From: Paracyclopina nana
Taxonomy: Eukaryota > Arthropoda > Copepoda > Cyclopoida > Cyclopettidae
Length of the DNA stretch: 64,000 bases
Assembly (NCBI GenBank): GCA_019096065.1
Contig: JAGUCH010000009.1
Location: 3,544,001-3,608,000, forward strand
Direction of reading: 5' to 3'
This document shows, in pieces, positions 1 through 64,000 of this stretch. The notes under the pieces are model-generated. The model was not told the DNA's origin and searched no databases. It worked only from the letters and a program-made list of their open reading frames with translations. Position 1 is the first letter of the stretch. Every line of letters starts with the position of its first letter. The position numbers were made by a program, and so were the translations under genes.

Positions 1-106
1 GGCAGGTGACAAATCTTACAAATGGAAGAAGAAGGGTTAACAAGGCCAATTGGCAATTATTGAGATTGAGCAGCTGCAGAAGAACAGCATTCTTTTCTGG
101 TTCTCC

Positions 107-114
107 TATAAATA
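107..114 (+). promoter_or_regulatory. TATA box of the peptide-precursor gene
   Basis: TATAAATA lies about 200 bp upstream of the chosen start codon, so a start site near 135-145 would leave a 5' leader of about 175 nt. The motif is seen directly; the transcription start is inferred. Confidence 0.45.
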
Positions 115-317
115 AACCAATTAAGTATTGATGGCGATGCTCTAAAAATAGACCGCTCGCAGGCGCGCGCACATCTCCTCGTAATTTGCTTCTTCCTCTA
201 ATCTTGGCCTAATTTCCGCGAAACTATATGTATCATATGATCAAACATGGCTCTGGTGATATAAGACTACATCTCCACTACCAATCTTTGGCAGTCTTTC
301 AATCAGATCCAAGCAGA

Positions 318-781
318 ATGGAGCTGCTGCATCATTTGAAATTCATGGCAATCTTCGCCGTCCTCGTTTATTTGCCTCTCCACTCCACCTCAGCTTTCAC
401 GAGAAAAAGTGAAATAATTCGCGACTACTTGAGTCAAGCTTTGAAGGGCGGCCACAATAATTATGCACTTCCTGTAAAGAAAAACTCGCATGAGCCTGAA
501 TTTGAGCTACCAAGGAACATTCTGGACAGTCTTGAGCAGGTAAGACACAACTTGAAAGTGGGACTATTTTTAACGCTTAAATTGTTCTTTCTCAGTATCA
601 GGACAACTTTTTGATGAGCGCCATGCGAGAAGCCCTGGTGCGAAGTTTCAAAGACAAAATGACAGGCACCACGATGAGTTTCGACGTGAATTCGACTCCT
701 GACTTTTTAAGTCTCATGGAGCAACATTTCAGAGGAGATGATCTCAGCAGAAAAAGGCTCTTTTCAGCTGCCAGAGGCTAA
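318..781 (+). CDS. Secreted peptide precursor, candidate LFSAAR-amide neuropeptide
   Basis: Two exons, 318-539 and 596-781, are joined across a 56-bp GTAAGA...CAG intron in phase 0 and give 135 residues. The start was chosen because the peptide from this Met opens with a classical signal sequence (MELLHHLKF, then the hydrophobic MAIFAVLVYLPL, probable cleavage after STSA about residue 26); the 30 residues upstream in the same frame look like leader. The protein ends RKR-LFSAARG-stop: a basic proprotein-convertase site followed by a seven-residue peptide whose last Gly can donate a C-terminal amide. A KK pair at about residues 54-55 is another possible cleavage site. No cysteines are seen, so it is not a cystine-knot or insulin-like hormone. 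I do not recognise the family. The spliced frame, signal peptide and RKR/Gly ending are seen in the sequence; the neuropeptide role is inferred. Confidence 0.68.
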
Positions 782-3700
782 ACTAGTTGTTGTCGTCGTT
801 CCAATGATAAAGCAATTGCATGGATTAACTTGAAATACATCGCAGAGGGGAGGCACATCCTGAATTTACTGAATTCTTTTGTCTCATCCATTATAAATGT
901 GTATATACACGTAGATACTGCACTTTAAAAGCTGCTAATGACACTGCTAAAAGCTAAGTTCACAAGTTTTTTTTACTAGAGGAGGTTTTTTGAATTGCCA
1001 TCAGAGCTACTTAGCAACTGACTACAACCCTAATTTTGGACCATTTTGTTCTCCAGCTCTCGAGTTTTTCCACCCAAAAAAGCTACGGCCCTTTGGGGAC
1101 AACTGTCATACCAGTCTTTGTGTGTTTTACTTCAAACCAGTGATTAAAGTCTTGCCAAATTGGCTCATTAGCTAAAGCTTCTTCAGCTCTTTTGGCTGCC
1201 TCAGTATGCTGCTATATTTTGAAACCCAAGCTTCTGCTTTCTTGGTAGGGGGTAAGTTGGGATTTGTCAAAAGTTATTGACAGCAGCCCCACAAATACTA
1301 CGTAATTCTCTCAGCATCTTGTTTTTCCCATGTTTGCCCAACTAGTTGACATGTAGTATGATCCAGGCTGGAATTTGCATACTAATCCAAACCAGGAGCT
1401 GAGGAAGTTCTCAAACATTCCAATCGTGTCATGGAGAAGCTCATTCAAATATATCAACCTGTCAGTCAAGACATAAGTGCTAATGTACATAATGCCTACT
1501 TCTCACAACATTGTTGACGACAAACTTGAACCCAGGGGTCAACAAGCTCTTGCAAAATATTGGATATCATAAAAACTGAAAATTCCACAACAAAGCTAGA
1601 ATTGGCTTTATTGGGCTACACTTAAAGATAATTTTATCTGAGCAGTGAATGCAGACAATGCAACTTAGTTAAGGTTTCTTCTTTTTTTCTAGATCACTGA
1701 AGAGATCATCAAAGATGCAGCTGTAATAAACAACCCAGAAAGGTTCTTGTGCCAGATCTCACGCCAGACTACTTTAGTGGCACAATAGGTTTGTGTTGCT
1801 GGTGATTAGGAGCACAAAGGAGTGAGAAATGTGGATTTAAATTAAAGAAACCTTGATTCCCATGGCAAGGGTCAACTGCAGGTTTTTTGTTGTTACTGGT
1901 AAATGTGGTCACACTTTGGGCAGGAAGGCTGAAGACGAATGGGAAATCATTAACGGATACAACCCTAAATTTTCGCCTATGTTTTACGTTGTTCATTGGG
2001 AACTTGGCCCAACTAAAAATGGCCTCAGGTCAAGGTGCAATTGCATATATGCACTTGAACCCAGCCATTAGAAGCCATTTTGGGAAATGGCTCAAAAACA
2101 TACTAAAAAGCCATGGTGATCAAAATAGTTTCCTCAAATAATGATGATGATGGTCCATAGAGAAGAAGCAATTTAAGTGATAGTTTGAAGTACTATATAG
2201 CTTTAACGTATACATATAGAGGCTCTTAACGATTAATTAGCTGGGAAGTTAATTAATTTTGCCAAGCTAATGTAATTATCCTTGATAATGAACTTGGGAG
2301 TGCTGCAAGTTGACAATTCACCAGATTTGAGAAGACAGCCTAATGAAGTTAGTCACGCCAAAAGTTGAAAAGCCCAATAAAACATTTCACACGGGGTCAA
2401 AGCAAGTCTCTAATTGGGCAACGAAGATCATCAAAACACAGCAGCGCGACTTTTCTCAAGAAATGACAACACAAAAATGCTCTCTTTTTTTCAGGGTCAT
2501 TTCTCACACTTCTAGCTGATTTTGACAGGCAGACAATAGCAATTTGAAATTTTTCGGCTCAAAATGGCCATTGATTTAGCATGAGCTGTTGTTGACACCT
2601 TTTTACGTCAACAAATATCAGAACTCTTTCATTTTCAGCTCAAATTCTCAGAAACAATTGTCCTGGAGCCAGACTGAATGGAATGACAATCACTGAGAGA
2701 AAATAAACAATTTTCATCGCGCGGCAAGACTTCAAAAAAAAGAAGTGCTTCTGAGTGAGGAACAGTCTATATATCAAAATCAAGTCATTGCTCACCAAAT
2801 ATTTGCTGGCTGGCACCCCCAGAAAACACTGTTTTTTTGCAACCTGGATCTAGAACGGCTCCAGCCTTTTGTTTACTTTTCTGTCTCGCGACTGACTGGA
2901 ATTGGGGTTACCAGATATCAAAAGGGTTGCCAGGCCTTTCTTCTCGAAATTTAGAATGAAGGCAGATTTTTTCGCCGATGAAATCTAAGCAAATAAAGCT
3001 GACCACAGTGGGATCCTCAAATGCCCCTGAGAAAAATAAATAAGGCAGAAAATGATTCAGCTTTGCGGCTTTTCAACTCCCTAGATCATACATGCATGTA
3101 TACATTTATCAGAAAACCACAGATATAAAGCTTTTTTGAGTTGTGAGGCTTTGTAGTGTGAAGCAACTCTGATGATGATGGATAAACACATTGCGGTCAG
3201 GACTAAAAATTATTTTCTCAGGTATTCCATTGAAAAGATAACTTTTTGCGGGAACAAAAGGAATTATTATTGTCTCGCTAATAGATCTGGCGCTACGATC
3301 ATTCTACTCTCGTCTGGCAATTTCGCGCGCTATTCTGCACACCTCGTTATTAGTATCTCACTTTGCCCAAAAATAATGCTGCTTGCAAGTTTCCGGCCAT
3401 GATGGATGATCCTCATAATTACATTGACCGGCGCGCGATAGCAGCCAGGTCATGTATGATTATAATTCCTAGAAATTCGGTTCGGCTCGTTGCCAAAACA
3501 AAGAGCTCACGCAGCGAGAATTTAGCGTTGAATTGACCCATACATTAACAGCACTATAAACATCAAATCTTCCATAGCAGGCAGACTATGGCCAAAATTA
3601 CTAGCGGAATTTTCCATGTATCCCTTTATTCTTAATTAGGATGTCTTGCTGTAAAAGGGGGATTAATTTTGGTGTAAACTTATGGCTACCCACATGCAGA

Positions 3701-6700
3701 TTACTATTAGAAGACTTAACTCATTTCATAGGAGAAAATGATTTCATGCTACTGCTCTTTTAGAAGTTTGTAATAGTCTGATGTGGGCTGCTCAGCTGTT
3801 GAATGACCGGCGTGTTTACTGAAGTGTTGCCATGCCAAAATCGCTACAGGGTGCTAATTTCATACAAAATTGCCGCCACAATTAGCTCTCATCTAAATGC
3901 AAAAAAGCGGGACCTTAGGGCTCATTTAGGCTGAGGTTAAGGAAAAAATGCTAATTTTCGCCACAAAAAGAGATTAAATTAACTATCACTCTTTACATTT
4001 TTGCGGTTTGCCTGGTTAACAACCAGAATAACAACAATAATTTAATGACAATTTTTTCTTCTCCACTGAACCACCAGCCTGATTTAGTAGTCAGGGGAAA
4101 GACACTTGCTGTGGAACGAATCAGCTATGCAAGATTGATCTTCATAGTATAAAACGATGCCGCGCGCGTCTTCTATCTTTTGCTGCAAAGATTGCAACTT
4201 CTTCTTATCAGCTTGGGATAAATGACAGAAGCCATCATATCATGTGAGATCACATTTCAGGAAATTAAACTATTTCGCTCTCAATGTTCTGACATTACGC
4301 TTTCTGTGAGCAAAAGGTGACTTGAGCATTTACGCGTCTGGCAACTCTGATCAGACATAAACAAATATTCAAATAGTGAGCCAGTTTTGGAAGCACACTC
4401 GAGTTTTGGGTGTTTTTTACAACTTTTGAGCTGTTGTTGGGTGTTGTTGTTCCACCTTTTAGGCTTCAATGAAATTCCTGAAGGTAATGAAGTGATCGTC
4501 TTAGAGGACCTGATTTTTTGAGAGATGAAGCAGGGAAGGCAAACCAGATTCTTGGCCATAAAATCAGCCTTTTGTTGGGATTTTTAGAGGAGCTGGGGAC
4601 AGATTAAGCGTGAACTCTTAAAGGGGTTTATGTGGCCAAAAAATTTTCATTCATGAAGAGATCACCTTCCAGATGAATGGAAGCTTCCAGCAGTTCAACT
4701 TGCTTCAAGTTCCAAATTAATGATTCAAGCCTCACCTAAAGCGCAATTAATATAGTTTTTTCTTCTTCCGCACATCGAGAGCAAACAGTTTGATTTTTCA
4801 CTTCTTTTCAAAAAATCTGATTGAGAAATCATGAGAGTAAATTAATATTTCAAAGTTTATTTATATAGAGTTCAGCCCGCCTTGCATGAATGTAGTGCAT
4901 GCCATGACATACCTTTTTTTTCCCTCCATCTTCCTTCACATCCGCTATTTACTTTTTAGTTAACTAAGGGGTGTGGGAAATATCCGTTTGCTCATCCTTG
5001 TCATTCTTCATCTCATGCCATATCTGAACAGGTTCAAAGCTCTCTTTTTTGCTAGTAGTATCATTTGATTTTTCCCTTCAAGATTTTGTCAAACACATCT
5101 GCTGCATTATTATGACAATTTCATGTTTAGAATTCAGACTGGGGGTTCAATTCTGAGCATTTTTAGAGCTCTTGATAAGGAGCTGCTCTGAAAAAATGCG
5201 ACCTTGTGAGAAAAATTGCAACTAATTCCAAATTCAGAGCCATAAAACGCACCAGCTCAAATTGAATTTGTCCATGGAAATGCACTTCTTCACAGTTTAC
5301 AGACTGGCTGCAAAGTTTCAAATCACCAAGCTTATTTAGCGCTGGCTTGACTTGGAATTCGATCCATGAATCAAAGGGTCGTGAGCCCTTCTTATTTGTT
5401 TTCACATGCCCTTGACCCTCGTGGCTTTGTCTTTTCCCAGGCATTCCGAATGAATGAAAGCACTGTTGTGTACTCTATTAAGGCTGGCTGCTCAAAGGTC
5501 CGACTTTTTTAAGCCCCATCAATTCAATGTTCTGTGACCGGATGGCTATTGTGGAAGGTATGAAAAATGCTGCTTCCCATGTCTTTTGGAAGTTCTCTCT
5601 TGACATTTCCCGCCTCCATCAGAGATTTCCGCAGCGAAAACTTGTTGCCCCATAACAACTGACATGGTTGCCTGAGCACCAATAATAGCTCCTCAGTTCA
5701 ATCAAATCCCAGATTTAGCAAATGGTGCACAGCAAGAAAGCTGCTTTAAAGAATTGCTTTTTCCATCTTTGTCGTCTCCCCCTTTTACATACCTAATTGA
5801 AAGATAAGCCTTGTGTGTAGTAGTCATCTGATCTGCCCTCAAAATTCCTCTGACTTTGAGACATTTTCCCACTTTTTTGCCGTGTTTTCCTCGGCGGGCA
5901 AAAAACCACGATTTTAATCCCCTGGGCGCGTCAAAGCAAGTTTGAGCGCTGACATTTCATCTTGTGTATAGTCGCCAACCAGAATAAGTTGAATGCACTA
6001 ATAAATTCAGCAGACTGAGGAGCATTTTACCTCTTTTTGACCTCAAGCTGCGTGTGAGAATGCGGCTTTGGGAGAAAGAAAGCCGTAAAATTCCGATTTT
6101 TAGAGCCTGCCAAAGATGATGCTGACAAGGCTGAACGGAAGTCTGATGTTCTTGTTATATGCTTTCAGTCCTCGTGATCCACATCCTGCCAGTCTTACTC
6201 TAGTCGCAGCCTGGAAAATTGGGGACCTGCCTGATACCAATCAACCTTGGCGGCCCCTGATGCAGAAGAAGAAGTTGACTCCTGGCAGGAAATATAATTC
6301 ATTTTGGGCTGAGCCCAACAACATTAGTATTGAAAAGTGTGCATGCTTGAGCAGCACTCTTCAAATGACTCATTTCCCGCCACCACTTGCTCCAATGCAT
6401 TGAGGATGCTCACAGCTGATAAATTACTTGATGTTTGTTTACTGGCTGATGCTATTAAAAATGTGGCCTGTGGTACTACACTTATACAGGGAACAATGAA
6501 AAAGCCCCATCATCATTTGAGCTTTTCTACTGGTTTTTATTGCAGCTCTTTCTAATGAATCAAGGCGATTGTTTGCTCAAAATGAGGAGTTGTCTTCATG
6601 AATGTCTCCTTTTTATCACAATTTTCGAGAGGCTTAGCTAGAGAGCTTCTCCTTAAGCAGAGAATGCATAAATACACACAAATGCCTTGTTAAGAGTAGT

Positions 6701-9700
6701 GGGGAGAAACTCGTGAATTCCCCCAGAAAAATGCCATCAATTATCTTTTCACCAAGTTTCAAAATATGTATGCTTCTCTGGTGCACTTGGAATGTTTTAT
6801 TATTTTAGAGGAATTCGTCTGGTTCATCAATTTCAGTAAATGCAGCCCGTTGTCACATCATTTCTCCCAAAAAAGAATACTTCTCACGCTGATAGATATC
6901 TCCTTCAATACAGTGCAAATTACACTACATAGAAGTTTTTCAGGACATGAAAATAGATCGAGAGAGCCATTTTGATTCCACCACATGCAGCCACGGCGGC
7001 AGGAAACATCTGCAGAAAAAAGCATGGATGAAATGTAGCATCGAGAGTGATGAAAAAGACGACGAAGAAGCAGCAACCTTGCAATTTCCTGTCAGAGAAC
7101 TCTCTAGTCACGTTTCCTATTTCAAGCCACGAGTAGCTAATTTATCTGCCAGGACAATTTAGGCTGAACTGCAGAGAGCACCACCATTCATGTTTGGAGT
7201 TAATCCCCTCAATTGGGTTTAACGACCATGATGTCTTTACAGGAAAGAAACAATTCTGGCTACTGGTCCCGGCTTAACCCCAACTTGACTCAAAAGTGAG
7301 GAAGAGGATTATCAAAGATTCCAAACTATCATTTGACAAATTGGACATTTCTATAGCTCTGTTTTATTTTTAAAAAGCCAATGCTGTTGCAAAATGGGCT
7401 TTCACAAAGTTCAATTCTTCAGCCTGAAACTTTGAGGTGACGAAATGGAGCTTTAGCTTTCTTCCAAAGCAGTTCCAACATCTCCAATTGATTTATGATA
7501 CGTTTGTGTGTATATTTTGGCCCACTGTGCAAACTTTGAAGAACAACCGGGGCGTGGGAATCATAGCTGCTCGACTTCTACCGAAATGTCAAAAATCGAA
7601 AATATCATAAATTCAGCTGCGCTATTGCTTCTTTGATTTTATCTCTATATCTGCTCTTAAAATGCATCAGGAGATAATTGGAATCGACGACATCAAACGA
7701 AATGTAGCAGCAGGCCAAAGAATTTGCTCAATCACCCGTCGATAATTCCCGAGTTTTTTAAGACTAATGATCTTTTGTTGGTGGCAACGCCAAAATCCCC
7801 AAAAACATTTTGCCTTGTCAATCTTGATGGATTGCCACTAACATATAGGAGACCGAATGTCCTCTATACCTAAAAAAGCTGGCATTTTGCATTTGGCAAC
7901 GGCAAAATTGCGATTTACCAACGCTTTTTTTCAAGATAAATTGTTGGTGTCGAAAATTCTTGCATTAGTTGACGGATTTATCCTGGTGAAATCTAGGGGC
8001 TTTTCGTCTGTAAATAAAGCTCGCAATTTTGAAGTCCTGCAAAAACCCAGCATTAAAAGCAAAGTTTTGGACATATTTTTGGCCGTTTATATTGATGATG
8101 CATTGCTTTACTACCGTTAAAATTACAAGGAAAAATAATTGCTGGGCATTCCCTATTCCAGGAATGCAATGTCGGCAAAATTCATGGTCAAACGAAGTTT
8201 TGCTGTCAACAAAACAAATCATGAACGCGACAAAACGGCTTTTCATACCGAAAATGATGCGAAATGTGAGTTTTCTGCTCATGTGTGCTACACAAAAAGT
8301 TCCGAGATTTTCCATGATTTCAGATGCCCGAAAAGCTGTGAATTAAAATTTCGTCACGGAAACTTATGGTAAAGGAATGCTAATAATCACTCTAGCTGCT
8401 GCTCCTATTTTCCATAAAAGAAAAATCCCAATTTTGTGGCATATTTACATGAGAGGCTTTAGAAAATGGAGGGGGAGCTTGATCCCACTAGAACAACGTG
8501 AGTACAATGCACTTAAACGTACCTTATTCTTATTATCAGATGATAATTCTTATTAGGGCCATATAAGTTTTGAAAAATAAGAGCAAAGGAAAGAGAAAGC
8601 CTTTGGTTTTTAAAAATGAAATAATTATACGGTGAGCTTTCCAAACACAAAGAAAGCACTGAAGTAGTTACTTGTTGACTCGAAGGAATTTCTTCCCTCC
8701 AAACATAGCACAACAGTAGTGTAATAATGGGGTTAAAATTGCCCACTTTGGAACTTGGCTAAGAATAGCAGAAGAAGAAAACATTCTTTGTTTTTGGGCA
8801 GTCATATGGCAACTAGTCTCGTAGTTGCATGTGTATATATAAAGTATGACATTCCACCCCTAATTAGAGTTTGGTTTGCGTGTTTCCTCGCTGTATCCAG
8901 ATTTCTTTCTGCAAGAAGTCCATTAATTTTACGGCTCACTTCAATGCACCTTATTTCTGGGCGAAAAGTGCCAAAAAGCGCCTAATTAGTCGCCCGTAAA
9001 TCTATTCCTTGTAAAGAAGTGCATCAAATGATGGACTCTAAAACAAGTCATTAAAAAAGAAGGCGTGCACTATTGGCAAATGCCCAGGAGATTCCTGAAG
9101 TTCAAGGTAATCATCATTGCTTCATTTGGCCTTATTGAAGTCTTAAAAAAATCGGGCTCATTAGCCTAAGAAAATGTCCTGAAGCTATTTTCGCTGTTGC
9201 CCATATCATTAGCCTAAGGTTTCTTATGTTGGCGTCATCTTACCGTCAAAGTAATCGGCCAATATCCCGACCGGACGCGTTTTTGGACTCTTCAAATAAT
9301 GAGGGGCGGAGGAGCCAGGGGATTCAAATCCTGCATTGATAATTAGAATTCTAAAATATCCCGCCAAATTCTTTTTCGATTTTACACAACGTTCTTTGTA
9401 AAATCCACGATTTCCAGCATTGGTGAAATTCATTGAAAAATTACAAGAGATCGGGTTCAACCCCGTTTTCGTACCCAATAAATCGTTCAGGCGTAGAATT
9501 AAAATGCATACAAGTAGATTGTTTCTCATCGGGATTGCGCATTGGTTCAAGTGGTTAACCCCTCGTGGCTAATGTCAAAAGTTCTTTTCACCAAAGACGA
9601 GCGCGGCTTGAAATAAAGAAGGGGGCGAACACAATTTCAGCTAAGTAAGTTTGATGAGTAAGTAAAAAAACCCGAGTAGTTTTCACCCAATTTTCTCTCA

Positions 9701-11184
9701 GTGTTTTTGAGGTGGAGGAAAAAAGCCGCTAAGTAAGCTAAATTGTGATGAACGAGTAGTCACTCTTTTTAATTACGAGTTTGTAACACGAGTCACCAAA
9801 CCCATTCGTCACTCGTGATTATTTTGCCCTCAAGACTTTGTTAGGCAACTTGACGCGCTTTTTTTTCAATTTTCTCTCTCTTTTTTGTAAAGAAGCCGCT
9901 TGCTACTGCATGCAGCTAGGTTAAATTGGGTAGACTTTATGATATTGTTTCCAGTCAAAGCTTTTTCAAAAGACATTGGAATGACGACTTAATTTTCCCG
10001 ACGAGAAAAGAAGAAGTGTGTCACTCTGCTACATTGGGCGCGCGGCATTTTTGACCCCAGTCCAAAAAGGATTGCATTTTTCCAACTAATTCCAGGTTTT
10101 TCAAAAAATGCTCTTCCTTTGTTACACAAAGATGCTTTTCAGCCTTTTCCTACTTATTTTCAGTCCTTGGCAACCAAAATAGTGGCAATGTGAAGCTTGG
10201 GGTTGTTGCAATTCAAAATCGTTTGCAAACTTTTCAATGGAAATGCAAAAGCATATTTTATGCTGCTTGTCATGGAGGGAGCTTGAAAAAGTCCAATGCA
10301 AAAACTCAATACTTGTTGCGGCTGCAAAACTTTTCTCACCAAGCTCAGGGGGGTCTCGTAAGTGAGTTCTTGACGCAAGTTTTGCATGCTAAAATCACCA
10401 AATCTGTTTGTCTTAGCCTAGGTGGCGCTAGTAGTTCTTACTACATAGCGCGTGAGCTCAAGTGACGTGTCAGTCATGGAGGCAAGCAGGCTAATCTCAC
10501 GCGTCTTCAACAGAGCTCCTAGATAAGTTCTGTCTTTTTTAAAAAAGTATGCAATTTGGGCACTTTTTGATAATTTAAGGCTGGTTATGGAAATTTTTGA
10601 AAGTGAAATCCACAGAATTCTATTGAAATTTTGTCTTGAAGCCTACCACAGCTCAGTCAGACTGTGTGCTATAGTAAAGCAGCGACAAGAACTCACCTTA
10701 TTACTATAGATCATCTTGACCAAGCTAATAATAAGCACAGATTACAAAGGAGAGCCATGATTTGATTTGCCATTTTTGGCTTTGCTACTCTATCATAAAA
10801 TGGAGGAAAAAAGCAGGATGGGGCAATAAAGTCCAATCAAGAAGGGAATTCAAAGGTCTCGAATGTAGCTTATGATCATGATTTTTGTGAAATAGGAGCC
10901 ACGAAAAACGCTTTTTTCTCCAAGGGGTTTTTATGCTGGTGGTGGTTTTTCAAGGCAGGGGTCCTAGAAGACACCGAAGGCTTGCCCAGCATGAGACACG
11001 TCAACGCCTTGCTTTGGTCGTTTCTTAGAAGAAAAAGCAAGCCATGGCTGCCATTTTTCTGCCTGAATAGAAAATCCAGATCAGCTAGTGGTGATAATTG
11101 GGCTCCCCACTGATCAAACTCTATGATTTAGTTCGGGCTTTTTTCCAGACCAAAATGAGAAGAATTGCTATAGGAATATACGAT
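782..11184. other. Long intergenic region, no supported gene
   Basis: AT-rich sequence with pyrimidine tracts and scattered GCGC runs. Open frames here are short, overlap on both strands, and lack domains or splice-supported continuation. B-box-like words (GGATTCAAATCC near 9319, GGGTTCAACCCC near 9453) occur without tRNA folds. No repeat array or mobile-element end was recognised. Confidence 0.5.
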
Positions 11185-11190
11185 TTTATT
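11185..11190 (-). other. Polyadenylation signal of the minus-strand cyclin D
   Basis: AATAAA on the minus strand, about 95 nt beyond the stop codon of the cyclin gene. Confidence 0.45.
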
Positions 11191-11285
11191 TGATTATCAC
11201 ATTTGTCATGGTAAAACATGTCTGGTTGAATTTTTATAGAATAAATAAGCGTAGAAGTTTGTCATAATGCCCCAATGGGGATTTT

Positions 11286-12590
11286 TTAGCTGACCAAGAT
11301 GGTGGAAAATGTCGAGGAGTCTTGCTCCACCTGATCCACTTGGTCAAACATGGGTTGCAAAATATTGGTATTGAACTCTGTGAAAATATCTACAGCCGAG
11401 AGAGGAGATGAAGATCTGGAGGTGTTGCCCAAGCAGTAGTCTCCAAGAGTGGTCAATGAAGAGTCAGAAGAGTCCTCTGAGCTGTGACAAGTTGAATTTT
11501 CAGGACTGAGCAACTCCTCAGTGCAAATGAGATCAGGAGATCCAGTTGAAGTGGAATCTGGCATGATAATGGAGGAGTCAGAATTTTCTGGAGTAGTTGA
11601 AAGACTTTTCAAATGTTCAGGCAGGACCAAAGTAAGGGCTTCAATGCAGGTATGTAATTGCTCCTGTAGAAAAAAAATGCCTTAATCAGTATCAAGTCAG
11701 GAATGGATAATAATTTTCAATTTGGACTTACACTGGAGGTAAGAGTGGCAGCTTGGAGCCTTGGTGTGACTGCTTTGATGCAACCACTTGAAAGACTGTG
11801 GAGAGCTACCAAGATGGCTGAGGCTGCCATCAAGCTGGGATTGTGGTAGGAGAATTGGTAATCTGTTGCAGCCAACACCAGGATGGTTTCTGTTCTTCTC
11901 CTCAGCTCATCCATGTCAACTTGGTCATCAATGCCAAGTCTGGGAAAAACATGGTCCAAATAGTCCAGAGGTGTGATGGCAGATAACTCCCATTGCATTT
12001 TGTACAAAACCATCAGCTCCCATTCCTGATTAGAAAATAACCTCAAGTTATTTTTGGCTTGAACTATTTTTTGAGGCTTCTAGTCTTACCTTGATTTCCT
12101 CTGGAGTGATGCTGTAGTCAGTGTAAATGATGAGACTTTTGCCAGGGATGGGACAAGGCTCCCTGATTTTTGAGGCGATCAGAATGCAAACAGCTCCCAA
12201 AAGCTGGAGCTGGCTCTTGTGGATTTGGATTTGGCAGAGGAACCTGTCGAGAATGTTGATGGCCAGGCAGAACACTTCAGGCTGGCTGTTTTGGTCATGG
12301 ACAACCTCGAGCATCCAATCTGCCACAATTTTGCGCATGTGTGGAGTGACAACCGGTTGGAACGTCCTCATGTAGTCTGGCATCATTGGCAGGAATCTGT
12401 CTTCGTTGCGCAGCAAATTTTGCAAGATTCTCACATCGTTGATTTGCGTGGAATCATGGATGGCCTTCACTGTGATGGGGGACTCCCAAGGGACCCATTG
12501 CGATGGAGGTTCTCCGGACTTCTCCGGAGTCTTGGCAATGTCCAGCTCTTCTTCGCACATCAAGCTCGAAATGACATTGGTCTGAGTCAT
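11286..12590 (-). CDS. CycD: G1/S-specific cyclin D, LxCxE-containing copy
   Basis: Three exons on the minus strand (12090-12590, 11732-12025, 11286-11663), joined by GT-AG introns in phase 0, encode 390 residues. D-type cyclins activate CDK4/6 in the nucleus and drive phosphorylation of Rb. The N-terminal cyclin box contains MRKIVADWML (from residue 85), then an ILDRF helix and a KSQLQLLG segment; exon 2 carries the C-terminal cyclin fold (EWELMVLYKMQWELSAITP). LMCEE at residues 10-14 is the LxCxE Rb-binding motif typical of D cyclins, which also supports this Met over an in-frame Met at 12701. The last 125 residues are Ser/Thr/Asp-rich and PEST-like. A paralogue with an identical-length middle exon lies at 50.1-51.3 kb. 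Assignment to the D family is firm; the exact start is less so. Confidence 0.9.
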
Positions 12591-13502
12591 CTTGATGTTA
12601 AGTCTTTTTTCAAATTCAGTGTATATGGTGAGATGTGACCCGTTTGACAGTCTGTACTCGACTCTAACTTTGGAATGCCAACTGAAAACTGCTGGCAACA
12701 TCGGAGTGCACTGAAGAGGGGCCGTTGTATGTAGACGTAGCAGTGCAGCAGCGCTCTTCCAGGATCAGCTGTTGGCAACAGCAGGAATCAGGATCATGGC
12801 CATGCCAGCCGGCTCGACATCATTCAAAGCTAACTCAAAAAGGGAGCCAGGAACAACTGTAAAGGTGCCCCAGCTAAAAAGATACGAGATACAGCACTTA
12901 AAAAAAAAACCAGGATCATTACAATTTATAGGGTTAAATACTTACCTAAGTAGATTTGATGAAAGGTTTTTACTTACGTCAATTCAACTCCTGTAGGATA
13001 ATAGGATTACTTTCTCGTAGTTGGAGGCTGAAGGTCATGATTTATTAAAAAAATATCAATGATCAGCTTTTTACGAGCTAGCTTTCTTGAATTCTCGTGT
13101 AGCACATTGAAATTGCGCCACAATTCGAGGTCTTTTTGTCTGTTCCGGATTTGCCGCTCTCCAGCTGTTAGATTTTGAACCGCGAATGTTACTGACTGTA
13201 GCATAGTGGAAAAACGTAGAAGCCAGAGGAAGCTTGCACTGAAATCTGTCAGTTATAAAGCATGGCAGTTTTTTTACAAGCTTTTATGCATGATGGAAGT
13301 AGATTTGTGTCCCCAAAACATCAGCAGCAGATGAGCCAGTTTTACAACCTTGCTCTGGCTTGCTGAAGATTTTGCCAGCTTTTGTGAGTGTCTGCTCAAG
13401 AGCTGACCTCGTTGACCACACCAGCCAATTTCCAAGGAAAACCGCCGCTCAGCCAGTCTAGAAATTTTGTCATTACTGCGACGTACTTCGGGCGGGAAAC
13501 TC
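12591..13502. other. Upstream region of the minus-strand cyclin D
   Basis: The reading frame of the cyclin stays open upstream to an ATG at 12701, so the first 111 nt are either 5' leader or an N-terminal extension. No clear TATA box or other gene is visible in the remainder. Confidence 0.4.
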
Positions 13503-14086
13503 ATTTTATATGATGGAAAGTAATTTTCGCATGTATAATTCAGTTTACCAATTTGTCTCAGTTCATATTACTACACATATATAAAGGCTCTGACGTTTAA
13601 CTTTATCAAGTGACACACATTATAAAGTATTTTATAAGGTGTGTTGCTCCTCTGTTTGACCAGATATTGTCCAAGAAGTAAATCCAATTGCAGAAAAAGG
13701 AGAAAAAATGCCTTGCATGGGGATTGAACCCTGATCATCTAGATTAGGAGTCCAACGCTCTACTGACTGAGCTACCAACACAGTTAAGAAAAATTGTTGT
13801 TAGAATTTCTTTTTATTCTTCTTCTAAGCTGAGCAAAGCTTAGCAGAGGAGTAGAGTCTCTATCAGAGATACCAGACAAAACTTGATCTAACACATCTTT
13901 TAGCTTCAAAAGTGCCAAATTCAAAATGCACACTTTTTAAGTGATTCATTAACACTTTCGGCTACTCTTGCACTACTGAGGGCCTCTCAACCCAAGCCCT
14001 CAAAGTAATGGATCAAATACTAAGTCAAGATTGCCTGGTCTGGTAACTTCATTAACATTTGAAAATTACTTTCCATCATATAAAAT
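13503..14086. repeat. 584-bp unit bounded by a perfect 26-bp inverted repeat
   Basis: Positions 13503-13528 (ATTTTATATGATGGAAAGTA...) and 14061-14086 are exact reverse complements over 26 bp. This is the arrangement of a small non-autonomous DNA transposon, but no target-site duplication is evident next to the arms. A degenerate tRNA lies inside. The inverted repeat is seen; the mobile-element reading is inferred. Confidence 0.45.
13709..13781 (-). tRNA. tRNA-like sequence with CCT anticodon, probably a tRNA pseudogene
   Basis: On the minus strand the D arm (TAGCTCAGTCAGTAGAGC), a paired anticodon arm with loop CTCCTAA and a T loop GGGTTCAATCCC appear in the right order and spacing, followed at once by a TTTTTT Pol III terminator. 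Two acceptor-stem pairs and the two outer T-stem pairs mismatch, so a mature tRNA would be unstable. The body resembles tRNA-Lys(CTT) with one anticodon change; taken literally CCT reads Arg codon AGG. A decayed tRNA or tRNA-derived repeat is the best reading. Confidence 0.55.
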
Positions 14087-14089
14087 CGT

Positions 14090-14274
14090 ATATATATGTA
14101 AACAAATTATAAAACAGGCTTACAAAATGTCTGAGCTCATTTTACAAAGTAAAAATCTCGTAGCATTACTTGGCTCTCGCAAGCTCGAGCCCGCAAAGTT
14201 GCCACTCGATTTTTACTTTACAAAATTTGCTCAGCTATTTTATTAGCTTGTTTTATAAATTGTTTACATATATA
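14090..14274. repeat. Imperfect palindrome, MITE-like
   Basis: Arms 14090-14158 and 14208-14274 are imperfect reverse complements of about 68 nt (sharing words such as TATATGTAAACAA, TATAAAACA, GCTCA and CAAAGTAAAAAT) around a spacer of about 49 nt. It could fold into one long hairpin. No coding capacity. Confidence 0.6.
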
Positions 14275-14433
14275 AATAGATATTACAATCTGTCCATAAT
14301 TGGACAGTTTTGGCGAGCTGCTAAGCTTAGGCTTACCAAGAAGATGGCTAAGACAAAAACCGGGAGAAATGAGTCTTTGTCCTGCTTTTCTTAACCTTTT
14401 CCAAGCTGTCCTCGTAGCAATAAAGCCTGCGCG

Positions 14434-14917
14434 TAGAGGTGTATCGGGCTCAGGCCCGAGCCCGAAAGCCCGATACCAATTTCTGGCCCGAGCTAAATAA
14501 GACCCCAGCCCGAGCCCGACTCGGGCCGATTTACAGAAAGCCCGAAAAAGCCCGAAGTCATTTTCAAAAAGCCCGAAGTGGCCCGAATGACATTTTTTAA
14601 AAATTCAAAACTTCAGAAAAACAATTGCTCCAGATTGTGAGCTTTAATATTGAGTTTGATTGTTAAGTATCCCTTCATTTGCATAACCTTCAGTAATTGA
14701 TGAGAATTTCATAACAATAAAGTGATTTTTATTCAGATTTTTCCTGAAAAATTGTAGATTTTGTCTCGGCGCGAAAAGCCCGTAACATTTTTTGACTGGC
14801 CCGAAAAAGCCCGAAGCCTGAAAAAAAAGTTCAGGCCCGGCCCGACCCGACCCGAGTAATTTTTTGAAAGCCCGAGCCCGATCCGAGCCCGACATTTCTT
14901 GGCCCGATACACCTCTA
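14434..14917. mobile_element. Non-autonomous hAT-type element, 484 bp, with 8-bp TSD
   Basis: The left end TAGAGGTGTATCGGGC and the right end GCCCGATACACCTCTA are inverted. Both flanks carry the identical octamer CCTGCGCG (14426-14433 and 14918-14925), the 8-bp duplication typical of hAT insertions. Internally the sequence consists of many degenerate GCCCGA copies in both orientations, dense towards both ends, and there is no transposase. The intact TSD and matching ends indicate a fairly recent insertion. Confidence 0.9.
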
Positions 14918-14925
14918 CCTGCGCG

Positions 14926-16472
14926 TCCAATGTTGTCCCTTGAAATCCAGTTTGTTTTGTTAATTGTCATTACTCATTATTTTGATTTTCTTGTTTGAGG
15001 TTGCGAATGGCTAAATTTGGGGCAGGCTAAACATATTTTTCGTCGAACAAACGTGCTTTTCTTTAGGAAAGTGAGCTTCTATGCTTCGGAAAACAAACTA
15101 GTTTTTTCAAATAATATTATATATTAGAATTAATCTCGCCGTACATGCTTCGTTAGTTTCACCATGTATTTTTTAAAAACTAAGCCGAGGTTTTTTTCGA
15201 AATTTTATGTTTGGTTTACGTCAGCTGATTGATGTCGGTAAACAGACAAAACAGTGAACTGTGAATCGCTTAATTTTTAAGGACGCAAAAATTCTTTCGG
15301 AAAATGTGGAATTTATTGAAGACGAACCATAAATATGGAATCTCTCTGAAGCTCCCTGGATTTGAACAAGAATTCTTCCTCGAATTTTAAATCCCCAATC
15401 GACAAATTCAGGTAAAAGTCATTAGGATTAGATTAACTCTGAATTCGACTCAAAAATGCCGCGTAATTGTTGCCGAGAATAATATCTGTTGCCATGTAAC
15501 TTTATCTAGATTAATCAGTGATATCACAACTAGGTGTGACCAATTTCTGAAAAATGTTCTGACATGTAAATCAATGAAATTCAAACCGCGTCTAGCTAGC
15601 TTATCTAGCATAAATCAGGGGGTTGAATAATTACTGATCAAACGAAGCTTTGGCTGATGTCAAAACCTGCCCTAGAAGTAGTAAAAAACCTTGGGTAATT
15701 TCAGATGATGAATGTATCCTCCCATTACTCCTATTTCCACACCGATTTCGAGGAGCTCTTCTTGCTTGGTGTGCTGGTCTTTGTTTCTCTCATTTTTGAT
15801 TTCCTAAGGGTGTCAAAAAAAGCCTGTCATTAGAGGGCGTGGACTCGTTTTCATCTCAGAACTTTTGTGCCCTCGTCAGAATCGACATTTTTATGTGGAA
15901 ATGTCTAATGCTACTAGCTGATTATTGTGGTTTCATAAAAGCCCTCAAATGAGAATTTGAGCAGATTAATGGCTAAAAATACGAAAATTCGTTGGCTGAC
16001 GTCTTTTGACTTGGACCAAAATGTAATTCTTCAACTAGAGCAAGTTTTGTTGAGTCTCTTATTTGAATGGACATGTAGAATTCACATCTGCAATTGTATT
16101 TGCATAAATACCACGTGTGTACTTAATACAAAGAGCATGGAAAACAATATTTGTTTTGAAGTGCTCAGCTTTCTTTGCAAAAGCTCAAAATATTCTTTCA
16201 AAGGACCAGAATCATAACACTGCAGTAAGCTTGATTTCTTGTTTTGAAAAGTGAGGAATTTTAAGCATGACATTTGACACAAAAGCATCGCTGCAGAGAG
16301 CAAACAATAAAGCTGCCATTGCTGCAGCCATTTTGACCTTCAATTTTAGAGGCCCCCCTAAGGCTGTATCTAATTTTTTGATTAGAAGGAACCCAAAGAG
16401 GAGTGGAGGAATTTTTTAGCGGCAATTTGAAGCTATCATTATACAGCCAGCATTTTGCTACACTTTGGTATG
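14926..16472. other. Intergenic, nothing recognised
   Basis: AT-rich sequence without a supportable gene, RNA or repeat array. Confidence 0.5.
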
Positions 16473-16478
16473 TTTATT
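16473..16478 (-). other. Polyadenylation signal of the small secreted protein gene
   Basis: AATAAA on the minus strand, 75 nt past the stop codon at 16554. Confidence 0.5.
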
Positions 16479-16553
16479 TGGAGAATTTTTACAGATCTAT
16501 GATGACAAGTGCTTCATACGCTTTGGAAAGGTTTCATTGTTCTAGGATGATCA

Positions 16554-16997
16554 TTACTGAGATCGTAGGAAATTCATGAAGACCGCCGACTTTGATGGTA
16601 TTGAGCCAGTTCCAGCTTCATCACCGCTTTGCTTTTGCTTGAACTTATGAAGGATCGAATTCATGTTCAGGCCTTGAAGTCTTTTCATGGTGGTTGGCCC
16701 TTCTAACTCAAGCTGCATTCGCTTTTTCATTGACCTGAATAGTTGCAGCATTGGGTTGTTGGGATTTGTGATGTCGTTATAATCGCGATAACCACGATTT
16801 CCTATCCAAGTGGACGTCACTTTGTCACTATCATAGTCATCCTTCAGAGCATTCAGAATAATTACAATTAATATTGTGAAATTGCCGAAGCCTCGGAAAA
16901 AATTTACCTCGTTCTTCTCGTCTTCATAATCATCGTCTATGGCTATGTAAGCGCTAGCCAGTGAAAGGAGTGCAAGAAAGCAAAGCAATCGAATCAT
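16554..16997 (-). CDS. Small secreted protein of unknown family
   Basis: The gene is on the minus strand. A TATA box at 17105-17112 precedes a short 5'UTR exon ending at 17062; a 5'UTR intron (17061-16999, GTAAGT...CAG) ends one base before the ATG. Coding exons 16908-16997 and 16554-16841 flank a 66-bp GT-AG intron and give 125 residues. The N-terminus is a clear signal peptide (MIRLLCFLALLSLASA, cleavage about residue 16), followed by an acidic Asp/Glu/Tyr stretch, then a basic segment with KKR and KR sites and a Ser/Gly-rich tail. There are no cysteines after the signal. Because the second intron is 66 nt and free of stops, its retention would add 22 residues including a hydrophobic run (FTILIVIIL). 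I do not recognise the family; a peptide precursor or cuticle-associated protein is possible. Confidence 0.72.
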   Translation of the reverse strand: MIRLLCFLALLSLASAYIAIDDDYEDEKNEVNFFRGFGNFTILIVIILNALKDDYDSDKVTSTWIGNRGYRDYNDITNPNNPMLQLFRSMKKRMQLELEGPTTMKRLQGLNMNSILHKFKQKQSGDEAGTGSIPSKSAVFMNFLRSQ

Positions 16998-17104
16998 TCT
17001 GTCGAAAGGAGGGCTTTTTTACTGATACTTTCACAATTTTACGGTATGAGTTGATACTTACTCAGTTAGTCTGAGACTGCTGGGGTTTGTATCGAAATGG
17101 TGAG

Positions 17105-17112
17105 CTTTTATA
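17105..17112 (-). promoter_or_regulatory. TATA box of the small secreted protein gene
   Basis: TATAAAAG on the minus strand, about 43 nt before the first splice donor, leaving room for a start site about 30 nt downstream. Strong match and correct placement. Confidence 0.7.
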
Positions 17113-20100
17113 CAATCTGATGTGATTAAGCAATAATCACCTTAGAAAAGTTCTATAAACCACATGATCTGTGCTGAAGTGGTATATAGCCTTTTCGGGG
17201 GAAATATGAACACGTCAAACAAAACGAGTTGTGTCAGACAAATTAGCCAAATTTATGCTTAGTGCAATACTAAAACACAGTTCTTGCTCGGTGAAAAAAG
17301 TTTCTTGAATATATTACCTAAAAGATAATTGCCAAGGAGTCGCCCCACAATGGACCTTAACTGCAGCTTAAAAGAAGGTAAGAAGATGATTCCCAATTTT
17401 TTGCTTATGAATGGCTCAAAAGTATCATTATTATTTCGAGGTTTTTCTACTTTTGGAATGAGAAGAAAAAAGGCACCGCCAAGTCTCAGTTGAGTGTGTC
17501 CAGAAAATGATGAAAAAACTGGCCTGGCCAGGCCTCAAGACATCCCAAAAAATGACCATCACATTTTTTGTGCCAAATTCTTTTAAAAAGGCATTATGGA
17601 ATGGAATTACATGTTATTTGAACACAAAGTCACATATTGAAGAAATGGGCATTTTGCTATGATGAATGGATTCTCTGAAAATAGAGAGAGCCATGTCCCC
17701 AAAGATAAGAAAAACCAGCAAAAACCACCACAGGAATTTAGCCTAGTTTTTTATCAAAGTACGCTAAGAATGATTACTCTTTTGAAATTAACCCAATGCT
17801 GCTTTTCATGCATTTTTAAATGAGATGAACCATATCTTGGGATGACCAAAGATAATATCTTCCTGCTTAATTGACAAGTGACAACTCCAGTAGCGCCTCT
17901 TTTATGTTAACACTTCATTTTCACTGTATACACAAGATGTACATTTTGGAGGCTCCACCCAGCTCAAGAATTCAACCTAGTTTGGAGCCTGACAGCTAGA
18001 TGTAAATGTTGATCACTCACTCACTCACTGGCTACATTCAAATTATGTGGTCTGTGGGCCTGGGTCTGCCTGAAAAATCAATTTTATTGCCTGAATAATT
18101 TTAGATTTTTTCAACTGAGCAGTCTTTGAAGGGCTTTTTGCTGCATTAAAAAAATTACCCACTGTGCCCTAGCTTCTCCTGCATGGGGGGTTTAAGCAAA
18201 AAAGGTCCTCTGGCTCAGATTCAATCACTTGAGGGTCAACCAGAGTTTGATCTCAATCTAGGGCATGACTAATCATGCTGTCATCTGATGCCATTCCTAG
18301 TCTCACATGGGAGGGCAAAAATTACCTCCTCAAACCTTTTAAAGTAGATTTGGAGGCCTACCCTGACCTTCAAAAAGTCTAGTTGAAATGGCTTTTGAGC
18401 TTACTTGTTCAAATTTATTTTTTGTGAGACTACTTGGCGCAATGATCAAAGGAGCTGTGAGACGCTTTGGGTGTGGATGTATTTTTTGCAGCATCTTGAA
18501 CATCTCAAATTGCTTCAAAGACAAACTTTAAAAAAGACATGACAGATGCTTCTTGAAAAGTCACCTTTTCACAGAAGGTTCTGCTAAACTAGCAAAACGG
18601 AACATTTTAGCCAGAGCCAGTTTTGAAGTATCATAAAGCAATTACCTCCCATACTAAATGAATAAATCTTTTTGAAAGGACTTAGGAGACAAGCAAAAAA
18701 TCTTTTCTTTTGTTTGCTATACTTCTTGTACTTGTTGCCTTTATGGTTGTAACAAACTACCTTGCTACACTATGAAGGAAACCCACCTGTTAGGACACCA
18801 TTTGAATTTTGATCTTCTTTAGCAAGCAGAAATCATGTTTTGCATTAGCCCCACACTTTTCATAACCACATGGGTGTATATAATAGATTTGAAGACGGCT
18901 CTAATTTATTCGTGCAATGAACTTGCGTTGGTCCGTCAAGAGATAAAATCTGCAGATTAACTTAAGGCCACTTCATACCAATAAGTTATATCTATGTGTA
19001 ACACTTGGGAATTTTTGAAGAGCCTACCGCCACATTCCAACGGCGTCACGTGTTGTTAAAAAGTAGTTGTTGCTGAGTCACGATCTCATTTCACATAGCC
19101 TTGAATTTGAATTTTGCCGAAGATCATGCCCAAATTGTCTACCTGCTTGCAATGGTATTTTTTAAGCTGAAAAATGAATGATTGTCTTTATTTTGTTTGC
19201 CAAAAAAGTAGTAGTAGTGGTAGTTGTAAATTGTTTGCTAGCTGCATATCTACCAAGTGTCAACACCACAGAAGGCAAAATTAAACAGACAAATGGCAAA
19301 AATAATTCAGAGGCATCTATCAACTCCATATTTGTTCTCAAAGTTCACCTCACTAATCAGTGGCTTGAATTTAGGCTTTTGGCAAGTATTTAAAATGTGA
19401 CTTCACAATATTCTTTAACTATTTTTTCTTTCAGCTTTTTTGAGGCATTTCATTTAATGATGCTTGACTTCAATCAATTTAGTTTTACAAGCTCAAGGGA
19501 TCATCAAAGTTCCATTATTTTATCTACTAGACAAATACTTGGAGCAAAAAAGGGATCAATTCTGTCAGGGGTCACAAAAAAGCCGAGTAAATAACAAGGG
19601 TGTTCTGATTGTTTGATCAGTGACATCATTTGAGCAAATGTAACACCAATTGTCTATTATAAAAGAGCAAAAAAATAAAATTCAATTTCCAAGTCAGACC
19701 CAGACAGTCGGACAAGTCTTGGACCATCATGAAGAATTGTAGACCTATTATAGCATTTCATGGGCCCTTTTTTGTGGGTCCACTGCATGGGCAAATAACC
19801 ATCATTGCACAGGAAGTGGCTACATTCCATGATGAGTACATAGAGTCAATGGCATACCACTCTTGGGCACCTTGTGGATTCATTCAAGACGATGACATTG
19901 TCACCTCGAAAGTGACAAAGCAGCAAAAAACTCTATAGTGGTTAATTTTTTATTTGTCTCATGTCATCTCTTGGTGGCCTGACAAACGATTCTACAATTG
20001 AGTAGAGGTTTTTGCTCCTCCATTGATGCAGAAGGACTTGTACGTCTTTTTCAAATCATAACATTTTAAGGCTATTTTTAAAAGTTGTGAGTGTGTCTCT

Positions 20101-20805
20101 TCCATGACCCTTCACCTCATTCTTTTTTTAAAGCTCTTGAACGAGGCTGTTGAATAATTTAGGCCCTGGGCCGTGTTTGCAACCATTTTTGGTTGTGCTC
20201 CCATAATAACTTTTGCATCTTATTTGCATAATTCAAAACCGAGAATATCATTGCCTTGGGAACCAAGATTGAGATGTTTGGGAAGATTCTTGCTTTGTAG
20301 TAGTAGACTTGTACAAAAAAGTGCGAGGAATTTCCTACCATGTTTGGTCACCAGAAAAAAAAGAACAAGCCTGAAACAAGTTTAAAGCATGAAGAAAGAC
20401 TGCCAAGAATCAGTGAATTTACATTCTCATTGTGTAATTGAAGATGACCTGGCAACAAAACGGAGCAAAAAGCTCCTGCTTCTTTTCCAAGATGATATGC
20501 AAGAAAGAGAGTTCACTAATTCATGTAATATGGTTGATAGTAAATGATCTTGGCAAAAGGTGGATGTTAGACCCGCCAATTTTCCTCGTTAAAAAAATCT
20601 CCACTGCTGTGGGCTTTCTTCAGAGTCACGCCGCCATTTTTTCCCACATTTCTCACGACAGCAGCCTTCTCCAATCATTAGTTTTCAATGTCAATTTTAC
20701 ACAATCGTCATGATGATCAAAGGCAGAAGAAAAGCAGATATCTGGCTGCTGCTGTTGCATTCTGGAAATATCTCAAAATCCAGGGAAGATATCGATGCGA
20801 GATAA
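17113..20805. other. Intergenic, nothing recognised
   Basis: AT-rich sequence. Short frames at 19178-19938 and 20173-20713 have no domains or splice-supported continuation. Confidence 0.5.
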
Positions 20806-21940
20806 GATTTTCTCTACCAGTAACCGAAAATCCCTGGTTAGGTTTCAATTTCCAAATAGTTCTCAGTTTATTTCTCTACCAAGACGAAATGTAAACAAAT
20901 ACACTGGGAAAAAAATTAACCAGGGGAATTTTTTTCCCGGAAAAAAAATCACCTGGCGAATTTTTTTCCCACACAATTCGTAACCTTGAGTAGCCACTTT
21001 GTGCGGGAGTTGCTGCCGGGTGTGGAGACGCTGCTGGGTGCGGGAGATCGGGAGATGCTGCCGGGTGTGGAGATGCTGCCGGGTGTGGAGACCCTGCCGG
21101 GTGGGGGAGACGCTGCCAGGTGGGGGAGCCTCAAATTGCCGTCTTGGTCTTGAGCAGCCTCAATTTGCAGTTAAAGACGCTGCTGGGTGCGGGAGACAAT
21201 GCCGGGTGAGGGAGACGCTTCCAGGTGCAGGAGACGCTGCTGGGTGTGGAGACGCTGCCGGGTGCGGGAGATCGGGAGATGCTGCCGGATGTGGAGACGC
21301 TGCCGGGTGTGGAGACGCTGCCGGGTGTGAGAGTCGCTGCCAGGTGGGGGAGACGTTGCCGGGTGCGGGAGACGCAGCCGGGTGGGGGAGACGTTGCCGG
21401 GTGCGGGAGATCGGGAGATGCTGCCGGGTGTGGAGACGCTGCCGGGTGCGAGAGACGCTGCCGGGTGCGAGAGACACTGCCGGGTGCGGGAGACGCTGCC
21501 GAGTGGGGGAGCCTCAAATTGCCGTCTTGGTCTTGAGCAGCCTCAATTTGCAGTTAAAGATGCTGCTGGGTGCGGGAGACAATGCCGGGTGAGGGAGACG
21601 CTGCCGGGTGCGGGAGACGCTGCCGGGTGTGGAGACGCTGCCGGGTGCGGGAGATCGAGAGATGCTGACGGGTGTGGAGACGCTGCCGGGTGCGAGAGAC
21701 GGTGCCAGGTTGGGGAGACGCTGCTGGGTGCCGGGGAGACACTGCTGGGTCTTGAGCAGTTTCAATTTGCAGGTTTTGTTACACTGCACTTGCAGCGTAA
21801 TCAGTAATGGCGTCAATATGTTGTCAGTGACTCAGCTGAGATCCGCTACTGGGATCAAAGTATGATGGATCGAAATAGTAGGTCGAGCTTGTCTTGGAAT
21901 TTCAGCAAACCTGGGATTTTCGGTTACTGTTAGAGAAAAA
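20806..21940. mobile_element. Inverted-repeat unit carrying a GC-rich minisatellite
   Basis: Left arm (20806-20855) and right arm (21892-21940) are imperfect inverted repeats sharing CAGTAACCGAAAATCCC and flanking words over 40-50 nt. Between them lie AT-rich direct repeats (20889-20984, GGGAAAAAAATT-like words) and the minisatellite. No transposase. The arms are seen; the transposon interpretation is inferred because I could not define a target duplication. Confidence 0.5.
21003..21765. repeat. GC-rich minisatellite with a 383-bp higher-order repeat
   Basis: The basic unit is about 15-18 bp, GAGACGCTGCCGGGTGYG with variants (GAGATCGGGAGATGCTG, GGTGGGGGAGACG). A larger block beginning GAGCCTCAAATTGCCGTC recurs at 21126 and 21509, a 383-bp offset, and its TCTTGAGCAG...CAATTTGCAG part appears once more near 21748. 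Long open frames on both strands here result from the repeat lacking stop codons and are not genes. The block is very GC-rich against AT-rich flanks. Confidence 0.85.
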
Positions 21941-21944
21941 TGAA

Positions 21945-22132
21945 TCCCTACCACCCTCAGCAAAAGTTAGACCCCGCGAAAAATCCCTGATCGGCCGGGA
22001 AAGATTTGAGAACCTCGCACATTTTTCATTTCCTCGCTACGCTCGGATGAAAAATAGTAGCTCGGTTCTCAAATCTTTCCCGACCTCTCAGGGATTTTTC
22101 TTGGGGTCTAACTTTTGCTGAGGAGGTAGGGA
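21945..22132. mobile_element. MITE-like palindrome, 188 bp
   Basis: Left arm starting TCCCTACC and right arm ending GGTAGGGA are inverted over about 75 nt, sharing CAGCAAAAGTTAGACCCC, AAAAATCCCTGA and GGGAAAGATTTGAGAACC, around a loop of about 35 nt. No coding capacity. It abuts the right arm of the minisatellite unit, so the two may be a composite. Confidence 0.6.
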
Positions 22133-25100
22133 ACTATTAGTCTCTGGCGTTTTTGGCTCCTGACTTTGGATAAATTCCGATTGACTCTTTTTGGTCAAAG
22201 GGTTCTTCACTTTTGTTGAAGTCTGACATGAGGTCAGACACTATTATTACCCTTGGAAGAATGTCGGAATTCGACCAATACGACTACCAACAATGTTGAT
22301 CACGCGACTTGACCATGCAGGCCTCAAGAAGTCAGGGAATTCAAAGAACCAATTTTCAATGCACTTTTTTCCACTGATAAAAAGGGCTGCAACCAGGTAA
22401 ATCACATGGCTTAATCACAAAAATGTGAGCTACTCACTGAACTTTCCCACGAGTCTGAGTTTCTTGGTGTGTGCTACAATATTTGACGTCTTGGCAAAAT
22501 TGCAAATTCATCTACCCGCCGAATTCCTTTAAAATTGCAAGCTTACTGTTTGCTTTCAATCAAAGCACAAAAATTCCACACAATGGTCTGCTGTGAAATG
22601 AATCCGTTTTACAGGCCCAGAGATCCAGACTAGACAACACAAGAAGACATTGACTTGACAATGGGCTACTAAAATTGTAGTAAACTGGAGAAAATTCCAT
22701 GGAAAACGAGACACTTACTACAGCAGCCATCTTCGTCCCACAGGAAGCTCTTTGTTTGACAATGCCAATACTTTACAGTTTACATATTTGTCTTTAAGCA
22801 GGGAAAAATTCAAAGAAGCTCGTAAAAAAGTCCAACCAGCACGTGTTCGTCTCAGCAAAAAATTGACTGTATTCCTGGCGGTGCTGAAAATCCAAATAAA
22901 ATTATCTAGCCTTGAACTCTGTCAACGTTTCGGGGCAAATTCAGTGACATTTATACGCAAGCTTGCATAGAAAACCATTAAGTTGACAGTTTTGGCCTTT
23001 GCTCACTCCGAATTTATAAGCTCTGTAAATGAGTGGTATTCAGCGTACGTCAAAAATATGCTTACAAAGTTTTCATTAGCATATTGAGGTACTTTCGAAA
23101 AAGCCAAAAAAAAAGAGCCAAGAATTCGGCACTTTAGCTGATGAAGCAAAGAAATAAAAACCCATGCGCTAAAAGTGCTCTTTGACACGTAGGCGTGGGA
23201 AAGGAACCTGTTTTCGGCAAAAATTTCAGGCCTGTCCCCGACTGGATATAATGACAGGTACCAAAGCTAGTTCTTATCTCAATGCACCAAAAATGCCCCT
23301 GAAAAATTGCTGATGATTGCTCCCAATCCTAATCTGAATCTGAATCATCTGAAAATTATGGACTTATCTTCAGGATGAGCAGCGGCATTCATTTTGAATA
23401 GACATAGCTAAGTTCTTTCGGAACTTTTGGATCACCCTCTAAACTTCTCTAAGGGGAAATATTTAGGCAGTTCATTACATAAATCCGTTTGCTGTTGGTA
23501 GGGAATTTGAGGCACCACCAGAGTTGTAAAAAGGTATTTTTGGGCAAGAATGTAGCTAATGCATGAGCTCATTAAATACTTAGATAAGTGGCTGAAAATG
23601 TTCATGCAGTTTTAGCTGCAGTCGTAACTTTTATTGCTGCAGCAGCAACAGTTGCTATTGCAAGGTCAATGCCAAGTTATTGAGCTGCAGCAGCAACAAA
23701 AATAATTCCATTTCCCAAGATAAATGGATTCTTTTACGCGCCTGACTTATCGACGTGTATCATATTTTTGGAAGCAAAAAATACAGCTTTGATTGCCTTG
23801 GCCTGCCTGCCACCACCCTCAGGGGCCTTTTTTTCAGACCTAAATGTATAATGAGGCAGAGTTTTTTTCCCAATGCTCGATTGATTGCATTGTCATAAAA
23901 CAGCTTTGACCTTAGCCATACATTTGAGCAGCTAGGGGTCAACTGATAAGAAGTTCCCACATGGATGACAGCAGCAAAGATATCAGCTCATCTCTAGTTT
24001 GATTTTGAGAACAGATGACATGGCACATTTGTTTGGCAAGCTCGTTTCGGCCATTTATGCTAGAGATGAGCTAGATTATTAATGTACCATGTTATATAAA
24101 TAAAAAAAGTAATTAAAAATAAATTAGACCTATTTCAAATAAAGTACATGGCTCATTTGAATTATTTCAATGTACATTTGAATATTGATGCTACCAACAA
24201 ATTTTTCTTTAGCCTATCAGGTAGCTTTTTTTAAAAGTAGATTTGACTTGAGGCTATGTGTAATCTGAATTCGTCGCATGACGTCGCCAATAATCATCTT
24301 TCTTGGGTCAAAAAAGTTCAATACAGAGGCAATTGATGATGAAGCGAGGACTATCGACAGCAGCTCCAACGTGGGAAATGCTTTGTAAACGCCGAAAGAA
24401 GCAGCTTATGTAATAAGTAATCGGGTCTTTCCTGTTTTTCAGCTCGCGCAATTTTTGGCACGTTGTAATCACCCAGGTCGATTATTCGACACTTGGAAAT
24501 TGGAAATGGACCGATATGGAAAAATGTGCCTTGGCCTTATAACGCACGAGATTGGTCCATCTTTAAAAATAATAGCTAATTTGTATCCAAAATTCATTCA
24601 TCTTCTTCCTTTCGATCTCTTATTTTTCAGTGGTCGGTGAAGATCTTTTGACTTTTCAACCGTAACGAGTTTGGAACCAATAGCTCTAAATTTTCTATTT
24701 GAGCTGCTGAAGAAGCTCTAATCAACCCGGTCAAATCTCTGTGATGAGCTTTCGGCACGAGAAGCCTTCTACTTAAAAAAGAACCCTCGAAATCACTCAA
24801 TTGCAGAAGAAAAAGTGTATGAATTGCTCTTTTTGAAGCGCTTCGATCTCCTGAAAAAAACAGTTTCAATAGAAAATTAATTAAACTGTGGTAATAGAAA
24901 GCAATCATGACGCGATGCTTTTTATTGGCACATCATTCAAGAAACTCAAAAGCTATGCTCTTTTGTGAAGAGTGCACGCAACTGAGTAAGTTCAAAAATT
25001 GGTCCAATGTTTCAGTCGTGAGCCCGAAATACGAGGACCATTCGAAAGGGATTCTTCACGGGGTTTTGACATCTCTTTCTCGCTTGGCTGCTGTGAATTA

Positions 25101-25359
25101 TGCCCCCACTTTTTCAAGACTCTACAAAAATCAGCTAGGGCCAGCATTTTACCCATAATGGAGCCATCTTTCCCTTGAACCTCCAACAACCTGCAGAAGA
25201 TCATCTGCTACTCATTATACAAATTAAGCCTCAGCCAAAAAAGTGAGCATCATCATGCTAATCTGGATGTGGAAATTATGGATTCATAGCATAGACTGAA
25301 TAATCTCGTAGCGTGGGATGCATTGATGTCATCATGCCATAATACCCCTCCACAGTGGG
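22133..25359. other. Intergenic, nothing recognised
   Basis: AT-rich sequence with GCAGCA/GCTGCA words near 23617-23700. No supported gene, RNA or repeat array. Confidence 0.5.
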
Positions 25360-25372
25360 CCCAACCAGAAAT
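25360..25372 (+). repeat. Left terminal inverted repeat of the 8.6-kb transposon
   Basis: CCCAACCAGAAAT, the exact reverse complement of 33940-33952. The subterminal DNA holds an ACCGTTTCACGG word at 25413. Confidence 0.65.
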
Positions 25373-27012
25373 CTGGAGTACCTATTTTTCCTAAAAACCA
25401 CCGTTTCACGGGATAGTTTTCCCACAGTATGAAATATGTCTTTATGTAACGTTTATGTACATAGCACTGTGTGAAAATAGCCTTCACCTTATAGTTACTA
25501 AGTTTTTAAATGTTAACATAACCTTGCATATCACTGAAAGAATTTTGTATTTTTCACCTTCCTTGTACTTTGCCATTTTTCCATAGTTATCACAACATAA
25601 ATGACTTCAACTTTACCTTGAAATGATGCAATTTTTTATAACTTTTCCACTGATCATGAACGCCCAATATAATACTATGTTATCATGCAACATATTGATT
25701 AATGGATCAATGTCTAAATTCGTCAGTTTTTTGGCAGTGGCATTATGCAATCACTTGACCATGAAACCTACTCAATTATTCAATATTTATTCCTAGTATT
25801 TTTCTTGAAATAAGTGTTCAGTGATATCATGTGAAAATTACTAAATAACCTCTCTTTTTCTTCAGGTGAATTGGCAAATACGCATGTCTTTTTTGGAGAA
25901 TTCACCATGGTAATATTGCGATGTTACGGCGTGATCCCACCGTGAATAAGTGATGAATTGTAAAAATAAACTGTTTATTACGATATGCAATTGCCGAATC
26001 AAATGTCATCTTTCAATAATTAATAATATGGTACTTTCATGAATTATAGCTCTCAATAAATAATTTTCATATTGCAATTCCACTGTTATTAATTTTGCTC
26101 ATTGGTGAGCATTATGCCTGATGTGTTGTGGAGTCTAAATCATGTCACATTGCAATTCATCCATTATGAGTCTAGTCCTCTCCTCCAACGGCCTTTAAAA
26201 GAGGAAAAGGTATTTAAGAAAGGTTTCATATGCTATGGGTAAGAATGTGGGACTTACTGGTGGAGTGTCAATGTCAGATTGCGCGGAACTTGGATTGCTA
26301 GGTGCTTCTGCCGTGATTTCATCATTATTGTTGGATTCACGCTCCTTTTCTGAGGCATCTTGTCCTTCAAGTTGGCCCTCATGCTCAGCAGTAGGTATGT
26401 CATGCTCTGCTTCTGTATCTTTGCCTCTTGGCTCATCTGCAGTCTCCTTCTCTGCCTCAGTCTCTTGACCAGCCTCGTCGTCACTGTTGCCATCAAGTTC
26501 TTGGCGAATGAGGATGTCATCTTCACCTTCCTCGCTTGTCTCGCCACTAGACATTTCAATGTCATCTTCATCAGAAGTTTCTTCATCAATATCGGCGGCC
26601 TAAAATTATGCAGTAATTAGAGCGTGCATACAACGTTGACTGAGTAATTACCTTTTTAACCTTTTTTCCTTTCTCCACTCGCCGTCTCTTCTTCTTGGCT
26701 TTCTCTTTGTTTTCAAAGACTTCTTCCTCAGCCTCATCTCCAGTGTCTATAACCATTGCATCGTTGGGACGAGCTAGTCGTTGCCTTTCTGTCTGGGAAG
26801 TGATGAGCCTCTTTCCTCTCCTTGATCAGTTCCCTTACTGATCCCCTTCTGGCAGATGACGTCGAAGCCACAGGTGGACTGGTCTCTCCAAAAACGTTAG
26901 TTTGTGGCCCAACTTCATCAGGTGACATAGCAGCCCTGTCTACTGGGAGAAGCGTCCCTCTTTTGTACTCCTCCTTCTTCTCTTGCAAGACTGCTTTGTA
27001 GATGGCGTCAAC

Positions 27013-27063
27013 CTAAGGAAATGATGCAGTTTACGATGTAATCACTATGAGATCACGACTCAC
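27013..27063 (-). repeat. Intron of the transposon accessory gene, possible repeat unit
   Basis: 51-bp GT-AG intron containing TTTACGATGTAATCACTATGA (27030-27050 on the plus strand); a weaker relative of the 55-bp intron family. Confidence 0.45.
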
Positions 27064-27354
27064 ATTTTTGACTTGGCAATCATTGCTGAACTTGAAGTTG
27101 TGGTACTTGTCGCCGTTGTCCCTGGCAATGTCAATGATCTGGCCAATCACCTCCTTTGCACTCATTTGGTCGGCACCTACATTGACTCTGAGTGACATGA
27201 CGGCCTCTTGTGGAGGGAGAAACTTCACCTTCTTCTCTTTTTTCCTCAAGCCATTCAACTCCAATTCAAGCTGATCCTTTAGCTTATCACGATTCAGCAT
27301 TGCCGCACGATGTTCCTCAGGAGTAGCAAATTTAGTTCCAGGTGGAAAGCAATG

Positions 27355-27409
27355 CTGAATAAAATTATTAGTAACTTTAACGTGATTTTACCATGAATTG
27401 TAAAATTAC
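27355..27409 (-). repeat. 55-bp intron of the repeat-derived family
   Basis: In gene sense it runs GTAATTTTACAATTCATGG, then TAAAATCACGTTAAAG, and ends TATTCAG. TTTACAATTCAT and AAAATCACG recur in other introns and in subterminal DNA at 25924-25970. Confidence 0.6.
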
Positions 27410-27683
27410 CTTGTTTGCTTCAAAGAAGACTCGGTCACCTACGTAGAGGCTCCTGAAGACATCATCCATGTTCTTTGACATGTTGTAGATGTGGCCGATG
27501 TATGTGGTCTTGGTGTTGTGAAACAAATCCGAAAACCCACCTCTAATGATCTTGACACTTTCATTTGTGTCCTTACCGGCGATGGTCACTTTTTTCTTAA
27601 GAATTTCAAGAACAGCTGGAATGATGACCTTAATCACCCCTTCAGGAATCGGCCTGTTGATCACTTTAAGTGCTCTGATGCTT

Positions 27684-27738
27684 CTGTAAAAAGTATATAG
27701 TTTTTTTACCGTGTTTTGACTGTAAACCTTATGATTAC
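27684..27738 (-). repeat. 55-bp intron of the repeat-derived family
   Basis: In gene sense it contains TTTACAGTCAAAACACGGTA and ends ATACTTTTTACAG, closely following the order of words in the introns at 28150-28204 and 28942-28997. Confidence 0.65.
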
Positions 27739-28149
27739 CCTTTGGAATCTCCAAGTAGCAAATGCGACAACGGGAATGGTCCAAAGAGAAAGTGCATTAC
27801 ACCATTGCCAATAGACTTGTTGAGCGTCCTTATGCTTTTGCAAGTCAATCTGTTTTGCAATCAATGGTGGCAGATGCTTGTGGATGTAACTGCAAGCAAG
27901 GAGAATATCTCCAAACTCGCCAATCAAATCCAATGGGAAGAATGACAACAGGCTGCTAGCAACTGCCTCCTTCCTTTCTGCTGCCTGGTCACCAACAAGC
28001 TTCAATCTGTCGTAGATTTTGCCATTAGATGAGACAATGTCATTGTAGGACTTCTTCATCGCCTTTTGCTCTTCCTTCAGCTCCTTCATTGCTGCATACA
28101 ATTTGTATTGTCGCCTGGCAATTTTCTTATTTTCAGATTCGATAAATTC

Positions 28150-28204
28150 CTAAGTATTTATACCGTGATTACGTCATGTACTGTGAAATTTGCTAATGTT
28201 TTAC
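28150..28204 (-). repeat. 55-bp intron of the repeat-derived family
   Basis: Shares the 19-nt word AATCACGGTATAAATACTT exactly with the intron at 28942-28997; ends directly in AG after ACTT. Confidence 0.75.
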
Positions 28205-28941
28205 CTTCATTTTCTTATCACGTTCCTCCAAGAACTTCATGAATTCGCCAAAACTTCCTCCAGCAATTCTTGGCGAGGCCCTCTAGCAGTTGAAGTACCT
28301 GCTGCCATTTTCTCAATTGTTCCAGCTACCTGGCCTTCATCTGAAGTTGGTGAGCCTCTGAATGTGCGATGTGCTTCATTAGCTGACTCATCTTCTTGAT
28401 GAACCTCTGCAAAAGTTGTCAGCAGTTGTGCATTCTCTGCTGATGGCCCAGACCTTGGAGAGCGCACACCAAAAGTGGCATCAATGATTGGCGGTCCTTC
28501 TGCTTCAATGGTATCAGGTTCCTCCGTAGTTCTGGGGTTTTTAGCTGGTGTACCTGCTGACGGCGAAACAGATTCTGGAGAATCATTTCTGCTCCTCTTG
28601 TTGGTTCGTGGAGGATTCTTTGGCGGCTCAAGTTTCTTTTTCTCCACAGTGCGACTGCTACGAACAGAAGGCACGGTGACAATATGCAGTGGTGATATTT
28701 TTAATGGCGTAAGTCTGGCACGTCCACGTCCTCGCCCTGATTTTGCTGGCGTCCCCTTTCCTTTACCACCCTTGGCAGCTGCAGCAGAAGTGGATGGGGC
28801 AACGTCAGGAGCCTTAGTTGTTGACCTTTTCCTTGGGCTCTGTCTCCTTGATGCTGGCTTTGTCTTCTTTGTTGTATCCACAAAGTCATCCTCAGATTCT
28901 TGCTCTGACTCCTGAATCCTAGTTGGAGCCGTCTCTTTCAG

Positions 28942-28997
28942 CTGAAAAAGCAAAGTATTTATACCGTGATTTTACAGTAAATTGTGCAATAACTTAC
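28942..28997 (-). repeat. 56-bp intron of the repeat-derived family
   Basis: In gene sense it contains TTTACTGTAAAATCACGG followed by TATAAATACTT; the last 19 nt of that block match the 28150-28204 intron exactly. Confidence 0.75.
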
Positions 28998-29703
28998 TTC
29001 TTTTTCTTGCTTTGGCAGCAGCAATCTTCAACATTTGCACTGAGGCTGGCTCAATTTCTGGCTCCTTAGCCTTATCTGCTGCATCCGATTGCTCAGTGGA
29101 GTCATCAACGATTTTGCTCCTAGTAGCATGCACTCTGGCTCACGTGAAGAGGCGACAAAGTCATCCTTGGCTGATTTCCTAGGAGCGTGGTAGTATTTCC
29201 TGCTGACTTTCTCCTTGTAGCGTACCACCATGTCGTCGTATCTCTCATGTCGCTTTCGTCCCAGTAGTGTTTCTTATCTCAGCATTGAGATCTACAGCAT
29301 GTATTTTGAAACAAATTTATCTTCCGTTCCTAAAAGTAAATTTAACATTTACGGCGTAATTACTATGTTAAAACGTTTTAAACAAAATAATTATTTTCAA
29401 AAAAGAAACTCACCTTTCTCAATACGAAAATACACTAAAGTGCATTTCGACGCCATCCATTGTAGCATACTTTCTGTAGCTTCTCTTCAATGCATCCATA
29501 TGACTTGTAGGGTCGAATCCAATGACTTCGGAGATCGTTTTTCCATCCTCAAAAACTGTTGTCGACGGCAGCAAGCTGAACACCGGATCATCGTCAAGAC
29601 GTGAAATGACAAGCTGGTCATATTGACGCGTGGCCTCATCTTCATGTGGTGAAGTGGACTTGCTTGTATGAATGCTGCCAATTTCACTTGGTGAACGTGA
29701 CAT

Positions 29704-29731
29704 TTCACGGCGTTTTCACGGCGTAATCAGT
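29704..29731. repeat. Motif pair in the divergent promoter region of the transposon
   Basis: Two tandem ACGGCGT words (TTTCACGGCGTTTTCACGG, then CGTAATCAG) lie immediately beyond the start of the minus-strand gene; a further copy (AATTACACCGTGAAAAA) is at 30020, before the plus-strand gene. Placement between divergent starts fits a promoter or transposase-binding role; this is inference. Confidence 0.45.
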
Positions 29732-30074
29732 GTTTATTTTTCAGGGTCACGTCGTGCGGCGCAGTAGGCAGTGATGTGCTCTCCTCGGCAGGTGAGGCGT
29801 CGGACTGAGGATTTCTCAGCGTGCGCGCACGCCTCATATAGTACGCCGTGCCATTTGGACGGACATCATCCAAACCAACCGGATGTCACGCAACCCACCT
29901 ATAAAACCAAACAATTACTAAAAAACAACGATAGCGGGAAGTAATGCCATTTATTAAAAATTATTTAAAAATGTTTGCACACAGTTTAAGCCTACTTTTA
30001 AAGACTTAAATTTTAATGGTAATTACACCGTGAAAAACACATAAATCTACTACGTCGTCATTTTTTTTAGAGCA

Positions 30075-33000
30075 ATGCCGAAAGTGAAAAAAAAGAAAGA
30101 TGAAGGCTACAATGACAGCACATTCACTTCCACCCCTGCTGCTCGCATGAATCGTCGACGACAAAGGCAAAAGAAAGAGCTTGATATCTTAATTCGTGAA
30201 TTATCTGAGAAATCAAAGAAGCTTGGCTTGGCAGCTAATAATATCATCAACATTGAGGATGATCCAATACCAATTGAAGTTGACCTCATTACGAAGGTTT
30301 CAAATGGATTGAAAAATGTCATCAATTTTGAAGACACACAGTTGCAGCCCAAAGTGCTAGAAAAGAGATCCAAGCCAGCAGCAAGCGTTGTTAATGAAGC
30401 AAGAAAGCTTATTCAGGAAGTTGACAATTTACCACACATTCACGTTACAATCACTGACGTAGCACGGCAGAATATTTGTTTGACTGATGTTCTCGACCCA
30501 GTCACAAATAACTTCTACATTGTTGGCATTGATGATCCATCTTTCCCACTATTCTATGAAGTTGAATATGCTTTACTTGAAGACTTTGCCACTAGCCCGG
30601 AGAAATATGATAAATACATAGAGTGGTCAAAGTGTATCACCAGTTATAGGGTTGCATTTGAAAATGCGTTTGCCAACAAAGGCCGTGCTAAAAGGAAAGT
30701 TGAACGTGAGCAGCAGGAGCAACTGTCAGAGGAGCCAATCACAAACTGGCAGAACAGCTTGGATATTGGCAATTATGTCCAATCAAGCAACCAACTGGAA
30801 GTGGACAACAATGACGATGAGTGGATACCTCCATCGCAACATGATCCACCATCAGCCAGTGTGCAGCTTGCAGAGAAAAGTATCCGTGATTACTCCGTGA
30901 ATGAGCCGTTAAACGTGCAATCAGCTCAAGATCCGTACTCGGTACTAGGGATGCGTTGGGAGAATCAAGTCGAGGTTGTTGATATTGACCATCTACAAGA
31001 TGTCTCTACATCTTCATCAGATGTGTCCTCTGATAATGTCATGACTACTGAAAGTGATGAAGAATATGCCTTTTCAAGAGATCACGGTTGAATTTCAATC
31101 AAAGCAATAATGCTGATCCGCTGATACCAGATGCTAATGGAGACAGCAATGATGATAGCATCAATGTGAGCGATGGCAATGAGGAGGCGGAAGAAGCTAT
31201 TGAAGGCAATGAGATGGATGATTCAATTGTGTCAAATGTAAGTTCTTTTACAATTTATGACATTTTTACGGCATAATCACGGTCTATTGTAGGAATCAGA
31301 CAATCCAGAAGATTATCCGTTTGAAATTGAGTTTGATGATGACGCTTTGTGCAACGCATTCAGCAGCATGTCAATTAGGAAGTTCACCCTTACAGAACTC
31401 ATTCGTGCCCAAAAAGAGGAGGAGAAATTGGAAGACTTGCTAGCAAGAAATGATCTGTGTGCAAATAGGTTCCTGTCTATCATTTGCAGACATGCTGTGA
31501 GTCATGAAGCAGCAGACGATCTATGGAATTTTGTGCGTGCCATGAATCTTGATCGAAAACTTAAAAGCTTCAAAACAATCTACAACCATCTCAGAGATCA
31601 GTTGCCCAATATCCACATGGCGTTTGAATTGTTGGACAAAAGTAACAACGAAATATTCCATCATAGTGGTAATGCGTTTTACCCTGAAAAAACCTACCCT
31701 TCACGGGATTATGAAAAGTTGAGTGAATGGACAAGCTCAAAGATTGACGAGATCTGGGAATTCCATAAAAAAAACCATCCACAACTAGCAAGGAGATTCA
31801 AGAAAAGGTATGACCTTGCAGTTGATGAGGTCCCGCTTTCCAACTCAGGCATTGACAAAATGGATCTTGTGTGTGTAAGGTTCTTTGGCTGCCGTTTTGT
31901 CTATTTGTCAGGTGTTTTGTGTGCAGACAGGACACTTGAAGCAATTGAACACATGTGTTGAGAATATGATTGTGGATGCAAAGGAGAAAGGATTCAAACT
32001 GAGCATGGTCATTGCAGATGCTGTAGCAAGAGCTAAACTGAAATGTCTCAAGGGTCACGCAGGTTATTGTTGCTGTGATCGCTGCAAGTGTGTTGGCGAT
32101 TATGACAGAAAAATGGTGTTTTTACCAAAGACTATGGCTTATGAAAAGCGGACAATGCAAAAGTGGCTGAGACATGTCGAACTCGTTGAAAAGAACAAAG
32201 ACAGTGGACTACCTCCAGATGATGCACAAACATTTGGTGTCACAGGCAGATCTCCATTTTGTCAATAGAGGGATTTGAAATCATTGAGGAAATGCCTATT
32301 GAGCCCATGCACAATTTGTTGCTAGGCATGGGTCGACAAATTGTCCTTGAAATCATTAATCCAAGGAGATCAGGCAGTGACAGGTACAGTGCGAGAACTA
32401 AGGACTTAATGTTCCGCTTTGACGAAAGTTGGAAAAAAATGCGAATACCCTCTGAGTTCACTCGTCGTCCTAGAGGCATGCGTTTGGGGTTAGTGCACTA
32501 TAAATCATGCGAATACCTTTCAATCATTGTGTGTGGATTCTTGGCATTTGGAAAGGCGCTTGTAGGAGAAGAAAATTGCAAGTTCAGGAAGATCTGGTAT
32601 TACTTTACCTACCTTGTGAGGGCAGCATTTTTTGATGACGAACTGTATCGTCAAATATGCCAAAAGGTGAACTTGTCTGAAATGATGCAGTCATTCTATT
32701 TCATGTTTGAAAATGTTTTTGGAAAGCAAAAGTGCTCCTTCAACCTTCATCTATTCTCTCACTTGAGAGAAACTCGGAGACGCCATAGATTGAGCCAAAT
32801 TTCAGCTGAGCCCTTTGAGGCTTACTACGGATTCATCAAACGTGTTCTGGTCAACAATACAAAAGCTTCAGTAAACAGGCAATGCAAAAGGCGTTTATTG
32901 CAAATATACGGAGTCACAACTGTGAAAAGAACCATCAACATCAACAAAGAAGATGACACGTGCCAACAGACAAGACAACCTCATCTACACTAAAGATAGG

Positions 33001-33237
33001 ACATTCTATGAAGTGGTAGGCCAGAGAAACAAGGACGAGTACAAGTGCAAGCGCATTGCAACAGCCAAGTACCGCAACAAAGATGTATTCAGTCTTGACT
33101 TCTCCATGGTTGGTGTTGAGCGATTCAAAAAGTATGAAAAAGACGTCGTCATTGTCAAAAAGAAAGACATCGTTGGTAAGGCAGTGAAGGATGGCCAAGT
33201 AATGATCGCTGTGCCAATGGATGCACTTCATTCTTAA
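30075..33237 (+). pseudogene. DDE-like transposase gene, frame-broken
   Basis: The coding path runs from ATG 30075 with introns at 31238-31292 (55 bp) and 31875-31926 (52 bp), and possibly 30880-30924 (45 nt, frame-neutral). The N-terminal part is basic (PKVKKKKDEG) then acidic. The catalytic part contains LAVDEVPLSNSG, VIADAVARAKLKCLKGH followed by the cysteine cluster GYCCCDRC, EPMHNLLLG, and AEPFEAYYGFIKR near the end; these correspond to the D, D and E blocks of a large animal transposase group that cuts at terminal inverted repeats. The frame shifts by one base near 31090, 32262 and 32960, so no continuous protein is made as read. The DDE assignment is from motif layout, not from a search. 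Confidence 0.65.
31238..31292 (+). repeat. 55-bp intron of the transposase gene, repeat-derived family
   Basis: GTAAGTTCTTTTACAATTTA at the 5' side, then TTTACGGCATAATCACGG and a TTGTAG acceptor. It shares TTTACAATT and AATCACGGT with introns of the opposite-strand gene, though it belongs to a different gene. Confidence 0.7.
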
Positions 33238-33865
33238 TCAATTGTTCTTTAGTGCATTATCAGGCAGATTACGGCAAAAAAACTGCAATATTATGATCAC
33301 AAATTCATGCCGTTCATCCAACTATTCAGTTACAAATATTACTACTTCTTGTTTTGTGAGCAATGAAATCTAATGCATACCCAATAATAGCACTGCTCAA
33401 TAAGGTATTCAACATTATAATTACCATTCTATGTATTTCTACAACAAATAAATGTTGTCAAATGAAATGAAGAGCAATATGTCCACAGGTACTTATACCT
33501 AACATTTGCAAAAAACGGGTAAATCACTGAATAATTATGTCATCAAAATGAAAAATAAATTATATTCGTAAAACTTTAAGTTGTCGTTCTTTTGATTGAA
33601 GTCAATATGAAGTAAGTGCATATCAGAAATTTCACTCATTTTTGTCATTGAGCAGTCAAAAAAACATTGCTACGAGAAACAATTATTTCAATAGTATTTC
33701 CATGATCACTTACTGAACATATCACAGTAAGAATTATGGGAGGATTACTTACACATTAAAAAAACGTTTTTTTGAAGTTATGTATGCTAAGTAATATTCT
33801 TGTAATCATGACGTAAATACGGAGCACAATTTTTGGTCTTGCAAAGTAAGATTTATTCAGTTATG

Positions 33866-33926
33866 ACACGCTGTAATTACTATGTAATCACGTAATTGAA
33901 ATAAATCAACGGTGTAATCATGGTAA
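33866..33926. repeat. Right subterminal motif cluster of the 8.6-kb transposon
   Basis: Three copies of the GTAATCACGG-type word: ACACGCTGTAATTAC (33866), TGTAATCACGTAATT (33883) and ACGGTGTAATCATGGTAA (33909), ending 14 bp before the terminal repeat. Clustered subterminal repeats usually bind transposase; the role here is inferred. Confidence 0.55.
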
Positions 33927-33939
33927 GCTGACTTGGAGA

Positions 33940-33952
33940 ATTTCTGGTTGGG
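33940..33952 (-). repeat. Right terminal inverted repeat of the 8.6-kb transposon
   Basis: ATTTCTGGTTGGG, the exact reverse complement of the left end. Confidence 0.65.
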
Positions 33953-35535
33953 GGTCTATTTGCCGATTTCACGCGCACGGAAAAAAGTTGCGAAATCAAC
34001 GCAGCAACTCTTTCTCATTAGTGGTAAGCTAAAAATATTCCATCCTGGCACCCTGGAGAGCAAGTAAGAGCAGCCAATTCTTGTGGATTATCATTTTATG
34101 CTATAAGCTTGACTTCCCTGACTTGGTCACTCAATTGGAGTCGTTTGGAATCAAAAGTTATGGGAGATTCAATTTTTGCTCAAATTGTGCAAAGTTGCTG
34201 TTCTACTGAATTTGCCAAAATCTAGTTTTGCCAAAAAATTATGTTTTCTTCACCAAATTTGAATCTTTATCTGTCAATCAACATTAATTTGTGCTCTTTA
34301 GATAGCCTAGAAGTCATACAAATTAGAAACTGAAAATGGGTGCTAAAATCGGAAATCTGCGATTTGACGTAATGCGCGACAAATCGGCTTTTTGATCCAT
34401 TGTGCCCTCCAAAGATCTGACATTTGCTTTGTTTTTGTTGTACTTCACGTATCAATGAATATTACTTTATGTAAGTGATTTCTATTTGCTCATGGTGAGC
34501 TCTCCAGAGTACATAGATGATCAAGCAAGTCCCTTTTATGCACGGATAGACCTTATCCCCACTATGGGCTATTTTATCCCACGGGGTTTTAGCCTGGGGA
34601 CATGAAAATAGAGCATCATGAAAAAAGCTTTGCTCGGTCACTTCCTCTGCTGGTGGATCAAGTTCAGGGCTAATTTTCTGCTTCTTCCATGATTACTGCA
34701 ATTTTCAATGAAAGAAGTGTCTCGATCACGCTATTCTGGCTCTTGCTTTGTAAGCTTCAATTATGAAGGGAAACTCTCGAATCATGGGTTTTATTCATTT
34801 CCACCATTTTTTGGCTTTTTTAATGGATCCCATTGTCATCATGCAATAACCACTAATTTATGTAAAGCTAGTCTCGAAATTTTCTTCTTTGTTGCATGTG
34901 AAAAAGGCCTATTCTAATTATGATATAGCTTGGGAATCGACCTGTTCAATCAAAGTGGATATTCAAATTGGAGCACTACATTACCTCGTGTAACGTGCTA
35001 CTATAATTTGCCTATTTTTCTCAACATGCATCGCTTTCAAATGTTTTTTCTGCTTGCCTCAATTAGGGATAATCTGCAGTTTTGCGTCATGGTGTGAAAA
35101 TTGGAAATTTACCACCCAAAGAGTTGCGCAAAGCTCGGGTTGTTTGTCCAGATGTAGCAAAGTAGAGCCAAAATGAGCGCGGTGAGCTGTGTTTATTCTT
35201 AGGTCAATTTGGGTGGATTATTGCGTTTTGACTGTGACCCATGTGTTAATGTCTCTCGCTAAGACGACGTAATTTTTAGCTATACTACAGCAACTGCTGC
35301 TGCTCAGAAAACATTCATTGAAATTCGATCTCTGGTCAGTCAACTCTGGAGTTTTTTGACCCCCAACAAAAATTGACCTTTGAAGCTCGAAAATTAGCAT
35401 AAAACTCTGGACAACAAACCTTGAAATGAAAACAAATGCATTTTTTCTGTAAAAAAAATGATAATCTTAACAAACATTCAACATGAAGAAAAGGCTTATA
35501 TTCTTCAGCCATAAGTTGGTTGATTGAGGCATTTG
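33953..35535. other. Intergenic, nothing recognised
   Basis: AT-rich sequence between the transposon and the 3' end of the channel gene; no supported feature. Confidence 0.5.
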
Positions 35536-38260
35536 CTAAATATATTTTGTGCAATATTTTGTTAATTCAAAACCAACTCGGAGAAACCAGTAGCATATCT
35601 CAACCAAGCTGAGCAAACTCATGCCAGTAAACAAACTGAGAGTTCCACCTGTTGAATGTTCTCATTAAATTGCTGACGTTTTACAGCTATCAAATTGAAT
35701 TAGGTGATTTACCAAAAATTGCCATCTTTTCAGTGAAACTGAATTTGATGTCCATCACTGTTCTTACATACTTGGAAGATGTAAATTGTATTGAGACAAT
35801 AGCTATATCTTGCTGCATGATTTTTTTGCAAAGGTAACTGTCATCTTCAAAGTCACCATTTGATGCATTCATGTAATAAGTGGATATTAATTTGTTGTAT
35901 CCACCAATCTTCTTCTGATATGTCAGAATTTTGCCAGGAGATAGCTTACCACAGTATGATTCAATGTCAATTGGAATTTCCTTTTCAATTACATTGAACT
36001 GGATATCATTGCAGTTTGGAAGGCAGTCACATGACTGCACTCTTTCTTCTTCCTCAAGAATAGCATAAAAACATGATGTCCCGTAAATGTCACAGATCAC
36101 AGGTTTGGACATATTGGTCGGAATATCCCATGGGGTACATTGGCAAATATCAGTGGCTTGGTGAATCACACACTCAAATTGACAAGCTGCTTGTGAATAG
36201 TTTGAGAAAATAGATAAGCTTTCAGCTTCTTCTGTAAATCTGCATTTCCTATCCTGAGAATTCAATGACTTCAACCTACGGCAAGCATTTAAAAATGATT
36301 GAATGGCTGATTGGCTGAAAATTATTCAGAATTAGTTTCATACCTGTCTGTGGCTATGACTTCAAATGGCTGAACATCAATGATTGTCTTAAATCCTGGT
36401 TTGACAATTCTCTCAAAAGACCTTGCATCAAAGTAATCCAAGTAGCTAGAAAAGCTTACAACAAATGTAGCTGGGCTGCTGGAATGCCTCCATAATCTAT
36501 TTGCATCTAGGTACAATTCAAGGCCCGATCTTGATCCAAAGCCCATTGCTTTCTTCGGATTTTCTGTCAAGTCAAGATCATCTTTGAATGCCTCAGTGAA
36601 GTATTTCTTGTAGCTAGAGTCCTTAAGCATTCTTTGCACTGGGTAACCATTGAAGGCGTGACAATAACCTCTAGTTGTAAATACAGGGGATAGGATATCT
36701 TCTGAATCAAGTCCTTTCCAAGTTGTCTTAGTGATCATGCTTGTGATGTCCCTCATTTTGCTTACCTTGTAATGCCCACTTCCTATGGGATTCACATTAT
36801 ACTTTTGGCTGCTGTTCATGAATTTTTGAAGTGTCTGATAGTTTATATTTTCTTTGCCCCTTGGTGTTGCCAGTCTCATTACTCTCATGATTGGCAGCAA
36901 GTCATGTTGCAAAAGTTCAGACCAAGGGTGGCAACATTTTACCCCAGGAATGGTGCATGGATGCTGATGAGATTGATTCTTAGTACGCAAGTCCCACAGG
37001 TAAAAGCAATATTTAAAGCTGAAGTCTGTCACATTTTGGTTGCATTGAGTAAAAACAAAGGTTTGTGTGAAAGACTGTTCTCTAATTTTATCATTATTGA
37101 GATGGGCTAACATCGATGGTATATCAAGAATTGAAGCGCCAATAGAAGAGTTGAATCCAATGCTTTGACTCAATCTTCGAAAATATGAGTGAAGCTCTCT
37201 ATCCATTTTAGTCATTTTCTGGCAAATGGAGCTTTTTGATAATACGTCACCATCTCCCAGGGTTTCCATTGATAAGTAAGCAAAATGAGAGATAAAGTTT
37301 CCAAAAGGCATGTTCATTTCAGTTCTTAGCATCATTTCCCCCATTTTGTAATGGCTCATTGCCATATTCCTAGTATTGTTGTCCGATTTGCTATGTGCAA
37401 TAAGCAAAATAATTTCTTACATTAGCTGTAAATAAAAAAATTATTCACCCGTTTGGCAGTGTTTTCCATGGAACTATTGTTTCCAGAGCGTCATCAAATC
37501 TTGTTATTTTCCCAAAACTGTCAACAATTAAATTCTTAACATCAGTTAATGAAATGTTTTTGTTAGCCAATCCATTATTTAATCCCAAAAAGAGCAATGT
37601 ATTATCTACATTAATCATAGATGGATTACTCATCACAAGTCTCAAAATGCTATTTCGAAATTCGGTTATAAATTGATTAAAATCCTTTCTTAGTGTTTCT
37701 GTTGAAGTGCATTTGGGAAATACTTTGGAATTAGCTGAGTAACATTCAAAAGCCAAATTATTCAACAGTTTCTCAGCTGGGCCCCAAACGTCTACGTCAT
37801 GGAAATCTTCATTACAAATTGTGACAGTTGGAAACTGCACGTAATGAACTGGTGTTGCAATTGAATCCAAAGTTGTGATCACAGGATTTGATGACCAGCC
37901 TAACCAGGATTCTGCAACCATCAAGCCAGCCAACAGAAATCCACTTAAAATTATTGCTAGCTGAAAATACCAACTTATTGGTACATAGCTGAGCCTTTTT
38001 TAGTTATATTTGGTGACTACATACCCAAATTATCTTGAGAAAAAGTCTATGAGATAGCTGAATGTATCCAAATCCATGGATTGAAGTAGTGCCAAAAAAC
38101 TCAGAAATAATGTCTCCTACCATTGTACTAGACTTCCGATAAACTGGAAGAAAGCATTGAATTGCCAAACTAGAAAAGTTTGGGTGTTGCTCTCCAAATA
38201 ATGAGGATTTTGGGAATTCAACAGCCAATTGTATACATTCTATGCTTAGAACGGATCCAC
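35536..38260 (-). CDS. DEG/ENaC sodium channel subunit, pickpocket-like, 5' end incomplete
   Basis: Five minus-strand exons: 38025-38260 (first visible), 37449-37960, 36344-37390, 35713-36275 and 35536-35648, all joined in frame by GT-AG introns of 64, 58, 68 and 64 bp. At least 820 residues, long for a family usually of 450-700. Family marks in order: cytosolic TTSIHGFGYI with the gating His-Gly; TM1 (LAIILSGFLLAGLM); FPTVTICNE just outside; a long ectodomain with the Cys-rich block (SNYSQAACQFECVIHQATD, then CQC and CDCLPNC); and TM2 GGTLSLFTGMSLLSLVEICY with the GMS (GxS) selectivity-filter triplet. The product would be a subunit of a trimeric, amiloride-sensitive-type cation channel in the plasma membrane. 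No Met opens the first exon; an AG at 38261-38262 suggests an upstream exon I could not find. The last exon is short and easily missed, but without it TM2 would be absent. Confidence 0.9.
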
Positions 38261-38971
38261 CTAGTTAGCAAACTTATAGTGATCAAAGGCCTTTTGCTGA
38301 CATAATTAAATTGAAGCTTAGGAAATTATATAACCAGATCACAAATGAGCATGAAATGCGCGGAAAAATATGCACACTTAAATAAAATAGACCAACATAT
38401 TGATGACAAGAAACAAGAAAAAACGAAAAATACCTACGTACTATGATTACAGCCCGACCTTAGAATGAATTTTTAACCGCAAGTGAGTTCCAATGGACTT
38501 TAAAGTAAATTTTTTGCACCTTGAAATCACCACTGTTCGTAAGCAATTCTTTACTGCATAACGGGTAGAGCTGCTGGGACATTTAATTTTTTGTATGTAA
38601 TATCCACAGACCTCTATAACTCGGCATCATTATCATCTTGTTGTTATCCATAAATGCTAATGTTCTTAATGATGAGTTGCCAAGAAAGAACGCATGAGGG
38701 CGCTAGTGCAATAGAGGGATAGTTCAAGATTTTGTCAACTGAGGGCGCCACCTAAAAATTTAAATTTTAAACTAATTTTTACTTAAAATTGTCCAATCGA
38801 ACAATGCCAATGACGAAGCTCAAATATGACATTGAAGCAATCATATTGTTCATTGATTTGCAGTTTCACGCAAAGCTTCTTCTTTGCCATTTTAGTTCCA
38901 CAAGAAAGCTTTATTCAATCATGATTGTCCAAAAGTATGCGGTCAATTAGCAAGAAATATTATTATCCAGT
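38261..38971. other. Spacer between channel gene and U2, nothing firm
   Basis: Should hold the promoter of U2 and possibly the missing 5' exon of the channel; neither was identified. GAGGGCGC occurs twice (about 38697 and 38742). Confidence 0.4.
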
Positions 38972-39165
38972 ATCGCTTCTCGGCCTTTTGGCTAAGATCA
39001 AAGTGTAGTATCTGTTCTTATCAGCTTAATATCTGGTACGAGGTCCATGTGTCCTCTACGATATTAAATTAATCTTTGATAGGGGAGAGATCGTCAGAAG
39101 CTTGCTTCGGATCTTTCACGTGTCGTCCTTGCATTGCAGTACCGCAAGGAATGGCACTCTTCCCC
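38972..39165 (+). ncRNA. U2: U2 spliceosomal snRNA
   Basis: The first 65 nt match the universally conserved U2 5' end (ATCGCTTCTCGGCCTTTTGG, then CTAAGATCAAAGTG), including the branch-point pairing word GTAGTA and the TATCTGTTCTTATCAG segment of stem II. The extra A in ATCAAAGTG matches what I recall of Drosophila U2 rather than vertebrate U2. A candidate Sm site AATCTTTGAT is at 39071-39080, weaker than the usual ATTTTTG, and the 3' stem-loop GCATTGCAGTACCGC is present near 39131. U2 base-pairs with the intron branch site in the spliceosome. The 3' end is set by comparison with the usual 188-192 nt length. It looks intact; a recent retro-pseudogene cannot be fully excluded because I did not identify the PSE or 3' box. 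Confidence 0.92.
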
Positions 39166-39926
39166 ATTAAACCTCATACACCACTCTATCCTAACTTATG
39201 GCATAAAGAGCGAAGTTACAGGAGTAGCTGTAAAATCGCGAATAAGTTCGCGTTGCCGATTGTGTGTGCTTTTTTTGGGACTCCCAATGACGTCACACCT
39301 TTGTGCTTCGAAACGTTCATTTCGGTCGGAAAAGTAAGAAATTACTCATTGTTTCAGCCATCATTTTAAGGGACGATTTTATGCTCCTGCTATCGATACA
39401 AACGTGCACTTATTTCTTGCGGTAAACTTTTTGTCAACCAAGCTAGACTTAAGATCAATTATAGAACTAACTGTTCTCTAAGAAAATACTCTATAGATAT
39501 TCCATTAAAGTAACCCTTTTCATCATTGTTTTTCCGGTAGATGTTGATCCCCTGGCCTCGCTGAAGTTTATAGTTCGATCCTTATTCCTGAAGTGAAACA
39601 GTAATTTTTCCCGTTAGAGTAGATGTTATTCCAGCTCCCTTTATTGTCAAATCCTGTTCCACATAAGTCGCACCTCAACCAGAAATGTTACATAATTTTT
39701 TGAACGTTATTGTAAAGTGTACAAACTCCTCCATTATTTCATCTACGTTGAGTTTATTTCGTAATCGAAGATTCGAGTCGGCGTACAGTCAGTGCGTCCT
39801 AATATCAATATTATTTAACCATGAGGCTTTCACTAATTTGCCATTTTGTATTGATCAAAAATGGTTAATGTAACTGCAACATTCCTGTCCTAGCTTACCA
39901 TGTCTGACCGAAGAAATTAAGTAACC
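39166..39926. other. Spacer between U2 and the LNR gene
   Basis: No gene recognised; the promoter of the downstream gene must lie here but no TATA box stands out. Confidence 0.4.
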
Positions 39927-41856
39927 ATGGCGAGGTATTATGGTAAACAAAATCAAATAAGAAGCGAAAATGCTTGGCTCAGCCCTAAGACTTATTCGGT
40001 AAACTTGATTCTTTACGTACTGTTGCCCTGCTCAGCCATATTCACCGCAATCTACTTGTTTGTTCAAATGACCAAGACCTCTGAGATGAAGCAGTTTGTA
40101 AGTATAGAAGCTTGGCACAAGTGCTTTCTCGACTGTAGCATTTTTCTAACTTTCCTCCTTGTATTCTATTGTTTTTGATACCGTTTGCATTTGAAAAGGT
40201 ATGCAAGGAATATTTCATGGGTGATGGACATTGTCAGGATGCCTATAACGTTCCTGCATGCCAATTTGACTTGGGTGAAACCTTTCTGATACCAAAACGA
40301 TTCACTATTCATCAAGTCATTTCTAGGTGATTGCTGCTTACCAGACCCAGCCACCAAACTACTGTGTAAGTATTGTAACTGCTTTGATGTCAGTGGTATG
40401 GATGACACAAGCCCAAATACAATTAGGTGGGATTTTACAACTAATATGAACTGCCCCCACCCTGAGTTTGTGGGAGATGGATTCTGTGATGATGACACCA
40501 ACAATTACTTGTGTGGTTATGACGGAGGTGACTGTTGCGTTAATTTTATCCTTGTCTTGTTCTGTTCAAGCTGTGAATGCAACATTGACAAAAGCAAATT
40601 CCAGTCCCTTGAAAGTGAGATTTGTAGCCACGATTGCGCGTGAAAATATTAGTTTTAATTGATTTTCTTCATCAGTTTGTCAAGTGGTGGAAAAAATAGG
40701 CAACCTTGTGTGCAATGATGAAGCAAACCTTCATACATGCAATTACGATGGAGGTGATTGCTGCCTAAGCCATGTGAACAGAGATTTTTGCCAAAACTGC
40801 ATTTGCCATGAAGATCTCAAACAGCACCCCTCAGTGATTTGCCCTGAAGAAAATGCCATTGGTAACCAAATTTGCGATCCAATAAACAACATCACATCAT
40901 GCAATTATGATGGTGGGGATTGTATTGATGTGGTGCATGAAAGATACCCAATAGCCCGTAGTTCGACAAATAAATTTACCTCTGTTGAATTGGAGACGAC
41001 AACGTTGGGAATTTTCCAAAGTCGTTGCAAAAGCTCCTTTAAGGTTGGTGATGGTTTTTGCCACGATGAGAATAACATTGATGCATGTGACTATGATGGA
41101 GGTGACTGTTGCCTGCCATATGTTCACGCCATGCATTGCATTTTTTGTAAATGCCACATATCTAACACATCATTTGTTGATAATTTCTATTTGATTGGTT
41201 GTCTCAATACTGGTGTAGGGCAAGGAAATGGCATATGCGAAGACTCAATCAACACTCCTCATTGTAATTTTGATGATGGCGATTGTTGTGGAGGAAGTCT
41301 GGCCAAGTGTGACAGGTGCTTGTGCCATGAAGACTTTCCATCTTGTTGGTTTTTCACTTGGATCAAAGATGGTGTATGTGACGATTTAGCCAATAATGAG
41401 ATTTGTGGGTATGATGGAGGAGATTGCTGCCTCGAGATGATTGACAATACCTTCTGCAGAGAATGCTTTTGCTATGAGGACAAAACGCATCATCCTGCCT
41501 ATGAAGTTCCACCGTGTCGATTAAGCCAAAAAATGGGTGATGGAAAATGCCAAGATGAGGTAAACACTGAAAGCTGCAATTTTGATCATGGAGACTGCTG
41601 CAAAGAAATTATCATCGATGCTTTCTGCAAGCTATGCATCTGCCATGAAGATCTAAAAAGGCATATGGGTGTCGCTAATTTGCCAGATTCCTGCATTACG
41701 TTTCAAGTAATGGATGGAGTTTGTGATGATCAGAGCAACAAAGCAGAATGTGCCTTCGATGGTGGGGATTGCTGCTTGCCAATAATCTATGGCTCGAACT
41801 GCAACATTTGCATGTGCAAAGAAGATAACACTAAACATCCAATGCATGAAAAATAG
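39927..41856 (+). CDS. Type II membrane protein with nine LNR (Lin12/Notch) repeats
   Basis: Four exons, 39927-40097, 40199-40274, 40327-40614 and 40676-41856, joined in frame by GT-AG introns of 101, 52 and 61 bp, encode 571 residues. The N-terminus is cytosolic and basic, with a single membrane span at about residues 25-47 (VNLILYVLLPCSAIFTAIYL) and no cleavable signal, so the rest is probably extracellular. It carries nine LNR modules of the form C...GDGxCDD..N...C.YDGGDCC, the calcium-binding fold of the Notch negative regulatory region; the Asp/Asn ligands are present in most. Between modules lies a short knuckle of the form CxxCxCxED (for example FCQNCICHEDLKQHP), and the protein ends after such a knuckle. 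No EGF, protease or glycosyltransferase domain is seen. Function unknown; secreted or membrane LNR arrays are known in PAPP-A, stealth-type GlcNAc phosphotransferase and Notch, none of which has this layout. Confidence 0.85.
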
Positions 41857-41866
41857 CTCCCGTACA

Positions 41867-41872
41867 AATAAA
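41867..41872 (+). other. Polyadenylation signal of the LNR gene
   Basis: AATAAA eleven nt after the stop; another lies about 115 nt downstream (ATAAATAAATTT), which is the more usual distance. Confidence 0.4.
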
Positions 41873-42637
41873 CGTATGGCACGCGAAATAGCCTATTTTA
41901 GCTAGCCTACAACTCATCACCCTTGGCCTCATTCAGTCCACAATTCGGCATAAAACTTCAACCATATTGTCAACGTATCCTAGGCAATAAATAAATTTTG
42001 CTGATTTTAGTCGAACAAAACCTCAGCCCAAAATTGATCCTTACAGGACCGAGCAGCATTTCTAGAGGCAATTTTCGTTATTTTGTAGCATCTCTATCGT
42101 CATTTTTACAACACATCACCTTTCTTCATGTTTCTTGGCTTAAATCATGAAATCTTCATCTTGACTAAGCTCAAAATATATTAATTACAATAAACTTTAT
42201 TGTCAAAATATTTCTTCACTTTCAAGATGACTTAAAAAGTCGATCTGATTTTGTTGGTATCGGCTGTCGCTTGCCTTAAGGCATTTTTTTCTTTTTTGCG
42301 TTAGGTATTTTTAGTGTATTTTCCCAAGAAGTTTGGAATGTACATGGAGTAGAGTCACTAATAAAAACGAAGTTTCAATGGCAATCATTTCTAACCGTGA
42401 ACAACTTTTTAGGTCCTGATTCTAGCCCGGTTCCAACAAATATATTCAGGTCAGCTCGCCCCGACTTAACTGGTTTACCGTACGAAGCCATGCTGATTTT
42501 CTTTGGAGGAACTGTTTTTTTGAAGTAAATTGTAACGCAGTCTAATAGACTTTTTTAAGGCAGCACCTGTAAGATTTTTACTTTAGTCATGTGTCGTTCA
42601 TCTTGAATGTCGTCTGGCAAAAGAAGAAGGGTGATTT
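41873..42637. other. Intergenic, nothing recognised
   Basis: 3' flank of the LNR gene; AT-rich with no further feature. Confidence 0.5.
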
Positions 42638-42807
42638 GGGCTTAGTCTTTCGCAAGTTTTGCATAGTCACGCTATTTAAATAGCTCATAACATAACACGT
42701 ATTTAAATAGCAGCTATTTAAATACATCCAGAGGCTATTTAAATACATTTTATGCTATGAGCTATTTAAATAGCGTGACTATGCAAAACTTGCGAAAGAC
42801 TAAGCCC
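42638..42807. mobile_element. Near-perfect palindromic MITE, 170 bp
   Basis: Left arm starting GGGCTTAGTCTTTCGCAAG and right arm ending CTTGCGAAAGACTAAGCCC are identical inverted repeats of about 52 nt. The centre holds several ATTTAAATA palindromes (GCTATTTAAATAGC and variants). TT flanks both ends, which is too short to prove a target duplication. Arm identity suggests recent origin or gene conversion; no coding capacity. Confidence 0.75.
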
Positions 42808-45800
42808 TTGTTTCAAAAGCCATTTTTAGAGTTCATTAGAGAGCTCTTTTTGAATAGCTGCTTGGTGTCTTTCCCGCCGCGGGTACTGCAATTTTTGCAG
42901 ATGCTCAGAACATGTGTGACGACTTCCTGGACAGAAATCCAATATTTCCTCAAACAGGACACAAGGAACTAGTGACACTTTTTTTGAAAAATTATTGGTG
43001 GCAAGTGGGAGACAGCACTCAAATTTGGGTCAGCTTTGATTGCTTCTGGTGGCGACGACAACTTGAATATATTCAAGGGGGGAAATTTGGGTCAGTGTGA
43101 AACCGAATTCGGGCTCATTTACATGCTCAAGTAGAGCTCTGACCCTTCTTTCAGTATAAATGGCTAGCTGCTGCTGGTTGTTACTCTAATTGGTGTGACG
43201 AAATGTGGACACAAGGATCTAGTTTTAAAGAAGCTCCACCTTCCATTTTACACCGATTTATGGCTTGGAATGCACTTAAATCTGAGCTCTTCTTGATTGC
43301 AATTTGAATACTGCGCTGGCAATAAAATACTTATGTGTAGTGGGGCAAAAGAGCCTTAAATCACTAGTCACTAGTTGGTGCTGAATTTCTTGACCTAATT
43401 AATTTTCCCATGAAATTGAGTGGGGAGAGTCCGAAAAAAAGATCCAATAAAACAAGTCTATTTTTTTCACAAAAGCGCTAATGCTCGATTTTATAACGTA
43501 TTGCTGCTGTCTGTTGCCAACTCGAGATCTTGAAGAGGTTGCGCGATTATTGCGAGAGCAATTTACGAGACCAAAATCTGTAGACGGCTCTTTTATGGCC
43601 CTAATCCCCCTGAGAAGACAGCCTTTAGACGGTTTGACCACCTGCTGGGAATTTTCAATGCAAATCTGAAAAGTCCCCCCAAAATTTCCCAAAAGAGGAC
43701 TCAATTTTCTTGGCTGGCAGTAGCAGCGAAAATTAATTCATCTGGGTCAAACATGGCGGCATAAGGAAAAAACTGCTGTAATTGGCGCCCTATGGTGTTC
43801 TGTCTCCTTTTTGGATTGGCACTATGAAACCGAAATTGATGATTTCTCACGGGAAAAAAATGAAAATCCAATAACGTGGTGGACTCTTTGTGCAAAAATC
43901 GGGTTAGGCTGAATAGCATTGTTTCATTATTGAATGTAAAAGTTGAAAAACAGATTGAACCAGCGCAAAATGGGCAAATGACCCCAAAAGAGGATGAGTA
44001 ATAGGTAGACATAGATTATGTCATTCTCTCCTTGCATCAGCAACTTTTTGTCAGGAATTTTCCCAAAAATGTCACTTCTCCCTTACTGCCTTTGGCTTAC
44101 AATAATAGACAGTAGCTAGCTAGCCTTGGCCTGTATCCACGGTCCATTTCCAGCCCTTTGAATGTCTGTCATCATTTAGCTAAAAACGTGAAGGATTGCA
44201 GCAGCCCCAAAAAATGTTCATCAATAGGTGATCTTTGGGCTGGACTTGACACTTTTTCCCTCGGCTATAAATACTGCCGAAAATCCAGTTCAACAAGGAT
44301 TGAATTAGAGCTGGTATTCAATCCTCACCAGCAGTTGTGACATTGACAGTTTTCTCTACGTAAAATGTCCACATAGCCCATGGGGAGAGATTTGCCTCAT
44401 AAAAAGCATAAAAATCCAAGCTACGAGCATTTATTATTGCGTCATTGCAAATTGCAAATGTTGGCACAATTCATCAACATTTAGCAATTGCTGGTCCAAT
44501 TCTTTGATATGTTGCTGCAGCTTGGAAATTCCTCAAAATCACATGGTTGAACAAACACCATTTTGAAGCTCAAGATGGTTCTTTCATACACTTTTATGAG
44601 CGCTATTATAGGTGCTAGGAAATCAATCTTCAGAGTTCAAAGCTGAAATGGAATGACCATTTATTGGTCATCCAGGTGTGAGAGCTTTTTTCACCCAAAA
44701 GCCCTCTCTTTTTACAACTCTTCACTAGTCCTGTTCATCTGAACTCTACTGGAAGTGCCACAGAGCAGGAATCCAGTTTTGCAGGAAGCAGATGACCGAG
44801 GTCTGAAGAAACATAATAAATAGAAGTCAACCTTTGCAATCCACTGTAAACCTACCTGTGAAGTGTGAAATAACCCCATCAAGCTATAATATGTAGTATT
44901 GCTGTCCCTTTTGTCCCACCTGGGGAAGACCTTGAAAATTCACAGTGCTCCGGCCAAGATTTATGCATATTTAGTATGTATAGAAAAAGTAGCCAAATGC
45001 CATTTCAATAATTTTTCCACACTTCAATCTGCACTAGCTTCTGCTGTAGCTGCTGCTGTGACCAATCTGCTATTCCGAAAAAAGGAAATGGCCGTGGAAA
45101 ATGTACGAAAAATCTGACTGTGGCATAAACTACTGGTGCTGCTGAACTTGAAAAACATGACTTGGATTTTAATAGAATTTTGGCGTGCGGGGGGTATACT
45201 CTTTTCCCCCCCTTTTTTTGACCAAAATAAACTATTCAGGGTCATGGGTAAAGTGAGCTAAGGTTACTTCTTCTTGGCAAATGCACAGAAATGGCGGCAT
45301 TTCTCGCTTATCATCACAGACAATCTTGGCTCACAATTATGTGTTGACAAACATCACAACGATCAGCATGCAAATGATGAGATGCTCTTTTTGGGAAAAG
45401 CACCGTAGTAGGCTTGGACCGATATCTGTTTGCTGAGAATCTACGCTCAGGTGATTTTAACGCTATAATTGCTCTGGGGCAATCTGCATCGTATCCCATG
45501 GGAAAATGAGGCTTACTTCTGTTTTTTACAGAATCATCACACATGCCTACTACAATTGAGGGGCGCTTTATGGGGGGTCGTGAAGCAGCTTGCTTACGAG
45601 CAATTAAAGCAAAAACGCACAAGCCTGAATTGTTGTACTATTCCCACGTGCATTTCCAAAACCCAAAAGTTACTAAGGTACAGTAGCCGCGGTGGCTTGC
45701 TTGTTTTTCTTTTCATAATAGTAGATTTTCAATTCTATTGATGGGCAGTGACACATCCTCGATTTTTCTATTCAAACCTTCATCCGTTTCCATCATCCGC

Positions 45801-48800
45801 GAGCAGCAGCAGCAGCAGTGAATCCACAAAGCGAGCCGCAAGGCTTAAAATCCCCTTTATTCTTCTTATGTTCTTTATTTTCCCGATTTTTTTTCAAAAA
45901 ACCTTACGGCTATAAAATCCAAACAGGATCCTATCAGTTATTGCTTTCAGAGTCTTCTTAAGCCTTTTTTGCCAAAAGAGCCAATAGCCCATTGTAAAAT
46001 TGACTCTTGACCGAACAAATTGTTGTGCGAGTGGAAATCCTTTCAAACTCGAGATTGAATGGAGGTTTATTTGCATCGTGTTATTTTCCCAGAAATTTAA
46101 ATACCGCCACTACCATGCATATTATGCCCATCGATCAAGATAAGATGTCAGAAATCAGATCTCTGCCATGCTTCAATGAAATTTCCAATTCTATTGTCAA
46201 CAACAAATCTCGAATTTTGTGAGGAGCCTTTATAGAATACTGCAAGGAAAAACTGGAAGAAAAAGTTTGAGAAAAAAGTTGACAAACAATCACCTTTTGT
46301 TGAGTTCAGAGCTTGCAGGCTAATTACAATCCCAAGGCAAAAATCCGAGAAAATAAGCAATGCTAGCTGTTAGTAAATTGGAAAAAAGTTATTTTATTTT
46401 ATTTTCACACTGTACTAAGTATCAATTCTCAGCCCAGCAGTGAGATCAGTATCTTTTCTCATCAAACAAGGGATGCAGCTGCTGCCATTTTTGGGGTTTG
46501 CTCCTTTTACCAAATGTTTTCGTGATAAGTCCACCTTCAAAAGTATACATGGTGTATGTGCTGCTCACCAGAGATGCAGAGGATAAAGTGAAATTGCCAG
46601 AGAACATATACTGCTTCACCTTGAAGTCTCCATTACAACAAAACGAAGAGGTGGTGGTTTCGCAGACTTGTATATTTACCAGCTGTTGCTAATGTTCTTT
46701 CATCATCAGAGTGTATGGTAGCTCTAAAATGGAAGGAGGATGGTGGTGCTACATAATTCAAACCATCATCCACGATGCGGCCAAAAATGTACCCTTAAAA
46801 ATACCCATTTCCTCAAATGTGCAATACAGTGCGGTGAAGCTGTAGCAAGCAGCTTTGGCCAAAGGGAGCTGCTCTATATATCCTCAAATTGCCACCAAGT
46901 GCGACCATATTGTGGACCGGATGTGCTCCCTTTTTTCAAGGGTTCTGAGGTCATTAAAAGTATGCAACAGTAATAATAAAGTGGGAAAAATTGCTTCAGC
47001 TGTATTAGCAGTCGCGTTGGGGAAATGATGGCAACAGCGAGAATTTTTGAGGTTTTTTCCACGCGTAGGACCAAGCTATCATCATTTCCAGGCTATATAC
47101 GCAGTACGAGCAGTGAATGATGAGACCTGTTGATTCCCACACAGATTCATCATCAGGATTGGGTAGAATGGCGTAAAAAATTATTCTTGGATAGCAGTTG
47201 CCCCCTTTGAAGTCTGCTCAGCTTGCATCCAATTGGGAAACCGCATGAGTTGCATTGTGTCCGCTCATTGCCCCAATTATCAAGCTTGATGTGGTCTCTT
47301 TTATGCTGCAGCTCGCTCAAAACTGATGAAGCCAGCCCTAATCTTCATCACATTTATATTTATGTGGGATTTTTTTTTGGGGGGTGACCTATATATGGAT
47401 CATGAAAAACTCAGTGTCTGAGTGTTTTTGGCTTAGTTTTTTAAGAGCTTAATTAATTCAAAATGGCAAGATGTCTCTCCCTGATAAGACAACTTCCTGC
47501 ATGGCCTTGCTATCCAACTGTAAAAAGCTAAATTTGCTTTTAGATGTCCTATGCCTAAATTAAAGGAGTACGTGATGCATCCATTTGTATGCAAGTGGTC
47601 CAAGTGCATTCAGCAACAAGGCAGGTGGTGGTGAGCTGCTTTTTTCAATGCCCTTTCATTATGACAAAAGCTGCAGCTTTTGCTGCCCCCTTTACCACAT
47701 GTGATGCTGATGGAGATGAATTAAAGGCCACCCTAGAGGTCCAAAGGTCCATTAGTTTTTGGTGCCTGTGCAGCAGCTGTCAAGAAGCATATCCAATGCA
47801 ATTACAACAACGACCTAGAGGGTCAAATAAGCATGAACTCAATTTTTTCCTTCTCAATAATCCACGTGCTACAATATGTGACATTCAACACCTTGCTCAC
47901 TTAAATTTCAGCTTTCAAGAAATGTTTGCTTAGCCCATTCCGCTGATGACAACCATGCTTGCAGTTTGTCTTGTGGAAATGGCAGTTGGCTGGCTTCTTC
48001 CTTGCTTTTTTTTATTGAGCTTGTTTTGGGCTCAATCTGACGGGCCAATCTAATTTTAGAGGAGCCAACTTCCTTCGATTTTTTTTCAGCTGCAATTAAG
48101 GCTTTGTCAAGCCTCTTTCTACACGTCCATACAGTGCAACAACTTATCCAATTTACAGACTTCAATGGATGCAGCTTGCATCGTAAAATACTAATCTTGT
48201 AGCATACAGAGCACCAGCTGCCTGGTGCTTAAATGGAGAAAAAAGGATTTTTCTCAGCTGAAAAAAGATGAAATATCAGATTTTGTTGAAGGCCCCAAAC
48301 AGCTTTGTCATTCGGTGCTTTTTTTGGACATTCCCAATTTTTTATGCTGACTTTGGGATGTTGAGACTGAATTTCGTTGTCAAAAGTCTGGTCAAGCAAG
48401 CTGAGGAATTTCGTTAAATGAATGGCGAGGGCATCTGGAGCAGCAGCGAAGCCAAATGATTATGGTGTTTTTGCAGCAGAAGACTTGCAGCAGCCATTCA
48501 AACCTAGGTCGTAATGCGAGCTGGAAGCTGGACGATGATGCTAAGAAGATGTAAACACAACATGTTGATTATAATTTGGCTGAGTTGCACAGCTAGACAA
48601 GAAGATTATCATTTGGAGCCCTTTGAAGCAGAAGCAACACAACATCTGCTCTCAAGACTAGTGAGCTTTTAAAAAGAGCCCCAGGGATCTTGCCTGTCAA
48701 TGGACATTATGCATACCGAACAGTGCGCATTGATGGCTAATCACTGTAATCTTTCTCAATGCACCAAATTGCAGTTGTCATGTTTCATTGAAGGCCTCTC

Positions 48801-50013
48801 AGCCTGCTCGAATGCATTTATTGCTTCAGCTAAAGGTAAGTTGCTATTTTTGCCTAGGTCCTTCCTGCCCTTTGTCACTGCATAGCAAACCAAGAAGCTT
48901 GGCAAAAAGAAAGAGCCATAAAAATGCATAGCTCGAAAAATGAGCGTAATTGGAGAGTGGAAAATTTCGCATTTTGATGCAGATGTGACTTTCACCACGG
49001 AGCCTTACAATTATGAAATTATTCACGGATTGGCCAGCAGCAGCAGCAGCAAGACTGCTATAGTAATTTCAACCAGTCCGCTCGCATTAGCGCTTTATTT
49101 TCAAGTGCTTCCATGACACTGAAGCCAGCTGCATGCATTTTCAAACTTCGAATTTCAAAGCATTCTGAAGAAAGCAGCTGATCGTGGACTTTGAGGTCCC
49201 AGGGGGTTGACAAAAACGCCTGGAATAGGAACGACCGGAACACCTCGGGTCAATTGTCAAAACAATAACTACGTAAAGCATCTTTTCGGCTGGCTCAATT
49301 TGCCTCGAGCTGAGAATGAATGGGCGCCCTTTTTCAGTGCTTGAAGCAGCGCATTTGTTAATGACCTGACATCATTTCTGTTGATATACCATCCAAATTT
49401 GAGACTTCCGCTGGATGATGCACTAAAACGCCATGGCAAAGCTCATTCCAATTTCAGCTCGTTTTCACCTATATGTAGCTCAATTCGACCGCAACTTTCT
49501 TGACCCGAAAAATTAATGGCCAGTCGGCTAATTTGAGCACGCGCGGCGCTTCATTTACCGTAAATGGCCAGATGCGACCAATTTCCCCGGTGATTGCTTA
49601 TTTTGGGATGATAATCACGAAACTGCAATTAACCCCGAATGGATTGGCCGCCATTTCTAATTGCTAGCTTCTTGATGATGGCAGCCTTCATTGCTCCTTT
49701 ACTGCAGCTTTGTATATGGGTATTAGGCCAAAATCCGGCGCTATCTGAGGCCTGCTCATCCTGCCTAAGCTCCACTTTGTTTGCCATCGCGTCCGTGATC
49801 AAATGAAACATGCATGAAGAAAAAAGCCACTTAATCCCGTTAGCATATTTGTCCAATTGCCATGCGCGCGTTCCAAAGTGCAAAACGGCCTTTTCTTTGA
49901 CCGCCACAAAGTTTTGAGTAGTGGTTGCACTTTATATTATCCGCTCCCAGGTCGCAACGCTCATGAGCTGGTACGACACTAGCGCGCGCGCGTTCTCCCG
50001 GCGCACGGGGCGT
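42808..50013. other. Long intergenic region, no supported gene
   Basis: AT-rich sequence with (AGC)n tracts at about 45802-45819 and 49036-49051. Open frames are short, overlap on both strands and show no domains. The last few hundred bases become GC-rich approaching the cyclin promoter. Confidence 0.5.
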
Positions 50014-50025
50014 CGCGCATGCGCG
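50014..50025 (+). promoter_or_regulatory. NRF-1/Ewg-type palindromic site upstream of the second cyclin D
   Basis: CGCGCATGCGCG matches the YGCGCAYGCGCR consensus of NRF-1 (erect wing in insects), 119 bp before the start codon in a GC-rich stretch with a GCGCGCGC run at about 49982. Placement fits a TATA-less promoter. Occupancy is inference. Confidence 0.5.
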
Positions 50026-50143
50026 CAAGCGCCAGAGGTACCATAAGCCAGCAGCATAGCGCAGCGGAGCTAGCATAGGTGGCATTTAAACGAGACACTT
50101 CATCGAGATCGCACGTACCACACTTTCACCGAAAAATAAGAAC

Positions 50144-51298
50144 ATGGATCAGCTCTTTGCCATGGAAGAGTTGGCTCCCTCGCTGCAGGCCGAGGTCGTC
50201 GCCAGCCCAGCCAAGATGACCTCGAGGCTGGTGGAAATCCAATCACATGCCGACCCCGTTCTGCTGCAAGACTCGCGAGTCCTGCCCAACCTGATCGAGC
50301 GGCAGAAGACTGAGGACTTTGAGGACTACTTCAAGACCGTCCAGACCGAAGTGAAGCCTCACATGCGCAAGATCGTGTCGGACTGGATGCTCCAGGTCAC
50401 CGAGGAGCAGCAGTGCCAACCCGAGGTGTTCCACTTGGCCATGAACTACTTGGACCGCTACATGTCCCGCAGGCACGTGAAAAAGAGCCAGTTTCAGCTC
50501 GTGGCCTCGGTCTGCATGTTTCTGGCCTCCAAGTTCAAGGAGACGTGCGCCCTGCCCGCGGAGCATTTGGTCATCTACACAGACTACTCGGTCTCAGTCC
50601 AAGAAATCATGGTAAGTCCCCCTCATGTTTTACGCTGAATATTTTTTCAATCAATTGCCTTCTGTAGAATTACGAGCTCAACGTACTGGACGCCCTCAAT
50701 TGGGACCTCTCTGCAGTCACACCCTACAGCATTTTGGACCACCTTCTCATGTCCTTGGCCTTCGACCCTTTGTTCGACAAGGACATGGTGCGGAAGCACG
50801 CGGAGACCTTTGTGGCCTTGGCGGCCACCGAGTACACGTTTTGCCACAAAAGCCCCGCTGTCGTGGCCGTTGCTTGCCTTGGCGCCGCACTGCGTGGCCT
50901 CAGTCCTCAAAGGCTCGACTCCATCATGTCCTCGATTCACCTAAGCTGTGGAGTGCAGACGGTAAGATCTATGTACTAAGCTGCTAATTATTGATTGTCA
51001 CGAAATCGCGGCGGCGCCCAGACGCAATTAGTCAAATAAAAAAGAAGTGGCTTATTGACATTTTTTTTCCTTATAGGACGCCATTCGTGAATGCATGGAT
51101 CAAATCGAGGTCTCCATCACACTGAGCATGTCGGGCATGAGCTTCCAACCAAATGTCATCAACAACAATAACAACAACAATACTCAGTCTGTACCAAAAA
51201 TGATCAAACCGCAGCAACAGAAGCAGGATTTTGAATGCTACCCTTCAGCCTCAACAACGCCCAAAGATATGACTGAAGTTGCTGAGATTTTCGCCTAA
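50144..51298 (+). CDS. CycD: G1/S-specific cyclin D, divergent copy
   Basis: Three exons, 50144-50611, 50668-50961 and 51077-51298, joined in phase 0, encode 327 residues. The N-terminal cyclin box has MRKIVSDWML (from residue 74), NYLDRYM and KSQFQLVAS; exon 2 carries the second fold (NYELNVLDALNWDLSAVTPY). It is closer to the textbook cyclin D sequence than the 11-kb copy in the cyclin box, yet the Rb-binding position reads LFAME (residues 4-8) rather than LxCxE. The C-terminus ends STTPKDMTEVAEIFA; Thr315-Pro316 sits where D cyclins have the Thr phosphorylated by GSK3 to trigger export and degradation. A run of seven Asn precedes it. The middle exon is 294 bp as in the other copy, showing common descent. 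Which is the orthologue of insect CycD is not decided here. Confidence 0.92.
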
Positions 51299-51599
51299 AA
51301 CCGATCTCCACAGGCTTTATTTGTATTTCCCTTTCAACCGATGTATTTAATTTTGTTACCACATGATTGTAAGCATTCGCCATGCTGCAACCAGCGAAAG
51401 TATCGCCACTCTAGTTTCCCATTTAAAAATTATTGTAGTCAAGTCAATGTTCTATTCATACAGAAAAGATGCTTTTTATATGCTATAAAACTTCTACTAT
51501 ATATCCATTCTTACAACTAAAAAAGGTGACCTGTGCAGTATCTTACTACTGCAGCAAAAAAAATTACCAAAATATGATGTACTCATTAAAAACCATTGA

Positions 51600-51605
51600 A
51601 ATAAA
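51600..51605 (+). other. Polyadenylation signal of the second cyclin D
   Basis: AATAAA about 300 nt after the stop codon, preceded by AT-rich 3' UTR-like sequence. Confidence 0.4.
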
Positions 51606-54600
51606 GGGCATTCCCATATCCTACAGAATAACAGATGGAAACCGTTGGACCTTATTGTTGCGATCATTGTAAAGACGCAAAACTGCCGAAAAAGCTGCAA
51701 ACAACAAACAAAGCAGAAAGTTGGACATTCGAAAGCGCCCGTTGAAATCACTCGTGTCACTTTTTTATGGCTTCCTTCATCCATTGCGCGCGCGCGCGCA
51801 CAATTCATTATAGATTCTCTATGGGCTAATTATCAAGGGGATTTTTTTATCGCTACTCTGCGCTATATTTTTTGTGCTGGAGAGCTTAATTCTGACTGCT
51901 GTGTGACAGCTAGATAGGCGAGCTGCATGCAGCTTTAGCTTTTGAAGTTCGGGCCAGAGGACGCCATTTTGAAAGAGAATGGAAAATGTCGGCAATTGGG
52001 AACGTTCCAGACCAACAGCAAATGGTATATACCATATAAGAGCTTGATTATGCTACGCATAAAAATGTCCTTAACTTCATATTTTACTTCATAAGTGAGC
52101 ACAAGGACACGTGTTGGTTCTTTGTGTGCTCTCGGATTAGTAGATTTCATGTCAAGATCTCAAAATGGTAGAAATAAATCGGCAAAGCAAGCAGGTGCTA
52201 TATGAAAAGAAGGAAGATGTGTCCCGATATGTCATCAGCACGCTTGACCGGCACGCAGCTACAAGGGCAGCAGCAATGAATTCATCAAGATTAGCATCAG
52301 TGGCCTGCTGGGAATGTTTACTGTAATCGCAAGAGTCGATTTTTTAGCCAGCCAACGAGTCATGTGATGATTCCGCTTTCAAGTTCAACGAGACGCGTTA
52401 TTTTGCAATTCAAAGCCAGCTCGCGTCAAAGTTATTCTAATCAGGCTCGAATTATACTACAGCAAATACAGCTTTGATGTGCACAAGCTGCCATCTGCAA
52501 GTAGCTGAAACGGGCTTTCCCGCTCTTTTAGATGCATAATACTACTACAAGTTGAGAGCATCCATCAAAATCAAATTATGATTAAGGCTGCCGCGCAGCT
52601 GTATTTTCATGTATTTAGCAAGCAGCAGCAGCAGAGTTGTGTTTGCTTAGCCAGATTGCTGCTCTTAATTGGAGGCTGGAGTCACAATTTCACGATTTTT
52701 CTTTATATAAACGTAGCAGTGCGAAATGATGATGACCTTCAAAAACCCTTTCAAGATGGACAACAAATCAACTCTCAGCAGGGATTTTCAATTATGGCAT
52801 ACACAGATCTCATCTTTGTGAAGCTACTTTTGACCAAAAAAAGATACGTATTGCTACTCACCACTGCGATAAATATTGTAGTAGGTCAGTAGTTTTATGG
52901 TTATGCGGCATGTGCTCGCGCACATTTTTGCTTTTCAATTACTATTTTATCAAAGGGGGAGTTTTTTACGACGCATAAAGTCTCAGCACTTCTGAGCAAT
53001 ACAAGGACTTTTATAACTATAATATAATATTATTTCTTTTGCTTCTGCGTAGCTGCTGCTGGTGATTTCAACTCATGTTTGGTCGGAGGTGTGGATTTTC
53101 TGGTAGGGATTAGCATCATTTTCGGCTTTTACTTTTGTTGTAGTCCGTACTAGCACACTGGGGTAAATTGGGCAAGAAAAGGGATACAGGCTTTCTTTAA
53201 TCAACTCAATGGCAGCTTTGCCATATCTTCACTAATCCAGGCAATAGTAAAATTGTTATATTGTACGATACAACCCAAGGTGGACTTATTGAGCAGATGA
53301 CACTGCCTATGTAGAAGCGCGTGCTGCAAAGTACAGGGTGACACATCATCATCCGCTTACGAGGAATAAATTCTACCATTCGCGGTTGAAAAACTCAAAT
53401 ACGCGTGCCCAATGAATTATCCGAGTGGAAAGTAGAAAAATATACCAAATATCTGTCATGTCCTCCTCTGACTGCTCCGGCATCATCATCATTAGTAATA
53501 CTACTTATGGCTCTTTTAATTTGAAAGCCATCATCAGTGCTACGTTTCGTCGCGTGTTATCTATTTTTATGGCTTTTTTCGATGGTGGCAGATGAGCAGG
53601 TAATTGACATCATCATGTACTACTATACACGAGTTAAGATAGTAAAAGCCATGTTGACATGGCACAATATGGTACAAATCAGTAGTTTGCTCTTTTCCTA
53701 CCTTAATTAGAGTACTATTTGCGTAAGAAAGCTTCTTGTGGAATGGGTACACACCTCAATGTGCAGATGCAATGTGTCCACCACAATGGTACGTGCAATG
53801 CACAATCCATTTGAGAGCATTAGTGTTGTTTGCTATTGGTCCACGTGGTTTTGAAAGTCTCTCTCTTTTTTCGAGGACATTTAACACAAGAAAAAGGCAG
53901 GTGGTTTCCTCTGGAAAAATAAATGGTTCCAACATATTGTCCACGTGCTCGAGGAGGAGATCACTGAGGTGCATAAGCAATAACGAGTCTTGCCAATTTG
54001 TGAAGTGCAATAAAATGCGTTTATTAGCTTGTATGGCTGCTGCTGCTGCTGTAATATATGTCGTTTGTTGCACGGCCAAATGCTACCATGCTCAACTAGG
54101 TGGCCTTGGTGTGTCATTATTACAATTTTTTGTGTCTGGAAATGAGCTACTTTCGCCAAGCCAGCAGCAGCATGCAGCCAAAATTGAGGCATTTAAAATA
54201 CACTGGCAAGCTGGCAAAAAAACAAAGCATGCGGGTTTAAAGCGCCCCGGATATGTCATCTTGTTACCAGGGAAATTTTTTGCTATACAGACATGTAGAC
54301 TACCCCAATAGCTACATAGCTGCTTTAGCTTGGCTTGTCAAAACGTTTGCGCAATATTTTGAAGCAGTTTTCTCCTTACAGAGTTTATGCAGCCCCAGTC
54401 AACTCTGAATTATTGCTTTAAAATGAGACAATGCAAAAAATGTCAGATATGCTGCAGGCAAACGAAAGCATGAATGTTATATACAACTTTAAAGAGTCCT
54501 TCTTCGTTGCCTTGTAAATTGGCCCAGTTAACTGCGTCATAATGGTCTGCAAATTCCATCGAGATCAGATGCAGATCAGTTACAGACCAGCACTAAACTG

Positions 54601-56360
54601 CATTATTCCCAATTGAAAAGAGTTTTGCAGCAGTTGAGTCCACCTTTTGTCTGCGTAGTTCCACCTCCCGTAGGTACGGGCAAATATTCCAACCATTTAT
54701 TATTTGGGCTGCTCTGAGATTTTTCACCAATAAATATGGAACTGTGCTATAGGGTTTCTAAATGGAGAACGTACGAGTAAATACCATGCAGCTGCAACCA
54801 TCATTGTAGTATATACCATATAACCTCGCGCAACTCGTCTAGCTTTTTGAGCTCGATCCTGCACCAGGGTAAACATTGGATTTTCGGCCATTTTTCATAT
54901 TATGGATATGGAGCAGATGGGATTCCAATTGGGGAGAAATCATTAATATTGCAAATCCTCAACTAAGCCGATCTCATCCAACCCCAAATTGAGCATCTCA
55001 TGCGCTCTGCCTCCATTGATGTCAAAATGGATCGAATTTCATCATGTGAATGGCTCTGTGCTTTTGTCGAAAAGGATGGATGATTTTTTTTCTTTGGCTG
55101 GTTTCATTATTTATGAGCTGACCCAATTTGCGCCGAACAATCTTTATGGCAGACTTGGGAACAAGGTCAGATAATTGAAAATATTGGGCAAAAAAAAGCA
55201 GGAGCAAAAACCCTAAATCTTTGCCTTTTCACAATTGCTCTGCTGACAGTAGATTTTGGTTTTTTAAGGACTCTCTGCTCGAATTAGAGCTGCTTCTCGA
55301 GTTTGGAATGTTCACTAATAATATCATGGTCTCAGTGGGGTGCCTCGAAATTAGAGCCTAGCTTGAAATTCCACCTTAAGAACTTCACAATGCCCATAAA
55401 TCTCCAGTCTTTGCTCTCACAAATTATTTGCCATTTCTAATGTTGGTACATCTTCAATTGTTGCTTCTTACACAAGCAGTAATTTGAAATTCCATCCATA
55501 ATAACTCGACATTCTTCTTGTCCCTCTTTTGGCAGTATCGGATTTGTGAAATGGGACAATTTATGAAATAGCGAGAGAATATGTTGCTGGTTTTATGGCG
55601 GGAAAAACTGTAATTCTGGCTGATTTTATGATCTGCCTTCTGAAAGGAATGGGTGAGAAATCTTCTGAGATTGCCTCCTTTTTTCCCTTTTTCACATACG
55701 TATTGCGTTTGCCTAGACCCTTTTTTCAACAGGGAAATGAACTCGACATCATCAGTCTTGTTTTTCAGGAATTTTGCGGTTTCACAAGTTCAAGCTTTTT
55801 GCGGTAAGGTTCCTCAATTTTTTTGGTAGCATGTCAAAGCCCATTTTTTAGTATGCTGCTGTGAGAAAAAGAAGCATAGAATTGAGATCCCCATAAATAT
55901 TTTAGAATGATGATCATCATCATTCTAACACATTCTTGGTTGCTAATTATTGGCTATTGAGCTGAACTATATAGTATTTGTTGCTCTCCATTTTATGAAC
56001 CCTAGCTCACATTCCATAGCTTTAGGGGCTCCTTTTGGTATTTCCCCTCCTCAACTCTTTTGCCTCCATTAGCTAATTACCCATCAACTCTGTCTTCTTC
56101 CTGTAATTGAAGAGGTTCTTTATGCCCTACATGAAATCCACAGATCTCATCAAAGTTTCAGAGTTACTGTAAGGGCGAGAAATTCCTAGTAATTCCTATA
56201 AATTTGCTCTTAATTGCTTCCCATTATGTAAAACATTCCCACAAATCGACAGAATTTCAAATGCAATCACTAAAAGAAGCGTAAGAACTGGACCAGTTTA
56301 GTCTGCCCTAGTGGGCAACGGTGCGTTAGCTAAAAAAAGAAACAACTTTTAGCGGTGTGT
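51606..56360. other. Intergenic, no supported gene
   Basis: Holds a (GC)n run at about 51786-51799, an (AGC)n tract near 52620 and the palindromic word GGTATATACC at about 52024. The 191-codon frame at 53736-54311 is open on both strands and has no recognisable domain. A 23-nt perfect palindrome AGAATGATGATCATCATCATTCT-like hairpin lies near 55904-55926. Confidence 0.45.
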
Positions 56361-56592
56361 CTAAATACTGCACCAAGCTGCAATGGACTGCATCAACCAG
56401 CACTGGACTGTACCACACTGCAACAGGCTTGAAAAAGCTAAAAACGTCAGTTCAGACAGTTGCATCAGCTGCATGCCTCAATGCGCGCCGAAGAGTGAGC
56501 TGAATTTCCCAAAATAAAACAACACATAATTCCAATGCATAAAGAGGAAGCGATTGATGACATAAAAACAATGCCAAAAGACGTGAATTCGG

Positions 56593-57526
56593 GCGCAAGC
56601 TTTTTGTTTCAGTAGGCAACTGAAAATCGCATCGCCACTAGCATTTCGCTACTACAGCCAGCTTTCAAACTGAATTTGCCACACTGCACCAGAAGTAACT
56701 TTTTTCAAAGTGGTTTGTGGAAAAGTTTCCTTTTACCACTAGCTTCCATGGAAAACTAGAGTTTCAGTTTTGTCGCAAACTTTTTGTTTCAGTGGGCAAC
56801 TGAAAATCGCATCGCCACTAGCATTTCGCTACTACAGCCAGCTTTCAAACTGAATTTGCCACACTGCACCAGAAGTAACTTTTTTCAAAGTGGTTTGTGG
56901 AAAAGTTTCCTTGCAGCACTAGCTTCCATGGAAAACTAGAGTTTCAGTTTTGTCGCAAACTTTTTGTTTCAGTGGGCAACTGAAAATCGCATCGCCACTA
57001 GCATTTCGCTACTACAGCCAGCTTTCAAACTGAATTTGCCACACTGCACCAGAAGTAACTTTTTTCAAAGTGGTTTGTGGAAAAGTTTCCTTGCAGCACT
57101 AGCTTCCATGGAAAACTAGAGTTTCAGTTTTGTTGCAAACTTTTTGTTTCAGTAGGCAACTGAAAATCGCATCGCCACTAGCATTTCGCTACTACAGCCA
57201 GCTTTCAAACTGAATTTGCCACACTGCACCAGAAGTAACTTTTTTCAAAGTGGTTTGTGGAAAAGTTTCCTTTTACCACTAGCTTCCATGGAAAACTAGA
57301 GTTTCAGTTTTGTCGCAAACTTTTTGTTTCAGTGGGCAACTGAAAATCGCATCGCCACTAGCATTTCGCTACTACAGCCAGCTTTCAAACTGAATTTGCC
57401 ACACTGCACCAGAAGTAACTTTTTTCAAAGTGGTTTGTGGAAAAGTTTCCTTGCAGCACTAGCTTCCATGGAAAACTAGAGTTTCAGTTTTGTCGCAAAC
57501 TTTTTGTTTCAGTGGACAACTGAACT
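56593..57526 (+). repeat. 180-bp satellite array, left arm
   Basis: Monomer starts fall at 56761, 56941, 57121, 57301 and 57481, exactly 180 bp apart, with a truncated first copy from 56593. Copies are almost identical except for two variants at one site, TTTTACCACT (copies 1 and 4) and TTGCAGCACT (copies 2, 3 and 5). Confidence 0.95.
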
Positions 57527-57884
57527 ATATTTATTAATGTCATATTTTATTTTGTCAGCATTTTGGGGTAAACTTTTCATTTTTTTGAACATATTGAGTA
57601 ATAGTCAATGTTTTTTGATTTCATCAAATGAACATGCAAAAAATGAGATAAAATTGAAATTTTATTATAAATATGATATGTGATGAGCATTTTTTATTTC
57701 TGTCATCATTTCTATCATCATACCATCATTGTTGGACCATTTTTAGGGTAGTTTTACTGTGAGTGCATCATAGTTTGATTAATTAATAAAGCTTTCTCTT
57801 TCTTAAGACTAAGACATATCTTAAGTGAAAGAAAGTTAGAAAAGCTAGAAAGATAGTTTACCTATGGTGGATTCGACCCCATGA

Positions 57885-59728
57885 AAGTTACTTCTGGTGC
57901 AGTGTGGCAAATTCAGTTTGAAAGCTAGCTGTTGTAGCAAAATGCTAGTGGTGATGTGATTTTCAGTTGCCCACTGAAACAAAAAGTTTGCGACAAAACT
58001 GAAACTCTAGTTTTCCATGGAAGCTAGTGGTAAAAGGAAACTTTTCCACAAACCACTTTGAAAAAAGTTACTTCTGGTGCAGTGTGGCAAATTCAGTTTG
58101 AAAGCTGGCTGTAGTAGCGAAATGCTAGTGGCGATGCGATTTTCAGTTGCCTACTGAAACAAAAAGTTTGCGACAAAACTGAAACTCTAGTTTTCCATGG
58201 AAGCTAGTGCTGCAAGGAAACTTTTCCACAAACCACTTTGAAAAAAGTTACTTCTGGTGCAGTGTGGCAAATTCAGTTTGAAAGCTGGCTGTAGTAGCGA
58301 AATGCTAGTGGCGATGCGATTTTCAGTTGCCCACTGAAACAAAAAGTTTGCAACAAAACTGAAACTCTAGTTTTCCATGGAAGCTAGTGGTAAAAGGAAA
58401 CTTTTCCACAAACCACTTTGAAAAAAGTTACTTCTGGTGCAGTGTGGCAAATTCAGTTTGAAAGCTGGCTGTAGTAGCGAAATGCTAGTGGCGATGCGAT
58501 TTTCAGTTGCCTACTGAAACAAAAAGTTTGTGACAAAACTGAAACTCTAGTTTTCCATGGAAGCTAGTGGTAAAAGGAAACTTTTCCACAAACCACTTTG
58601 AAAAAAGTTACTTCTGGTGCAGTGTGGCAAATTCAGTTTGAAAGCTGGCTGTAGTAGCGAAATGCTAGTGGCGATGCAATTTTCAGTTGCCCACTGAAAC
58701 AAAAAGTTTGCGACAAAACTGAAACTCTAGTTTTCCATGGAAGCTAGTGGTAAAAGGAAACTTTTCCACAAACCACTTTGAAAAAAGTTACTTCTGGTGC
58801 AGTGTGGCAAATTCAGTTTGAAAGCTGGCTGTAGTAGCGAAATGCTAGTGGCGATGCGATTTTCAGTTGCCTACTGAAACAAAAAGTTTGCGACAAAACT
58901 GAAACTCTAGTTTTCCATGGAAGCTAGTGCTGCAAGGAAACTTTTCCACAAACCACTTTGAAAAAAGTTACTTCTGGTGCAGTGTGGCAAATTCAGTTTG
59001 AAAGCTGGCTGTAGTAGCGAAATGCTAGTGGCGATGCGATTTTCAGTTGCCCACTGAAACAAAAAGTTTGTGACAAAACTGAAACTCTAGTTTTCCATGG
59101 AAGCTAGTGGTAAAAGGAAACTTTTCCACAAACCACTTTGAAAAAAGTTACTTCTGGTGCAATGTGGCAAATTCAGTTTGAAAGCTGGCTGTAGTAGCGA
59201 AATGCTAGTGGCGATGCGATTTTCAGTTGCCCACTGAAACAAAAAGTTTGCGACAAAACTGAAACTCTAGTTTTCCATGGAAGCTAGTGGCAAAAGGAAA
59301 CTTTTCCACAAACCACTTTGAAAAAAGTTACTTCTGGTGCAGTGTGGCAAATTCAGTTTGAAAGCTGGCTGTAGTAGCGAAATGCTAGTGGCGATGCGAT
59401 TTTCAGTTGCCCACTGAAACAAAAAGTTTGCGACAAAACTGAAACTCTAGTTTTCCATGGAAGCTAGTGGCAAAAGGAAACTTTTCCACAAACCACTTTG
59501 AAAAAAGTTACTTCTGGTGCAGTGTGGCAAATTCAGTTTGAAAGCTGGCTGTAGTAGCGAAATGCTAATGGCGATGCGATTTTCAGTTGCCCACTGAAAC
59601 AAAAATTTTGCGACAAAACTGAAACTCTAGTTTTCCATGGAAGCTAGTGGTAAAAGGAAACTTTTCCACAAACCACTTTGAAAAAAGTTACTTCTGGTGC
59701 AGTGTGGCAAATTCAGTTTAAAAGCTGG
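57885..59728 (-). repeat. 180-bp satellite array, right arm, inverted
   Basis: About 10.2 copies of the same 180-bp monomer in reverse orientation. Both site variants seen in the left arm recur here in mixed order (GCTGCAAGG in the copies at 58201 and 58921; GGTAAAAGG or GGCAAAAGG in the rest). The innermost copy (57885-58020) is the most diverged; the others are nearly identical. Confidence 0.95.
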
Positions 59729-59781
59729 CATGAAACATTTCAAGTCACACACTGACTATAAAGTTTGTGACAAAACTTTAA

Positions 59782-60003
59782 GGGCCTGTTCACCTGCTTA
59801 TTATGGCGGATATTTTGGCAAAATATCGGAGAGAAATACTGACAAACTGAGCATTTTTATATAGGTGTAGGTTGGCTTTTGGTACCAATAGACATATTTC
59901 AGAGTCAAAATCTGAAAAATGATTTTACAAATACCATATATTTGCAAACATCAGCATAATATTGCCCGTTATTTCGCTAATAATAATGCAGGTGAACAGG
60001 GCC
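59782..60003. mobile_element. Small MITE-like repeat nested in the foldback right arm
   Basis: GGGCCTGTTCACCTGCTTATTA at the left is matched by the inverted TAATAATGCAGGTGAACAGG at the right, giving a 222-bp unit. The flanks (TAA left, TAC right) do not form a clear duplication. No coding capacity. Confidence 0.6.
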
Positions 60004-60333
60004 TACGTCTTTTTTTCCATTGAATCTTGTGCTACTAGGAATTTTTCAAGCATTTGAAATCAATTACCTTTTCTGTTGAGGCGGCTTTAGTTTATTTATG
60101 TATGTGTTTTTCTGGTGCATTCTGGTTTAGCCTATTATTAGCACCTTGCAGATTGATGCAGGTTGGTGCTGGGTGGTGCAGGTTGGTGAACGTCGGTGTA
60201 GTTTGGTGCAGTCCATTGCAGTACATTGCAGTCTAATGCAGTCCAGATCAGTTTGGTGCAGTATTTAGTCGCGGCCCGATGTCTTGTTTACATGTTGTGC
60301 GCTGCTTAAAAAAGTAAACAACAAATTAGCTGG

Positions 60334-60815
60334 TAGTGATGGAACGAGCCGGAAATTTTCAGCTTGATCAAGCTTCAAGCTTTTTGAAAAGTGTTCGAGC
60401 GATCCCAAGCTTTTGAAAATTATTATCAAGCTTTTTCAAGCTCAAAATTTCACATTTCAAGCTTTTTTCAAGCTTTTCACTTTTTTAGAATTTTAACATA
60501 AAAAATGGCGATTAGTCACCAGATTTGACAAAATTACCTAAAAAGTGCAAATAATGACAGATATAGCTTTAACTTAGCTTTAAGTTCTCCCTCAAGTATT
60601 AGTTAATTTTAAAATCAGCCCTTTTTGTTTTGATTAAAAATGGATTAAGGTTTTTTTTGGGTGTCAAGCTTTTTCAAGCTTTGCATTTTTGGGTTTCAAG
60701 CTTTTTCAAGCTTTTCAAAATTTGGTTCGAGCGATCCCAAGCTTTTTGCTTATGTAGCTCAAGCTGGGTTTCAGCTTCAAGCTTTCAAGCCAAGCTGAAA
60801 CTCGTTCCATCACTA
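60334..60815. mobile_element. Non-autonomous hAT-type element, 482 bp, with 8-bp TSD
   Basis: Ends TAGTGATGGAACGAG and CTCGTTCCATCACTA are perfect inverted repeats. TTAGCTGG occurs on both sides (60326-60333 and 60816-60823), the 8-bp duplication of hAT elements. The interior is packed with CAAGCTT/TTCAAGC words in both orientations. No transposase. Nearly the same length and organisation as the element at 14434-14917, though the sequences differ. Confidence 0.9.
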
Positions 60816-60823
60816 TTAGCTGG

Positions 60824-63800
60824 CCCACGAGGTGAATATTGTTTTGTAATTTTTTTCTCGTGTTCTGATGAAGAAAAATAATGATGCAATTTTGGGGAGG
60901 CCTCCCAAAGTCAAAGGAAGTCAAGTTCATCATCAGACTCGTGAGAACAGTGAACTTTCAAGGACCCCATATTGTGAATAAAGAAGAAGCCTCATCAAAA
61001 CTGATCTTGAGCTAATGAAGAATATGTGATTCGTTAGGAGGAAGACTTTGCCTCAGGTTGTGATCAGTGCTTGTCATCAATCTTGACTTTTTGAGCAATT
61101 ATTTCATAAATGGGCACCAACAGCAGGAGTCATGGCCGGAAATTTGGGTACTCCACATCCTCTTAGATTATTCTTGACTTCTTTTTCAGCTCCCAAGAAG
61201 ACCACTGAACCGAAACGATCTCTTATTCTGCAGGAGGCAAGTCTGTACAATTGAGCAAAGCTGTTGCAAAAAATATTTGCAAGCAGCACAAGCAAAAAAA
61301 GAATTGAGTGTAACCAATAATCAAGGAAGACCTGCCAATGTGGTGGGAATTGCCATTGCTTTTGATGTGTGGAAAAAAAATTGAGTAAGTGATGCCAATT
61401 AGAGAAGTCTTTGTAACACGATTATAAAATGCATGTGGTTATTTCATTCTAGGAAGCTCTGTATTTCTTGGTACTCATTGGGTTATACTTAAATGGCAGC
61501 ATGCAACTTATTACTAGAGGATATGGCTGAGTTCCCAGTTATTATAAAAAGACAAAGTGCTCACTGCAAGGGCGCACAGCAGCACAAGTTATACTTCTTG
61601 AACTCCATTCATTGTTTTTTAAGGTACTGTGGGATCATCATCTTCTTTAAAGCACGTGAAGGGTCGCGAGACCTTTCTCATCAACCTTGACATTGGTGAG
61701 GCAAAATGAATGAGAAGCAATTCTTTGAATGAATGAACAACAGAAGCAGCATCATGGGAAAACACTTTTTGAAAAAAAAAAACTCTGTTGGAGGTAGGAT
61801 GAGGTTCCAAAATGAAAGGACACAACAACTCACTCATGTTTGATTGACATTTTAGGTGGCACATTGACATTTGGCATGACTGCCGTAGAGTAAGAGGTGT
61901 AGTATGTCAAGGTATACATTATTGCTTATAAGAGCTCTCTTTCTCTGCTCTTCTCTGTGTTCTACACACCGAATCTGTATGGTGGAGAGTAATTTGCTAC
62001 TTTACTGCTCTCCATGGGTTTTGCCCTCCTGTTACCTTTTTTAATATACTTTGAATATTTCAGACACTTAAAAGTCTTAATTAGATATTGGTGGTGGCTT
62101 ATTTATTTATGCAAAAGCCTTAAAGCTCCCTTTAAGGCATATTTTTTAACGGTGAAATTGCTAGGAGTGAGGAACAGTGAGAGAGCCAAAAGTGGCTTTC
62201 TTGAGCCAAAATGAGAGCTCTCTCGCCGTAGTCGTGTGCCTTTCGATTCGTATCTTGGCAACCATACAGGAGAAGATGAGCCACAACAAAACACGCCAAA
62301 CAGGCCTTTCTCCACTGCCGAAAGCAACTAGCAACCAATGGGAGAAAAATTAAGCTTCTTTTATGCAAAGCAAACTTGGGAAAACTATATCATTTTCTGT
62401 TCCCCTTTTGTGGGTCTGCTTTCAAGTGGTCACTCAACATTGAAATAACAATTTACAGAGAGCCAGCAATATTTTCGACGTGAAGCAGGAAATGTAATCT
62501 TGCCTATTTTTAAAGAACTGCTGCTGCAGCCAGTTTGAATAGAACTCCAGTTATTTTGAGCATTTAAATGTCCGCTAGCCAAAAAGAGCCTTTTGTCAAC
62601 CCACATTTAGGTCACCAAGGGTGATTTAAATGGCTGGCCACCATGATGAAAAAAAGAGGCTCCTTTTTCCACCATTTCCCTCTCATTGACTGGCTGGAAT
62701 TTATTTTCAAAGGTAAAGCTCACAGACATCTGCATCCCAAGAGGGCAGCAGCCAAACCTGTCATCAAATAGCCATTAACTCGTTCACACATTCATTGTAA
62801 TTATTATGATTGTTTATGGTCACACCTAAATAATGCAGAGTGGAGTGTTGTTGTAGCAGTGGAAATCTCATGGCTTTTCCAGGATGCAAACAGGAACTGA
62901 AGTCCTTGATAGAAATTATGGCCAATATTGTTGCTGATGTCAGGTTTAACTAAAAAGCAGCTGCCAAGTTGATTGTTGTGGTGGGGTCAATCTATTAAAA
63001 TGACTTTGTCCTTTTTTGAGCCAGGCTGCATTTTATAGTAGAGAGCAAAATGTGTGAGTGTGTGTGTCATAATTATTGCACGTTAGTCACGCGAATTGTG
63101 ATAAATAACGCCTAAATTGATATTAGAATATAAATGATGCCATTTTGTGCTCCATTTTTGTCAATCTATCCCTGTTTCCGGGCCGGTAAAAAATGACACT
63201 CATTTTATCCCATTAGTTACGGATCAAATATATTCCATGTACTACGCATAGAGATGTTCTGGTTATGAGAAAAGTTTGCATGTTTCGATCATAATTGAGG
63301 CCTGTCAGTAGCACGATCATCGACCGCCTAAGCAGGTGCTTTTTTACTGTGTTTTTCGCGAAAAAAATTGATAAGAATATTTTGGGGGGATTAATTTCAC
63401 ATCTGCGCTGACATCGGCACCTTTATCTTTGCTTTGTGGCGAGACAAAAGATATTCTTGAAAACTATGCAAATTTGCTAGCTATGCAGTGATGCAGTGTC
63501 GCCCTAAAATATACACACATACACGTCAGCAAAAAATGATTGAAATTGCCCGAGTTGGCAACAGCTAGTGAGGCATTTTATCTCAGCCAAATTCATGGAA
63601 TTCTTGCAAATTGAGCTTCACATTCACGGAGAGAGCATTTTCTCTGTACGGGTCAGAATTAGTTTTCGTTTTGGCGGCAACATGTGATTTTCCTTGTGTT
63701 TTTAATCCTTTCCCACACACAACCTTTTGCCAATTATCGAACGGGTGATTGACACTCGACAGATTTCCCATTCAGCACTCTTGATTTTCAATTTTCGCAT

Positions 63801-64000
63801 TCGCAGCGGGGGGCAAATGAACTAGATCTTTTGCAACACCTTTGCTCTTGTAATCGTTAGCAATAAATTTGGCTAAGGCTGCAATTTGCCTGGATGGTTG
63901 CTTTGGCGGAATATATCCCTTATCTACTTGGGTTTGCGGGGAAATTGCCCCTTTTTAATCCACCAGCTTCAATTTCCAGCTATTTTGCACATAGTTGTCT
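60824..64000. other. Intergenic, nothing recognised
   Basis: AT-rich sequence with short two-strand open frames only; a (TG)n-like stretch at about 63053-63068. Confidence 0.5.

Follow-up and report, generated by a model that had tools for sequence, protein, structure and literature searches.

Phased 11-bp motif arrays in introns, non-coding DNA and exons of a two-gene DNA transposon of Paracyclopina nana: candidate sites for an element-encoded protein

Structure of the element

The window, a 64,000-nucleotide stretch of the Paracyclopina nana genome (contig JAGUCH010000009.1, positions 3,544,001 to 3,608,000), contains a complete DNA transposon with 13-bp inverted ends (CCCAACCAGAAAT), flanked at either end by a 2-bp target duplication (GG) and present in the genome as three near-identical copies (Table 1). 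Of 13 elements examined, 11 have ends of the form CCCAACCAGAAAT.. or CCCCACCAGAATTTCT with a 2-bp duplication; the examined stretches of E11 and E14 yielded no inverted ends. The element encodes a transposase-like gene and, on the opposite strand, a partner gene (ORF2), the frames of both being disturbed in places in the window copy. Pieces of ORF2 gave no Pfam match above the cut-off, and the transposase-like gene gave none in Pfam or PDB. The best Pfam hit for 10 pieces of the window was unrelated and below the cut-off (E 0.015), and 13 transposases gave no Pfam match (best E 0.052). Invariant transposase columns include conserved acidic residues and a C-H-C-C cluster, and a PMHN motif is one that we take to resemble CMC/KDZ transposases. 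AlphaFold models of two ORF2 exons were of low confidence (pLDDT 66.0 and 62.3).

Table 1. Features of the transposon copy in the window.
Feature	Position	Strand	Remarks
Complete DNA transposon	25360..33952	.	8593 bp
Weak left-side motif copy	25930..25969	-	63% identity to reference copy; motif scan score <7
Partner gene ORF2	26195..29703	-	eight exons in model
Intron iG	26600..26651	-	phased array, sense
Intron iH	27013..27063	-	phased array, antisense
Intron iA	27355..27409	-	phased array, sense
Intron iB	27684..27738	-	phased array, sense
Intron iC	28150..28204	-	phased array, sense in window copy
Intron iD	28942..28997	-	phased array, sense
Intron iJ, first ORF2 intron	29330..29413	-	array antisense
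Array at ORF2 start codon and upstream	29702..29736	+	motif scan
Array upstream of transposase start codon	30011..30036	-	motif scan
Transposase-like gene	30075..33237	+	one intron
Array in transposase coding exon 1	30880..30914	-	motif scan; synonymous test pooled over five families
Intron iE of transposase gene	31238..31292	+	phased array, sense
Exonic site s1	31676..31699	+	score 8.7
Exonic site s4	32892..32926	+	score 12.5
Array just 3' of transposase stop codon	33266..33289	+	motif scan
Right subterminal arrays	33863..33927	+	repeat search and motif scan

Introns of the window copy

One motif of phased 11-bp units, in which AT-rich and GC-richer halves alternate, occurs in all eight predicted introns of the window copy. 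The first-pass annotation had described five of them as alike, four of 55 bp (iA, iB, iC and iE) and one of 56 bp (iD); these lengths hold, all five are GT..AG introns, and their predicted boundaries are backed by homologous exons in diverged relatives. The introns starting at 28150 and 28942 do have the reported 19-nt word (AATCACGGTATAAATACTT) in common, and the five reach a mean pairwise local score of 22.7, whereas dinucleotide shuffles average 14.4 (sd 0.8) and none of 500 came up to the real value (z 10.3). The comparison with shuffled introns that the annotation had proposed as a check likewise gave similarity above the shuffles over all eight (z 10.2). Independently, a repeat search grouped four of the five with the copy at 25930-25969 and paired the fifth (31246-31281) as an inverted repeat.

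Three further introns with the motif (iG, iH and iJ, the last two antisense) have been added to the original tally. The 55-bp length, correct for four window introns, does not stand as a fixed length, since over seven families introns at seven positions measure 50-65 bp; the first ORF2 intron ranges from 56 to 119 bp across seven families, and the 56-bp iD measures 54 bp in two sister copies. Introns of the window's class hardly exceed the length of the array inside. The iC array, sense in the window copy, runs antisense in all five remaining families of this class. An apparent extra intron at 31875-31926 was rejected, since the coding sequence of relatives continues uninterrupted across that stretch.

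Arrays outside introns

Promoter and terminal DNA also carry the motif, as had been noted from a set of non-coding copies, although the copy at 25924-25970 is weak and that at 29348-29370 is intronic, lying as it does within the motif-bearing intron iJ. Coding exons have copies too, for example in transposase exon 1. Pooled over five families, with E2 standing in for E1 and the broken-frame E8 left out, exonic matches numbered 13 against 1.2 and 19 against 3.3 in synonymous shuffles (0 of 300 each). At four exonic sites, chosen for testing because they had motif matches, 15 of the 20 family-by-site cells gave p<0.05. Five of the 55 motif peaks classed as exonic are arrays at the ORF2 start codon.

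Periodicity, density and spacing

In the 48 introns analysed from six families the lag-11 period reached z 14.1, and in the window copy's eight alone 5.2; element exons gave -2.5 and 52 kb outside the element 1.7. These intron statistics leave out the sister or near-identical copies E2, E3, E4b and E10, and the introns of E11 (L062) are left out of the analysis. DNA 3' of the transposase at 17 of 19 more distant loci yielded a lag-11 aggregate of 7.7, the next highest being 4.0 at lag 12.

With a motif model trained on one site per intron and tested by leaving out one family at a time, 46 of the 48 introns in six families scored above the shuffled 95th percentile (z 8.3-13.9). Motif density, counted in overlapping windows and not as separate sites, was 28/kb in introns, 4.1-6.5/kb in other non-coding parts (whose limits are approximate in E6, E7 and E9), 1.34/kb in exons (50 matches against 2.4 shuffled) and 0.13/kb outside the element (7 against 5.0). 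A motif search on non-coding DNA alone (E1-E8 class) collapsed to an uninformative model and was replaced.

Arrays of the window's motif class recur about every 380 bp. Median gaps were 354-389 bp in seven of seven copies from six families, with a CV of 0.22-0.52 against 0.76-0.79 simulated (P 0.0000-0.024). The best array lay in sense orientation in 31 and antisense in 17 of the 48 introns.

Families with other words

Three motif classes occur among the eight families analysed, all in one host genome. The more distant E9 and E14 share the gene layout and retain an 11-bp period (lag-11 z 5.7 in seven E9 introns and 4.6 in six E14 introns, with E9 iH and E14 iB left out of the intron lists) and have their own, different words, which are enriched in their promoters and ends too. 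The E9 intron motif reached a training score of 97 against 62-73 shuffled, with 12 matches against 2.7 in E9 non-coding DNA; the values for E14 were 123 against 63-73, and 8 against 0.9 (0 of 200). Each class matrix gave z 12.5-19.4 on its own introns, a score taken in-sample (the E9 and E14 matrices included), and 0.4-6.5 on the other classes. The E9 type is found at three places in the genome, of which one was analysed.

Unrelated introns at the same positions in other copies had been named beforehand as evidence against a common unit. E9 and E14 indeed have introns with another word at corresponding positions, yet that word is again the element's own. In E9 the long last exon had no detectable sites (0 against 0.8 expected) and spacing was not regular (P 0.81); in E14 the exon tests were mixed. 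Word sharing between introns and non-coding DNA was highest within the family in six of eight families, but not in E7 and E14. The intron-to-intron matrix placed the own family top in five of eight rows, with E8 tied and E6 and E7 below sister families. Between families of the window's class, introns at the same position scored 18.3 and those at different positions 17.6, in keeping with concerted change.

Interpretation of the arrays

We consider the arrays to be, with a probability of roughly 0.64, tandem 11-bp-phased sites for a sequence-specific DNA-binding protein, most likely element-encoded, that are spread along the element with introns as their housing. Binding, the identity of the reader and its function are here deduced from sequence patterns. 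Of the first-pass annotation, the common unit, its occurrence in introns of both opposite-strand genes and in promoter and terminal DNA, and the guess that the repeat binds a protein, still a putative reading, are supported. ORF2 is the better candidate for the reader, with the transposase possible. Exon x4 of ORF2 is 60% identical within the class and 29% to E9 (ratio 0.48), the ratio being 0.67-0.74 for the other tested ORF2 exons and 0.85 for the transposase, in a comparison that rests on one family (E9) and uses a frame-disturbed E1 piece. Several observations speak against the binding-site reading: E9 has neither sites in its last exon nor regular spacing, the E14 exon tests are mixed, the own family does not come out highest in every word-sharing and intron comparison, ORF2 has no Pfam match above the cut-off and low-confidence exon models, and part of the sense arrays keep a set distance from the splice donor.

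In the window's class the sites lie about 380 bp apart, at the subtermini and promoters, in almost all introns and in parts of the coding sequence. Under such a mechanism, introns would give a site room that puts no constraint on the protein. With the sites occupied jointly, an element protein would be able to recognise and coat its own family, and coating would most plausibly alter the chromatin or silencing state along the element, as VANC does on VANDAL. If the reader changed, the sites would change as a set, and introns at different positions in one element would therefore evolve in concert.

Compatible with this is a history, possible though rather doubtful, in which arrays at regular spacing preceded the introns and a part of them was later intronised because a site and a coding sequence restrict one another. 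In E5, the arrays of the last transposase exon, which has no intron, keep the spacing (gaps of 423, 414 and 394 bp), and at those exonic sites codons fit the motif beyond the need of the protein (the 15 of 20 cells above); against it, no place was seen at which one family has an array in an exon and another family has it in an intron.

The first-pass annotation had instead proposed an introner-like origin, by which one short repeat with its own splice sites multiplied inside the element and created the introns. The likeness of the window introns (z 10) and the words they have in common with non-coding copies are in its favour, as is a recurrent distance from the donor. Of the 31 sense arrays, 17 begin exactly 10 bp from it, namely those of iA and iB in each of the six families, of iG in four families and of iE in a single family; three intron positions have this register in most families. 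The donor-to-array arrangement is therefore partly fixed, which hints at some link to splicing or a shared origin. The other 14 sense arrays start 12-28 bp from the donor, however, and the 17 antisense arrays, the occurrence of the same arrays in exons and the intron positions common to families 65-74% identical in the last transposase exon all disfavour such multiplication. The genome was also searched with the 19-nt word and the array pattern, and no clear copies were found in host genes. AATCACGGTATAAATACTT has six exact matches, one pair per near-identical copy of the element, and elsewhere two 2-mismatch matches against 2 for the reversed control. The array pattern has 12 matches against 8 for the reversed control, a count not far above it; only the places of the 12, which alone were determined, are telling, and all 12 lie inside known elements. 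Altogether, an introner-like origin appears unlikely.

About as improbable is a structural signal that lacks a sequence-specific reader, for instance one that bends DNA or positions nucleosomes. Half units that are alternately AT-rich and GC-richer with an 11-bp period would suit it, and the 380-bp spacing could correspond to two nucleosome repeats, but introns within a family have long exact words in common (19 nt in E1) and E9 and E14 have other words instead. A role of the words as branch points or intronic enhancers for very short introns is less probable still: introns are mostly 50-65 bp, ATAAC-like words lie near some acceptors and the 10-bp donor register is in keeping with it, yet 17 of 48 arrays are antisense, copies lie in promoters, ends and exons, and E9 and E14 use different words in one host. 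Chance likeness of short AT-rich introns is negligible in view of the 0 of 500 shuffles and the leave-one-family-out result.

If the binding-site reading is correct, the intron sequence of a transposon would be set by selection at the DNA level, and the conflict between coding sequence and site would be a concrete reason for favouring new introns. It would also document, in an animal, a transposon-specific marking code whose three motif classes coexist within a single genome, making protein-site co-evolution and possible anti-silencing directly testable.

Comparison with known systems

In full-text searches of open-access literature, a scope that mostly excludes subscription papers, no title or abstract opening among the papers listed described the present arrangement. 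CACTA/En-Spm (CMC) elements also have two genes and short repeated sites near their termini, which the partner protein TnpA binds; their ends begin CACTA/CACTG, their target duplication is 3 bp and their transposase is of the TNP2 type. Here, in contrast, the sites run through the whole element, the inverted ends start CCC and the duplication is 2 bp.

Introners are likewise similar short introns linked to transposable elements and, in the cited passages, are inserted across many host genes; splice sites are co-opted by some families, and a fixed relation of splice site to unit is not required of every family (PMC9860276). The present arrays differ in their two orientations, in intron positions common to old families and in having no clear host copies in the pattern searches. 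In Galileo, likewise a DNA transposon of animals, the element's own protein also has several sites, although these multiple THAP-domain binding sites lie, according to the title of the source, in long terminal inverted repeats (PMC3688188).

The closest analogue appears to be VANDAL/VANC anti-silencing in Arabidopsis. In the passages cited, VANDAL elements have short, often tandem motifs in introns, intergenic and terminal non-coding regions that differ between related families, VANC21 bound exon probes much less well, and figure legends give the transposase as much more conserved than the partner protein and name the VANC domains DUF1985 and DUF287 (PMC5735166, PMC10398659). No Pfam match to these domains or to a MULE-type transposase was found in the 10 window pieces or 13 transposases, and the element is therefore not a VANDAL member but at most a functional analogue. 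VANDALs are plant elements with another transposase, sites are here also kept in exons, and the 11-bp phasing and ~380-bp spacing were not met in the VANDAL descriptions cited. Common to both are an element-encoded system, a putative one here, tandem repetition of a short motif across the non-coding parts of the element, introns included, and divergence of that motif between related families, seen here as three classes; a likeness in anti-silencing would be by analogy only. As a tentative extension, somewhat less probable than not, the arrays may form a full-length ruler for self-recognition, family-specific and phased at intervals of about two nucleosomes, read by the element's own fast-evolving partner protein, that would keep the element's chromatin open, its introns having been created or retained as neutral housing. 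Such a ruler would be the animal equivalent of VANC anti-silencing, independently evolved and more regular.

Organization of the element and its relatives

The DNA transposon E1 encodes a transposase-like gene on the forward strand and, in opposite orientation, a partner gene on the reverse strand, ORF2 (Table). Two copies on another contig (E2, E3) are 99.3–99.4% identical to it, five diverged families (E4a, E5, E6, E7, E8) share its motif class, and E9 and E14 represent more distant families. Of the 13 elements examined, 11 yielded inverted ends, each flanked by a 2-bp target duplication; no ends of E11 and E14 were detected within the stretches examined. Compared with its relatives, the window copy has reading frames disturbed in places in both genes, and therefore this copy may be inactive.

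Searches of the host genome (10 contigs, 92 Mb) yielded 150 scored matches to the transposase-like gene, from 189 candidates, and 15 to ORF2 with a single exon as query. The transposases form a large related lineage within one genome, with many frames open for 600–950 codons. No piece of the element exceeded the Pfam cut-off, a Pfam scan of 13 transposases from the lineage gave no match, and the transposase profile found no convincing match in PDB (best E 0.23).

Other repeats were also noted. The consensus units of the two 180-bp arrays in the window are, by eye, mutually reverse complementary, making them an inverted satellite pair. TTAGG, the arthropod-type repeat, is plentiful in the genome, the matches listed lying close to the two ends of contig C1. 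Within this TTAGG-rich background, TTAGGG forms a short run (11 matches) near a contig end (C8:8704-8787).

Features of the window
Feature	Position	Description
DNA transposon E1	25360-33952	8593 bp; 13-bp inverted ends CCCAACCAGAAAT
Intron, first-pass annotation	27355-27409	GT-AG
Intron, first-pass annotation	27684-27738	GT-AG
Intron, first-pass annotation	28150-28204	GT-AG
Intron, first-pass annotation	28942-28997	GT-AG
Intron, first-pass annotation	31238-31292	GT-AG
Further intron with motif	26600-26651	
Further intron with motif	27013-27063	array antisense
Further intron with motif	29330-29413	array antisense
Candidate intron	31875-31926	rejected
ORF2 exon x4	27739-28149	frame disturbed at its end
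Transposase exons	30075-33237	frames disturbed in places
Tandem array	56594-57524	180-bp unit, 5.2 copies, 97% matches
Tandem array	57884-59729	180-bp unit, 10.3 copies, 97% matches
Degenerate tandem repeat	21175-21750	GC-rich, period 19, 28.7 copies; surrounding stretch GC 0.50, GC skew 0.185

A phased 11-bp motif in the introns

The first-pass annotation had singled out five introns that share ordered words. The exons flanking all five are homologous to exons of diverged relatives, and the likeness among the introns themselves lies far above that of dinucleotide shuffles (z 10.3, 0/500). The motif is also present in three further introns. The feature proved real and stronger than had been claimed. 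One other candidate was discarded, since relatives code through the interval.

The motif was characterized in 48 introns drawn from the six families that make up the window's class, in which identity of the last transposase exon is 65–74% among the five open-frame families. Autocorrelation gave 11 bp as by far the strongest peak (z 14.1), against -2.5 in element exons and 1.7 in the 52 kb of window sequence that flanks the element. Values of z between 3.1 and 4.4 were obtained for the other non-coding parts of the element, of which the middle one has its peak at lag 10. Taken singly, 29 of 55 introns (E9 included) showed the period at p<0.05. The arrays resemble a unit close to ACGGTGTAATA repeated two or three times. 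Using a 24-bp matrix trained without the family scored, 46 of 48 introns exceeded the 95th percentile of their own shuffles, with family z values of 8.3 to 13.9. Match density was highest in introns (28/kb), followed by the promoter and terminal parts (4.1 to 6.5/kb) and exons (1.34/kb); outside the element it was 0.13/kb (7 observed, 5.0 in shuffles).

Family-specific words

E9, with 56–61% identity in the last exon, keeps the corresponding genes and introns, and its introns carry a different word, TatTctcAcAATATATTtattG, with period 11 (z 5.7). E9 non-coding DNA is enriched in matches to this word (12 against 2.7 in shuffles, threshold 7), the other families having 2 to 5. The cleanest example of 11-bp phasing is the first ORF2 intron of E9 (L060), in which the 11-mer GGATAAACTCA occurs twice exactly, followed by a partial third. 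In E14, 38% identical to E2, each of the six introns analysed carries a third word, agCaATtcATgGccaAaTCAAAGT, again with period 11 (z 4.6); E14 non-coding DNA is likewise enriched in matches to it (8 against 0.9 in shuffles, 0/200), other families having 0 to 4. Matrix z values were 12.5 to 19.4 for introns of the own class (in-sample) and 0.4 to 6.5 for other classes. At 17 of 19 loci more distant still, the DNA lying 3' of the transposase peaked in aggregate at 11 bp (z 7.7; lag 12: 4.0).

Between the six families, introns are nearly as alike at different positions (17.6) as at the same position (18.3), and when introns are scored against introns a family ranks top in its own row in five of eight rows, E8 being tied and E6 and E7 falling below sister families. 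Together these results form the pattern expected if the introns of one motif class evolve in concert. A sub-motif seems to be common to E6, E7 and E8. In plain word sharing, E7 and E14 have their highest values off the diagonal.

Orientation, coding-sequence sites and spacing

The best array is sense to the gene holding the intron in 31 cases and antisense in 17. All six families agree in orientation at five of eight intron positions, and each of the other positions has one exception. Across five families, the transposase exons hold 13 matches before and 19 after the intron, against 1.2 and 3.3 after synonymous-codon shuffling (0/300 shuffles attaining the count in each part); for four exonic sites, preselected for having matches, synonymous recoding gave p<0.05 in 15 of 20 family-by-site cells. 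In all seven copies, representing six families, the median gap between sites is 354–389 bp, with a coefficient of variation of 0.22–0.52 versus 0.76–0.79 simulated (P 0.0000 to 0.024), and the intron-free last exon of E5 keeps this spacing (423, 414 and 394 bp). Because orientation is free, sites are kept in coding sequence and spacing is regular in the window's class, the motif is best read as a DNA-level signal.

E14 also shows regular spacing (P 0.0036) and exonic excess in two segments (4 vs 1.2, 7/300; 3 vs 0.5, 2/300), a third not being significant. In E9, the first transposase exon has 4 sites against 1.1 (7/300 shuffles), the last has none against 0.8 expected, and spacing shows no regularity (P 0.81). 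The E9 last exon and spacing, together with the word-sharing maxima and a 10-bp donor register, count against a binding-site reading.

Origin of the introns

The donor-to-array distance is exactly 10 bp in 17 of 31 sense arrays: in all six families at both iA and iB and in four at iG, three ORF2 introns (16 of 18 together), and in one at iE, the transposase intron. Binding sites do not account for this partly fixed register, which might stem from shared ancestry of the introns concerned, from a constraint on splicing or from the space that the branch point needs. Two histories are conceivable: that the introns came first and later housed the sites, or that the sites came first and some were intronised afterwards. 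The exonic arrays of the last exon, which sit at the common spacing, make the latter a history worth considering. A simple introner model, as in the first-pass annotation, in which a multiplied repeat unit made the introns, would suit the register but is disfavored by the free array orientation, the old intron positions common to diverged families, the arrays in exons and the failure of two genome pattern searches to find clear host copies, all 12 matches of the strict pattern lying within known elements (reversed control, 8 matches).

A putative reader and comparison with known systems

Most simply, the phased arrays distributed along the element would be read by a protein that recognizes their sequence; putative protein binding, which the first-pass annotation had guessed, is the favored reading. 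The genome holds three distinct words, carried by different families, and among the elements examined each word is enriched in its own. A single host factor would therefore be an unlikely reader, and one encoded by the element is favored. ORF2 may be the better candidate, because identity in its exon x4 falls most against E9 (60% within the class, 29% to E9; ratio 0.48, against 0.67–0.74 in three other ORF2 exons and 0.85 in the transposase), an argument that is weak as it draws on one comparison. By analogy with VANC, the closest function would be anti-silencing, and the ~380-bp spacing could match two nucleosome repeats.

VANC21 binds to a short motif and is found on VANDAL21 in introns as well as in its intergenic and terminal DNA, and the targets of VANC6 have other tandem motifs (PMC5735166; PMC10398659). 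The tests applied do not place the window element among the VANDALs. Its arrays appear to follow, by analogy, the VANDAL/VANC principle of element-specific motifs dispersed through the element.
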